DNA of 40,172 nucleotides from an uncultured Clostridia bacterium. GTDB taxonomy: Bacteria; Bacillota; Clostridia; Oscillospirales; Ruminococcaceae. Numbering within the stretch: the stretch's first letter is position 1; every line of letters begins with the position of its first letter. Location: the NCBI GenBank assembly GCA_947624555.1, contig CANQKW010000012.1, positions 1-40,172 on the forward strand. The letters are read 5' to 3'. This document shows, one piece after another, positions 1-40,172 of this stretch. The position numbers and the translations under genes are program-made. The notes under the pieces were generated by a model. It did no database searches and was not told where the DNA came from. It saw nothing but the letters and a program-made list of their open reading frames with translations.

Positions 1-47
1 CGGCCGCACCGCCCGCAATTAACCCCATTACCGGCCAGCCTTTTTAA
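1..47 (+). CDS. 3' end of an upstream gene (partial)
   Basis: The third reading frame is open from the left edge to a TAA at 45-47 and encodes a short Pro-rich tail ending in NPITGQPF. In related phages the gene just before the family A polymerase is often a DUF2815-type single-stranded-DNA-binding protein with a similar low-complexity end. That is context only, because too little is present to identify it. It is followed by a run of nine G residues (52-60) and then the polymerase start. Confidence 0.4.
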   Translation, partial: AAPPAINPITGQPF

Positions 48-65
48 GCAAGGGGGGGGGCATAA

Positions 66-2045
66 ATGCACGACCTCAACATTGACATTGAAACTTTTTC
101 AAGCGTGCCGATCAAAGCGGCGGGCGCGCAAAGATACATTGCAAGCCCCGATTTTGAGATTTTGTTATTTGCCTATTCCCTTGACGGATCGCCGGTTGTC
201 TGCATAGACCTCGCCCAGGGCGAAACGCTCCCGCCGTGGCTTATAAGCGCGCTGACCTCTCCCGAATACTTAAAGCACGCTTATAATGCCGCGTTTGAAT
301 GGGGCTGCTTGTCAAAATTCCTCGGCGTCTGGCTCCCGCCCGATCAATGGCGGTGTACAATGGTACACGGCTTATACCGTGGTTTTACCGCGGGTTTGGC
401 GGCTACGGGGGCCGCGCTGGGTTTACCGGAGGACAAGCGCAAATTGTCAACGGGAATGGCTTTAATTCGTTATTTCTGCATACCTTGCGCGCCGACAAAG
501 ACCAACGGCGGACGCACGCGGAATTACCCGCGGCACGATCCCGCAAAGTGGGCGCTTTTCAAGGAATACAACGTGCAAGATGTTGTTACGGAAATGGAGA
601 TTGCAAAGCGGCTGGCGTCCGTGCCGGTTCCGCCGACGGTGCAGAAAGAATGGGAAACGGATTTAATAATCAACAGCCGCGGCGTTGCGGTTGATATGGA
701 GCTTGTGCGCGGCGCGTTGGAATGTTCGGACCGTGTAACCTCGGAGCTTATGGCCGAGGCTATGAGTTTAACCGGCGTGCGCAACCCTAATTCTGTTAAA
801 CAGTTACGCGAATGGTTGACCGAGGAGCTTGACACCGAGGTTGACAAGCTCGACAAAAGCATTGTTGCGCGGCTGCTTAACGGCGACGGCACCTCGGATA
901 AAGCGCGGCGCGTGCTTGAAATCCGCCAGGAGTTAGGCAAAAGCAGCACGAAAAAATACAACGCTATTGAAAACGCGGTTTGCCCCGATGGGCGCGTGCG
1001 CGGGCTTTTGCAATTCTACGGCGCGAACCGTACCGGACGGTGGGCGGGCCGGCTGGTGCAGGTGCAGAACCTCCCGCGGACCTATACAAGCCCGCTTGAA
1101 TTTGCCCGTGACCTGGTTAAAACCCGCCGCGTTGACGCCTTAAAATGCGTTTACGGCGGCGTTATGGATACGCTTTCACAGCTTATCCGCACGGCGTTTG
1201 TGGCGGCTCCGGGGAATATTTTAATTGACGCGGATTTTTCCGCGATCGAGGCCCGCGTTATTTCGTGGCTTGCGGGCGAGGAATGGCGCCTTGAGGTTTT
1301 CCGGACGCACGGCAAAATCTACGAGGCATCCGCGGCGCAAATGTTCGGCGTGCCGATAGACCGCATAAAAAAGGGAAATCCCGAATATGCGTTGCGTGCA
1401 AAGGGCAAAGTCGCTGAATTGGCCCTCGGCTACCAGGGCAGCGCGGGCGCGCTTATCAATATGGGCGCGCTTGAAATGGGGTTGTCGGAGGAGGATTTGC
1501 CGGACATTGTGGGGCGCTGGCGCAATGCAAATGCGCGAATACGGGATTTGTGGTATAAAATGGACGCGGCGGCCGTGCAAGTAATTTCCGAGGGTGGCAG
1601 CGTCGGCGTGAATGGGCTTGTGTTTTCACGCGAATATAACCCCGCCGCGGGCGTTGACGCGATGACGATCCTTTTACCCGCCGGGCGCAAATTATACTAT
1701 AACTCCCCGCGCCTCGGCGTCAACCGTTTTGGCGGACGGTCCATTGTTTATATGGGCTTGAATGATAAAAACAAATGGGGGGAAATTGAAACCTACGGCG
1801 GAAAGCTGACGGAAAATTGCGTGCAAGCAATAGCGCGGGATTGTCTTTCGCAAGCTATTGAACACTTGGAGGCCGCGGGGCTGCACGTCATTTTCCACAT
1901 ACACGACGAGGTTGTTATTGATTGTCCTCCCGGAACCGCCACACTTGAGGACGTGGTGGAGATTATGGCGCGGCCCATCCCCTGGGCGCCGGGTTTACCG
2001 CTGGGCGCTGACGGGTGGATCGGTACGTTTTTCAAGAAAGATTGA
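66..2045 (+). CDS. polA: DNA polymerase, family A, with 3'-5' exonuclease domain
   Basis: This is the phage replicative DNA polymerase. The N-terminal third is a DnaQ-like proofreading exonuclease: Exo I is DIET at residues 7-10, Exo II lies in the NAAFEW stretch near residue 75, and Exo III in the YNVQD region near 168. The polymerase domain carries motif A (DADFSAIEAR, about 388-397), motif B (an RAKGK...ALGYQG stretch, about 443-457) and motif C (HIHDEVVID, about 611-619). At 659 aa it matches the length of phage PolA proteins that lack the 5' nuclease. The start is ATG at 66, 5 nt after a G9 tract that may act as a weak ribosome site. It heads the replication and modification block; the next gene begins 15 bases after the stop. 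Confidence 0.95.
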   Translation: MHDLNIDIETFSSVPIKAAGAQRYIASPDFEILLFAYSLDGSPVVCIDLAQGETLPPWLISALTSPEYLKHAYNAAFEWGCLSKFLGVWLPPDQWRCTMVHGLYRGFTAGLAATGAALGLPEDKRKLSTGMALIRYFCIPCAPTKTNGGRTRNYPRHDPAKWALFKEYNVQDVVTEMEIAKRLASVPVPPTVQKEWETDLIINSRGVAVDMELVRGALECSDRVTSELMAEAMSLTGVRNPNSVKQLREWLTEELDTEVDKLDKSIVARLLNGDGTSDKARRVLEIRQELGKSSTKKYNAIENAVCPDGRVRGLLQFYGANRTGRWAGRLVQVQNLPRTYTSPLEFARDLVKTRRVDALKCVYGGVMDTLSQLIRTAFVAAPGNILIDADFSAIEARVISWLAGEEWRLEVFRTHGKIYEASAAQMFGVPIDRIKKGNPEYALRAKGKVAELALGYQGSAGALINMGALEMGLSEEDLPDIVGRWRNANARIRDLWYKMDAAAVQVISEGGSVGVNGLVFSREYNPAAGVDAMTILLPAGRKLYYNSPRLGVNRFGGRSIVYMGLNDKNKWGEIETYGGKLTENCVQAIARDCLSQAIEHLEAAGLHVIFHIHDEVVIDCPPGTATLEDVVEIMARPIPWAPGLPLGADGWIGTFFKKD

Positions 2046-2059
2046 GGAGGTGTTGGTGT

Positions 2060-2773
2060 ATGCGTTATCAAGGCGGGAAATCCCGCATTGCGGCACACAT
2101 CGCCCCTTTTATCATAGCGGAGGGGGGGGCTTGCTTTGTTAGCTTGTTTTGCGGCTCTTGTGCGGTGGAAAACCTGGTTGCGCCGCATTTCAAGCGGGTT
2201 ATTCTCAACGATAAACACGAATATTTAATTGCGCTGCTTAAAGGCTTGCAAGCCGGCTATGCATTGCCGGACGAAATCACCGAGGCGCAATACAAGCATA
2301 TTCGGGAAAATAAAACCGCCGATCCGGTCCTCACCGGCTTTGTCGGGTTCGGGTGCAGCTTTGGTGGGCGCTTTTTCGAGGGTTACGCGCGGAGTGCAGA
2401 CCGCACAAATTATGCCGCGCAAAGCAAAGCGTCGTTGCTTAAAGGAACGGCAAACCTCGGAAACGCTGAAATAATATGCGGCGACTACCGCGCCGCCCCG
2501 ATACCGCCGCGCACGGTGATTTATGCCGACCCGCCCTATTGCAATACAAAGGGCTATGGGTGTGAAAAATTCGACACGGCGGCGTTTTGGGTTGCAATGC
2601 GGCTGCTTGCAGACACCGGGCATAAAGTCTTTATCAGCGAGCAAACCGCGCCGCCCGATTTTACTTGCGTTTGGGAAAAACCGTTCACGCGAACCCTGGA
2701 CCGGAATAAACAAAATCAATTTTCCGTTACGGAAAAGTTGTTTACTTATCATTCAAAGTTGGAGGTACTATGA
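2060..2773 (+). CDS. D12-class adenine-N6 DNA methyltransferase (Dam-like)
   Basis: This gene transfers a methyl group from SAM to adenine N6 in DNA. It begins MRYQGGKSRIA, the SAM-binding motif of the D12/Dam class. A glycine-rich FVSLFCGSCAVE stretch follows, and the catalytic DPPY (in YADPPYCNTKGY) lies near residues 172-175. ATG 2060 is chosen over an upstream in-frame start because it has GAGGAGG (2045-2050) at good spacing and places the QGGK motif at the N-terminus, giving 237 aa. The end overlaps the next gene by ATGA. It is a solitary methylase with no restriction enzyme beside it, which suggests self-protection against host restriction or a regulatory mark. Its target sequence cannot be read from the protein. 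Confidence 0.9.
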   Translation: MRYQGGKSRIAAHIAPFIIAEGGACFVSLFCGSCAVENLVAPHFKRVILNDKHEYLIALLKGLQAGYALPDEITEAQYKHIRENKTADPVLTGFVGFGCSFGGRFFEGYARSADRTNYAAQSKASLLKGTANLGNAEIICGDYRAAPIPPRTVIYADPPYCNTKGYGCEKFDTAAFWVAMRLLADTGHKVFISEQTAPPDFTCVWEKPFTRTLDRNKQNQFSVTEKLFTYHSKLEVL

Positions 2774-3489
2774 AAGCAGAAAACATTTTGAAACTTGCGG
2801 AACGGCTGAAAACCGCCCTCGATCCTAATAACGAGCATCCGCGCCCCGCAAGCCTTGACAAGCTCAAAGCGCTTGACGCTATGATCCCGAATGACCCCGT
2901 AACCCTTGCGTCGCTGCTGGTTGCGGAGTGCGTGGAGGACATAAGACAAAGCGAGATTAAAAAGACCGGTAGAACTACCGCGTATAAAGCCGCCTTGCGC
3001 ATTTTGAAATCCGCCGAAAGCGGACAGCCGACGCACAAAGATTGGGCCTACGCGCAAATAATCGAGGGCTTTCAGTATTTCACCAACGGTTACGCGCTTT
3101 TAAGGCTTGCAAACAAATTGCCGCTTGAACCCGTGCCGGCTGACGTCGGAATTACAATGCAGCTTGACGCAAAATTTATGGAGTATATCGCCCCTTGTAC
3201 GGTAGAAATCAAGGACCTCCCGACCGCGGGCGAGGTGGCGGCCTACATAAAAAAGGCGCGCGCCGCAAGCTCCGAAAAGAACCCGCGCATTGATTATCGC
3301 TTTGCTTGTGGGTTGTTTGTAAACGCCGAATATTTGCGCGATGTGTTAGAAATCATTGACGACGAGGGCTATACCGCGTATGCTAACGCCGAAAATACGC
3401 GGTTGTATATCAAAAGCGAATTTGGGGCGGACGCGCTGGTTTTCGGGTTGCGCCGGGATCGGACACCGGGAATAACACCGGCGCAATAA
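2770..3489 (+). CDS. Hypothetical phage protein, 239 aa
   Basis: I do not recognise a named family with confidence. The first 140 residues look helical and charged. The last 60 residues (FACGLFVNAEYLRDVLEI, then short strands ending ADALVFGLR) vaguely resemble the C-terminal part of phage sliding-clamp-like proteins, but this is a weak impression. It overlaps the upstream D12 methylase by ATGA and the following MT-A70 methylase by an ATAA arrangement, so it sits in a tightly coupled operon. Its last 100 bases are also open in the -1 frame, which leads straight into the MT-A70 catalytic motif (see the findings). Confidence 0.8.
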   Translation: MKAENILKLAERLKTALDPNNEHPRPASLDKLKALDAMIPNDPVTLASLLVAECVEDIRQSEIKKTGRTTAYKAALRILKSAESGQPTHKDWAYAQIIEGFQYFTNGYALLRLANKLPLEPVPADVGITMQLDAKFMEYIAPCTVEIKDLPTAGEVAAYIKKARAASSEKNPRIDYRFACGLFVNAEYLRDVLEIIDDEGYTAYANAENTRLYIKSEFGADALVFGLRRDRTPGITPAQ

Positions 3490-4034
3490 TACCATTCCCG
3501 CGCGGCAAATTCAGCGTTATTTACGCCGATCCGCCGTGGAAATATGACGGTAGAATGATCCACGGAAACGCCGAGGACCACTACCGAACAATGCCGCTTG
3601 ACGAAATTTGTGCCCTGCCGGTTCCGGAAATCGCCGCCGACGATTGCGTACTTTTCTTATGGGCGACTTACCCGATGTTGCGTGAGGCGCTTACGGTTAT
3701 TAAAGCGTGGGGCTTTGAGTATAAAACGATCGGCTTTCAATGGGTTAAGCAGACAAAGACCGAAAGCGGTTACTTTTTCGGCCTCGGACGCTGGACGCGC
3801 GGAAATTCGGAGCCGTGTTTGATTGCTACAAAAGGAAAGCCGAGCCGCGCAAAAGCAAATATAAGTCAACTAATTATTTCCCCCATACGCGATCATTCAC
3901 AGAAACCCGACATTGTACGGGATAAAATTGTTGAACTGATGGGGGGGGATCAGTCCTACATAGAACTTTTTGCAAGGTCCACCGCGCCTGGCTGGGCGTC
4001 GTGGGGAAATGAGGTGAATAAATATGCACTATAA
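3486..4034 (+). CDS. MT-A70 family adenine methyltransferase, non-canonical start
   Basis: This protein resembles MT-A70 adenine-N6 methyltransferases. It has the catalytic DPPW (codons 3528-3539, in SVIYADPPWKYDG), the strand LFLWAT, a GYFFGLGRWTR segment, and a C-terminal VELMGG...ELFARSTAPGWASWGNE, typical of the family. The first ATG is at 3555, downstream of DPPW, so starting there would delete the active site. The frame is open from 3387 but contains no ATG, GTG or TTG before 3555. The best guess is ATA at 3486, overlapping the TAA of the preceding gene and giving 182 aa. ATT 3519 or a -1 frameshift from the preceding gene are alternatives. The C-terminus overlaps the DUF4406 gene. Confidence 0.8.
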   Translation: MIPFPRGKFSVIYADPPWKYDGRMIHGNAEDHYRTMPLDEICALPVPEIAADDCVLFLWATYPMLREALTVIKAWGFEYKTIGFQWVKQTKTESGYFFGLGRWTRGNSEPCLIATKGKPSRAKANISQLIISPIRDHSQKPDIVRDKIVELMGGDQSYIELFARSTAPGWASWGNEVNKYAL

Positions 4035-4368
4035 ACCGGTTGCGTTTATTTCCGGTAAAATCACGGGTGACAAAAACTATAAAGCAAAATTCGAGGACGC
4101 GCAAAAAACGCTTGAAAGCCGCGGTTTTGTGGTTATTAACCCCGCTTGTTTGCCCCTGGGCTTGTGGGATGCCGATTATATGCGTATATGCCACGCAATG
4201 ATTGACAGCGCGGACATCGTTATATTTTTACCCGATTGGCGTAACAGCCGCGGTGCGCGGCTTGAAAAGCAATATTGCAACTACACCGGAAAGGCTAACC
4301 TCAAACTTGATGAGGCGCTGATTGTTGCGAATGTACGAAACGAATTGTGGGAGGATTTGCCGAAATGA
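4024..4368 (+). CDS. DUF4406 / nucleoside 2-deoxyribosyltransferase-like protein
   Basis: At 114 aa, this matches DUF4406, a small Rossmann-like family related to nucleoside 2-deoxyribosyltransferases. Visible signatures are FISGKITGDKNY at the N-terminus, the central VVINPACLPLG, DYMRICHAMIDSADIVIFLPDW and the SRGARLEKQY stretch, where the family places its catalytic Glu. The substrate is unknown. In phages these genes commonly sit among nucleotide and DNA-modification genes, as here between two methyltransferases. ATG 4024 overlaps the upstream gene by 11 bases, and the stop overlaps the next start as ATGA (4365-4368). Confidence 0.85.
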   Translation: MHYKPVAFISGKITGDKNYKAKFEDAQKTLESRGFVVINPACLPLGLWDADYMRICHAMIDSADIVIFLPDWRNSRGARLEKQYCNYTGKANLKLDEALIVANVRNELWEDLPK

Positions 4369-5216
4369 AACACTACGGCGATATAACCAAAATCAACGGC
4401 GCCGCCGTTGAAACCGTCAATGTGATTATCGGCGGCAGCCCGTGCCAGGATTTAAGCGTTGCGGGAAAGCAGGAAGGCCTCGCGGGCGAACGGTCCGGGC
4501 TTTTTATGGAGCAATTAAGAATTATAAAAGAAATGAGGAGGGCGGACTATGAACGAGGACGCAGAGCAGCAGACATCCGACCGCGCTTTATGGTGTGGGA
4601 AAACGTGCCAGGAGCTTTCAGCGCAAACAAAGGCGCCGACTTCGGGTGCGTCTTGCACGAAATCGTCAAAATCGTTGACGAAAAAGACCCCGCTATTCCT
4701 TTACCTAAAACCGGGTGGCCCCCAGCCGGATGCCTCGTCGGAATGGGTGGAGAATGGAGCGTTGCGTACAGAGTTTTTGACGCACAGTTTTGGGGAGTAC
4801 CCCAGCGCCGAAAAAGAATCGCGCTTGTCGCAGATTTTGGAGGAAAATGCGCCCCCGAAATATTATTTGAGCGCGAGGGCGTGCCAGGGTATATTGAACC
4901 GTGCGGAACGGCGGGGGAAAGTTTTACCGGAACGGCTGAAAACCGCGCTTATGCAGCAAGCCGCGCGGGATGCGCCTACTGTATTCAAGGAAACTGTATT
5001 GACAGAGCCGACACCGCCGGATGCAACGGGCGGGGGTGGACCGAGGACGTGAGTTATACTCTCAACACCATTGACCGCCCCGCGGTGGTATATAGCGAGG
5101 ATAACGTAACGAGCAAAGTAAACGCAAGCAACCCGCAACCCGGCGACCCGTGTTGCACATTAGCCGCAACGGGCGCGGCGCGAACATTGGTTGTAACAGA
5201 GCGCCCCCCCCGCTGA
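4365..5216 (+). CDS. Cytosine-5 DNA methyltransferase, catalytic part (circularly permuted, split)
   Basis: This piece carries the middle of a C5-cytosine methyltransferase. It has motif IV with the catalytic cysteine (GGSPCQDLSVAG), motif VI (MVWENVPGAFS) and motif VIII (QFWGVPQRRKRIALVADFGG). Motif I, which binds SAM, and motifs IX-X are absent; they lie in the fragment at 6378-6978. ATG 4365 overlaps the previous stop as ATGA and has GGAGG just upstream, and the protein opens with KHYGDITKI, which normally follows motif I. So the gene is permuted. The frame stops at 5214-5216 directly after a C8 tract (5204-5211). The protein sequence continues in the -1 frame, through repeated TL-rich segments typical of the variable region. 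Confidence 0.85.
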   Translation: MKHYGDITKINGAAVETVNVIIGGSPCQDLSVAGKQEGLAGERSGLFMEQLRIIKEMRRADYERGRRAADIRPRFMVWENVPGAFSANKGADFGCVLHEIVKIVDEKDPAIPLPKTGWPPAGCLVGMGGEWSVAYRVFDAQFWGVPQRRKRIALVADFGGKCAPEILFEREGVPGYIEPCGTAGESFTGTAENRAYAASRAGCAYCIQGNCIDRADTAGCNGRGWTEDVSYTLNTIDRPAVVYSEDNVTSKVNASNPQPGDPCCTLAATGAARTLVVTERPPR

Positions 5217-5451
5217 TTTTCAAACCCGGCGCCGCGTCACGTTTAGGCGGGAATGTTTGGAGTGACGGCATCGCGCCAACGCTTACCGCTGAATTTAGCG
5301 ATAACATTCCCGCCTTATGCTTGGAAAACCATCCTCAAGACAGCCGCGTTGACTATGCAAAAGACAATGTGGTGCAGACTTTAAGCGCTAAAATGGGGAC
5401 CGGGGGGGCAACGTGCCACTAATAATGGAAAGGAAAAATAACACCGAATGA
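5210..5451 (+). pseudogene. Out-of-frame continuation of the cytosine methyltransferase
   Basis: Coding continues after the C8 tract in the -1 frame, with the segments FKPGAASRLGG, IAPTLTAEFSDN and VVQTLSAKMGTGG. At a G7 tract (5402-5408) the frame breaks again: the current frame stops at 5422, while another -1 step gives GGNVPLIME and a TGA at 5449-5451 that overlaps the ATG of the next gene. Both breaks are one base at a G or C homopolymer. They may be assembly errors, slippage-prone contingency tracts or ribosomal slippage; C_CCC_CCC at 5204-5210 has a classical slippery form. If corrected, 4365-5451 would be one gene. Confidence 0.7.
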
Positions 5452-6377
5452 ATACCGAAAAAGAACGCCTCGCAATTTTATATTTGCGGGATTTTGAGCC
5501 GAAAGACGACGATCGGGGCTATTATTTATGCTATTCCGGCGGCAAAGACAGCGACGCAATACGGATTTTGGCCCAGCTTGCGGGGGTTAAGCACGAATGT
5601 AAACACAGCTTAACAACTGTTGACGCCCCGGAATCCGTGCGCTACGTCCAAAAAACAATAGGCCGGGAAAACATAGAAATCCCCCCCCTCTCAATGTGGC
5701 AGCTTATCGTAAAAAAGGGTATGCCGCCGACGCGCCTTGTGCGCTACTGTTGTGAACACTTGAAAGAACGCGGCGGCGCGGGGCGGTTGAAAATAACCGG
5801 CGTGCGTGCTGCTGAAAGTGTGGAGCGCGCGAAAAACGCGGCGGATATAAAGATTATCGGAAAGCCGAAAACAACACAAAAGTTGGCTGACGAAAACGGC
5901 GCAATTTATCGCGTGACCGACAAAGGCGGCCTCGCCTTGAACTTTGACGACGCCGCCGGGCGCCGTTTGGTTGAAAGGTGCTACCGAACTACAATGACAA
6001 TGATAAACCCCATTATTGATTGGACGGATCAAGACGTGTGGGAATTTTTAAGGCATTATGGGTGCGAGGCAAACCCCTTGTATCAATGTGGATTTAAGCG
6101 CGTCGGGTGCATTGGTTGTCCGATGGCGCGCCCCAGATACCGAAAACACGAATTTGCTTTATACCCGAAATATCGGCAGCTTTACGTTAAAGCCTTTGAC
6201 CGTATGCTTGAACACAATGTGGCAAAGGACCGGACGTATAAGCAGCATTGGAAAACCGGCGAGGACGTTTTGCGTTGGTGGTTGGAGGACGATCCCTCGC
6301 AAATAACGCTTGACGACCTGGAAGAAATGGCCGCCTACGCGGGCGAGGACCTTAACGAATGGCGGGGGCTTTACTGA
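5448..6377 (+). CDS. PAPS-reductase-family protein (PP-loop, iron-sulfur)
   Basis: This is a 309-aa member of the phosphoadenosine phosphosulfate reductase family of ATP pyrophosphatases. The PP-loop SGGKDS is at residues 30-35. Cysteines C101-C102 (RYCCEHLKE) and C214, C221 and C224 (CGFKRVGCIGCP) resemble the 4Fe-4S ligands of this group. Known relatives activate substrates with ATP or move sulfur; DndC of the phosphorothioation pathway belongs to the same superfamily. No other dnd genes are present, so that role is not supported. The gene sits exactly between the two halves of the permuted cytosine methyltransferase: it starts by ATGA overlap with the first half and ends one codon before the second. 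Confidence 0.88.
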   Translation: MNTEKERLAILYLRDFEPKDDDRGYYLCYSGGKDSDAIRILAQLAGVKHECKHSLTTVDAPESVRYVQKTIGRENIEIPPLSMWQLIVKKGMPPTRLVRYCCEHLKERGGAGRLKITGVRAAESVERAKNAADIKIIGKPKTTQKLADENGAIYRVTDKGGLALNFDDAAGRRLVERCYRTTMTMINPIIDWTDQDVWEFLRHYGCEANPLYQCGFKRVGCIGCPMARPRYRKHEFALYPKYRQLYVKAFDRMLEHNVAKDRTYKQHWKTGEDVLRWWLEDDPSQITLDDLEEMAAYAGEDLNEWRGLY

Positions 6378-6387
6378 ATGAACGTTT

Positions 6388-6978
6388 ATGAAAATTATCA
6401 ATTCGCGGGCTTTCGTGAGGGCTGCGGAACTCTCAAAGCAAGCGGCGGCGACTACGGGGGGGGGTTCTGAAAATTTGGTAGTATATGAGAACTACGACGG
6501 CGGCCAGATAACCGGCACGCTGACGGCAAACAACGCGGGAGGAGGACAGCGTATGCCCGATAAAGAAAACTTTAATTGTGTTGTGGGCGCCACGGACGAG
6601 CCGGACGAGGGCGCAACATATATCGTGCGGCGGCTGACGCCGCTTGAATGTGAACGGCTCCAGGGTTTTCCGGACGGTTGGACGGACATCGGAGCGTGGA
6701 CGGACACAAAAGGAAAGCTGCACAAGGAAAGCGCGGACGCGGCGCGTTATAAGGCATTAGGAAACAGCATCGCCCTCCCGTCGTGGATTTATGTATTGCA
6801 GCGGCTTTCACTTTGTTGCAATGGTGATTATACGATGGCGAGTTTATTTGACGGGATTGGCGGCTTTCCGCTGATATGGGAAAGCATAAACGGCGCGGGT
6901 TCGTGCTTGTGGGCGTCGGAAATCGAGGAATTTCCGATTGCGGTTACAAAGTACCATTTTCCGGAGCCTGGATCGTAA
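6388..6978 (+). CDS. Cytosine-5 DNA methyltransferase, SAM-binding and motif IX-X part
   Basis: This is the second half of the permuted methyltransferase. It has RRLTPLECERLQGFPDGW (motif IX region), YKALGNSIALPSW (motif X) and then, at the C-terminus, MASLFDGIGGFPLIW (motif I, SAM binding) followed by WASEIEEFPIAVTKYHFPE. That end would lead directly into the KHYGDITKI start of the first half. The listed frame opens at 6388, but conserved-looking coding probably begins at ATG 6378, right after the PAPS-reductase stop (MNVYENYQFAGF, then GTLKASGGDYGGG), and enters this frame across a G9 tract (6456-6464) by skipping one G. Thus a third homopolymer frame problem affects the same enzyme. Confidence 0.82.
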   Translation: MKIINSRAFVRAAELSKQAAATTGGGSENLVVYENYDGGQITGTLTANNAGGGQRMPDKENFNCVVGATDEPDEGATYIVRRLTPLECERLQGFPDGWTDIGAWTDTKGKLHKESADAARYKALGNSIALPSWIYVLQRLSLCCNGDYTMASLFDGIGGFPLIWESINGAGSCLWASEIEEFPIAVTKYHFPEPGS

Positions 6979-7089
6979 ACCGCGAAATTTGCGTTTTAAG
7001 GGGCTTTTACCCTTTGGGGTATAATTTCCCTACCTTGCGAAAAAGTCTTGAAATCGGGGCGGTTCCGGTTGAAATCTGATGTGTTATGA

Positions 7090-7506
7090 ATGGACGGTGA
7101 TATTTTGAAATCAAATTATAAAAATCAGATTAAAAGCCTTGCGGAAACAAAGCGAGAGGAAACCCTCGGCGTTGTGCGCCGCTTGTGGGAGCTTACGGCG
7201 CTTTTGGCGTTATCCCGTGAATTTGGGTTCGGTCCGAAACGCTTAAAACGTTTTGCTGACGCCCTGACCGCGGCGCAAGCCGAATTTAACACACGCGCAA
7301 CCGCGACCGATCCGTATAACCGCAAGCACCAGGAATTAACGAATATTGACGCGGCGATTGTGCAGACGATCCGCGAGTTACGGGCGTCGGGCATAGATCA
7401 CCGAAAAATTATTGACGACGGTTGCGAAATCATAATGACCGACGAAAACGGAAAGCAGCGCAACATCGATGATTTTATAGACCGTCTGGAACGTGGAGGA
7501 AAATAA
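7090..7506 (+). CDS. Hypothetical protein, 138 aa
   Basis: The family is not recognised by name. The protein is helical, with a GFGPKRLKRFADAL segment near residues 45-60, a layout common in small replication-block proteins of clostridial phages. TTG at 7105 (GGTGA at 7095-7099) is an alternative start that would remove five residues. The preceding 110 bases (6979-7089) hold no gene I can support. The stop overlaps the next start as TAATG. Confidence 0.7.
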   Translation: MDGDILKSNYKNQIKSLAETKREETLGVVRRLWELTALLALSREFGFGPKRLKRFADALTAAQAEFNTRATATDPYNRKHQELTNIDAAIVQTIRELRASGIDHRKIIDDGCEIIMTDENGKQRNIDDFIDRLERGGK

Positions 7507-7712
7507 TGATAGGCGACAAAAACAACCTTTTCAACAACGGTGAGGGTTATCCCGACCCCACCGCATACGGCGCGATTAAAGATGAAAATCTGCTTGAGGG
7601 CCGCGTCGGCTTTTTGGTTAAGGTGTTGAAATACATTGCGAACAACGCCGGCTTTGACGTTATCAACCGCATTGAGCTTAAAGACCGCGCCAGCGGGCGC
7701 GTATTCAAGTAG
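7506..7712 (+). CDS. Small hypothetical protein, 68 aa
   Basis: This small protein has no recognised domain. It opens MIGDKNNLFNNGEGYPDPTA and has a helical middle (GFLVKVLKYIANNAGFDVI). It is coupled to the gene before it by TAATG at 7504-7508 and precedes the VapE-type primase/helicase by 13 bases. Its place in the replication block suggests an accessory role there, but nothing in the sequence shows its function. Confidence 0.65.
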   Translation: MIGDKNNLFNNGEGYPDPTAYGAIKDENLLEGRVGFLVKVLKYIANNAGFDVINRIELKDRASGRVFK

Positions 7713-7725
7713 AGGGGGGGGCGTT

Positions 7726-10137
7726 ATGCAATACGACCGTTTAATTACTATATCGACCGGCGCAAGCCGCCGCGCTACAATGTGGTTAGCACAAACGCTG
7801 CTTATTTCTGACTTGTGGGAAAAACTTAAAACCCCCGCGCGCGGCTCGGAAACCCTGGCGGAATATATGCAATATAAGAAATCCCAGCAGGACGACCTCA
7901 AGGACATCGGCGGGTTTGTCGGCGGCTCTTTAAGCGCGCCGCGTCGCAAAGCCGGCAATATTTCCGGCCGCGATATTGTGACGCTTGACCTCGACAATAT
8001 CCCCGCGGGCGGAACCGAGGACGTATTAAAGCGCGTCGGCGCCCTGGGGTGTGGTTATTGCGTATATAGCACGCGCAAGCACCAGCCCGCCGCGCCGCGG
8101 CTCCGCGTGCTTATTCCCCTTGACCGGACCGTTACGGCTGACGAATACGAACCGATCGCGCGCCGAATGGCTGAATATATCGGGCTTGAATTGGCTGACC
8201 CCACGACCTTTGAGGCGTCACGCCTTATGTATTGGCCCTCGTGTTGTTCTGATAGTCAATACGCATATATGGCCGAGGATAAGCCGCTTTTAAGCGCCGA
8301 CGGCGTGCTTGCTACTTATGCAGATTGGCACAATGTGACGTTGTGGCCGGCTATTCCGGGCCAGGCGGCAATGACGCGGCTTGCAGTTAAACAGGGCGAT
8401 CCCCTCGCCAAAAACGGCGTGGTGGGCGCTTTTTGCCGCGTGTATGATATTCACCGCGCGATGGATGAACTTTTGCCGGGGATTTACGAGGCCGTTGATA
8501 ATATGCCGGGGCGCTTTACATACCTGGGCGGTTCCACCACCGGCGGCGCGGTGCTTTACGACGAGGGAAAATTCTTGTATTCCCACCACGCAACGGACCC
8601 GTGCAGCAACCGGCTTGTGAACGCTTTCGACCTTGTGCGGCTGCACAAATTCGCGGATAAGGACGACGACGCACAGCCGAACACGCCCGCGAACCGCCTC
8701 CCCTCTTTCGCGGCAATGTGCGAATACGCTTGCGGGCTGCAAGAGGTGTCGGACCTTTTGAGCCGCGAACGCTACGAATCCGCGATAAAGGATTTTGACG
8801 GCGTGAACGCCACGGGCGCCGAGGCTCCGGAAAATTGGCTTGCTTTACTCACAAAGAATGAGCAGACGGGCGCAATAAAGGCCACGATCGACAACGTGCG
8901 CATTATCCTTGAACACGATCCGTTGCTTAAAGATAAATTCGCGCTGAATCGCTTTGCGGGGCGCGGCGAGGTTTTAGGCGTTTTGCCGTGGGATAACCAG
9001 GGGCGCCGGCGCTTGTGGAGCGATAACGACATAAGCGGCCTTTATTGGTATCTTGAAAAAGTTTACCGCATAAACAGCAATGGAAAGGTTGACGCCGCAC
9101 TTTCGCTGCACGCCAACGCGCACAGCTTTAACGAAATACAAGATATGCTTGAAAGCCTTAAAGGCGCGTGGGATGGCGTGCCGCGACTCGATACGCTTTT
9201 TATTGACTACCTCGGCGCGAAAGATACGGCATACAACCGCGCCGTAACGCGCAAGGCTTTCACGGCCGCCGTTGCGCGGGCAATGACGCCGGGGTGCAAG
9301 TTTGACAATATGCTTATTCTGGCCGGCGCGCAAGGGATCGGCAAAAGTACATTGCTTGATAAAATGTCGCACGGCTGGTTTAATGACAGCATAAGGACCT
9401 TTGAGGGCAAAGAGGCATCGGAGCTGCTGCAAGGTGTTTGGATCGTTGAGATTTCAGAGCTTGACGCGTTCCGGCGCACGGACGTTGCGCGAATTAAGCA
9501 ATTTTTAAGCTTGCGTTTTGACCGGTTCCGCGCTGCTTATGGGCGCAACGTCGAGGAGCGCCCGCGTTCGTGCGTATTTTTCGGCACGACTAACACAGCC
9601 GAATATCTGCAAGATACGACCGGAAACCGCCGCTTTTGGCCGGTAGACACCGGCGAACAGCCGCCGACAAAGAACGTGTGGCGCGATCTTGACGGCGAAA
9701 TAAACCAGATATGGGCCGAGGCCGTTATGCGCTGGCAAGCGGGCGAACCTTTATTCTTGACGGGGGCGGTTGAGGCTGACGCGCTGGAAAAGCAGGAAGA
9801 ACACCGCGAAACCTCCGGACGCGAGGGAATCGTTCGGGAATTTCTCGAAAGGAAAGTGCCGGACGATTGGGCGAAATGGCCGCTTGACAAACGCCGCCTT
9901 TTTTGGGGCGGGAATGTGCAAGAGGGTTATAACCTGGTAGACCGTGATCGTGTTTGTGCCGTGGAAATCTGGGTTGAGGCTTTCGGTGGGCAGATAAAAG
10001 AAATGCGAAACGCTGACACACGCGAATTGAACGCGATTATTTCAGCATTACCCGAATGGCGCAAATACCCTAATGTTTTAGGTTTTGGACCGTATGGCCC
10101 GCAACGTGGATTTATAAAAAACAACCTCAACAAATAA
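7726..10137 (+). CDS. Primase-helicase, VapE/virulence-associated E type
   Basis: This 803-aa protein combines a primase-like N-terminus with a VirE/VapE superfamily 3 helicase-like ATPase. The N-terminal region carries a DLDN acidic motif near residues 87-91 and an RVLIPLD strand, as in archaeo-eukaryotic primase folds. The C-terminal ATPase has Walker A AGAQGIGKST (about 534-543), a Walker B-like WIVEISELDAF, the arginine-rich RFRAAYGRNVEERPR, and FFGTTNTAEYLQDTTGNRRFW, the family signature. ATG 7726 is chosen over an upstream in-frame ATG at 7636 because AGGGGGGGG precedes it and 7636 would overlap the previous gene. It likely primes and unwinds phage DNA with the family A polymerase. Confidence 0.92.
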   Translation: MQYDRLITISTGASRRATMWLAQTLLISDLWEKLKTPARGSETLAEYMQYKKSQQDDLKDIGGFVGGSLSAPRRKAGNISGRDIVTLDLDNIPAGGTEDVLKRVGALGCGYCVYSTRKHQPAAPRLRVLIPLDRTVTADEYEPIARRMAEYIGLELADPTTFEASRLMYWPSCCSDSQYAYMAEDKPLLSADGVLATYADWHNVTLWPAIPGQAAMTRLAVKQGDPLAKNGVVGAFCRVYDIHRAMDELLPGIYEAVDNMPGRFTYLGGSTTGGAVLYDEGKFLYSHHATDPCSNRLVNAFDLVRLHKFADKDDDAQPNTPANRLPSFAAMCEYACGLQEVSDLLSRERYESAIKDFDGVNATGAEAPENWLALLTKNEQTGAIKATIDNVRIILEHDPLLKDKFALNRFAGRGEVLGVLPWDNQGRRRLWSDNDISGLYWYLEKVYRINSNGKVDAALSLHANAHSFNEIQDMLESLKGAWDGVPRLDTLFIDYLGAKDTAYNRAVTRKAFTAAVARAMTPGCKFDNMLILAGAQGIGKSTLLDKMSHGWFNDSIRTFEGKEASELLQGVWIVEISELDAFRRTDVARIKQFLSLRFDRFRAAYGRNVEERPRSCVFFGTTNTAEYLQDTTGNRRFWPVDTGEQPPTKNVWRDLDGEINQIWAEAVMRWQAGEPLFLTGAVEADALEKQEEHRETSGREGIVREFLERKVPDDWAKWPLDKRRLFWGGNVQEGYNLVDRDRVCAVEIWVEAFGGQIKEMRNADTRELNAIISALPEWRKYPNVLGFGPYGPQRGFIKNNLNK

Positions 10138-10139
10138 AT

Positions 10140-10399
10140 TCAACAATTCCGGAATTGTTGAGGGCGTATTCTCAACAATTTTTAACGATTTTGTAATTGT
10201 TGAACGGTTTGTTGAATGGTTTGTTGAACTATAAACCGCATTATAAAAACATTTGTTTTATTATCTCAACAATTCAACAATTTTTCCTATTGAGCATAAC
10301 GTATTAGACAATTAGGCGGAAAAATACCGCCTAATCGCCTAATGCGTGGCGTATGCCGCGCGCGTGCGCGTGCGCGAACTTTATTATAATATATTTTTG
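10140..10399. repeat. Noncoding iteron/palindrome repeat, copy 1 (candidate origin or control region)
   Basis: This 260-bp gap contains eight copies of TTGTTGA in both orientations: 10140, 10155, 10172, 10197, 10209, 10221, 10265 and 10274. Three of them lie at exact 12-bp spacing. A perfect 22-bp palindrome covers 10140-10161. A hairpin follows with 9-bp arms ATTAGGCGG (10311-10319) and CCGCCTAAT (10327-10335). Then comes an alternating GC stretch and an AT-rich end with TATAAT at 10385-10390. A second copy lies at 39697-39960; the first 88 bp are identical except for one base (10166 versus 39723). Direct plus inverted iterons next to a helicase gene fit a replication origin or a shared operator. 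Neither is proven. Confidence 0.8.
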
Positions 10400-10408
10400 G
10401 AGGTTTTT

Positions 10409-10702
10409 ATGCTTGAAAAAAACGTTGAGGCTTACTTTTGCCGCCAGGTGAAAGAACGATTGCACGGCAAAGCCTACAAGTTTACAAGCCCCGGAAATAA
10501 TGGGGTGCAGGACCGGATCGTTATAGTGCCTCCGAGTGGGCGGGTGTACTTTGTCGAACTTAAACGCCCCGGCGAAACGCCGCGGCCGCTGCAAAGGTTT
10601 GTACACGACGAAATGCGGAATATGGGGTGCGTGGTGCTGACGATCGACACCAAAAGCAAAGTTGACAGCTTTATTGAGGGGGTGCTGACGGGTGGAATAT
10701 AA
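10409..10702 (+). CDS. VRR-NUC domain nuclease
   Basis: This 97-aa protein matches the standalone VRR-NUC type of PD-(D/E)XK nuclease. The expected pieces are visible in order: GNNGVQDRIVIV with the metal-binding Asp, then VYFVELKRPGE (the ExK motif), LQRFVHDEMRNMG and CVVLTIDT. In phages this gene almost always precedes an SNF2-type helicase, as here, and the pair probably acts in recombination or repair of replicating DNA. ATG 10409 is chosen for its GGAGG (10399-10403). The stop overlaps the helicase start by 11 bases. Confidence 0.92.
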   Translation: MLEKNVEAYFCRQVKERLHGKAYKFTSPGNNGVQDRIVIVPPSGRVYFVELKRPGETPRPLQRFVHDEMRNMGCVVLTIDTKSKVDSFIEGVLTGGI

Positions 10703-12080
10703 ACCCCACAACTACCAGCAGCATTGCATCGACCGTGTTGTTGACGATGACGCGGTGGGCTTATTCTTGCGGCCGGGTTTGGGGAAAACCTCGATAACCT
10801 TAACCGCGATAAACGAATTAAAGCGGCACCGGTTCCGGATATGCAAGGCGCTTGTCGTGGCCCCGAAAAAAGTTGCGGATGGAACGTGGAGCAAAGAGGC
10901 CGCGAAATGGGATCACTTAAAGCACTTGCGCATTTCAAAGGTTTTAGGCACACAGACACAGCGAATAAAAGCGCTGAATACCCCCGCGGACGTGTATATT
11001 ATCAACCGTGAAAATATTCCGTGGTTGGTAGATTATTATAAGCAAGCGTGGCCGTTTGATATGGTGGTGCTTGACGAATCCACCAGCTTTAAGAACTCAC
11101 AAAGCAAGCGTTTTAAGGCGATGAAAATGGTGCGGCGGTTTTGCAAGAAAATTGTGCTTTTAACCGGCACGCCGTCCTCGCGCGGGCTTGAGGACCTTTG
11201 GGCGCAAGTGTTTTTATTGGACGGTGGGCAGCGGCTCGGAAAGACCTTGACGCAATACCGCGCAATGTATTTCGACCCCGACAAGCGCAACGCTACGCAG
11301 ATATGGAGTTACAAGCCGAAAGAGGACGCGGAAAAGGACGTTTTGGCGGCGATAAGCGACATTTGTATTGCAATGAAAGCCGAGGACTACCTGGAATTGC
11401 CGGATTGCATAGATCACGAAATCCCCGTTGTGCTTGACGAAACGGTGCAGCGGGAATATAACCGGTTTGAACGTGATTTGTTGTTATCCCTGGACGAGGG
11501 AACCTTAACGGCAATGACCGCCGGGGTGCTGACAAATAAGCTGCTGCAATTTTGTTCGGGCGCGTGTTATGACGCCGACAAAAACGTTGTACACATTCAC
11601 GATTGCAAGATTGATGCCTATTTGGAGCTTTTGGAGCGCATAGACGGCGAACCTTGCATAACCTTTTACGGCTTTCAGCACGACAAAGATCGTATTTGGG
11701 CGGCGCTGCAACGCCCCGAATTTAAGAAAAAGCGCGTGCGGGTGTATTCCGACACAAAGGACGAGGACGCCTGGAATAACGGCGAAATTGATATTTTGCT
11801 TGTGCATCCGTCAAGTTGTGCATACGGCTTGAATTTACAAGCGGGCGGGCGGCATATTATCTGGTTTACCCCGAATTGGAGCTTTGAGCTTAACGACCAG
11901 GGAAAATGCCGCTTGTGGCGCCAGGGTTCCCCGTATGATAAAATATACAACCATTTCCTCATTGTGCAAGGTTGCGTTGACGAGGACGTTATGGCCGCGA
12001 TCCAGGAAAGACAAAGCACACACGAAACCGTAATGAACGTGCTGAAAGCGCGTATTAAGAAAATCAAGGAGGGCAAATAA
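10692..12080 (+). CDS. SNF2-family DEAD-like helicase
   Basis: This 462-aa superfamily 2 ATPase of the phage SNF2 type has Walker A PGLGKTS (29-34), motif Ia VVAPKKV, the Walker B box LDES (127-130), motif III TGTPSS (158-163) and a C-terminal domain with YGLNLQAGGRHIIWFTPNW and QGKCRLWRQG (motifs V and VI). The start is GTG 10692, overlapping the VRR-NUC gene, and the first residues MEYKPHNYQQ align with the usual Q-motif region. It probably translocates on or remodels replicating DNA together with the nuclease. Confidence 0.93.
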   Translation: MEYKPHNYQQHCIDRVVDDDAVGLFLRPGLGKTSITLTAINELKRHRFRICKALVVAPKKVADGTWSKEAAKWDHLKHLRISKVLGTQTQRIKALNTPADVYIINRENIPWLVDYYKQAWPFDMVVLDESTSFKNSQSKRFKAMKMVRRFCKKIVLLTGTPSSRGLEDLWAQVFLLDGGQRLGKTLTQYRAMYFDPDKRNATQIWSYKPKEDAEKDVLAAISDICIAMKAEDYLELPDCIDHEIPVVLDETVQREYNRFERDLLLSLDEGTLTAMTAGVLTNKLLQFCSGACYDADKNVVHIHDCKIDAYLELLERIDGEPCITFYGFQHDKDRIWAALQRPEFKKKRVRVYSDTKDEDAWNNGEIDILLVHPSSCAYGLNLQAGGRHIIWFTPNWSFELNDQGKCRLWRQGSPYDKIYNHFLIVQGCVDEDVMAAIQERQSTHETVMNVLKARIKKIKEGK

Positions 12081-12081
12081 G

Positions 12082-12492
12082 ATGGCAGCAAGGGAATATT
12101 TGGAGCAATACAGAGCATTAGACCGGCAGCTTGACGCGAAAATTGAGCAAACCGAACGTTTACGCGAATTTCTGACGAGGACCAGCAGCGGCGGTTCCGC
12201 CGCGCATAGCCCCCAGCCGTATGACAAGGTGGGCGAAATTACCGCAAAAATCGTCGATATGGAGAATGAGGCCAACGAGCTTATAAACAAATTGCTTGAA
12301 ATGCAGATTGTTATTCGTGGCAGCATCGCCAGGATCACAGATGAAAGCGTCCGCAACGTGATTGAATTGCGATACTTGAACGGTTATTCTTTCGCAAAGA
12401 TCGCACGCACGGTTGACCGGAGTATGCGCACGGTGTTTTATAACCACGACAAGGGCATTACAATTCTTGAGGCAACGTGGGAAATTCTGTAA
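12082..12492 (+). CDS. Sigma-like late transcription regulator (DUF1492/ArpU type)
   Basis: This 136-aa protein has an N-terminal coiled coil (about residues 1-75) and a C-terminal helix-turn-helix resembling sigma region 4: NVIELRYLNGYSFAKIARTV, then a recognition helix around DRSMRTVFYNHDKGI. Proteins of this type sit immediately before the terminase genes in Firmicute phages, where relatives are thought to control late transcription. Here a consensus promoter preceded by five 11-bp iterons begins at its stop codon, so the iterons are a plausible binding site; that link is inference. Confidence 0.85.
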   Translation: MAAREYLEQYRALDRQLDAKIEQTERLREFLTRTSSGGSAAHSPQPYDKVGEITAKIVDMENEANELINKLLEMQIVIRGSIARITDESVRNVIELRYLNGYSFAKIARTVDRSMRTVFYNHDKGITILEATWEIL

Positions 12493-12546
12493 TTGCATAT
12501 AAATTGCATACAAATTGCATAAAGATTGCATATAAATTGCACTTGC
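12492..12546. repeat. Five tandem 11-bp iterons before the late promoter
   Basis: Units begin at 12492, 12503, 12514, 12525 and 12536. The core is ATTGCATA followed by a variable triplet; the last copy is degenerate (ATTGCACT). The 11-bp period places every core on roughly the same face of the helix. The array ends against the -35 element of a consensus promoter and lies just upstream of the small terminase gene. It may bind the sigma-like regulator encoded directly before it, or serve as a terminase packaging site. Confidence 0.85.
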
Positions 12547-12571
12547 AATTCATAGGAGTATGTGCTATAAT
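12543..12571 (+). promoter_or_regulatory. Putative late promoter
   Basis: The -35 element is TTGCAA (12543-12548), followed by 17 bp and TATAAT (12566-12571), with a TG one base upstream of the -10 (extended -10). It is the best promoter match in the left half of the window and faces the packaging and structural operon. The iteron array touches its -35. Confidence 0.8.
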
Positions 12572-12616
12572 GGTAGTGTGGATAATACGCCAAAAGAGCA
12601 TATATCCTCCACAAAG

Positions 12617-12656
12617 AGCGCGGCTTGTACGGCGGTTACGGGCCGCGCTTATTTTT
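12617..12656 (+). terminator. Leader terminator-like hairpin upstream of terS
   Basis: The arms AGCGCGGC (12617-12624) and GCCGCGCT (12642-12649) form an 8-bp GC-rich stem with a 17-nt loop, followed by TATTTTTT. It lies about 45-80 bases after the predicted transcription start and before the terS start. It could end the early transcript, or act as an attenuator requiring antitermination for late genes. Confidence 0.7.
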
Positions 12657-12675
12657 TGGGAAAGGGGTTATTACC

Positions 12676-13110
12676 GTGACAGCAAAGCAAAGACGGTTTG
12701 CAGACGAATATTTGATTGATTGTAACGCCACGCAAGCGGCTATTCGTGCGGGATATTCCCCGAAAACCGCCAGGCAGATTGGTGAACAAAACTTGTCAAA
12801 ACTTGACGTTAAGACCTACATTGACGCGCGGCTTGAGGAAATCAGCAGCAAGCGCATTGCCGGCAGCAAAGAGGTTATGGAATACTTGACCTCGGTAATG
12901 CGCGGCGAAAGCAGCGCCGAGGTTGTGGTTGTCGAGGGCGAGGGTGATGGCGTGTCTACGGCGCGCCGCGTTACAAAGGCCCCCGACGAAAAAGAGCGCT
13001 TAAAGGCGGCGGAGCTGATCGGCAAACGCTATGGACTTTTCAAAGATAGCGTTGATGTTGTCGGTGCGGTTCCGGTTGTTATTTCCGGTGGTGAAAACCT
13101 TGACGACTAA
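12676..13110 (+). CDS. terS: Terminase small subunit
   Basis: This 144-aa protein matches the terminase_2 small subunit family. The N-terminal helix-turn-helix is TAKQRRFADEYLIDCNATQAAIRAGYSPKTARQIGEQNL, described here by its key residues Q5, N18, T20, A22, G27 and Y28. The later region KEVMEYLTSVMRGE and KERLKAAELIGKRYGLF is the usual oligomerisation and C-terminal part. GTG 12676 is preferred, with AAAGGGG (12661-12667) as ribosome site; an upstream ATG at 12625 would put the leader hairpin inside the gene. It recognises phage DNA and recruits the large subunit. Confidence 0.92.
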   Translation: MTAKQRRFADEYLIDCNATQAAIRAGYSPKTARQIGEQNLSKLDVKTYIDARLEEISSKRIAGSKEVMEYLTSVMRGESSAEVVVVEGEGDGVSTARRVTKAPDEKERLKAAELIGKRYGLFKDSVDVVGAVPVVISGGENLDD

Positions 13111-14353
13111 CGAAAAGCGCTTGTATTTGCCGGATGTTGTCGGCAAAGGTTACGGCACGTTCTGGCGCTGCACAAAGCGTTTTCGTGTCTGCAAGGGGAG
13201 CCGCGCCAGCAAGAAAAGCGCCACGACGGCGTTAAATATCATTTGCCGCACTATGCAATACCCCGCGGCAAATACGCTGGTTGTGCGCAAGGTTTTTCGG
13301 ACGCTTAAAGACAGTTGCTTTGCGCAGCTCAAATGGGCGATCCACCGCCTCGGCGTCGAGGCGTGGTGGGATATAAAGGAAAGCCCCCTTGAAATGACGT
13401 ATAGACCGACAGGGCAAAAAATCCTTTTCCGCGGCCTTGACGACCCGCTTAAAGTCACGTCAATAACCGTCGAGGTGGGCGTTTTATGCTGGGTGTGGAT
13501 CGAGGAGGCTTACGAAATCAGCCGCGAGGCTGATTTTGATATGCTTAACGAATCCGTCCGCGGTGAGTGTCCGCCGGGCTTATTTAAGCAAATAACGCTT
13601 ACGTTCAACCCCTGGAATGAACACCATTGGATGAAAAAGCGCTTTTTCGACGCGCCGGACGCGGAAACGCTGGCGATCACCACAAATTACACTTGCAATG
13701 AGTGGTTAGACGACGCGGACCGGCGCGTTTTTGAGGATATGCGCGAACGCAACCCGCGGCGTTATCGTGTGGCGGGCCTCGGTGAATGGGGCATTGTGGA
13801 CGGTTTGGTTTATGAGAATTTCGAGGAAAAGCCGTTCAGCCTTGACGAAATAAGAGCATTAAAAAGCGTGCGTTCGGCTTTCGGGCTTGACTACGGCTAT
13901 ACGAACGACCCCACGGCCTTTGTGGCGCTGCTTATTGACACCAGCGCGCGCACGATATGGGTTTTTGATGAAATCTACGAACGCGGAATGAGCAACGAGC
14001 GCATTGCGGAGGCGATAATCAAGGCGGGCTATGCGAAAGAAAAAATAAGAGCTGACAGCGCGGAGCCGAAAAGCACCGCGCGTTTGTATTCCCTGGGGCT
14101 TTCCCGCATTGAGGCGGCGCGCAAGGGAAAAGACAGCATAAACAACGGCATTGATTTTATACAAGACTACAAAATATTTATTCATCCCCGGTGCGTGAAT
14201 TTCATAACCGAAATATCAAATTACACCTGGGACACGGACAGCAAGACCGGGCAAAAGATAAACAAGCCCATTGACGATTTTAACCACCTTATGGACGCTA
14301 TGCGTTACGCGCTTGAGGACTTTATGAAACCGGCGCATTTCAGCTTTGAATGA
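13091..14353 (+). CDS. terL: Terminase large subunit (PBSX type)
   Basis: This is the packaging motor ATPase and nuclease. The N-terminal ATPase contains VCKGSRASKKSATTALN (Walker A-like), LVVRKVFRTLKDS, the Walker B segment CWVWIEEAYE and the coupling motif ITLTFNPW. The nuclease domain has SAFGLDYGYTNDPTA, IRADSAEPKS and a late DDFNHLMDAMRYAL, which supply the acidic residues. The frame opens at ATG 13031, inside terS, but homologues usually begin near KRLYLPDVVGKG, so GTG 13091 is a more likely start. The exact start is uncertain. Confidence 0.93.
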   Translation: MKTLTTNEKRLYLPDVVGKGYGTFWRCTKRFRVCKGSRASKKSATTALNIICRTMQYPAANTLVVRKVFRTLKDSCFAQLKWAIHRLGVEAWWDIKESPLEMTYRPTGQKILFRGLDDPLKVTSITVEVGVLCWVWIEEAYEISREADFDMLNESVRGECPPGLFKQITLTFNPWNEHHWMKKRFFDAPDAETLAITTNYTCNEWLDDADRRVFEDMRERNPRRYRVAGLGEWGIVDGLVYENFEEKPFSLDEIRALKSVRSAFGLDYGYTNDPTAFVALLIDTSARTIWVFDEIYERGMSNERIAEAIIKAGYAKEKIRADSAEPKSTARLYSLGLSRIEAARKGKDSINNGIDFIQDYKIFIHPRCVNFITEISNYTWDTDSKTGQKINKPIDDFNHLMDAMRYALEDFMKPAHFSFE

Positions 14354-14390
14354 ATGGTTGCGGCTGCTTACGTCGGCCGCCGCATTATAT

Positions 14391-14465
14391 TTGGGCGTCG
14401 TCGAGTGGTAAAGACAACGGGCTTTGACCCCGTGAACGCTGGTTCAAATCCAGCCGTCCAAACCA
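14391..14465 (+). tRNA. tRNA-Gln (anticodon UUG), CCA encoded
   Basis: A full cloverleaf can be drawn. The acceptor arm is TTGGGCG (14391-14397) pairing with CGTCCAA, with one G-U. The D stem GTC/GAC has a GG-containing loop. The anticodon stem ACGGG/CCCGT has loop CTTTGAC, so the anticodon is TTG, reading CAA. The variable loop is GAAC. The T stem GCTGG/CCAGC has loop TTCAAAT. Discriminator A is at 14462 and CCA at 14463-14465. It lies between terL and the portal gene, an unusual place for a lone tRNA, and would be cotranscribed with the late operon. Confidence 0.85.
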
Positions 14466-14491
14466 AAATAAACGTGTGAGGAGGCGCACAA

Positions 14492-16024
14492 GTGATCGAA
14501 TTGAATTTATTTCCGGGCGTCGATACCGAGGACGTGCGCCGGAAAATGGCCGCGAATATTAAACCGGGGCTTTCGGACCTTGAATTTATTGAAAAGGAAA
14601 TTGCGCGTTGGCTTGCAAGCGATGAACGCAAAAAGCAGATTATGGCCGAGGCCTACTATGACGGCGATCAAGAAATTTTGCGCCGCAAGCGTCAAGCGGT
14701 GGGCGAAAACGGCGAATTGCAGGAAATAAAATATTTGCCGAATAACCGCATTGTTGATAATCAATACGCAAAAATGATCGACCAAAAGGCAAATTATCTT
14801 TTGGGGCGCCCGGTGACGTTCGACACCGACAACACCGCGTATGGTGAGGCGCTTTCGCGCGTGTTTAACAAGCGCGTACAACGCACGCTTAAAATTGTTG
14901 CGGAAAAAGCCCTTATTGGCGGCAAATCGTGGGTTTTCCCCTACTACAACAGCAACGGGGAATTTTCTTTCAGCGTGCTTGCGGCCGAGGAGGTTTTGCC
15001 GTTCTGGGCTGATACCGCGCACACCGACCTTGACGCGGCGGTGCATTATTTCCCCGTGTATGAGTATGACGAAAACGGCAAAGAACGCATTGTAAACAAG
15101 GTTGAGATATTCGACGCAAACGGCGTGCAGCGTTACATCTGGCAAAACGGCCACCTCGTTTTTGATAACGACGCCACCTCCGGACCGTATGCCGCCACCG
15201 TTGATAAGGACGGAAAGCCCGTGCCGCTGAATTGGCAGCGCATACCGCTTGTGTGCTTTAAGTCGAACCATCGCGAACGCACATTGCTTTCCCGCGTTAA
15301 GTGCCTCCAGGACGCCCTCAATTTGCTTTTGTCCGATTTTGTCAACAATATGAATGAGGACGTACACAGCACAATTCTTGTCATAAAGAATTATGACGGG
15401 GAGAACCTGGGCGAATTTCGGCGCAATATTGCGACCTACGGCGCTATAAAGATACGCGACTTTGACGGCTCCAACGGCGGCGTTGATACTCTCAAAATCG
15501 AGGTGAACGCCGCGAATTATCAACTTGTGCTTGACGCGCTGAAAAAGGCGATAATTGAAAACGCGCGCGGCTTTGACGCGAAAGACGAAAGGCTTTCCGG
15601 AACCCCTAACGAATTGAACATCCGTTCTATGTACTCTGACATAGACCTTGACGCAAACACAATGGAAACCGAATTTCAAGCGGCTTTCGAGGACCTTTTA
15701 TTTTTCGTCAACGCCTATTTGTCGAATAGCGGCGCGGGCAATTTTGAGGGCGTCGAGGTTACGGCTATATTTAACCGTGATATTCTGGTGAATGAATCCG
15801 AGGCTATTGATAATTGCGGAAAGTCGCAAGGCATAATAAGCAAAGAAACGATCGTGCGCCAGCATCCGTGGGTTGACGACCCGGAGGAGGAATTGCGCCG
15901 CATAGACGACGAGGCACAAAAAGCGGCGGCCGAGGCGGACGCTTACCGCGATGCTTTTGAAAATCCGCCCGACGCTGAAAACGCCGCGGGCGGCATTTCC
16001 CAAAAGGCGGACGGCGCCGTTTAG
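14492..16024 (+). CDS. Portal protein (SPP1 gp6-like)
   Basis: This 510-aa portal protein forms the dodecameric DNA gate at one head vertex. SPP1_Gp6-like signatures are an N-terminal YYDGDQEILRRKR stretch, the VDNQYAKMIDQKANYLLGRPV segment (given by key residues N87, Y89, K91, D94 and G101), and IPLVCFKSN with a long central helix around LSDFVNNMNEDVH. The C-terminus is acidic and alanine-rich. The start is GTG 14492 with GGAGG at 14479-14483. It follows terL and the tRNA and precedes the MuF protein, the standard head order. Confidence 0.95.
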   Translation: MIELNLFPGVDTEDVRRKMAANIKPGLSDLEFIEKEIARWLASDERKKQIMAEAYYDGDQEILRRKRQAVGENGELQEIKYLPNNRIVDNQYAKMIDQKANYLLGRPVTFDTDNTAYGEALSRVFNKRVQRTLKIVAEKALIGGKSWVFPYYNSNGEFSFSVLAAEEVLPFWADTAHTDLDAAVHYFPVYEYDENGKERIVNKVEIFDANGVQRYIWQNGHLVFDNDATSGPYAATVDKDGKPVPLNWQRIPLVCFKSNHRERTLLSRVKCLQDALNLLLSDFVNNMNEDVHSTILVIKNYDGENLGEFRRNIATYGAIKIRDFDGSNGGVDTLKIEVNAANYQLVLDALKKAIIENARGFDAKDERLSGTPNELNIRSMYSDIDLDANTMETEFQAAFEDLLFFVNAYLSNSGAGNFEGVEVTAIFNRDILVNESEAIDNCGKSQGIISKETIVRQHPWVDDPEEELRRIDDEAQKAAAEADAYRDAFENPPDAENAAGGISQKADGAV

Positions 16025-16038
16025 ATTGGCGGTGACGT

Positions 16039-18120
16039 ATGGCAAAGACTAACGCCGAATATTGGGCGGAGCGCAACCGGATAATGCAAAACGCCTTACA
16101 AAACAAGTCGCTTGCTTATTCGCGGAACCTTGAAAAGCAATTCAAGGGCGCTATAAAGGATATTGACAAGCAAATGCGGGCTTGGTATCAGCGTTTTGCG
16201 AATAACAACCAAATCAGCTATGCGGCGGCACAAAAGCTGCTTACCACCGGCGAACTTAAAGAATTTAAGTGGACCGTGCAGGAATACATCGCAAAGGCAA
16301 AGGAAAATTCGTTAAACGGCGCGTGGGTGCGTGAGCTTGAAAACGCCTCGGCCCGCGTCCACATTTCCCGCCTTGAGGCGCTGAAAATTCAGTTGCAGCA
16401 GCAAGCCGAGGCGCTGACCGGCGCGCGGATCACGACCACGACCGACGCGGCGGCGGAAATTTATAAAAATAGTTATTACCACACCGCTTTTGAGGTGCAG
16501 CGCGGCCTCGGTGTGGGTTGGAGTATGCAAGCGCTGAATGACCGCGAAATACAAAAGGTGCTTTCGCGCCCCTGGACGGTAGACAACCGCACATTTACGG
16601 CGCGCTGCTGGACCGATAAGAAAAAGTTGGTGCAGACCGTCAACCAGGAATTAACGCGGATGATCGCAACGGGCGCGTCGCCCGATCGTGCAATAGACGT
16701 CATAACGCAACAATTCGGAGTATCAGCGCGCAACGCGGCGCGGGTGGTTATGACCGAAAGCGCGTATTTTGCGACGGCCGCCCAGCGTGATTGCTTTAAC
16801 GACCTTGACGTTGAGGAATATCAAGTTGTCGGCACGTTTGATAAAAAGACGTGTGAGATATGCGGCGAAATGAACGGAAAAGTTTTCCCGATGGCGCAAT
16901 TCCAGGCGGGGGCGACCGCGCCGCCTTTTCATCCGTGGTGCCGCTGCTGCACCGCGCCGTATTTTGCGGATATGGCCGATGTGGGTAAACGGTGGAGCCG
17001 CAACCCGGACACCGGCCGCGGTGAACTTTTGCCCGCAAATACCACATACGACGAGTGGCGCGAAAAGTATATAAATCACGGCGCGCCGCCGGCTCCGGTA
17101 AACCCGCCCTTGCAAATTCCGGCGGATGGTAGTATAATAAAAGATACGGCCCCGCCCGAACCGCCGCAAAATGAACCCGCGGCACCGCAAGAGCGCATAA
17201 AACTTGAGGCTGGTGATTTTCCGCCGGCGTTTAATAAGGGCGCGGAAAAGAAACAGACGCAAGCCCTCGTTGACGCTATAAACGGGTGCGAAAACGCCGA
17301 TCAGCGCGTTATTGGCATTTATAAAAATATGGCAAAATATGAGGACCTTGCGGCGGACGGCATCGAACTGAAAATAGAACACACCGGAGATAGCGCGGTT
17401 ACAACGTATTATCGCCGCACCGCCAACGGGGGCAAATCCATTGCGAAAATCAAAGTTGACACGCCGCGGCTGTTGGGTGATGAATATGACATCGGGCGCC
17501 TCAATACCGCACTACACGAGGATATGCACTTTATTGATTGTCTTAACCGCACGGACAAAACCGGAACCGGCGGTTGGTTTTCAAGCGAATTTAAGCCCTT
17601 GCGCGATGCTTTTCCGGCGGGCGCCGGTAAACGCGATATTGGCGAGGAAATGAAAAAGCTGCTTGACGAATATAACGCGGCGTGTGAAAAAGCGCGCGCC
17701 GCGTTAAGCACCGAATGGCACGATAAAATTTCCACGCTAAACGAGGCAATGCTTAAAAGGACATACCAGGGTACTTATTCGGACTACAAAAAGGAATACA
17801 ACCGGATAAATAAAGAATATGCGGCTTTGATAGACGCGGAGGAACGCCGGCTTATGGGCGGCGGCGTGAATAATCTACAAGATATTTACGACGCGCTTTC
17901 CGGCGGGTGGGCGCAGGATCACGGCGTTGTAAAATTCGGCCACGGTTCAAAATACTATGCTGATTTTGAATCGCGTATGCACGAAACCGCGGCGAATTAC
18001 GCCGCTTTGAGCGTGACGCGGCCGGACCTTGTGGAAATGTTGCGCGCGGATAAACCCGACCTTGTGAAAGCCCTGGATGATATGATTGATGAACTTGCAA
18101 AGAAAGGCGGTGCGAAATGA
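16039..18120 (+). CDS. MuF head-morphogenesis protein fused to an HExxH metallopeptidase-like domain
   Basis: At 693 aa this is far longer than a plain SPP1 gp7/MuF protein (about 300 aa). The N-terminal half is the MuF domain: after a coiled region it shows ARVVMTESAYFATAA and the cysteine/histidine cluster CEICGEMNGKVFPM...PPFHPWCRC (about 274-312). A proline-rich linker (about 350-380) leads to a C-terminal domain with HEDMH at 493-497, an HExxH zinc motif, then a GHGSKYYADF segment and HETAANYAAL (E649 a possible third ligand). MuF proteins with toxin-like C-terminal enzymes, sometimes followed by a small immunity gene, are described in Firmicute phages. Here a 79-aa gene overlaps the stop by ATGA. 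Confidence 0.9.
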   Translation: MAKTNAEYWAERNRIMQNALQNKSLAYSRNLEKQFKGAIKDIDKQMRAWYQRFANNNQISYAAAQKLLTTGELKEFKWTVQEYIAKAKENSLNGAWVRELENASARVHISRLEALKIQLQQQAEALTGARITTTTDAAAEIYKNSYYHTAFEVQRGLGVGWSMQALNDREIQKVLSRPWTVDNRTFTARCWTDKKKLVQTVNQELTRMIATGASPDRAIDVITQQFGVSARNAARVVMTESAYFATAAQRDCFNDLDVEEYQVVGTFDKKTCEICGEMNGKVFPMAQFQAGATAPPFHPWCRCCTAPYFADMADVGKRWSRNPDTGRGELLPANTTYDEWREKYINHGAPPAPVNPPLQIPADGSIIKDTAPPEPPQNEPAAPQERIKLEAGDFPPAFNKGAEKKQTQALVDAINGCENADQRVIGIYKNMAKYEDLAADGIELKIEHTGDSAVTTYYRRTANGGKSIAKIKVDTPRLLGDEYDIGRLNTALHEDMHFIDCLNRTDKTGTGGWFSSEFKPLRDAFPAGAGKRDIGEEMKKLLDEYNAACEKARAALSTEWHDKISTLNEAMLKRTYQGTYSDYKKEYNRINKEYAALIDAEERRLMGGGVNNLQDIYDALSGGWAQDHGVVKFGHGSKYYADFESRMHETAANYAALSVTRPDLVEMLRADKPDLVKALDDMIDELAKKGGAK

Positions 18121-18356
18121 CCGATAAGGAAATTGAGAACATAAAAAAGTTGGGTGAAATCAGCGGTTTAATTTCTGATCCCGCAACAGATTTTCCTCCC
18201 GAATTTCTCCGGTTCTTTGATTTTGAAAGCGACAAAATGCTTGACGAAAAAATTAAAGTGCTAACCGAAATGCGCGGCGGGAAATCTTATGCCGACATTC
18301 CGAATTTCTATGATATTTTGGAATTGTGGCCCGACCATAACACGCATTGGAATTAA
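18117..18356 (+). CDS. Small protein, possible partner or immunity to the MuF metallopeptidase domain
   Basis: This 79-aa acidic protein has no recognised family. It opens MTDKEIENIKKLGEISGLIS and ends in FYDILELWPDHNTHWN. Its ATG overlaps the MuF stop (ATGA at 18117-18120), and its base composition looks more AT-rich than the flanking structural genes, which suggests a separate origin. It is directly followed by a strong terminator, so the MuF-small gene pair closes a transcription unit. Position and size fit an immunity protein, which is inference only. Confidence 0.7.
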   Translation: MTDKEIENIKKLGEISGLISDPATDFPPEFLRFFDFESDKMLDEKIKVLTEMRGGKSYADIPNFYDILELWPDHNTHWN

Positions 18357-18367
18357 ACAAGGTGCTT

Positions 18368-18403
18368 AACGCACACGCGCAAATAAAGCGCGTGTGCGTT
18401 TTT
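18368..18403 (+). terminator. Strong intrinsic terminator
   Basis: There is a perfect 13-bp stem, AACGCACACGCGC (18368-18380) with GCGCGTGTGCGTT (18388-18400), loop AAATAAA, then TTT. It separates the packaging and portal unit from the scaffold and capsid genes. The rest of the gap to 18503 has no gene; it ends in a strong AGGAGG (18491-18496) for the scaffold gene. Confidence 0.9.
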
Positions 18404-18503
18404 CATACCACTACCGCCCGCGCGCGGCGGAATATAAGCGGCGCGCTTGCAATACCGGGACTTGCCGGACAAAAAGGAAAGCAATTTTTAGGAGGTTATT
18501 TTT

Positions 18504-19121
18504 ATGTTGGAATGGCTTAAATCCATACTTGGCGATAAGTACACGGACGACATCGACGCGAAAATTTCAACCGAAATCGGAAAAAATTTCGTCGCTAAAT
18601 CCGACTTTAACCAGGTGAACACGGCAAAGAAAAAGGCAGAGGACGACTTGAAAGAGCGCGACAAACAGATTGAGGCACTTAAAACCGCCGGTGGTGACGC
18701 TGACGCGCTTAAAAAGCAGATTGAGGACTTGCAGAAACAGAACGCCGCGGCAAAAGCGGAATACGAGGCCCAGCTTGCACAAATGCAGCTTGACACGATT
18801 GTTGACACAGCCCTCACAACAGCGGGGGCAAAAAATAATAAAGCTGTTAAGGCGCTTTTGGCTGATTTTCTCGCAGACGCGAAAGTTGCGGCCGACGGAA
18901 CCGTAAAAGGACTTGCGGCCGAAATCGAAACCCTCGCAAAGAACGCGGACACGGCTTTTCTTTTCAAGGAAAAGGAAAACGCGCCCCCGAACATTACCGG
19001 TATGGCTCCCGGAAACCCCGGCGGCAAAACACCGCCGCCCGCCGCGAAAGAGCCGAAAGATATGAGCTACGACGAAATATGCGCGTATATGGCGGCAAAC
19101 CCCAACGCGCAATTAACGTGA
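18504..19121 (+). CDS. Scaffold protein (phage GP20 family)
   Basis: This 205-aa protein matches the phage minor structural GP20/scaffold family. A short N-terminal MLEWLKSILGDKY segment is followed by a long coiled coil (about residues 35-95, KKKAEDDLKERDKQIEALK and ADALKKQIEDLQKQ), a small globular part and a Gly-Pro-rich linker (GMAPGNPGGKTPPP) before a short C-terminal helix. It would guide capsid assembly and be lost from mature heads. It sits directly before the major capsid gene, as usual. Confidence 0.9.
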   Translation: MLEWLKSILGDKYTDDIDAKISTEIGKNFVAKSDFNQVNTAKKKAEDDLKERDKQIEALKTAGGDADALKKQIEDLQKQNAAAKAEYEAQLAQMQLDTIVDTALTTAGAKNNKAVKALLADFLADAKVAADGTVKGLAAEIETLAKNADTAFLFKEKENAPPNITGMAPGNPGGKTPPPAAKEPKDMSYDEICAYMAANPNAQLT

Positions 19122-19141
19122 GAAAGGACGGTATTTAATTT

Positions 19142-20317
19142 ATGCCTAACACAAAATTTGATAGCAAATCGTTTAACCCGGAGGCTTTCAAGTATCTTGT
19201 CGGCCGCGTGCCTAACCTCAAGATGAATGAGCTGAAAAAGTCGGCCGCGCTGGCTGGCGATCCGGACATTAAGGCCATTTTCAGCTCCCAGGACGGCACC
19301 GGCTATGCGCGCCTCGCAATGCGTGGGCTGATCGACGGCGACGCGGTGAACTACGACGGCCAGACCGACATCGACGCTACAAGCACCAAAACGTTTGAAC
19401 GCGGCGTTGTAGTAACCGGCCGCGCTAAAGCGTGGGTGGAGAAAGATTTTTCCTACGACATCACCGGCGGCGTTGACTTTATGGATAACGTCGCAAAGCA
19501 GATCGCGGAATATAAGGACGGTTTGGACCAGAAAACCATCCTCGCGGTGCTTAACGGCATTTTCGCAATGACCGGCGAAAAGAACGAGGAATTTGTAAAC
19601 AAGCACACGACCGTTGTAAACGGCAATATGGAGGCCTCGACGCTTAACACCGCCACGAATAAGGCGTGCGGCGCGAACAAAAAGGCCTTTTCGCTTGTTT
19701 TCGTACATTCCGACGTTGCGACCAACCTTGAAAACCTCAATCTGATTGAGCGCCTCAAGTACACCGACAAGGACGGTATCACGCGCAGCCTCGACCTCGG
19801 CACCTGGAATGGTAAACTTATGATAATCGAGGACGAAATGCCCGTTGACGAGGGCTATTACACCGCAACGGTTGACACGCCCGGCGCCCTCAAGGTGGTT
19901 GCATCCGGCGCGAATGACGGCGAGGTTACGCTTACAAACGTTAAAAAGGCCGCGTTCTACCCCGCGGGCGTCGCTGCTAACGACTATGTTGTTGAGGGCG
20001 TGCGCTACACCACATACGCGCTTGGAAAGGGCGTAATTGCTTACGAGGACATCGGCGCAAAGGTTCCGTATGAGATGAACCGCAACCCCGCTAAAAACGG
20101 CGGCGAGGACACGCTTTATATTCGCCAGCGCAAGTGCTTTGCGCCTTTTGGTATCTCTTACGAAAAGGCAAACCAGGCCACCAACTCCCCCACGGACGAG
20201 GAGCTTGCGGACGGCGCGAATTGGACCATTGCGCACACCGGCGAGGCTGACGCGGCCCAAAGGTCCTATATCAACCACAAGGCTATTGCAATAGTGAGAA
20301 TTTTTTCAAGAGGCTAA
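19142..20317 (+). CDS. Major capsid protein
   Basis: At 391 aa it fits HK97-fold phage coat proteins of Firmicute myoviruses. It starts MPNTKFDSKSFNPEAFKYLV, has a region typical of the E-loop and spine helix (VTGRAKAWVEKDFSYDI to AKQIAEYKDGLDQKTILAVL), and an ANDYVVEGVRYTTYALGKGV stretch in the A-domain. The C-terminus KAIAIVRIFSRG is the common end of this group. It follows the scaffold by 20 bases. The context of scaffold before and connectors after makes the call firm although the sequence itself diverges. Confidence 0.92.
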   Translation: MPNTKFDSKSFNPEAFKYLVGRVPNLKMNELKKSAALAGDPDIKAIFSSQDGTGYARLAMRGLIDGDAVNYDGQTDIDATSTKTFERGVVVTGRAKAWVEKDFSYDITGGVDFMDNVAKQIAEYKDGLDQKTILAVLNGIFAMTGEKNEEFVNKHTTVVNGNMEASTLNTATNKACGANKKAFSLVFVHSDVATNLENLNLIERLKYTDKDGITRSLDLGTWNGKLMIIEDEMPVDEGYYTATVDTPGALKVVASGANDGEVTLTNVKKAAFYPAGVAANDYVVEGVRYTTYALGKGVIAYEDIGAKVPYEMNRNPAKNGGEDTLYIRQRKCFAPFGISYEKANQATNSPTDEELADGANWTIAHTGEADAAQRSYINHKAIAIVRIFSRG

Positions 20318-20338
20318 TACGCGCGCGGGGGTGTTGAA

Positions 20339-20728
20339 ATGGTTGTTTTCGAGGACGTTGCGGGCCGCCTGGCGATGCTGGGTTACGCCGTGACCGAGGA
20401 CCAGCGCGCCGCGGTGGAATACGCGATTGAAAGCGCATTGCAGCGGCTGAAAGCCGAATTGAACCGCGCGGACATCCCCTACGCGCTGCATAATACGCAT
20501 ATTGACGTTGCGGCGGGGCTGTTTTTGCGTGATATACGCGCGGCCCGCGGCTTTGATACGGCCGACGCCGGAGCCGGCGAAAAAATAAAGGCTATAAGCG
20601 AGGGCGACGTAAAGGTTGAATACGAAACCGGCGCGGGCGCTGACAGCGCACGCCTCGACGCCCTTATTGCAAAGCTGGTGAACCCGCCGGAAAAAATTCT
20701 TGCTGCATTTAGGAGGTTTGCGTGGTGA
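20339..20728 (+). CDS. Head-tail connector (gp6-like adaptor)
   Basis: This 129-aa, mostly helical protein sits first after the capsid gene, where the adaptor that docks on the portal is encoded. The N-terminal half AMLGYAVTEDQRAAVEYAIE and the HNTHIDVAAGLFLRDIRAAR segment match the helical layout of phage gp6-like DNA-packaging connectors. Its end overlaps the next gene within GTGGTGA. Confidence 0.8.
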   Translation: MVVFEDVAGRLAMLGYAVTEDQRAAVEYAIESALQRLKAELNRADIPYALHNTHIDVAAGLFLRDIRAARGFDTADAGAGEKIKAISEGDVKVEYETGAGADSARLDALIAKLVNPPEKILAAFRRFAW

Positions 20729-21081
20729 GTTACGAACAAGCGATCAAATCCTTATGGACCGGCAAATGCACCGTTACGGTGCGCGAAAGCGTCACCGACG
20801 AAACGACGGGGCGCACAAGCACGATCGAAAGGCCGTTGCTTGATGATGTGGCGTGCCGGATCAGCTACGACAAAGTGCAGACTACAAACCCCGCGGACGG
20901 CGCGGCGCGCGTAGTGCAAGCCGTCACGCTGATAACCGACGCGGGGCTTAAAATCCCGCCCGGCTCCAAAATCACCGTAACGCAAAACGGTGTTTGCGGC
21001 GAATATGAAATGAGTGGCACGCCCGCCGTGTATTCACAGCACCAGGAAATACCCCTTGAAATTTTCGGGGGGTGGGCGTAA
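20725..21081 (+). CDS. Head-tail stopper / minor capsid protein
   Basis: This 118-aa beta-rich protein has DVACRISYDKVQT, PPGSKITVTQNG and a YEMSGTPAVYSQHQEIPLEI end, typical of head-closure (stopper) proteins of SPP1/HK97-type phages. GTG 20725 is preferred because AGGAGG (20711-20716) lies 8 bases upstream and it overlaps the previous stop as GTGA. GTG 20722 is the alternative and would add one residue. Confidence 0.8.
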   Translation: MSYEQAIKSLWTGKCTVTVRESVTDETTGRTSTIERPLLDDVACRISYDKVQTTNPADGAARVVQAVTLITDAGLKIPPGSKITVTQNGVCGEYEMSGTPAVYSQHQEIPLEIFGGWA

Positions 21082-21665
21082 TGGCTCAACGCTGGGGCGC
21101 TGCTGACTTTGAGGAATTGAAAAAGCTGCAAGAGCGCTTAAAGCAGCTTGAAAACGGCGGATTGGATGCTTTTTGCCGGTCCGCGTCGAAAGAGCTTGCG
21201 GCGCGGCTTTTGGCGCTTGTTATTCCGCGCACGCCGGTTGGCGATTATGAGTATATCGAGGAGGAAATCACAGCAAAGCGCAACAGCAAAAACCACAGAA
21301 AAGGCGATACTTACACGCGGCGCACCGGCTCCCCGAAACTCGGTGGAACCTTGCGGCGCGGCTGGACGGCCGGCGTTGAACAAAACGCCTCGACCTTTGC
21401 CCGGTCCTTACCGATAGAAAAAAACGGCGACGTTTACACAATTATTGTGCAAAACACCGTTGCGTATGCGGCTTACGTTGAATTTGGGCATCGGCAAAAG
21501 CCGGGGCGTTTTGTGCCGGCGATCGGTAAACGCTTAAAGCAAGATTTTATCGAGGGGCAATATTTCTTGACGGAATCCGAAAAGGACCTTGAACAAATCG
21601 CCCCGCGCGTGCTGGAAAAGAAACTTGAACGGTTCTTGAAAGAGGTGTTAAGCGGCAATGGTTGA
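21081..21665 (+). CDS. HK97 gp10-like tail completion protein
   Basis: This 194-aa protein has the gp10 family pattern: an N-terminal helical region (DFEELKKLQERLKQLE), LLALVIPRTPVGDYEY, GGTLRRGWTAG, and the characteristic VAYAAYVEFGHRQKPGRFVP, ending in a helical VLEKKLERFLKEVL. It joins head and tail. ATG 21081 is chosen over GTG 21072 because it forms TAATG with the previous stop and has a GGGGGG tract upstream. Confidence 0.9.
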   Translation: MAQRWGAADFEELKKLQERLKQLENGGLDAFCRSASKELAARLLALVIPRTPVGDYEYIEEEITAKRNSKNHRKGDTYTRRTGSPKLGGTLRRGWTAGVEQNASTFARSLPIEKNGDVYTIIVQNTVAYAAYVEFGHRQKPGRFVPAIGKRLKQDFIEGQYFLTESEKDLEQIAPRVLEKKLERFLKEVLSGNG

Positions 21666-22089
21666 AATATCATACAATGACGTATTCGACGCCGTAACCC
21701 GTGCGCTGCACGAGGCTTTCCCTAATTCGCACGTTTACGGCGAGCTTGTCAAGCAAGGGTTGTCGGCCGGTGACTTTAACGTATTACCGATCACGCCCGC
21801 GCACATACAGGCGCTTGGAACGCGCGCAAAACGCGATTTAACCCTTGACGTGATTTATTACCCCACCGACGCGGGAGGGCGTGCAGAGTGCTTGCAAATC
21901 GCCCAAATCGTGCCTTATGCGCTTGCAAGTATAACCACCGCAAACGGCGTTAAGCTCCGGTGCGGCGGTTTTGATACCAACATAACAGATGACGTGCTGC
22001 ATTGCATTGTCAATTATCCGCATTTCGTCCTCGCGCCGAAAGACGCGCCGGAAATGCGGACGCTTGAAATAAAGGAGGTTGCAGAATGA
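21658..22089 (+). CDS. Tail terminator protein
   Basis: This 143-aa protein occupies the tail-terminator position between the gp10-like and sheath genes. It resembles the DUF6838-type terminators of PBSX-like phages: VFDAVTRALHEAFPNSHVYG at the start, VLPITPAHIQALGTRAKRDL in the middle and FVLAPKDAPEMRTLEI at the end. It would cap the tail tube and bind the head. It overlaps the genes on both sides. Confidence 0.78.
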   Translation: MVEISYNDVFDAVTRALHEAFPNSHVYGELVKQGLSAGDFNVLPITPAHIQALGTRAKRDLTLDVIYYPTDAGGRAECLQIAQIVPYALASITTANGVKLRCGGFDTNITDDVLHCIVNYPHFVLAPKDAPEMRTLEIKEVAE

Positions 22090-22289
22090 GCGACACAGCA
22101 AAAAACGCTAAAGCCGCGGAACCGACGGGCAAACCCGCCGTGCGTTTTACCAAAAAGCAGCTTGTGGCGTCCGATAAGTACGCGGGGCGGCGTGATATGC
22201 TTTCCGTGCTGCTTGAGGACACAAAGACGTACACCTCGACCGAGGTGGATGAAATCATTAAAAAGTTTGAGAAAGGGGCGGTTAAATAA
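22086..22289 (+). CDS. Small protein before the tail sheath
   Basis: This 67-aa, Lys/Ala-rich protein begins by ATGA overlap with the terminator and ends overlapping the sheath start. It contains a VRFTKKQLVASDKYAGRRDM segment that recurs in small proteins encoded before sheath genes in clostridial myoviruses. Function is unknown. Its position suggests tail assembly. Confidence 0.7.
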   Translation: MSDTAKNAKAAEPTGKPAVRFTKKQLVASDKYAGRRDMLSVLLEDTKTYTSTEVDEIIKKFEKGAVK

Positions 22290-23635
22290 TGGCACACGGA
22301 GGCGGCACCTGGCTTTTTCAGAATAAAGTTTTGCCGGGTACATATATCAACTTTACCAGCGTAACAAAGGCGAACGCCACGCTTTCCGACCGCGGAATTG
22401 CGGCGGCGCCGTTTGTTCTGAATTGGGGGCCGGAGGACGCGGTTTTTGAGGTTACGTCCGGCGACTTTCAGAAAAACAGCAAGAGTATTTTCGGGTATGA
22501 CTACAACGCGCCGGAAATGCTCTTTTTGCGTGAGATTTTCAAGCACGCGATTAAAGTCTTTTGTTATCGCCTGGGGCGCGGCGGCGTCAAAGCAAGCGCG
22601 AAACTTGCGGAGGCTGACGAAAGGGCTTTTGCAACGGCGCGTTATTCCGGAACCCGTGGAAATGATATAACGGTGACGGTTGCGGCGAACGTTGACGACA
22701 ACAACGCTTTTGACGTTACAACCTACATCGGCGGCGCGTTCTATGACGTGCAGACCGTCACGACCGCGGCGGGCCTTGAGGATAACGATTTTGTTATATT
22801 CGACAAAGCGGCGACGCTTACGGCTACGGCGGGTTTACCGCTTAAAAACGGTACAAACCCCGAAATCACCGGCGGCGATCACCAGGCATTTTTGGAGAAA
22901 ATCGAGGCATATTCCTACAATGCGCTTTGTTGTCCGTCCGCGGAGGCATCTGTTGTGGGGCTTTATACGGCGTTTACAAAGCGCTTGCGTGACGAGGTAG
23001 GCTCCAAATTCCAGCTTGTGGCGTGGAACGCCGCGGCCGATTATGAGGGCGTTATCGGCGTATGGAACGAGGCCGCGAATAACCCGGCGGCGCCCACCGT
23101 CGAAAGCAACGCGCTTGTTTATTGGATCACCGGCGCGCAAGCCGGGGTTGCGGTGAATAAGTCGTTGACAAATTACAAGTATGACGGCGAATTGTTCATC
23201 GACGTTGACTACACGCAAAGCAAGCTTGAAAAGGCCCTTAAAGCCGGCAAGTTTATGTTCCACAACGTCAACGGCGAAACGCGCGTGCTTGAGGATATAA
23301 ACAGCCTTGTCACATTTACCGACGAAAAGGGCGCGATATTCCAGAGCAACCAGACAATGCGCGTGTGCGACCAGGTTGCAAACGATGTGGCCGTGCTTTT
23401 CAACACGCGCTATATCGGCATTGTCGCAAATGATGAAAGCGGCCGCGCTACATTGTGGAATGATATTGTAAAGCTGATAAGAGAGCTTGAAAGGGTGCGC
23501 GCGGTTGAGAAATTCCAGCCCGAAAGCGTAACCGTTGAGCTTGGCGACACGAAAAAGGCCGTATTGCTTACCATCCGCGGCTTAAATATCGTCAATGCAA
23601 TGGCACAGCTTTATATGGCCGTTGTAATTCAGTAA
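22289..23635 (+). CDS. Contractile tail sheath protein (XkdK-like)
   Basis: At 448 aa this matches the phage_tail_sheath family and shows that the tail is contractile. Recognisable parts are GTWLFQNKVLPGTYINFTSV at the N-terminus, the inserted domain with YSGTRGNDITVTV, the central YNALCCPS and VVGLYTAFTKRLRDEVG region, and the C-terminal LVYWITGAQAGVAVNKSLT and KFMFHNVNGETRVLEDINSL leading to IRGLNIVNAMAQLYMAVVI. It is followed by the tube gene, the usual pairing. Confidence 0.96.
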   Translation: MAHGGGTWLFQNKVLPGTYINFTSVTKANATLSDRGIAAAPFVLNWGPEDAVFEVTSGDFQKNSKSIFGYDYNAPEMLFLREIFKHAIKVFCYRLGRGGVKASAKLAEADERAFATARYSGTRGNDITVTVAANVDDNNAFDVTTYIGGAFYDVQTVTTAAGLEDNDFVIFDKAATLTATAGLPLKNGTNPEITGGDHQAFLEKIEAYSYNALCCPSAEASVVGLYTAFTKRLRDEVGSKFQLVAWNAAADYEGVIGVWNEAANNPAAPTVESNALVYWITGAQAGVAVNKSLTNYKYDGELFIDVDYTQSKLEKALKAGKFMFHNVNGETRVLEDINSLVTFTDEKGAIFQSNQTMRVCDQVANDVAVLFNTRYIGIVANDESGRATLWNDIVKLIRELERVRAVEKFQPESVTVELGDTKKAVLLTIRGLNIVNAMAQLYMAVVIQ

Positions 23636-23649
23636 TGGAGGTGTAATTT

Positions 23650-24135
23650 ATGGCTTTTGATCCCGCAAATGTTATGGCCGCCGAGGACGCGCCCGTTGCG
23701 AAATATGCCGAGGTTTTTGTCACGGTCCGGGGGCAGCGGTATTCTATGCTTATGTGCAAGAATTTTGAGGCGAAAGTGAGCATTACCACGCAAGACGTGT
23801 CGCGTATGGGATCGCTGATTGTCGGCAAAAAGGCGACGTCGGCCACGATCCCTATTTCTATGACGATCTACAAATGCACGGAAATATTCGACGATATTGT
23901 TGAGGAATTTATCAACACGGGCCTTATGCCGTCGTTTGATATACAAGTATCTAACGACGATCCGAATATGCCCGCCGTCGGCCGCAGCACAAAGGTTTTT
24001 ACAAATTGCGTGCTTGACGGTGACGTGCTGCTTTCCCTCGCCGGCTCCGAGGATGACTTTATCGAACAGGAAATAAGCGGTTTTGCGGGCGGATTTACGC
24101 GCCCCGAAAAGTACACCAACCCCGCTTATATGTAA
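23650..24135 (+). CDS. Tail tube protein (XkdM-like)
   Basis: This 161-aa protein matches the PBSX XkdM tube family. It has VRGQRYSMLMCKNFEAKVSI, TTQDVSRMGSLIVGKKAT, IPISMTIYKCTEIFDDIVEE and the DDFIEQEISGFAGGFTRPEK end. It would form the inner tube through which DNA passes. Its position between sheath and chaperone supports the call. Confidence 0.94.
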   Translation: MAFDPANVMAAEDAPVAKYAEVFVTVRGQRYSMLMCKNFEAKVSITTQDVSRMGSLIVGKKATSATIPISMTIYKCTEIFDDIVEEFINTGLMPSFDIQVSNDDPNMPAVGRSTKVFTNCVLDGDVLLSLAGSEDDFIEQEISGFAGGFTRPEKYTNPAYM

Positions 24136-24154
24136 TTTTTTTGAGGAGGATTTT

Positions 24155-24583
24155 ATGGCACAAAATTTAACCGCCTTTTTGGCGCAAAACGCAAGAAAAG
24201 TCGAAAATCGCAAATTTGCGGCATCCACACGCTTTACTGACGAGGACGGAAAGCCCGTTGAATGGGAAATAACTTGTATCACCGCCGGCGAAAACCAGAA
24301 ATTGCGCAAGGAAAGCATCCGCAATATTCCCATAACGGGAAAGCGCAACCAGGTGACGCAGGACTTTGACAGCGGCGCGTACCAGGCAAAATTGGCGACG
24401 CGCTGCATTGTTTTCCCCGATCTCAATAATAAGGAGCTGCAAGACAGCTACGGCGTTATGAGCGCGGAGCAGCTTATTTCTGCAATGTTGACGCCGGGCG
24501 AATTTGACAGCCTTATACTTGCGATCACAGAGCTTAACGGCTTTACGTCCGAGGGTGAGCTTATCGACGAGGCAAAAAACTAA
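24155..24583 (+). CDS. Tail assembly chaperone, short form (XkdN-like)
   Basis: This 142-aa protein matches the XkdN-like tail assembly chaperones: an RKFAASTRFTDEDGKPVEWE start, ITAGENQKLRKESIRNIP in the middle, and VMSAEQLISAMLTPGEFDSL near the end. ATG 24155 has GAGGAGGA just upstream. The last three codons GCA AAA AAC TAA contain a perfect slippery heptamer, A AAA AAC, immediately before the stop, so a fraction of ribosomes should shift -1 to make the long form. Confidence 0.92.
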   Translation: MAQNLTAFLAQNARKVENRKFAASTRFTDEDGKPVEWEITCITAGENQKLRKESIRNIPITGKRNQVTQDFDSGAYQAKLATRCIVFPDLNNKELQDSYGVMSAEQLISAMLTPGEFDSLILAITELNGFTSEGELIDEAKN

Positions 24584-24801
24584 TTGAGGAGGGCGACGGC
24601 GAGGCCAACTACGCCTTTTATGCTCTCCATAAATTCCATTGGCCGCCCGCGCGTTTTCTTGCGCTTGATCCTTACGAACGCGCTTTTGTTATAGCAGCGA
24701 TCGACATAAAGGTTGAAAACGACAAGAAAGAGGCGGCAAAAATCAAAGCAAAAAAACCGAACACCGGCGGCGCGCATCGGGGCCGCCGCCGCAAAAGATA
24801 A
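24574..24801 (+). CDS. Tail assembly chaperone, -1 frameshift extension
   Basis: After -1 slippage on A_AAA_AAC (24574-24580), translation would continue from CTA at 24580 for 73 codons to TAA at 24799-24801. The extension starts LIEEGDGEANYAFYALHKFH and has WPPARFLALDPYERAFVIAA, like the second half of frameshifted chaperones (G-GT or XkdN-type pairs), then a lysine-rich tail ending RGRRRKR. It has no start codon or ribosome site of its own. The fused long form would be 215 aa and would bind the tape measure during tail assembly. Confidence 0.88.
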   Translation, partial: KKLIEEGDGEANYAFYALHKFHWPPARFLALDPYERAFVIAAIDIKVENDKKEAAKIKAKKPNTGGAHRGRRRKR

Positions 24802-24820
24802 GCGGGCCGCAAAGCCCGCT
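24801..24820 (+). terminator. Weak hairpin between chaperone and tape measure
   Basis: AGCGGGC (24801-24807) and GCCCGCT (24814-24820) form a 7-bp stem with loop CGCAAA, followed by a short pyrimidine tract without a clean T-run. It may trim transcription or structure the mRNA ahead of the tape-measure ribosome site AAAGGAGGG (24833-24841). Confidence 0.45.
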
Positions 24821-24848
24821 TATTCTCTTTTGAAAGGAGGGTGCGCTT

Positions 24849-27260
24849 ATGCCTGGAGTTAGCACGGCGTTAAGGCTTAACGACGTAATGACGGCGACTT
24901 TACGCCGCATAAACCGGGCTATGAGTACAACGCTTGATAGCTTTCAAGCGGTGCAGCAAGCATCTGGACAGACTTTTGACGACGCGAATATTGCCGCTGC
25001 ACGGCACGAAATTGACCTTGCAAACCGTGAATTAGACGCTATGGCGGCACACTATAACACGATAAATAACGGCCAAAACAACCTTAACCGCGGCCTCTCC
25101 GAGGGCGCCAGCGCGGCCAGCGGGCTTGTATCAAAGATAAAGAGCATTGCGGGCGTATGGCTCGGAATGAAAGGCGTGAATTGGGTTAAGGAAAGTTTTG
25201 GGCTTTTTGATATACAGAATAACGCCGAAAATCAGTTGAAAACCACGCTTAAAAATATGGGCGGCGGTTCCGCTTTCGGCGGGCTGAAAGACTACGCGGC
25301 CGAACTCCAGGGCGGCACAATGTACGGCGACGAGGCACTTATAGGCGGCGCGGCCGAATTTGCAACGTATATGCAAGATGAGGACGCGATCAAAGTAATG
25401 ATGGGTACCTTGACCGACTACGCGGCCGGTATGAGTGGCGGCGCCGAGGTGGGCTACGAGGAAATGGTGAACTATGCAACCAACCTCGGAAAAATAACGA
25501 CCGGCTCTTTTGACGCTATGACAAAAAAGGGCTTTCAATTCACCGACGCGCAAAAGAAAATCATTGAAAACGGTACCGATATGGAAAAGGCCCTTGTTAT
25601 CAGCGACGTTATAAACGAAAGTTGGGCGGGCCTTGCAAAGAATATGGCAAACACGCCGCAAGGAAAAATTGTGCAGATGAAAAACGCTTTTGGCGATATG
25701 CGCGAGGAGCTTGCGGCGGCGGTTTATCCCGCTGTTATGATGCTTTTTGAAACGATCGGGTCCAACACGGAAAATATAAAAGGCATAATAACGGGGCTTG
25801 CAAAGCCGATCAACCTTGTTATCAACGTTATAAACAAAGTTTTTCAAGCCGCGTCAAAAGTGTATATGTTCTTTAAGAATAATTGGACGCTGATAAAGCC
25901 CATCGTCGCCAGCATTGTAACCATAATCGGCGCGTATAACGCCGCGCTGCTGGTGCATAAGGGCGTCCTCGCGGCCGCGGCTGCAATACAAGGCATAAAG
26001 ACCGTTGCGGAATACGCAAGCGCAAAAGCAACGTTACGCGCGGCGGAGGCGGCGGGTGTTGACACCGCGGCGCTAACAACCGAGGCGGCGGCAGCGGCGG
26101 CAGCGGCGGCCGGAATGGAGCTTGAAACTATCGCGCAAGCACAAGCGACCGTGGCGCAAGGCGCTTTCAATACGGCATTGTGGGCGTGTCCTATAACCTG
26201 GATAATTGCAGCGCTGCTTGTTTTAATAGTCGTTTTCGTAATGTTCACCGAAAACTTGATGGCTACGCTGTTTTGGTGGGGTGCGCTTTTCAAGAATGTT
26301 GGTTTGTGGATCGCAAACCTCGGTTTGGCGACCTGGGCCGTAATAAAGAACGTCGGCTTGTGGTTTGCAAACCTGGGCTTGACGATATGGGCCGGCATTA
26401 AAAACATCGGTTTGTGGTTTGCTAACCTCGGCCAGGCAATTTGGGCGATAATTCAGAACGTCGGCGCCTGGTTCGGTAATGTGGGGATGGGAATTTGGAA
26501 TGTATTATGCGCCGTTGCAAGCAATATCGCAACAGCCTTTAAGAACGGTTGGCTTGATATTCAAATAGGCTTTTGGGCGATGGTAAACGTCATAATGCAG
26601 GGCGTGAAAAAGGTTGCGGAATTTGCGAATAAATGCCTCGGCTGGATGGGCGTGCATATTGACACCTCCGGCCTTGACTTCGCCGCAAATAAAATTGACG
26701 AGCTTAACAGCAAGCGCGAATCGTACAAGGACATTGGCGAGGCCTGGGATGAGGGCTTTAACACTTTCGCGTACCAGGACGTGGGCGCGGCAATGAACAC
26801 GTTTGAGTATGAGGACGCAAACAAAATGAACACGTTTGAGTATGACGACGTGGGAAAGGCTTTCGGCACGTTTGACGTATTCCAGGACGGGTGGGATTCC
26901 GGGGCTATGGCCGAGGGTTACGCCGTCGGTTCCGACATTAAAGGTTGGATGAATGATACGTTTGGCGGGCTTTTTGGCGGCGGTGTTGAGGACACGATCG
27001 GCTACGGTAACACGCTGGGCGACATTGCCAGCGACACATCCGACATTGCAGATTGCGGCGATAAAACCAACGAGGAATTGGCGTATTTACGCGATATTGC
27101 AGAACAAGAGGCGATAAACCGCTTTACAACCGCCGAAATCAAAATAGACTTTACCAGCAACAACAACATTTCAAGCGATATGGACGTTGACGGAATGACC
27201 GCCAGATTTACACAAGAATTTGCAAACGCGCTTGAAACAGCAGCGGAGGGGGTTTACTAA
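24849..27260 (+). CDS. Tail tape measure protein
   Basis: This 803-aa protein sets tail length. The N-terminal third is helical and soluble. A Gly-Ala-rich region with KAFGDMREELAAAVYPAVMM is typical of phage tape measures of the TP901 kind. Hydrophobic segments follow (about 345-380 and 450-475, including a WIIAALLVLIVVFVMF stretch). Then come four tandem 18-residue units (482-553) of the form NVGLWFANLGLxIWAxIK, and a short MNTFEYEDxxK repeat near 645-675. The start is ATG 24849 with GGAGGG. The membrane-active central part may help DNA entry. Confidence 0.93.
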   Translation: MPGVSTALRLNDVMTATLRRINRAMSTTLDSFQAVQQASGQTFDDANIAAARHEIDLANRELDAMAAHYNTINNGQNNLNRGLSEGASAASGLVSKIKSIAGVWLGMKGVNWVKESFGLFDIQNNAENQLKTTLKNMGGGSAFGGLKDYAAELQGGTMYGDEALIGGAAEFATYMQDEDAIKVMMGTLTDYAAGMSGGAEVGYEEMVNYATNLGKITTGSFDAMTKKGFQFTDAQKKIIENGTDMEKALVISDVINESWAGLAKNMANTPQGKIVQMKNAFGDMREELAAAVYPAVMMLFETIGSNTENIKGIITGLAKPINLVINVINKVFQAASKVYMFFKNNWTLIKPIVASIVTIIGAYNAALLVHKGVLAAAAAIQGIKTVAEYASAKATLRAAEAAGVDTAALTTEAAAAAAAAAGMELETIAQAQATVAQGAFNTALWACPITWIIAALLVLIVVFVMFTENLMATLFWWGALFKNVGLWIANLGLATWAVIKNVGLWFANLGLTIWAGIKNIGLWFANLGQAIWAIIQNVGAWFGNVGMGIWNVLCAVASNIATAFKNGWLDIQIGFWAMVNVIMQGVKKVAEFANKCLGWMGVHIDTSGLDFAANKIDELNSKRESYKDIGEAWDEGFNTFAYQDVGAAMNTFEYEDANKMNTFEYDDVGKAFGTFDVFQDGWDSGAMAEGYAVGSDIKGWMNDTFGGLFGGGVEDTIGYGNTLGDIASDTSDIADCGDKTNEELAYLRDIAEQEAINRFTTAEIKIDFTSNNNISSDMDVDGMTARFTQEFANALETAAEGVY
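26292..26507 (+). repeat. Four 54-bp tandem units inside the tape measure gene
   Basis: Units start at 26292, 26346, 26400 and 26454 and encode the 18-residue repeat. Third-position differences are many, so the array is old. The last unit is the most diverged. Such internal repeats let tail length change by unequal recombination. Confidence 0.85.
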
Positions 27261-28195
27261 TGGCTTATAATTGCTATTTAGACGGCGTGCTTATGCCGCA
27301 AACCCCCGCCGAATTGAAATTATCAATAAAGGGCAAAAATTCGACGCTTACGCTGCTTAACGAGGGCGAAATCAATTTTTTGAAACGTCCCGGGCTTACA
27401 GAAATAACCGCCGCGTTTTGTTTGCCTATGTTCGCGGATAACCCGCCCACATACTACCTTGAAATTTTTGAAAAGCTGAAAACCGAACGGAAACCGACAC
27501 AATTTATTATGACGCGCACCACGCCCGACGGGAAATTGCTTTTTGATACAAACCTCAAGGTGAGTGTCGAGGAATACGAAATCCAGGAAAGCGCTGAAAA
27601 CGGGCTTGACGTAACTGTTGAGGTTAAGTTAAAGCAATATAAAGACTACGGCACAAAAACGGTGAAAATTGAAACGGTTCCGGTGTCGAAAACGCCGGCC
27701 GCGAAAACCACCAAAACCAGCGCGGCCCCCGCCGGCGGCTCCGGCGGAAAACCCTCCGCCGCCGCAAGTGACAAGATCGCCGCGAATGATAAAGTTATGA
27801 TTATGGCCGGCGCGGTTTACGGCGGGCTTGCGACTACGCGCGGCGCAAAAGTGCCGTCGTATGTTATCGGCAAATGGTACACGGTATCACAAATTGCGAC
27901 CCACAAAGGCGACGAGGAGGCCCTTATAAAAGAAATTTATTCGTGGGTTGCTACAAAATACTTGCAAAAACAAGGCACGACAACAACCACAGCGACGGTG
28001 CAGAGCGAACGCGCCTCCGACACCGCGCCCTCGGCTACTACCTACACCATAAAATCCGGTGATACGTTGTGGGCGATCGCAAAAAAATATTTAGGAGATG
28101 GCGCCAGATATACCGAAATCGTCAACGCAAACAAAGACGTTATAAGCAACCCGAATAACATTCCCATCGGTACGGTGCTTAAAATCCCGAAATGA
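27260..28195 (+). CDS. LysM-containing tail protein (XkdP-like)
   Basis: This 311-aa protein has an N-terminal domain (1-140) as in XkdP, with VLMPQTPAELKLSIKGKN and a FEKLKTERKPTQFIMTRTTP region. A Ser/Ala/Gly/Thr-rich linker (about 145-170), a small middle domain (GGLATTRGAKVPSYVIG) and a C-terminal LysM domain (about 263-311: TYTIKSGDTLWAIAKKYLG, PIGTVLKIP) follow. LysM binds peptidoglycan, so the protein may hold the baseplate hub to the wall. It overlaps the hub gene by four bases. Confidence 0.93.
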   Translation: MAYNCYLDGVLMPQTPAELKLSIKGKNSTLTLLNEGEINFLKRPGLTEITAAFCLPMFADNPPTYYLEIFEKLKTERKPTQFIMTRTTPDGKLLFDTNLKVSVEEYEIQESAENGLDVTVEVKLKQYKDYGTKTVKIETVPVSKTPAAKTTKTSAAPAGGSGGKPSAAASDKIAANDKVMIMAGAVYGGLATTRGAKVPSYVIGKWYTVSQIATHKGDEEALIKEIYSWVATKYLQKQGTTTTTATVQSERASDTAPSATTYTIKSGDTLWAIAKKYLGDGARYTEIVNANKDVISNPNNIPIGTVLKIPK

Positions 28196-29160
28196 TAGAA
28201 TATGAACTTTTCATCCAGCACGGCGACAAGCTCTATTACCCGCCGATCGTGGACGGTGTAACGGTTGAGTGGGAGCGACGCGGCCAGCCGGGCAAACTTT
28301 CCTTTGAGGTTATCAAAACCGACGCACTTGTTTTCGAGGAGGGCGATGCGTGCCGGTTTTCTGTTGACGGTACGCCCATTTTTTATGGCTTTGTTTTTGA
28401 GAAATCCAGACAAGGCAGCAGCGCCGAAAAAATAAAGGTTGTTGCGCACGATCAACTTTATTATCTCAAAAATAAAGACACCTACGTTTATACAAACAAA
28501 ACCGCGGCCGACGTCGTTAAAATGCTGGCCGGTGATTTTGGCTTGAATTTGGGGGCCATTGAGGACACAAAATATAAAATTGCAAGCCGGACCGAGGAAA
28601 ACGCGCAACTATTCGACATAATACAAAACGCGCTTGACGAAACCGTAAAAGCGACCGGCGAAATGTACGTTTTGTATGACGCCGCCGGAAAGCTGACGCT
28701 GCAGAACGTCGGAAATATGCGCCTGGGGCTTGTGCTTGACAATGAAACTATTGGGGATTTTGATTATAAAACAAGCATTTCGTCCAACACCTACAACCGC
28801 ATAAAACTTGTACACGAGGACAGCGACGCCGGAACCCGTAAAGTTTATATTGCACAAGACGGATCAAATATAAACCGCTGGGGCGTGCTGCAATACTACG
28901 AAACCCTCAACGACGCGGCAAACGCGCAGAATATGGCCGATGCCCTTTTGGGGCTTTATAATCGACGAACGCGGACGTTAAGCGCAAAAAAGGTGCTAGG
29001 CGATATTCGCGTGCGCGGCGGCACAATGATTGTGGCGGTGCTGGACCTGGGCGACACAAAACTTTCAAATTTTATGCTTGTGGAACAGGCAAAGCACACT
29101 TTCAAAGACAATGAACACTTGATGGAATTGAAATTGCGAGGTAACGATTTTGTCACTTGA
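28192..29160 (+). CDS. Baseplate hub protein (XkdQ / gpD-like)
   Basis: This 322-aa protein matches the XkdQ family at the position of the baseplate hub. It begins MIEYELFIQHGDKLYYPPIV, has VDGVTVEWERRGQPGKLSFE, a gpD-like central part (KVVAHDQLYYLKNKDTYVY) and ends LMELKLRGNDFVT. The hub sits at the tip of the tube. It overlaps the genes on both sides. Confidence 0.9.
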   Translation: MIEYELFIQHGDKLYYPPIVDGVTVEWERRGQPGKLSFEVIKTDALVFEEGDACRFSVDGTPIFYGFVFEKSRQGSSAEKIKVVAHDQLYYLKNKDTYVYTNKTAADVVKMLAGDFGLNLGAIEDTKYKIASRTEENAQLFDIIQNALDETVKATGEMYVLYDAAGKLTLQNVGNMRLGLVLDNETIGDFDYKTSISSNTYNRIKLVHEDSDAGTRKVYIAQDGSNINRWGVLQYYETLNDAANAQNMADALLGLYNRRTRTLSAKKVLGDIRVRGGTMIVAVLDLGDTKLSNFMLVEQAKHTFKDNEHLMELKLRGNDFVT

Positions 29161-29524
29161 TATGAATGAAATGATCCGGTTAGTAAAGCGGGCGGCCGTG
29201 GACGCGATGCAAGCAATGAAACCGTGCAACGCGGTTTTTGGCACCGTCATAAAGGCCGTGCCGCTTGAAATCCAGGTTGAACAAAAATTGACGCTTTCGG
29301 CCGCGCAACTCATACTTTCGCGGAATGTGACGCGGCACGAAATCGAGGTTGAGCTGACGCCGGACGTATGGGCGACCGAAACCGAAAGCGCGCACAACCA
29401 CAAAATCACCGGAAAGCGAAAATTGACGCTGCACAATGAACTTAAAGCAGGCGAAAAGGTTATTTTGTTACGGTGCGAGGGCGGCCAAAAATTCATTGTG
29501 CTTGACAGATTGGGAGGTGCGTAA
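29150..29524 (+). CDS. Baseplate protein, DUF2577 (XkdR-like)
   Basis: This 124-aa protein matches DUF2577: MNEMIRLVKRAAVDAMQAMK, then FGTVIKAVPLEIQVEQKLTL with an OB-like strand pattern, and AGEKVILLRCEGGQKFIVLD at the end. TTG 29150 is retained because GAGGT (29138-29142) lies 7 bases upstream; ATG 29162 is an alternative that would lose four residues. Confidence 0.88.
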   Translation: MSLDMNEMIRLVKRAAVDAMQAMKPCNAVFGTVIKAVPLEIQVEQKLTLSAAQLILSRNVTRHEIEVELTPDVWATETESAHNHKITGKRKLTLHNELKAGEKVILLRCEGGQKFIVLDRLGGA

Positions 29525-29946
29525 TGGCTGAATTATCGTATTTGCCCGAATCCGCCAAAAACGCGGACGAGGTGCTTGCTTTCAAGGCCGAAACACAGCC
29601 GGGATATACTTTCAAGCTCGATATTTCGCGCGGCCGCACAAAAGGCACCACAGACGAAATAGACGCATACTTGCAAGCCGTGTATTTAACGCTTAACGTC
29701 GAACGTTACGCATTTCAAATTTATTCTTACAACTACGGCGTGGAGCTTGAGGACCTTATCGGCAAACCAAAAGATTATGTTATGAGTGAGTGCAAGCGGC
29801 GAATAACCGAGGCGCTTATGCAAGATGATCGCACGCTTGAGGTGGGCGGCTGGACCTTTGAAACCGGCAAAAAATCCATAACGGCGCATTTTGTCATAAA
29901 GACTATTTACGGCGACGTTGCGGCGGAAAAGGAGGTTGACGTGTGA
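29524..29946 (+). CDS. Baseplate wedge protein, DUF2634 (XkdS-like)
   Basis: This 140-aa protein matches DUF2634/gp25-like wedge proteins. It has AFKAETQPGYTFKLDISRGR, GTTDEIDAYLQAVYLTLNVE and YSYNYGVELEDLIGKPKDYV, the gp25-type core that nucleates sheath polymerisation. The next gene starts with a GTG overlapping its stop. Confidence 0.9.
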   Translation: MAELSYLPESAKNADEVLAFKAETQPGYTFKLDISRGRTKGTTDEIDAYLQAVYLTLNVERYAFQIYSYNYGVELEDLIGKPKDYVMSECKRRITEALMQDDRTLEVGGWTFETGKKSITAHFVIKTIYGDVAAEKEVDV

Positions 29947-30152
29947 ACCGCTTAAAAGAATTTTTCAAGATTTATTTTTCAAAAGACTTTTTAGGCCGCG
30001 TCATTGGCTCGGTGCTTGTCGGGCTGACATTTGCCGTTTTTGTCTTGGGCTTGCAGGTTGTAATTTGTCTTTTTGATGGATATGTGCGCGGCACAGCAGC
30101 GGAAAAAGAGGCTATTGCCGCCGTGATATGCCGCTTTTTTGGGGGTGAATGA
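29943..30152 (+). CDS. Small single-pass membrane protein in the baseplate operon
   Basis: This 69-aa protein starts with GTG 29943 overlapping the previous stop. It has a basic N-terminus (MNRLKEFFKIYFSKDF) and one clear membrane segment (about 22-44, VLVGLTFAVFVLGLQVVICL), then an acidic tail with GTAAEKEAIAAVICRFFGGE. No family recognised. A membrane protein between DUF2634 and baseplate J is not part of the standard PBSX order. Confidence 0.7.
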   Translation: MNRLKEFFKIYFSKDFLGRVIGSVLVGLTFAVFVLGLQVVICLFDGYVRGTAAEKEAIAAVICRFFGGE

Positions 30153-31364
30153 ATGTACGAGGATGAAACATACGAGGCATTGCTTGAACGCGCCCTCGGC
30201 CGCATTTCAAGCGCGCTTGACCGCCGCGAGGGATCAATGGTAATGAACGGCGTTGCGCCGTCCGTTGCGGAGCTGGCGCAACTCTACATTGCACTTGACT
30301 TTGTATTTAATGCGACATATACGGCGACCGCGCCGCGGGAATATCTGATTTTGCGCGGCTCCGATCGCAATATGCAGCCGAAACCCGCAACAAAGGCCGT
30401 ATTCCGCGCGGAATTTAACATTGCGGTTCCGGACGGGGCGCGCTTTTCTTGCGGCGATCTTAATTTTGTTGTTACAGATAGGTTGGAGCCGAACGAAAAC
30501 GGCGAGTGCTACAAAGCCGAATGTGAAACGGCGGGCGCGGCCGCGAATGACTACGCCGGCACACTTATTCCCATTGACTATGTGGACGGGCTGACCTCCG
30601 CGGAATTGGTGGAGCTGCTTATTCCCGGCGAGGACGAGGAGGACACCGAAATTTTCCGCCGCCGCATTTTAGATAGCTTTCAATCGCAAGCGTTCGGCGG
30701 AAACCAGGCGGACTACATCGAAAAAATTTCCGGTATGCAAGGCGTGGGCGCAGTTAAAATTCATCCCGCGTGGAATGGTGATATAAGCCCCTCGGCGCTT
30801 ATCCCGAATGACGCGGTGCAAACCTGGTATGACAGCGTTATTGCCGGAATGAGTGGAGCCGCGGCGGAATGGCTGACGGTGGTTTATAGCGCCGCCAGCA
30901 ATAAAAAACTAACCCTCGGCGGTACGGTCCGCGTCGTCGTGCTGGCGTCAAACTACACGCCGCCCTCGGCTGAACTCATAAACGAAATACAAACCGCTGT
31001 TGACCCGGTGCAGAACGCCGGCGAGGGGCTGGGAATTGCCCCGATCGGCCACGTTGTCACCGTCGAGGGCGTGCAGCAAGCAACAATAAATATTTCGCTG
31101 AATTTGACGTTTGCGGCGGGCTGGACCTGGCCCGCGGTTGAAAGCTATGTAAACGCCGTAATCGACGAATATTTTTCCGAATTAGCGCAAGAGTGGGCCG
31201 GCTCCGATAAAATCACGATCCGCATTTCACAAATTGAAAGCCGTATTTTGTCGGAATGTGCGCTTATGATAACGGACATAAGCGGCACGCGGCTTAACGG
31301 CGAGGAGGCGAACGTAACACTTGACGCTGACAGCATACCGGTTAGAGGTGAGGTAAATGGATAG
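30153..31364 (+). CDS. Baseplate J-like protein (XkdT-like)
   Basis: This 403-aa protein matches the baseplate J family: MYEDETYEALLERALGRISS, then SMVMNGVAPSVAELAQLYIA, ATAPREYLILRGSDRNMQPK, a central PGEDEEDTEIFRRRILDSFQ and GGNQADYIEKISGMQGVGAV segment that is diagnostic, and a C-terminal NISLNLTFAAGWTWPAVESY. It forms wedge arms around the hub. Confidence 0.94.
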   Translation: MYEDETYEALLERALGRISSALDRREGSMVMNGVAPSVAELAQLYIALDFVFNATYTATAPREYLILRGSDRNMQPKPATKAVFRAEFNIAVPDGARFSCGDLNFVVTDRLEPNENGECYKAECETAGAAANDYAGTLIPIDYVDGLTSAELVELLIPGEDEEDTEIFRRRILDSFQSQAFGGNQADYIEKISGMQGVGAVKIHPAWNGDISPSALIPNDAVQTWYDSVIAGMSGAAAEWLTVVYSAASNKKLTLGGTVRVVVLASNYTPPSAELINEIQTAVDPVQNAGEGLGIAPIGHVVTVEGVQQATINISLNLTFAAGWTWPAVESYVNAVIDEYFSELAQEWAGSDKITIRISQIESRILSECALMITDISGTRLNGEEANVTLDADSIPVRGEVNG

Positions 31365-31986
31365 ACAGCTTATAAACTATTTACCGCCGGTCCTCCGTGA
31401 AATCGCTGAATTTCGGGCGATAAACGACGCAATGCAACCGGAAATTGAGGCCGCTTGGACCGCCGCCGCGCGCGTGCTTGCAAATCAGTTTTTAACCACC
31501 GCCGACGAAACCGGCGTTAAGCGGTGGGAATCGGAATTGCGGATTTTCCCGAAAGATACGGACACGTTGGACGCGCGGAAAGCGCGAATAAAGGCCGTGT
31601 GGAACCGTGAATTGCCGTACACTTTCGTGTGGTTGAAAAATTGGCTTTCCAGCCTTTGCGGACCGGACGGACACACCGAAAGCGTCAACGACTATATTAT
31701 TGACGTGCAGCTCGACTATAACGCCCTCCCGCAAGCAAATGACTTGTCACGGGAAATCCTCGAAATGCTGCTTAACATACGCCCCGAAAATATGCTTATT
31801 CGGCTTACGGCGGCGTTACAGTCCACGGGGCGCCTTGCGCAAGGCGCTTTTATTGAAATTTCAAACACCGTTGAGGTGTGGCCGCGCATTGTGAACAACT
31901 TGGAATCGCACGGAACGGCCGGAATTAAAGGCGTGGTTGAACTTAACCGCGCGTTTGAAATATTTCCCCAGGAGGTAACAGAATGA
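31357..31986 (+). CDS. Baseplate/tail-fibre connector, DUF2313 (XkdU-like)
   Basis: This 209-aa protein matches the DUF2313/YmfQ family of baseplate gpI-like proteins. It has INYLPPVLREIAEFRAINDA, FLTTADETGVKRWESELRIF, DTLDARKARIKAVWNRELPY and a conserved NIRPENMLIRL. It lies between baseplate J and the fibre genes, the gpI position, and links wedge to fibre. Confidence 0.9.
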   Translation: MDRQLINYLPPVLREIAEFRAINDAMQPEIEAAWTAAARVLANQFLTTADETGVKRWESELRIFPKDTDTLDARKARIKAVWNRELPYTFVWLKNWLSSLCGPDGHTESVNDYIIDVQLDYNALPQANDLSREILEMLLNIRPENMLIRLTAALQSTGRLAQGAFIEISNTVEVWPRIVNNLESHGTAGIKGVVELNRAFEIFPQEVTE

Positions 31987-32771
31987 GTGAAAGAACGTAT
32001 AGCACAATAATTACAGACGAGGGCGCGGCGCTGATCGCGCAATGCGTCCTTGAGGGGCGTATGCTTGAAATCACCGAGGCGGCGGCCGGCGACGGCGGCG
32101 GCGCATATTACCAGCCCACAACAGACCAGACAGCCCTCCGGCGTGAGTGCTGGCGCGGTGAAATTGCGGGCTATGCGTTAAGCGAATACGCGCCGAATAT
32201 GCTTGACGTCAAGATTATTATTGATGACGCGGTGGGCGGCTTTACAATTCGGGAAATGGGCCTTTTCACCGACGAGGGCATTATGGTTGCGGTGTGCAAT
32301 ACGCCCGACACCGAAAAAGTATCTATCACCGGCGGCATACCGGGGCGGCTTACAATGGTTATGCACATAATCGTTGCGGACGCAAGCGTTATTGAAATAA
32401 CCATAAACCCCGAATTGGACGTTGTGACGCCGGAACAGTTGGCCGCCGAAATCGCCGCGCACAACAACAGCGCCACAAGTCACCAGGATATACGCGCGCT
32501 TGCGCTTAACTCTTTGCAGCGCGGCGACGCATACACAACCGCGGAAAGTGACGAAATGACCGCCGAGGCTATAAGCACGCACAACGCAAACCCCGCGGCG
32601 CATCCGGCCTTACAGATAAACGCCGCGGACATAAGCAGCCGCCTCAACACGCTTGAATTAAAATTCGGCACCAACATCACCGCAAACCCGTTTTCTGTTG
32701 ATTTTGCGACGCTTACCGGCTTGACCGTCACGGGCGTTTATAATTCCGAGATGGCGAGGATTGAGTGGTAA
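31983..32771 (+). CDS. Tail fibre / collar protein (DUF3751-like)
   Basis: This 262-aa protein starts like phage tail-collar fibre proteins (TIITDEGAALIAQCVLEGRM, then an AAAGDGGGAYYQPT stretch and RREMGLF-like IREMGLFTDEGIMVAV). The C-terminal third has HNNSATSHQDIRALAL and HNANPAAHPALQ units, common fibre-shaft motifs. A short end domain follows (NSEMARIEW). It probably attaches the receptor-binding parts, including the DGR-diversified protein encoded four genes on. Confidence 0.88.
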   Translation: MSERTYSTIITDEGAALIAQCVLEGRMLEITEAAAGDGGGAYYQPTTDQTALRRECWRGEIAGYALSEYAPNMLDVKIIIDDAVGGFTIREMGLFTDEGIMVAVCNTPDTEKVSITGGIPGRLTMVMHIIVADASVIEITINPELDVVTPEQLAAEIAAHNNSATSHQDIRALALNSLQRGDAYTTAESDEMTAEAISTHNANPAAHPALQINAADISSRLNTLELKFGTNITANPFSVDFATLTGLTVTGVYNSEMARIEW

Positions 32772-33319
32772 TGCCGAATTATGATATTATACCGCTTGCG
32801 GTTGACCTGGTGGACTATACAATGCAGCGCGTCAAGGCGAAAGAGCCGGAATATATTCCGGTGCGCGCCTACGCAACGCCGGGCGGCGGAGCCGAAAAAG
32901 AAATGCTGCTTTATGAAAAATCAAAAACAGATGGAAAACCTCATTTTCCAAAAGCTCAAACATTCCACCTTTGCAAGCGGCTTGAGGATTGCGCCGTTAC
33001 GATCCTGGAAAAGTGCATTTCGGCTGACGGGCGCTATTTTGAAACCGAATACGAGGACCGGCTGAAAGACTTAAACGAGGTGCTTGTCGCTTGTTCTGCA
33101 ATGCAGCAATATATAAATCTTGCGTACAAGCGGAAATATATCACCGGCGATCAATGCGCTTATTGGGGCGAATTGTTGCGCCCTATTCGTCAAAAGGCTT
33201 TCGCCTGGCGCCGGAATGACAGCAACCGCGCCGCGGCTATGCGCGAGGCAAAGGACGCACAAAACCTCGCCAAAACCGCCGAAATGGCACGGGAAATCGC
33301 AAAAGCCTTAAAGGAATAA
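32771..33319 (+). CDS. avd: DGR accessory variability determinant (Avd-like)
   Basis: This 182-aa protein has the size-class and helical pattern of Avd-type DGR accessory proteins: HLCKRLEDCAVTILEKCISA, then YFETEYEDRLKDLNEVLVAC, QQYINLAYKRKYITGDQCAY and GELLRPIRQKAFAWRR, consistent with a basic four-helix bundle. Avd binds the DGR reverse transcriptase and RNA and is needed for mutagenic homing in the Bordetella system. ATG 32771 forms TAATG with the previous stop; GTG 32765 is a possible start. It stands directly before the template repeat. The N-terminal extension (about 50 residues, with AYATPGGGAEKE) is longer than in classic Avd. Confidence 0.85.
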   Translation: MPNYDIIPLAVDLVDYTMQRVKAKEPEYIPVRAYATPGGGAEKEMLLYEKSKTDGKPHFPKAQTFHLCKRLEDCAVTILEKCISADGRYFETEYEDRLKDLNEVLVACSAMQQYINLAYKRKYITGDQCAYWGELLRPIRQKAFAWRRNDSNRAAAMREAKDAQNLAKTAEMAREIAKALKE

Positions 33320-33362
33320 CCGGTTTTTTAACCGTTATTTGGGGTTCGGTCCGTTATAATTG

Positions 33363-33470
33363 CGCGCTCCCCGAACACGAACAACACCAACAACGTGTGG
33401 AACTTGAATACGAATGGTAATCTTAACAACAACAACGCCAACAACACCAACGGCGCGCGCCCCGCTTTGA
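33363..33470 (+). repeat. DGR template repeat (TR)
   Basis: This 108-bp noncoding repeat aligns without gaps to 35178-35285 at a constant offset of 1815. There are 96 identities and 12 mismatches, and every mismatch is an adenine here (G seven times and T five times in the variable copy). By hand count it contains 37 adenines. In the frame of the target gene it reads mostly AAC/AAT Asn codons (14 of the codons between 33372 and 33449), the usual DGR design that allows many residues but no stop. It ends in a 15-bp G+C-only run (33451-33465), the likely initiation region. Confidence 0.95.
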
Positions 33471-33692
33471 TGGTTAGGTTAGACATAGTAGGCCCAAAGC
33501 CCAAAACAACACCGTCCATCTTTCAAAGGGGACCGAATCCCGCCTTGCAAGAGGCAAACACAATGTATTGATACCGCCCCGCTGCACAAGACAGCGCGGT
33601 CGTTATCGGTTCTATTTGCGCACGGCCGAAACAATACTTATGAGGCGACGGGGTGGGCGTAAAAATAGGCCCCGTCCAGAGGACAAACGAAA
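33471..33692 (+). ncRNA. DGR RNA spacer between template repeat and RT
   Basis: These 222 bases have no supported gene. Two hairpins are visible: ACCGC (33573-33577)/GCGGT (33596-33600) enclosing GCTG/CAGC with loop CACAAGA, and GACGGGG (33647-33653)/CCCCGTC (33670-33676) just before the RT ribosome site. In the Bordetella DGR, sequence downstream of TR is part of the RNA that binds RT-Avd and primes cDNA synthesis. I infer the same role here. The exact RNA ends are unknown. Upstream, 33320-33362 has a small CGGTT/AACCG hairpin after avd and a TATAAT at 33355. Confidence 0.6.
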
Positions 33693-34736
33693 TTGTTAAA
33701 TTTCGATGAAATATGCACATTTGACGTCATTTATAAAGCGTATTGCAGCGCGCGGCGCGGGAAACGTTCGCGGGCCGCCACAATTCAATATGAATTACGG
33801 CTGATCGAAAACATTGTAAACCTAATTTATGTGCTTAAAACAAAAACGTATTACCCCGGACAATTCCGCGTGTTTTACGTTTATGAGCCGAAAAAGCGGC
33901 TTGTACAAGCACCGGCATTTCGTGATAAAGTCGTACAACACGCGCTGGTTGATAATTGCGTATATGAACGCATAACAAACAGCTTTATTTATGACAGTTA
34001 CGCAAGCCAAATTGACAAAGGCTTGCACCTCGGCCTCGATAGGCTGAAAAACTTTTTAACCCGCTATTATCGGAAATATCACACGGCCGACGGCTGGATT
34101 TTGAAATGTGACGTGCGGCACTTTTTCGCCAGCATAGACCACGAAAAATTAAAGCAAAAGTTGTCACGGCTCGACCTGGAACCGCGAATTTACGAATTGC
34201 TTTGCGTTTATATTGATTGCGCCGACGGTTTGCCGCTGGGTTATCAGACCTCGCAATTATTCGCATTGTACTTCCTTGATGATATGGACCATTTCATTAA
34301 AGAGAAATTGCACATCGAATTTTACGGGCGCTTTATGGACGATTTTTGTTTGGTATTTCCGGAAAAAGAATACTTGCAATTCTGCTTGTGCGAAATTCGG
34401 GCAATGCTCGACGTTTACGGGCTGGAATTGAACGAGAAAACGCAGCTTTTCCCGCTGAAAAACGGCATTGATTTTCTTGGTTTTCATACCTACCTAACCG
34501 ACACCGGCAAAGTAATTCGCAAGCTACGACACACCAGCGTTAAGAAAATCAAAGCGAATTTGCGGAAATGGGCGGTTGATTATCCCGCCGGGCGAATTTC
34601 CCGTGAAAAGATTTTGCAAAGATGGCAAAGCTGGGATGCGCACGCATCCTACGGCGACACCTGGAAATTGCGCCAGCAAGTACACGACCAGGTGGAAAAC
34701 ATATTAAAGGAGGTTGTTGAATGGCAACGACATTAG
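33693..34736 (+). CDS. DGR reverse transcriptase
   Basis: This 347-aa reverse transcriptase has the catalytic Asp of motif 3 in LKCDVRHFFASIDH (D140) and the YxDD-equivalent FMDD (214-217, in YGRFMDDFCLVF). Motif 4 reads LPLGYQTSQ (180-188), the [I/L/V]GxxxSQ signature that distinguishes DGR RTs from group II intron and retron RTs, which have QG...SP. RVFYVYEPKKRLVQAPAFRDK is the N-terminal RT motif region. There is no thumb extension or maturase domain. The start is TTG 33693 with AGAGGA (33678-33683) upstream; no ATG is in frame near the N-terminus. It copies the TR RNA with adenine-specific errors. Confidence 0.96.
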   Translation: MLNFDEICTFDVIYKAYCSARRGKRSRAATIQYELRLIENIVNLIYVLKTKTYYPGQFRVFYVYEPKKRLVQAPAFRDKVVQHALVDNCVYERITNSFIYDSYASQIDKGLHLGLDRLKNFLTRYYRKYHTADGWILKCDVRHFFASIDHEKLKQKLSRLDLEPRIYELLCVYIDCADGLPLGYQTSQLFALYFLDDMDHFIKEKLHIEFYGRFMDDFCLVFPEKEYLQFCLCEIRAMLDVYGLELNEKTQLFPLKNGIDFLGFHTYLTDTGKVIRKLRHTSVKKIKANLRKWAVDYPAGRISREKILQRWQSWDAHASYGDTWKLRQQVHDQVENILKEVVEWQRH

Positions 34737-35938
34737 GCGCAAAAACAGTAGGCAGCATTATAAAGCTGAAAGAAAACAACACGCTTGTTGACTTTTACGT
34801 TTGCAAGCACAATTACGAAAGCGGCTTAAACGGCAACGGGCGCACGCTGGTTGTACGCAAGGATTGTTACGATCAGCGGCAATGGGAGGCCGACAATATC
34901 AACGCTTACGCCATAAGTGATATTGATACCTGGTTAAACAGCACTTATAAAAATTTGCTTGATCCGGATATTCGCACCGTGGCCGGCACAACAAAATTCT
35001 ACTACACGCCCGACAATAACAATAACACCGTCACGACGCTTGAAAGAACGTGCTTTTTGCTTTCGGGTGCAGAGTTAGGACAGACACATCAATATATGAA
35101 AACCGAGGGTTCCGCACTTTCGATCGTTGACACGCTGAAAATTGCGTATTTGAACGGATCGGCGGTTGTACAATGGACGCGCTCCCCGAGCACGAACAGC
35201 ACCGGCAACGTGTGGTACTTGAATTCGAATGGTGATCTTAGCAACTACTACGCCAGCAACACCTACGGCGCGCGCCCCGCTTTGACTCTCCCCTCCACCC
35301 TCTCCGTTAGCGATGATGGTACCGTGACCGTCAACACCGCGCCGACAATTTCAAGCAGCACCGCCAGCGGCTCAAACCTCGGCACCAAAACCGACGGTTT
35401 TAATTTCGTGTACACCGTAAACGACGCCGACGGCGACACCGTGACCGTTAAGGAATACCTCGACAATGTGCTTAAACGCACATTCACGGCGACGCGCGGC
35501 GCAAATAACACATTCCAGGCCGTAACCGCGGAGAATTGGCAGACGGTCCTCAACGGCGCACACACCATCAAGGTTATTGCGAATGACGGAAAGGCCGACA
35601 GCGCGCCGTACACGGTATCATTCACAAAGCGCGTCACGACCGCAACCGTAACGCTGACAACGCCGTTGACCGCTGACGATCAAATTGCGGCAATGGTGCT
35701 GACGCTTACCGGTTCCATTCCCGACGACACGGATATTGAGGTGCTTGTCACCAACAACGCGAATGACCCCTCGCCCGTGTGGGAGGACGCAACCGCGGAC
35801 GTGAAAAACAAGTTAAACCACGTTTTCACAAACCACACCGCCGCGCGCGGCTTTGCTTTCAATTTCCGCTTGACGCTTTCGCGCGGATCGTCGGATATAG
35901 GCGGAAATCTGACAAACATCGGAGGTGCATTTGACTAA
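34721..35938 (+). CDS. DGR target: variable tail-tip/receptor-binding protein
   Basis: This 405-aa protein has three parts. Residues 1-190 look like a DUF6273/C-type-lectin-like domain (YAISDIDTWLNSTYKNLL, TRSPS...NVWYLNSNGD, GARPALTLPS). About 205-305 is an Ig-like beta domain (FNFVYTVNDADGDTVTVKEY). The rest is a tail-associated end (PVWEDATADVKNKLNHVFTN ... NIGGAFD). The variable repeat lies in the first domain, residues 153-188, so it is internal rather than at the C-terminus as in the classic major tropism determinant. The gene starts inside the end of the RT gene (16-base overlap) with AAAGGAGG upstream. It probably contacts the host surface. Confidence 0.93.
   Translation: MATTLGAKTVGSIIKLKENNTLVDFYVCKHNYESGLNGNGRTLVVRKDCYDQRQWEADNINAYAISDIDTWLNSTYKNLLDPDIRTVAGTTKFYYTPDNNNNTVTTLERTCFLLSGAELGQTHQYMKTEGSALSIVDTLKIAYLNGSAVVQWTRSPSTNSTGNVWYLNSNGDLSNYYASNTYGARPALTLPSTLSVSDDGTVTVNTAPTISSSTASGSNLGTKTDGFNFVYTVNDADGDTVTVKEYLDNVLKRTFTATRGANNTFQAVTAENWQTVLNGAHTIKVIANDGKADSAPYTVSFTKRVTTATVTLTTPLTADDQIAAMVLTLTGSIPDDTDIEVLVTNNANDPSPVWEDATADVKNKLNHVFTNHTAARGFAFNFRLTLSRGSSDIGGNLTNIGGAFD
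35178..35285 (+). repeat. DGR variable repeat (VR)
   Basis: VR is the mutable copy of the template at 33363-33470. The 12 substitutions fall in 11 codons (residues 157, 160, 162, 166, 169, 172, 174, 176, 177, 179 and 182) and all change the amino acid: Asn or Thr in the template becomes Ser, Gly, Tyr or Asp. Trp165 and the flanking GARPAL are fixed. The last 23 bases (35265-35285, including the G+C run 35266-35280) are identical to TR, as expected for the site where cDNA synthesis and homing begin. Identity stops sharply at both edges. Confidence 0.95.
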
Positions 35939-36408
35939 TGGGAATTGTAGCAGAAACCACAAGTTTGAAAGCGCTGAATAAGCAGAAACGCTATAATCAG
36001 CAATTACAAGACGCGGCGGCGATCGCCTTTGTCACAATGGCCGAAAACGGCCAGATCGACGACGTGACCGCCTCGGAGCAAATGGAGATTTTCGCAGAGT
36101 GGGAGCCGGGCGTAAATTATACCGTCGGGCAAATGCGCAAATATAACGACAAGTTGTATAAGTGCGTCCAGGCTCACACCTCGCAGCCCGATTGGACGCC
36201 GGAGGCGGCCGCGTCCTTATGGGCTATAACAAGCGACCCCGCCGAGGAATGGCCCGAATGGAGCCAGCCGGTAGGCGCACACGACGCTTACGCGCTGGGC
36301 GCAAAAGTTACGCACGGCGGAAAGCATTATATTTCCGCCGTTGATAACAATGTGTGGGAACCCGGCGCGGCGGGCATCGGCTCCAACATTTGGGCGGACC
36401 AGACATAA
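35938..36408 (+). CDS. Tail protein with two carbohydrate-binding (CBM5/12-type) modules
   Basis: This 156-aa protein has a short helical N-terminus (about 1-55) like XkdW-type tail proteins, then two chitin-binding type 3-like modules. The first, about residues 58-102, has WEPGVNYTVGQMRKYNDKLY and YKCVQAHTSQPDWTP. The second, about 108-156, has WSQPVGAHDAYALGAKVTHG and NVWEPGAAG. Each has the spaced aromatic residues of that fold. ATG overlaps the DGR target stop (TAATG), so the two are probably made together, and it may bind cell-surface glycans. Confidence 0.85.
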   Translation: MGIVAETTSLKALNKQKRYNQQLQDAAAIAFVTMAENGQIDDVTASEQMEIFAEWEPGVNYTVGQMRKYNDKLYKCVQAHTSQPDWTPEAAASLWAITSDPAEEWPEWSQPVGAHDAYALGAKVTHGGKHYISAVDNNVWEPGAAGIGSNIWADQT

Positions 36409-36423
36409 AAGGAGGGCTACGCT

Positions 36424-36867
36424 ATGAAAGAATGGATTTGCACCGCGATCGGCGCGGTGGGCGCGTTTATTTCGACCGCTTTCGGCGGTTGGAGTGCGGC
36501 GCTTACCACGCTTTGCGTTTTTATGGTGATTGATTATGTTACGGGGCTTATTGTCGCCGGCGTTTTCAAAAACTCCGAAAAAACCGAAACCGGCGGAATG
36601 GAAAGCCGCGCGGGCTGGAAAGGCATTTGCAGAAAGGGCGTATCCCTTTTAATTGTGCTTGTGGCCGCGCGGCTTGATCTGGCGGTGGGCGCAACATTCA
36701 TAAAAGACGGCGTTGTTATTGCCTTTATTGCGAATGAAACTATTTCGATCATAGAAAACACCGGGTTGATGGGTATTCCCATCCCCGGCGTAATTATGCG
36801 CGCGATCGACGTATTGCAGAAAAAGGCCAACAGCGACAAAACCGACGACAAGGAGGATAAAAAATAA
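36424..36867 (+). CDS. Holin (phage holin family, TcdE/toxin-secretion type)
   Basis: This 147-aa protein has membrane segments at about 5-22 (AIGAVGAFISTAFGGW), 25-45 (ALTTLCVFMVIDYVTGLIVA), 65-82 and 90-110, and the DYVTGL and GMESRAGWKGICRKGV motif seen in Firmicute holins of the TcdE/Cph1 kind. A charged C-terminus (NSDKTDDKEDKK) follows. Directly before the endolysin, it would time membrane permeabilisation. Confidence 0.9.
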   Translation: MKEWICTAIGAVGAFISTAFGGWSAALTTLCVFMVIDYVTGLIVAGVFKNSEKTETGGMESRAGWKGICRKGVSLLIVLVAARLDLAVGATFIKDGVVIAFIANETISIIENTGLMGIPIPGVIMRAIDVLQKKANSDKTDDKEDKK

Positions 36868-37934
36868 TGGCAAACACAAACCTTAAAGGCGTTGACATTT
36901 CCTCGTACCAGACCGGCATCCCGTTTGACAAGCTCAAAGAGGCGGGCGTTGACTTTGTTATTATACGCGCGGGTTGCGGAAAGAACAAAGACAAGCAGCT
37001 TGAAAAGTTTGTTGAGGAATGTGAAAAGCGCAAAATCCCTTACGGCGTTTACGTTTATTCCTACGCGCTGACGCCGGAACGCGCAAAAGAGGAGGCCGAG
37101 GCTTGCTTGCAGAATATCAGCAAGTTGAAATACAAGCCGGTTTATCCCATATACTACGACATTGAGGATAAGTCGCAGATCAGCAACCTCACAACGCGCA
37201 CAAGAACCGATATGGTACACGCCTTTTGCGGCGTTATCAGCGCGGCGGGGTATAAACCCGGCGTGTATGCAAGCCCCTCTTGGTTTAACAATTTCTTGTA
37301 TAAGGCGGAAATCATAAACACTTATGACGTGTGGCTTGCGCATTGGACGGAGGACCCGAACCGTCCGAGCAGCTACAAGGCAAACCAGCGCGTGTGGCAA
37401 TGGGGGTTAGACCACATCGCCGGATATAACGTTGACGGCGACCGCGGCTTTTATGACTATGCAGCCGAAAGCGGCGCGCCCGCACCGGAGCCGGAAAAGC
37501 CGGTTGTCCTCCCGACGATCATTGAACGCGGCGACACGGTTTATTTCAAGGGCGGCCCGCATTATGGCCGGTCCATAGACAAAACCCCCGTGGGCGGCAC
37601 CAGGACCGCGGGCCTCGCGCGTGTGTTCAACATTGCCGAGGGCGCACCGCATAAATACGCGCTTATGCCCGTTGAGGGCGGCTCCAACGTTTACGGCTGG
37701 GTTGACGAGGCGCTTGTAACCCCCATCGGGGAAACCGCGCTTGCGATTGGTGACGCCGTAAAAGTCAAGTCGGGCGCAAAAGACTATAAGGGCCGCGGGC
37801 TTGCGTCGTTTGTCTATCGCAATACATACACCGTTTTGCAGATAGGCGCGGGCGTTTACCCGGACTATATCGTTATCGGCATAAACGGCCAGGTTACGGC
37901 GGCGCTGCACGCCGAGGATTTAATTAAAGCATAA
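36867..37934 (+). CDS. Endolysin, glycoside hydrolase family 25 lysozyme
   Basis: This 355-aa muramidase begins with the GH25 motif KGVDISSYQTG (D10 catalytic), has the YYDIED acidic pair (D98, E100) and YGVYVYSYALTPERAKEEAE, and YDVWLAHWTEDPNRP with QRVWQWGLDHIAGYNVDGD closing the barrel. The catalytic domain ends near residue 200. A proline-rich linker (APAPEPEKPVVLP) leads to a C-terminal wall-binding region (about 220-355) of two similar halves around ERGDTVYFKGGPHYG and LAIGDAVKVKSGAKDYKG. No signal peptide, so export depends on the holin. Confidence 0.95.
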   Translation: MANTNLKGVDISSYQTGIPFDKLKEAGVDFVIIRAGCGKNKDKQLEKFVEECEKRKIPYGVYVYSYALTPERAKEEAEACLQNISKLKYKPVYPIYYDIEDKSQISNLTTRTRTDMVHAFCGVISAAGYKPGVYASPSWFNNFLYKAEIINTYDVWLAHWTEDPNRPSSYKANQRVWQWGLDHIAGYNVDGDRGFYDYAAESGAPAPEPEKPVVLPTIIERGDTVYFKGGPHYGRSIDKTPVGGTRTAGLARVFNIAEGAPHKYALMPVEGGSNVYGWVDEALVTPIGETALAIGDAVKVKSGAKDYKGRGLASFVYRNTYTVLQIGAGVYPDYIVIGINGQVTAALHAEDLIKA

Positions 37935-37981
37935 TGAGCCTTGCACGCGCAAGCGGACCACACAAGGCCTTTTAATGCGGA

Positions 37982-38014
37982 ACCGGCGCGGGGATCATTC
38001 CCGCGCCGGTTTTT
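37982..38014. terminator. Bidirectional intrinsic terminator
   Basis: ACCGGCGCGGG (37982-37992) and CCCGCGCCGGT (38000-38010) form a perfect 11-bp stem with loop GATCATT and a T-run after it. It ends the lysis operon. The last codons of the - strand regulator gene lie inside the same hairpin, so the arms are also coding. Confidence 0.88.
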
Positions 38015-38189
38015 CTTTTTCGACAAATTCCTCGACCGCTTGCACAAAAAGTTGATTTACGGAAATTCCGCGCTTTTCGGCCTCTTGCTTGTAACGTTCT
38101 TTTGCACCTTTGGGCGCGGTTATCGTGAATTTGTCATAGTGCGCCGCAACATAGCGCGTGACGCACGCTTGCTGCTTTTTTGAGGGCAT
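37995..38189 (-). CDS. Ribbon-helix-helix (Arc/MetJ-type) DNA-binding protein
   Basis: This is the only well-supported - strand gene. The 64-aa protein has KFTITAPKGAKERYKQEAEK (strand then helix A) and RGISVNQLFVQAVEEFVEKE (helix B with the usual SxNQLF turn), the ribbon-helix-helix pattern. Its ribosome site is GGAGGTGG, read on the - strand from about 38198. It diverges from the small-gene cassette that follows, with three 16-bp dyad repeats in between, which points to local repression of that cassette and of itself. Confidence 0.85.
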   Translation of the reverse strand: MPSKKQQACVTRYVAAHYDKFTITAPKGAKERYKQEAEKRGISVNQLFVQAVEEFVEKEKPARE

Positions 38190-38254
38190 AGCACCACCTC
38201 CACACTTTAATTATAAATCTTTCGCGCGTCAAAAACAATGGGAAAAATATACAA

Positions 38255-38342
38255 ACTATTACCGCTAATATTGTGCAAAAAATAGAAAATGCACTATTAC
38301 CGCTAATATACAAAAGTTTTCTATTGACTATTACCGCTAATA
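38255..38342. promoter_or_regulatory. Three identical 16-bp operator-like repeats
   Basis: ACTATTACCGCTAATA occurs at 38255-38270, 38293-38308 and 38327-38342, exact in all three. Each contains the dyad TATTA-CCGC-TAATA. The third lies between the -35 and -10 of the cassette promoter. The array sits between the ribbon-helix-helix gene and its divergent neighbours, the usual place for such operators. Confidence 0.85.
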
Positions 38343-38352
38343 GTGATATTAT
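38324..38352 (+). promoter_or_regulatory. Promoter of the small-gene cassette
   Basis: TTGACT (38324-38329), 17 bp, TATTAT (38347-38352). The spacer contains operator copy 3, so binding there would block RNA polymerase. The ribosome site GAAAGGACGG of the first cassette gene follows at 38391. Confidence 0.8.
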
Positions 38353-38406
38353 TTAAGCAGATAGGAAAGCACGGGGCTTTTCTACGGAACGAAAGGACGG
38401 TAAACA

Positions 38407-38634
38407 ATGACAAGACAAGAGGCTTTTGATAACCTTTACGCCCGCAATAAACAGGCGTTCTACAAGGTAAAGGACGAGGAGGGCATCGCGCTTGCGGCGG
38501 CTGGCGGCTCCAACGTGCGCGCCGCTTATGATCGCTTTAGCGCCGTGCTGGACGCCTACCGCGCGATCGAGCTTTTAACCCGCGATGAATTAGAACTTAT
38601 CCGGCACAAAATTTGTATTCGGCTTTTCGGCTGA
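38407..38634 (+). CDS. Small helical protein, cassette gene 1
   Basis: This 75-aa, predicted all-helical protein has MTRQEAFDNLYARNKQAFYK and a FSAVLDAYRAIELLTRDELE segment. No family recognised. It is the first gene after the operator-controlled promoter and has a clear GAAAGGA ribosome site. A leader repeat (38640-38682) separates it from the next gene. Confidence 0.72.
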   Translation: MTRQEAFDNLYARNKQAFYKVKDEEGIALAAAGGSNVRAAYDRFSAVLDAYRAIELLTRDELELIRHKICIRLFG

Positions 38635-38639
38635 TAACG

Positions 38640-38682
38640 CAAGGCTGACCCACCGGCCACACGGGGAGAAAGTGAGGGGCTT
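38640..38682 (+). repeat. Repeated 5' leader, copy 1
   Basis: The segment from GGCTGACC to GGGGCTT directly before ATG 38683 recurs at 39134-39174 with three differences. A shortened version, GAGAAAGCGAGGAGCTT, precedes ATG 38875. The shared core supplies the GAGGGG ribosome site, so these genes likely share translational control or arose by duplication of a leader-plus-gene unit. Confidence 0.75.
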
Positions 38683-38859
38683 ATGATTTATAAAGCCGTG
38701 TATTTCTACGCCGGCGAGGACATTATCGACTATGTAGGCGATGACGAATCCGCCGTAAAAGAATTTGAGCGCATAGCACGCGCCCAGGGGCTGGAAATCA
38801 GCTATATTGCAGAACTTGACGAGCTTTGCGACGAAATCCGGATCGTCAAAACCTATTGA
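38683..38859 (+). CDS. Small acidic protein, cassette gene 2 (58 aa)
   Basis: This short gene opens MIYKAVYFYAGEDIIDYVGD and ends EIRIVKTY, with stop TGA at 38857-38859. It has 14 acidic and 6 basic residues by hand count. The repeated leader gives it a strong GAGGGG ribosome site 6 bases before ATG. No family recognised. It looks like a small alpha/beta domain. The next gene starts 15 bases on. Confidence 0.68.
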   Translation: MIYKAVYFYAGEDIIDYVGDDESAVKEFERIARAQGLEISYIAELDELCDEIRIVKTY

Positions 38860-38874
38860 GAAAGCGAGGAGCTT

Positions 38875-39126
38875 ATGAAACTTTACTTTGTTAAAACCGA
38901 CGGTGGGCGCTGCATTATCGCCCTTGACGAAATCGAGGAAACCGCGGCCGTGTGCTATGACGGCGACGGTTGCGATTTAAGCGACGAAACCTATACCCCG
39001 GATGAATACCTCGCGGCGGCGCTGCTTGAGGACTTTTCCGACTTTGACACGGCAGACTTTACCGCCGTGTACGAGGATATATGCGCCGAGGACGGCCTGG
39101 AGATTTTGGCGACCTTGACGATATGA
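38875..39126 (+). CDS. Highly acidic small protein, cassette gene 3 (83 aa)
   Basis: By hand count it has 22 Asp/Glu and 3 Lys/Arg in 83 residues. It opens MKLYFVKTDGGRCIIALDEI and contains ALLEDFSDFDTADFTAVYED. No family recognised. Such charge is seen in DNA-mimic anti-restriction and anti-nucleoid proteins, but also in many unrelated phage proteins. The truncated leader GAGAAAGCGAGGAGCTT gives the ribosome site. Confidence 0.72.
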   Translation: MKLYFVKTDGGRCIIALDEIEETAAVCYDGDGCDLSDETYTPDEYLAAALLEDFSDFDTADFTAVYEDICAEDGLEILATLTI

Positions 39127-39133
39127 TTTTAAC

Positions 39134-39174
39134 CGGCTGACCTACCGGCCACACGGGGAGAAAGCGAGGGGCTT
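39134..39174 (+). repeat. Repeated 5' leader, copy 2
   Basis: This second full copy of the 38640-38682 leader ends one base before ATG 39175. It reads GGCTGACCTACCGGCCACAC then GGGGAGAAAGCGAGGGGCTT. The strong likeness over noncoding bases contrasts with unrelated coding sequences downstream. Confidence 0.75.
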
Positions 39175-39384
39175 ATGACGTACACAGAAAACGGGTTGTG
39201 CATTTCTCTTGACGAACTTAAACAGCTTGTGGAGCGCGTCGAGAATGAAAACAAGTACCACAATATGGAGGCTTGTATCTATATCAAAGGCGGAAAGTAC
39301 CCCGAAATCAAGCAATATTGCTGCTATGCGGAGTGCTTTCCCACGGTTCACACCTCCGGCGCGCGGCGTGAAATCAAAGACTAA
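39175..39384 (+). CDS. Small protein, cassette gene 4 (69 aa)
   Basis: This 69-aa protein has ENGLCISLDELKQLVERVEN and a Cys/Tyr-rich IKQYCCYAECFP segment. No family recognised. It is preceded by the second full leader repeat and followed 12 bases later by the last cassette gene. Confidence 0.68.
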   Translation: MTYTENGLCISLDELKQLVERVENENKYHNMEACIYIKGGKYPEIKQYCCYAECFPTVHTSGARREIKD

Positions 39385-39396
39385 AAGGAGGACATT

Positions 39397-39648
39397 ATGG
39401 ACGTACAAACGAAAACAAAATTTGAGATTATCAAGGCGATGAACACGATCGTATGCAGCCTCGCAAGTGACAAGGCATACACCGCGTGGCTGGCGGCGGT
39501 TCCGGACGCGGCCGAGGCTACCGATGACAAGCTGCTTGCGATTGCAAGCGAGGCGGCATGGTTTTCGGACGTGGTGCAGAAATTCAACTACATAATGCGC
39601 ACTTACGGCAAAAGTGGCGTTATGATATGCGAGGAAATTTACAAATAA
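39397..39648 (+). CDS. Small helical protein, cassette gene 5 (83 aa)
   Basis: This 83-aa protein is helical, with KFEIIKAMNTIVCSLASDKA and YTAWLAAVPDAAEATDDKLL; AWFSDVVQKFNYIMRTYGKS follows. No family recognised. AGGAGG (39386-39391) gives a strong ribosome site. A terminator follows within a few bases of the stop, closing the cassette. Confidence 0.72.
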   Translation: MDVQTKTKFEIIKAMNTIVCSLASDKAYTAWLAAVPDAAEATDDKLLAIASEAAWFSDVVQKFNYIMRTYGKSGVMICEEIYK

Positions 39649-39651
39649 GCA

Positions 39652-39680
39652 AAGCGGCGGTGCAAAAACCGCCGCTTTTT
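39652..39680 (+). terminator. Intrinsic terminator of the small-gene cassette
   Basis: AAGCGGCGGT (39652-39661) and ACCGCCGCTT (39668-39677) form a 10-bp stem with loop GCAAAA, followed by TTTTT. It lies directly between the last cassette gene and the second copy of the iteron repeat. Confidence 0.88.
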
Positions 39681-39696
39681 CTTTCAACAAACGTGT

Positions 39697-39960
39697 TCAA
39701 CAATTCCGGAATTGTTGAGGGCATATTCTCAACAATTTTTAACGATTTTGTAATTGTTGAACGGTTTGTTGAATGGTTTGTTGAATAGCAAGCGGGCATT
39801 TTATAAACAACCGCCTCATTTTATCAACAATTCAACATTTTTTCCTATTGAGGGGAACAAATTTGACAATTAGGCGGAAAAATACCGCCTAATCGCCTAT
39901 ATGCCCGCCCGCTACGCGCGCCCGCGCGTGCGTGCGCGAACTTTATTATAATATATTTTG
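39697..39960. repeat. Noncoding iteron/palindrome repeat, copy 2
   Basis: This matches 10140-10399: the perfect 22-bp palindrome (39697-39718), the TTGTTGA iterons, the hairpin arms ATTAGGCGG (39869-39877) and CCGCCTAAT (39885-39893), and the AT-rich end with TATAAT. A middle stretch (about 39786-39815) and the GC part (39900-39930) differ, while palindrome, iterons and hairpin are kept. No gene with a ribosome site follows here, unlike copy 1. Confidence 0.8.
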
Positions 39961-40050
39961 GGTTGCACGACAAGGCGCCCAGGACGCGCCAGAAACGCCG
40001 TTTATAATTTGCAAGGGTTGTTATACCCCTACGGACGAAAAGACGAAAAA

Positions 40051-40068
40051 CGCCCCATTTCCGGGGCG
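40051..40068 (-). terminator. Hairpin with T-run on the - strand
   Basis: CGCCCC (40051-40056) and GGGGCG (40063-40068) pair around a 6-nt loop. Read on the - strand the stem is followed by TTTTT, so it would end a gene entering from the right edge. Confidence 0.6.
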
Positions 40069-40081
40069 CTCCGTGCGTTTT

Positions 40082-40172
40082 ACGGCTGGCTTGCGTTTAT
40101 CGTGACAATAAACACATTCCGAACCACCATAATTTTTGTTATGGTGTTCGGACGTGTACGCTTTGGTGGAGC
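40082..40172 (-). CDS. Possible 3' end of a - strand gene (partial)
   Basis: On the - strand one frame is open from the right edge to a TAA at 40082-40084 and would encode about 29 residues ending TKIMVVRNVFIVTINASQP. The - strand terminator lies 14 bases beyond. No family can be named from so little. A long imperfect inverted repeat (40119-40151) is inside this stretch, so it may instead be a noncoding structured site. 39961-40050 holds nothing I can support. Confidence 0.3.
40119..40151. repeat. Inverted repeat at the right edge
   Basis: The arms are 40119-40132 and 40139-40151: CCGAACCACCATAA pairs with TTATGGTGTTCGG except for one bulged C, around loop TTTTTG. The pairing continues less perfectly outward. 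It could be a terminator, a recombination-site arm or part of a gene. Confidence 0.6.

Follow-up and report, generated by a model that had tools for sequence, protein, structure and literature searches.

The window analysed here, which is the entire contig C12 (40,172 nucleotides), carries on its + strand an Avd-like gene, a template repeat (TR), a reverse transcriptase (RT) gene and a target gene that contains the variable repeat (VR), all in a row (Table 1). The three reading frames are open, and the cassette is very probably a complete diversity-generating retroelement (DGR) of a contractile-tailed phage (myovirus) whose diversified target is of the tentaclin type. It belongs to an already known kind of element. 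An earlier note on this DNA had described a contiguous, complete DGR made up of these same parts, a description borne out both by their arrangement and by TR/VR differences that are confined to adenines.

Table 1. Features of the cassette and its two neighbours (positions are those of the window).
Feature	Position	Strand	Evidence
Tail-collar fibre N-terminal protein (neighbour, outside cassette)	31983..32771	+	Pfam PF12571, 3.1e-38
Avd-like accessory protein	32771..33319	+	PHROG 3206 profile match
TR	33363..33470	+	Repeat search, TR/VR alignment
Spacer RNA 3' of TR	33469..33573	+	Covariation in relatives, model R1
DGR RT	33693..34736	+	TTG start; PHROG and structure matches
Putative ribosome-binding site-like AAAGGAGG ahead of target gene	34706..34713	+	Sequence
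Target gene, 405 aa, tentaclin/Hoc-like	34721..35938	+	Pfam, PHROG, AlphaFold2
VR	35178..35285	+	TR/VR alignment; target residues 153-188
Seven-base-periodic repeat, VR 3' edge	35286..35306	+	Periodicity tests
CBM5/12 protein, no VR found (neighbour, outside cassette)	35938..36408	+	Profile and pattern searches

The Avd-like frame encodes 182 aa from its ATG, a GTG start at 32765 also being possible. It matches PHROG 3206 ('Avd protein of DGR') at 4.9e-23, as well as Pfam bAvd (3.4e-5) and NCBIfam Avd (3.4e-7), each of the latter under its cut-off; no credible PDB relative of the protein was found. The putative ribosome-binding site of the target gene falls within the 3' end of the RT gene.

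Adenine-specific variation and the activity of the element

TR and VR form the longest repeat pair within 32000-37000 and are the only full-length TR/VR matches in the assembly (G000), the remaining four hits being 15-20 nt long. Recomputing the 108-bp alignment reported in the earlier note gave the same result: 12 of 108 positions differ, all 12 at TR adenines (7 A>G, 5 A>T). As 37 of the 108 TR positions are adenines, the probability of 12 random changes all falling on A is 6.6e-7. A scan of both window strands that ignored adenines found all 71 non-A positions matching at TR and VR only, the next best site reaching 37, and no second target or remote VR was found in the assembly search or on either strand of the window. 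Read in the target frame, all 37 TR adenines lie at codon positions 1-2 and none at the third (P 3.8e-9). No whole codon of TR can be converted to a stop by A-mutation, and mutagenesis can alter 20 target codons, of which 16 are AAY, without creating one. The lack of A>C changes in VR was considered as a special trait and rejected, because it recurs at 15 of 129 loci (window counted). Pooled over 138 of 163 loci, TR/VR differences number 1856 at A and 43 elsewhere; these counts are not taken as proof of A-specificity, since loci were kept only if they had at least 3 A mismatches and no more than 3 others.

The RT matches the PHROG RT family at 1.1e-114; of the solved structures it matches 8ub7 best (E 1.3e-33), which we take to be the BPP-1 enzyme. 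Both motifs pointed out in the earlier note are present. LGYQTSQ, at about 34236-34256, is found exactly in 33 of 163 RT matches (window counted); the xGxxxSQ motif is a hallmark of DGR-group RTs. The active-site box at 34332-34343 is FMDD, in which both Asp are retained and Tyr is replaced, whereas YxDD is expected in DGR RTs and YMDD occurs in 148 of the 163 related matches, a difference on which the earlier note was silent. FMDD was found in none of the other 162 matches, 6 of them being unresolved at this box.

Relatives show that VRs of this kind have changed recently. In the nearest clade, whose RTs are about 73% identical to that of the window, loci L007 and L010 have identical RT, TR and VR flanks, and the differences between their VRs fall on 19 of 35 adenine sites and on 0 of 65 others; because this divergence lies at adenine sites alone, the DGR lineage has been active. 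Likewise, among 12 pairs of relatives (8 locus groups) with RTs at least 96% identical and TRs identical over the compared stretch, the VR differs in 11, with a single non-adenine difference in total (in L013/L015), and L025/L026 is the sole pair with identical VRs. It should be noted that this count leaves out L094/L153, L008/L012 and L019/L095, whose TRs differ or misalign, and three pair rows with 1-6 aligned RT bases, which were dropped as fragment artefacts. Of the 43 genomes of the window's own genus, two contain the RT at 1e-40, the window's genome being one of the two. The relatives include a locus of Butyricicoccus pullicaecorum (L089). The earlier note had proposed looking for related phages with the same TR and a different VR, and an adenine-tolerant TR pattern returned 0 matches to such a sibling in viral_contigs. 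Because no near-identical relative was found, activity of the window's own copy is something that we infer. Past activity by DGR adenine mutagenesis, as claimed in the earlier note, is supported by the 12 of 12 A-only differences, the A-only divergence of L007/L010 and the RT match to 8ub7.

A decayed element, which diversified its target in the past and whose FMDD-bearing RT no longer works, would leave the 12 differences as a frozen trace. Such decay would fit an active-site box seen in no RT match other than the window's own, a lowish fraction of changed adenines (12 of 37, fifth lowest among 129 loci) and the absence from viral_contigs of a sibling phage that would reveal present activity. 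However, the Avd, RT and target frames remain open, all 71 non-A positions still match, LGYQTSQ is retained, a Tyr to Phe change keeps the ring and both Asp, and none of the four loci with a lower fraction (L045, L128, L027 and L096) was called FMDD. We regard decay as very unlikely.

The spacer 3' of TR, which the earlier note had not remarked on, is on comparative evidence a structured RNA with covariation in relatives. Its helix 1 pairs the last TR bases and the adjoining spacer (33469-33473) with 33516-33520. Across 27 loci, window included, 11 of 17 pairs show two-sided changes and 95.8% of cells are paired, and for four of five measures none of 500 shuffles was equally high. Taken alone, the window spacer gives no better fold than its shuffles do (z -0.38), and the spacer model R1 has no match in BPP-1 at E up to 1. 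In Rfam, RT-2 reaches 18.2 bits on the window spacer (E 0.19; gathering score 40), which is chance level, with an unrelated match alongside at E 0.24. At gathering level 14 loci gave 0 matches and another 15 gave one, RT-14 on L047; at a relaxed level RT-2 matched 3 of 6 loci (E 0.00033, 0.038 and 0.97, the last being chance level).

The target protein and related systems

The target starts with a DUF6273 domain (34835-35296; Pfam 2.4e-23), after which comes an Ig-like domain at about 35333-35635. The C-terminal domain, at 35636-35935, is rich in strands and homologous to the tentaclin C-terminal Ig domain. The AlphaFold2 model of the target is confident (mean pLDDT 92.6), and structural matches to the model cover residues 2-206 and 205-305. 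The VR lies mid-gene, away from the 3' end, and contains two neighbouring model strands (163-167 and 173-177). Judged by its sequence, this is a tentaclin/Hoc-like protein with DUF6273 and Ig-type domains and a mid-gene VR, as in phage FP_Brigit. No match was found among PDB sequences.

The earlier note had called the target a tail-tip protein, for which we found no support. A tail-tip or tail-fibre receptor-binding protein acting like Mtd is possible but doubtful. The target does sit directly 3' of the tail-collar fibre gene, in the late tail region, and its diversified module, DUF6273, has been described as C-type-lectin-like (PMC10743442). On the other hand, the C-terminal half matches PHROG 10993 ('Hoc-like head decoration') at 1.5e-80, the FP_Brigit relative is annotated as Hoc-like, and Pfam, PHROG and NCBIfam profile searches gave no tail or fibre family match. 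In tentaclins, moreover, it is the C-terminal Ig domain that is presumed to serve as anchor, the lectin-type domain lying at the N-terminus (PMC10743442). Mtd and other lectin entries are absent from the list of structural matches, a weak test in that 9qa6 alone covers the diversified part. A Hoc-like capsid assignment would in turn draw on the PHROG label and the relative's database annotation, and the authors who described tentaclins left both their position in the virion and their ligand open (PMC10743442). By diversifying this protein the phage may vary a host-contact surface, as the earlier note held, and two published accounts put forward mucus and intestinal or immune cells as other ligands (PMC5883640, PMC10743442). 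The phage would be one more myovirus hypervarying a lectin-type, Ig-bearing protein.

Three known systems offer comparisons. The DGR of Faecalibacterium phage FP_Brigit (MG711465.1; Cornuault 2018, PMC5883640) has the same order of baseplate/tail genes, Avd-position gene, RT and Hoc-like target. Its RT is 51.6% identical to that of the window, its target is homologous in both halves (in the C-terminal part, its Hoc-like protein and the window target are 53% identical across 206 aligned columns), and its VR is also mid-gene and followed by no strong hairpin. However, its target has 617 aa as against 405 aa, and the Avd-position proteins are just 30% identical over 106 residues. The tentaclins of phages nd4 and nd12 (Baykov 2023, PMC10743442) share an N-terminal DUF6273 domain with VR and an Ig-type C-terminus, and their published range of 313-649 aa includes the length found here. 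Target 1 of nd12 aligns along its length with the family profile and is 39% identical to the C-terminal part of the window target over 217 columns; unlike the window, which has one VR only, nd4 and nd12 have two targets each. Further traits ascribed to tentaclins are a VR placed in a beta-hairpin of the lectin-like domain and a consensus of seven residues within the Ig domain at the C-terminus. The DGR of Bordetella phage BPP-1, for which a laboratory E. coli reporter has been used (PMC12875486), likewise has an avd-position gene, TR and a homologous RT in a row, and its TR, too, is followed by a structured spacer RNA (Rfam Phage_DGR scores 104.7 bits there). Its VR differs in occupying the 3' end of the mtd gene, in lying upstream of the RT and in having an 8-bp GC hairpin after it, whereas that of the window is mid-gene, downstream of the RT and without a strong hairpin. 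By analogy with BPP-1, from which RNA priming, the role of Avd and cDNA integration are carried over, an RNA containing TR and the structured spacer would be bound by RT and Avd, the RT would copy TR while misreading adenines, and the cDNA would replace VR within the DUF6273 domain of the target.

The 3' edge of the variable repeat

A DNA hairpin or cruciform 3' of VR is usual in DGRs, although we do not take it as a defining trait, and the earlier note does not mention its lack here. One account proposed that retrohoming has a conserved requirement for a hairpin close to the VR 3' end (PMC3240598), and another speaks of 'a subset of DGRs' (PMC3521204). In our set a strong hairpin follows VR in 0 of 39 mid-gene-VR loci and in 61 of 86 gene-end loci, classes that omit L031, L034, L044 and L078, where VR falls between both definitions (L044 has a strong hairpin). 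The gene-end label of L020 is due solely to the end of its contig. In the window the best perfect stem within 150 nt of VR scores 8, as against 16 in the BPP-1 control. VR variation is seen at mid-gene-VR loci (L093/L103, L016/L092 and L013/L015 are examples) even though no perfect stem of at least 6 bp was found there within 150 nt of the VR ends, so that a retrohoming hairpin seems not to be required in every DGR.

Where BPP-1 has its 21-bp IMH element, the window has three seven-base units, CTCTCCC, CTCCACC and CTCTCCG. A repeat of seven-nucleotide period at this edge runs across most of the set and is apparently maintained by codon choice: mean lag-7 identity, calculated leaving out L101, L102 and L106, which have no VSD motif, is 0.540 as against 0.308 under synonymous recoding. 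Genes of the genus with DUF6273 were tried as a control for the repeat and proved unusable, as their domain ends differ.

We tentatively propose, as a reading that may well not hold, that in a large group of DGRs, most of them from Bacillota, the homing site has as its VR-only part a direct repeat of three to four seven-nucleotide units with a CTG/CTT/CTC core, the counterpart of IMH. Gene-end targets would add a hairpin whose loop is often GRNA, while in the mid-gene tentaclin clade that includes the window, which has no hairpin, the codon-kept repeat alone would mark the target. The repeat would then be a concrete candidate for the target mark in hairpin-free DGRs, and homing of this kind would, if true, allow a DGR to diversify the middle of a gene.

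It is unlikely, in our judgement, that the repeat has no function in the DGR and arises instead from coding, from composition or from common ancestry, and the evidence falls on both sides. The repeat of the window is weak when taken by itself (22 of 1000 dinucleotide shuffles), BPP-1 has none (393 of 1000), and four non-Bacillota phages are mixed (199, 122, 13 and 7 of 500). Codon identity over the repeat is low between the window and more distant loci (2 of 5 with L103, 2 of 4 with L092), and 5 of 24 distinct mid-gene segments miss P 0.05, including L169, L011 and L013 of the window's nearest clade. Against a by-product, none of 300 synonymous recodings gave a lag-7 identity as high as that observed, the other 19 of the 24 segments fall below P 0.05 against synonymous recoding with the excess confined to one gene position, and gene-end targets, too, have the repeat at their VR 3' edge, whereas it is rare at TR flanks.

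The cassette and its proteins

The region is a real diversity-generating retroelement (DGR) of an already known kind, and its main interest is clade-wide, namely homing without a strong hairpin, alongside a seven-nucleotide repeat at the 3' edge of the variable repeat (VR). All four parts named in the earlier note are present (an Avd-like accessory gene, template repeat (TR), reverse transcriptase (RT) and target gene), and no other repeat pair of the region is as long as TR and VR. Its 12 TR/VR differences over 108 bp were upheld on recounting, all of them at TR adenines (7 read G in VR and 5 read T; P = 6.6e-7 by chance, with 37 adenines in 108 positions). None of the 37 adenines occupies a third codon position (P 3.8e-9), and TR holds 16 AAY codons and no whole codon convertible to a stop, a design in keeping with DGR activity; about 1.7e21 proteins are possible from TR adenine mutagenesis. 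There is no third full-length copy in the assembly (2.23 Mb, 89 contigs), and scanning the window on both strands with TR adenines disregarded revealed none either.

Features of the window and of fetched relative DGR loci (L handles), with their matches
Feature	Location	Match
Phosphoadenosine phosphosulfate reductase-like gene	window 5448-6377	PHROG 424, 1.7e-35
Avd-like ORF	window 32771-33319 (+)	PHROG 3206 'Avd protein of DGR', 4.9e-23
TR	window 33363-33470	
RT	window 33693-34736 (+)	PHROG 1423, 1.1e-114
RT active-site box	window 34332-34343	FMDD
Target gene	window 34721-35938 (+)	DUF6273 (Pfam), 2.4e-23; residues 201-404, PHROG 10993 'Hoc-like head decoration', 1.5e-80
VR	window 35178-35285	
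Hypothetical protein, Avd position	L173 (Faecalibacterium phage FP_Brigit) 3971-4765	window Avd, 30% over 106 residues
Rfam match in spacer stretch	L047 5821-5953	RT-14, above gathering score
Rfam match in spacer stretch	L099 4845-5012	RT-2, 33.7 bits, E 0.00033
Rfam match in spacer stretch	L103 4786-4955	RT-2, 26.0 bits, E 0.038
Rfam match in spacer stretch	L025	RT-2, 20.7 bits, E 0.97

The top match of the RT among solved structures is 8ub7 (1.3e-33, residues 4 to 332), which we take to be the RT of Bordetella phage BPP-1. Among 163 RT matches from the fetched loci (the window's own counted, duplicates kept), the active-site box reads YMDD in 148, YVDD in 6, and YLDD, FIDD and FMDD in one each, with 6 unresolved; the only FMDD is the window's own. 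The earlier note had described the target as a tail-tip protein, a description not borne out by its domain and PHROG matches; it should rather be named tentaclin/Hoc-like, a name not meant to place it in the virion. The Avd-like ORF falls below Pfam and NCBIfam cut-offs. FP_Brigit encodes a distant homologue of it in the Avd position; the available portions of PMC5883640 give Avd homologues for Mushu and Lagaffe only.

The window also encodes DNA polymerase, helicases, terminase, portal, capsid, tail sheath, tape measure, baseplate parts, holin and endolysin, and so belongs to a contractile-tailed phage. None of the 37 ORFs compared with PHROGs is named as an integrase; a helicase carries the sole 'integration and excision' label, through a weak secondary match (2.1e-7). 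The window makes up its whole contig, whose two ends share no exact overlap of 10-299 bases. The reductase-like gene is likewise phage-borne. Relatives occur in Bacillota, for example in Butyricicoccus pullicaecorum (L089).

Variation among related cassettes

A search for phages with the same TR and different VRs, as the earlier note had proposed, found no close sibling of this phage in the collections searched; close siblings do exist within its nearest clade. Twelve pairs of relatives, in 8 groups of loci, have RTs at least 96% identical and TRs identical over the compared stretch; VRs differ in 11, at TR adenines only save for one change in L013/L015, and are the same in L025/L026, the loci having been admitted through a TR/VR mismatch filter that does not act directly on VR-versus-VR comparison. 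In the clearest pair, L007/L010, the RTs are identical (1026/1026), as are the VR flanks (300/300 on each side), and the VRs differ at 19/35 adenine sites versus 0/65 others.

Elements at the 3' edge of VR

BPP-1 carries an 8-bp GC hairpin with a GAAA loop 3' of VR, and hairpins with GRNA loops are a reported feature of phage DGRs, proposed as a conserved requirement (PMC3240598, in part). Perfect stems (stem 6-14, loop 3-8) were sought between 20 bases upstream and 150 bases downstream of the VR end and scored as stem length plus the G+C within the stem; loci with a stop within 60 nt were classed as gene-end. A score of at least 14 was found in 61/86 gene-end loci versus 0/86 shuffled, and in none of the 39 mid-gene loci, the class of the window (12 was reached in 1/39 and 10 in 5/39); with RT duplicates removed, strong hairpins remain in 50/68 gene-end versus 0/33 mid-gene loci. 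The hairpins could be mere gene-end terminators, but 44 of the 61 strong ones have GRNA-fitting loops, which argues against this. Mid-gene loci lie mostly in one part of a quick RT tree (4 label changes versus a shuffled mean of 31.8), so that the hairpin-free class may reflect a single event. Six gene-end rows nested among them score 16 (L038), 12 (L107), 11 (L035, L036, L039) and none (L037).

In mid-gene targets this edge encodes LPSSLLV- or NLKSSILV-like peptides, and its DNA has a period of 7, out of codon phase. Across 35 of 38 mid-gene loci, lag-7 identity is 0.540 versus 0.308 in synonymous recodings (0/300 as high), with a z of 16.1 (next lag 4.8) that is not a probability because the sequences are related. 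The 24 distinct segments average 10.8/20 versus 6.0 expected, and 19 singly reach P <0.05 (window 0.006), the exceptions being L169, L011, L013 (nearest clade), L028 and L100. Elsewhere in the gene lag-7 is near expectation (biggest excess 7.7 versus 5.9). Compared with four clade members, the window has a codon identity of 6/7 in the repeat codons and 41-54% in the rest of the gene; for the repeat codons it is 2/5 with L103 and 2/4 with L092.

At the VR 3' edge, the lag-7 value was reached by at most 2/200 dinucleotide shuffles in 18/35 mid-gene and 43/68 gene-end loci; the corresponding counts are 5/35 and 1/68 for TR 3' flanks, 1/35 and 1/67 for VR 5' flanks, and 0/35 and 1/68 for a place 150 bases downstream. 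Lag 8 likewise passes in 19/68 gene-end loci. Against the repeat, the window alone is weak (22/1000 shuffles reach its value). BPP-1 has no such periodicity (393/1000), and among four other phages the counts per 500 shuffles are 199 for Aeromonas, 122 for Vibrio, 13 for ANMV-1 and 7 for Pseudoalteromonas. The repeat sits at the position of the 21-bp IMH element of BPP-1, which sets direction (PMC3240598, in part). A limited literature search, including the available portions of PMC3240598 and PMC3521204, found no published account of such a repeat. The gene-end unit AACTG, at times TAACTGA (for example in L055, L137 and L131), resembles, possibly by coincidence, unexplained TAACTGA direct repeats of Beggiatoaceae, Cyanobacteria and Bacteroidetes (PMC4679880, whose available text lacks the terms 'retroelement' and 'reverse transcriptase').

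The spacer RNA

The stretch 3' of TR aligns in 27 loci, for which RNAalifold gives 17 pairs, 11 with two-sided changes, and 95.8% of cells paired. Cells changed on both sides number 59 versus 17.9 in shuffles and covariation is 0.408 versus 0.191 (0/500 as high for each), both tests being inflated because the sequences are related. Sliding the structure lowers pairing to 31-50%, and further pair types are no more numerous than in shuffles (224/500). A covariance model (R1) built from 25 of these spacers gave 44 rows at E <=1 over 73 sources outside the training set, some of them near-copies of training loci. When 41 rows were compared with the TR table (those of L172, L173 and L174 left out), 38 began 11-14 bases before the TR end, and part of the signal is therefore TR, since the model takes in its last bases. 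As exceptions, L108 begins 25 bases after the TR end, L077 has no TR in the table and L071 has one stray match. BPP-1 has no R1 match, yet Rfam Phage_DGR detects its spacer at 104.7 bits.

Rfam RT-2 (gathering score 40) overlaps the spacer stretch in 3/6 loci tried; in the window it scores 18.2 bits at E 0.19, beside an unrelated match at E 0.24. The RT-14 match on L047 runs from the TR end onward, and it and the RT-2 matches of L099 and L103 lie mostly between TR and RT. From this placement, with starts at the end of TR or close to it, we infer that RT-2 and RT-14 may be DGR spacer RNAs.
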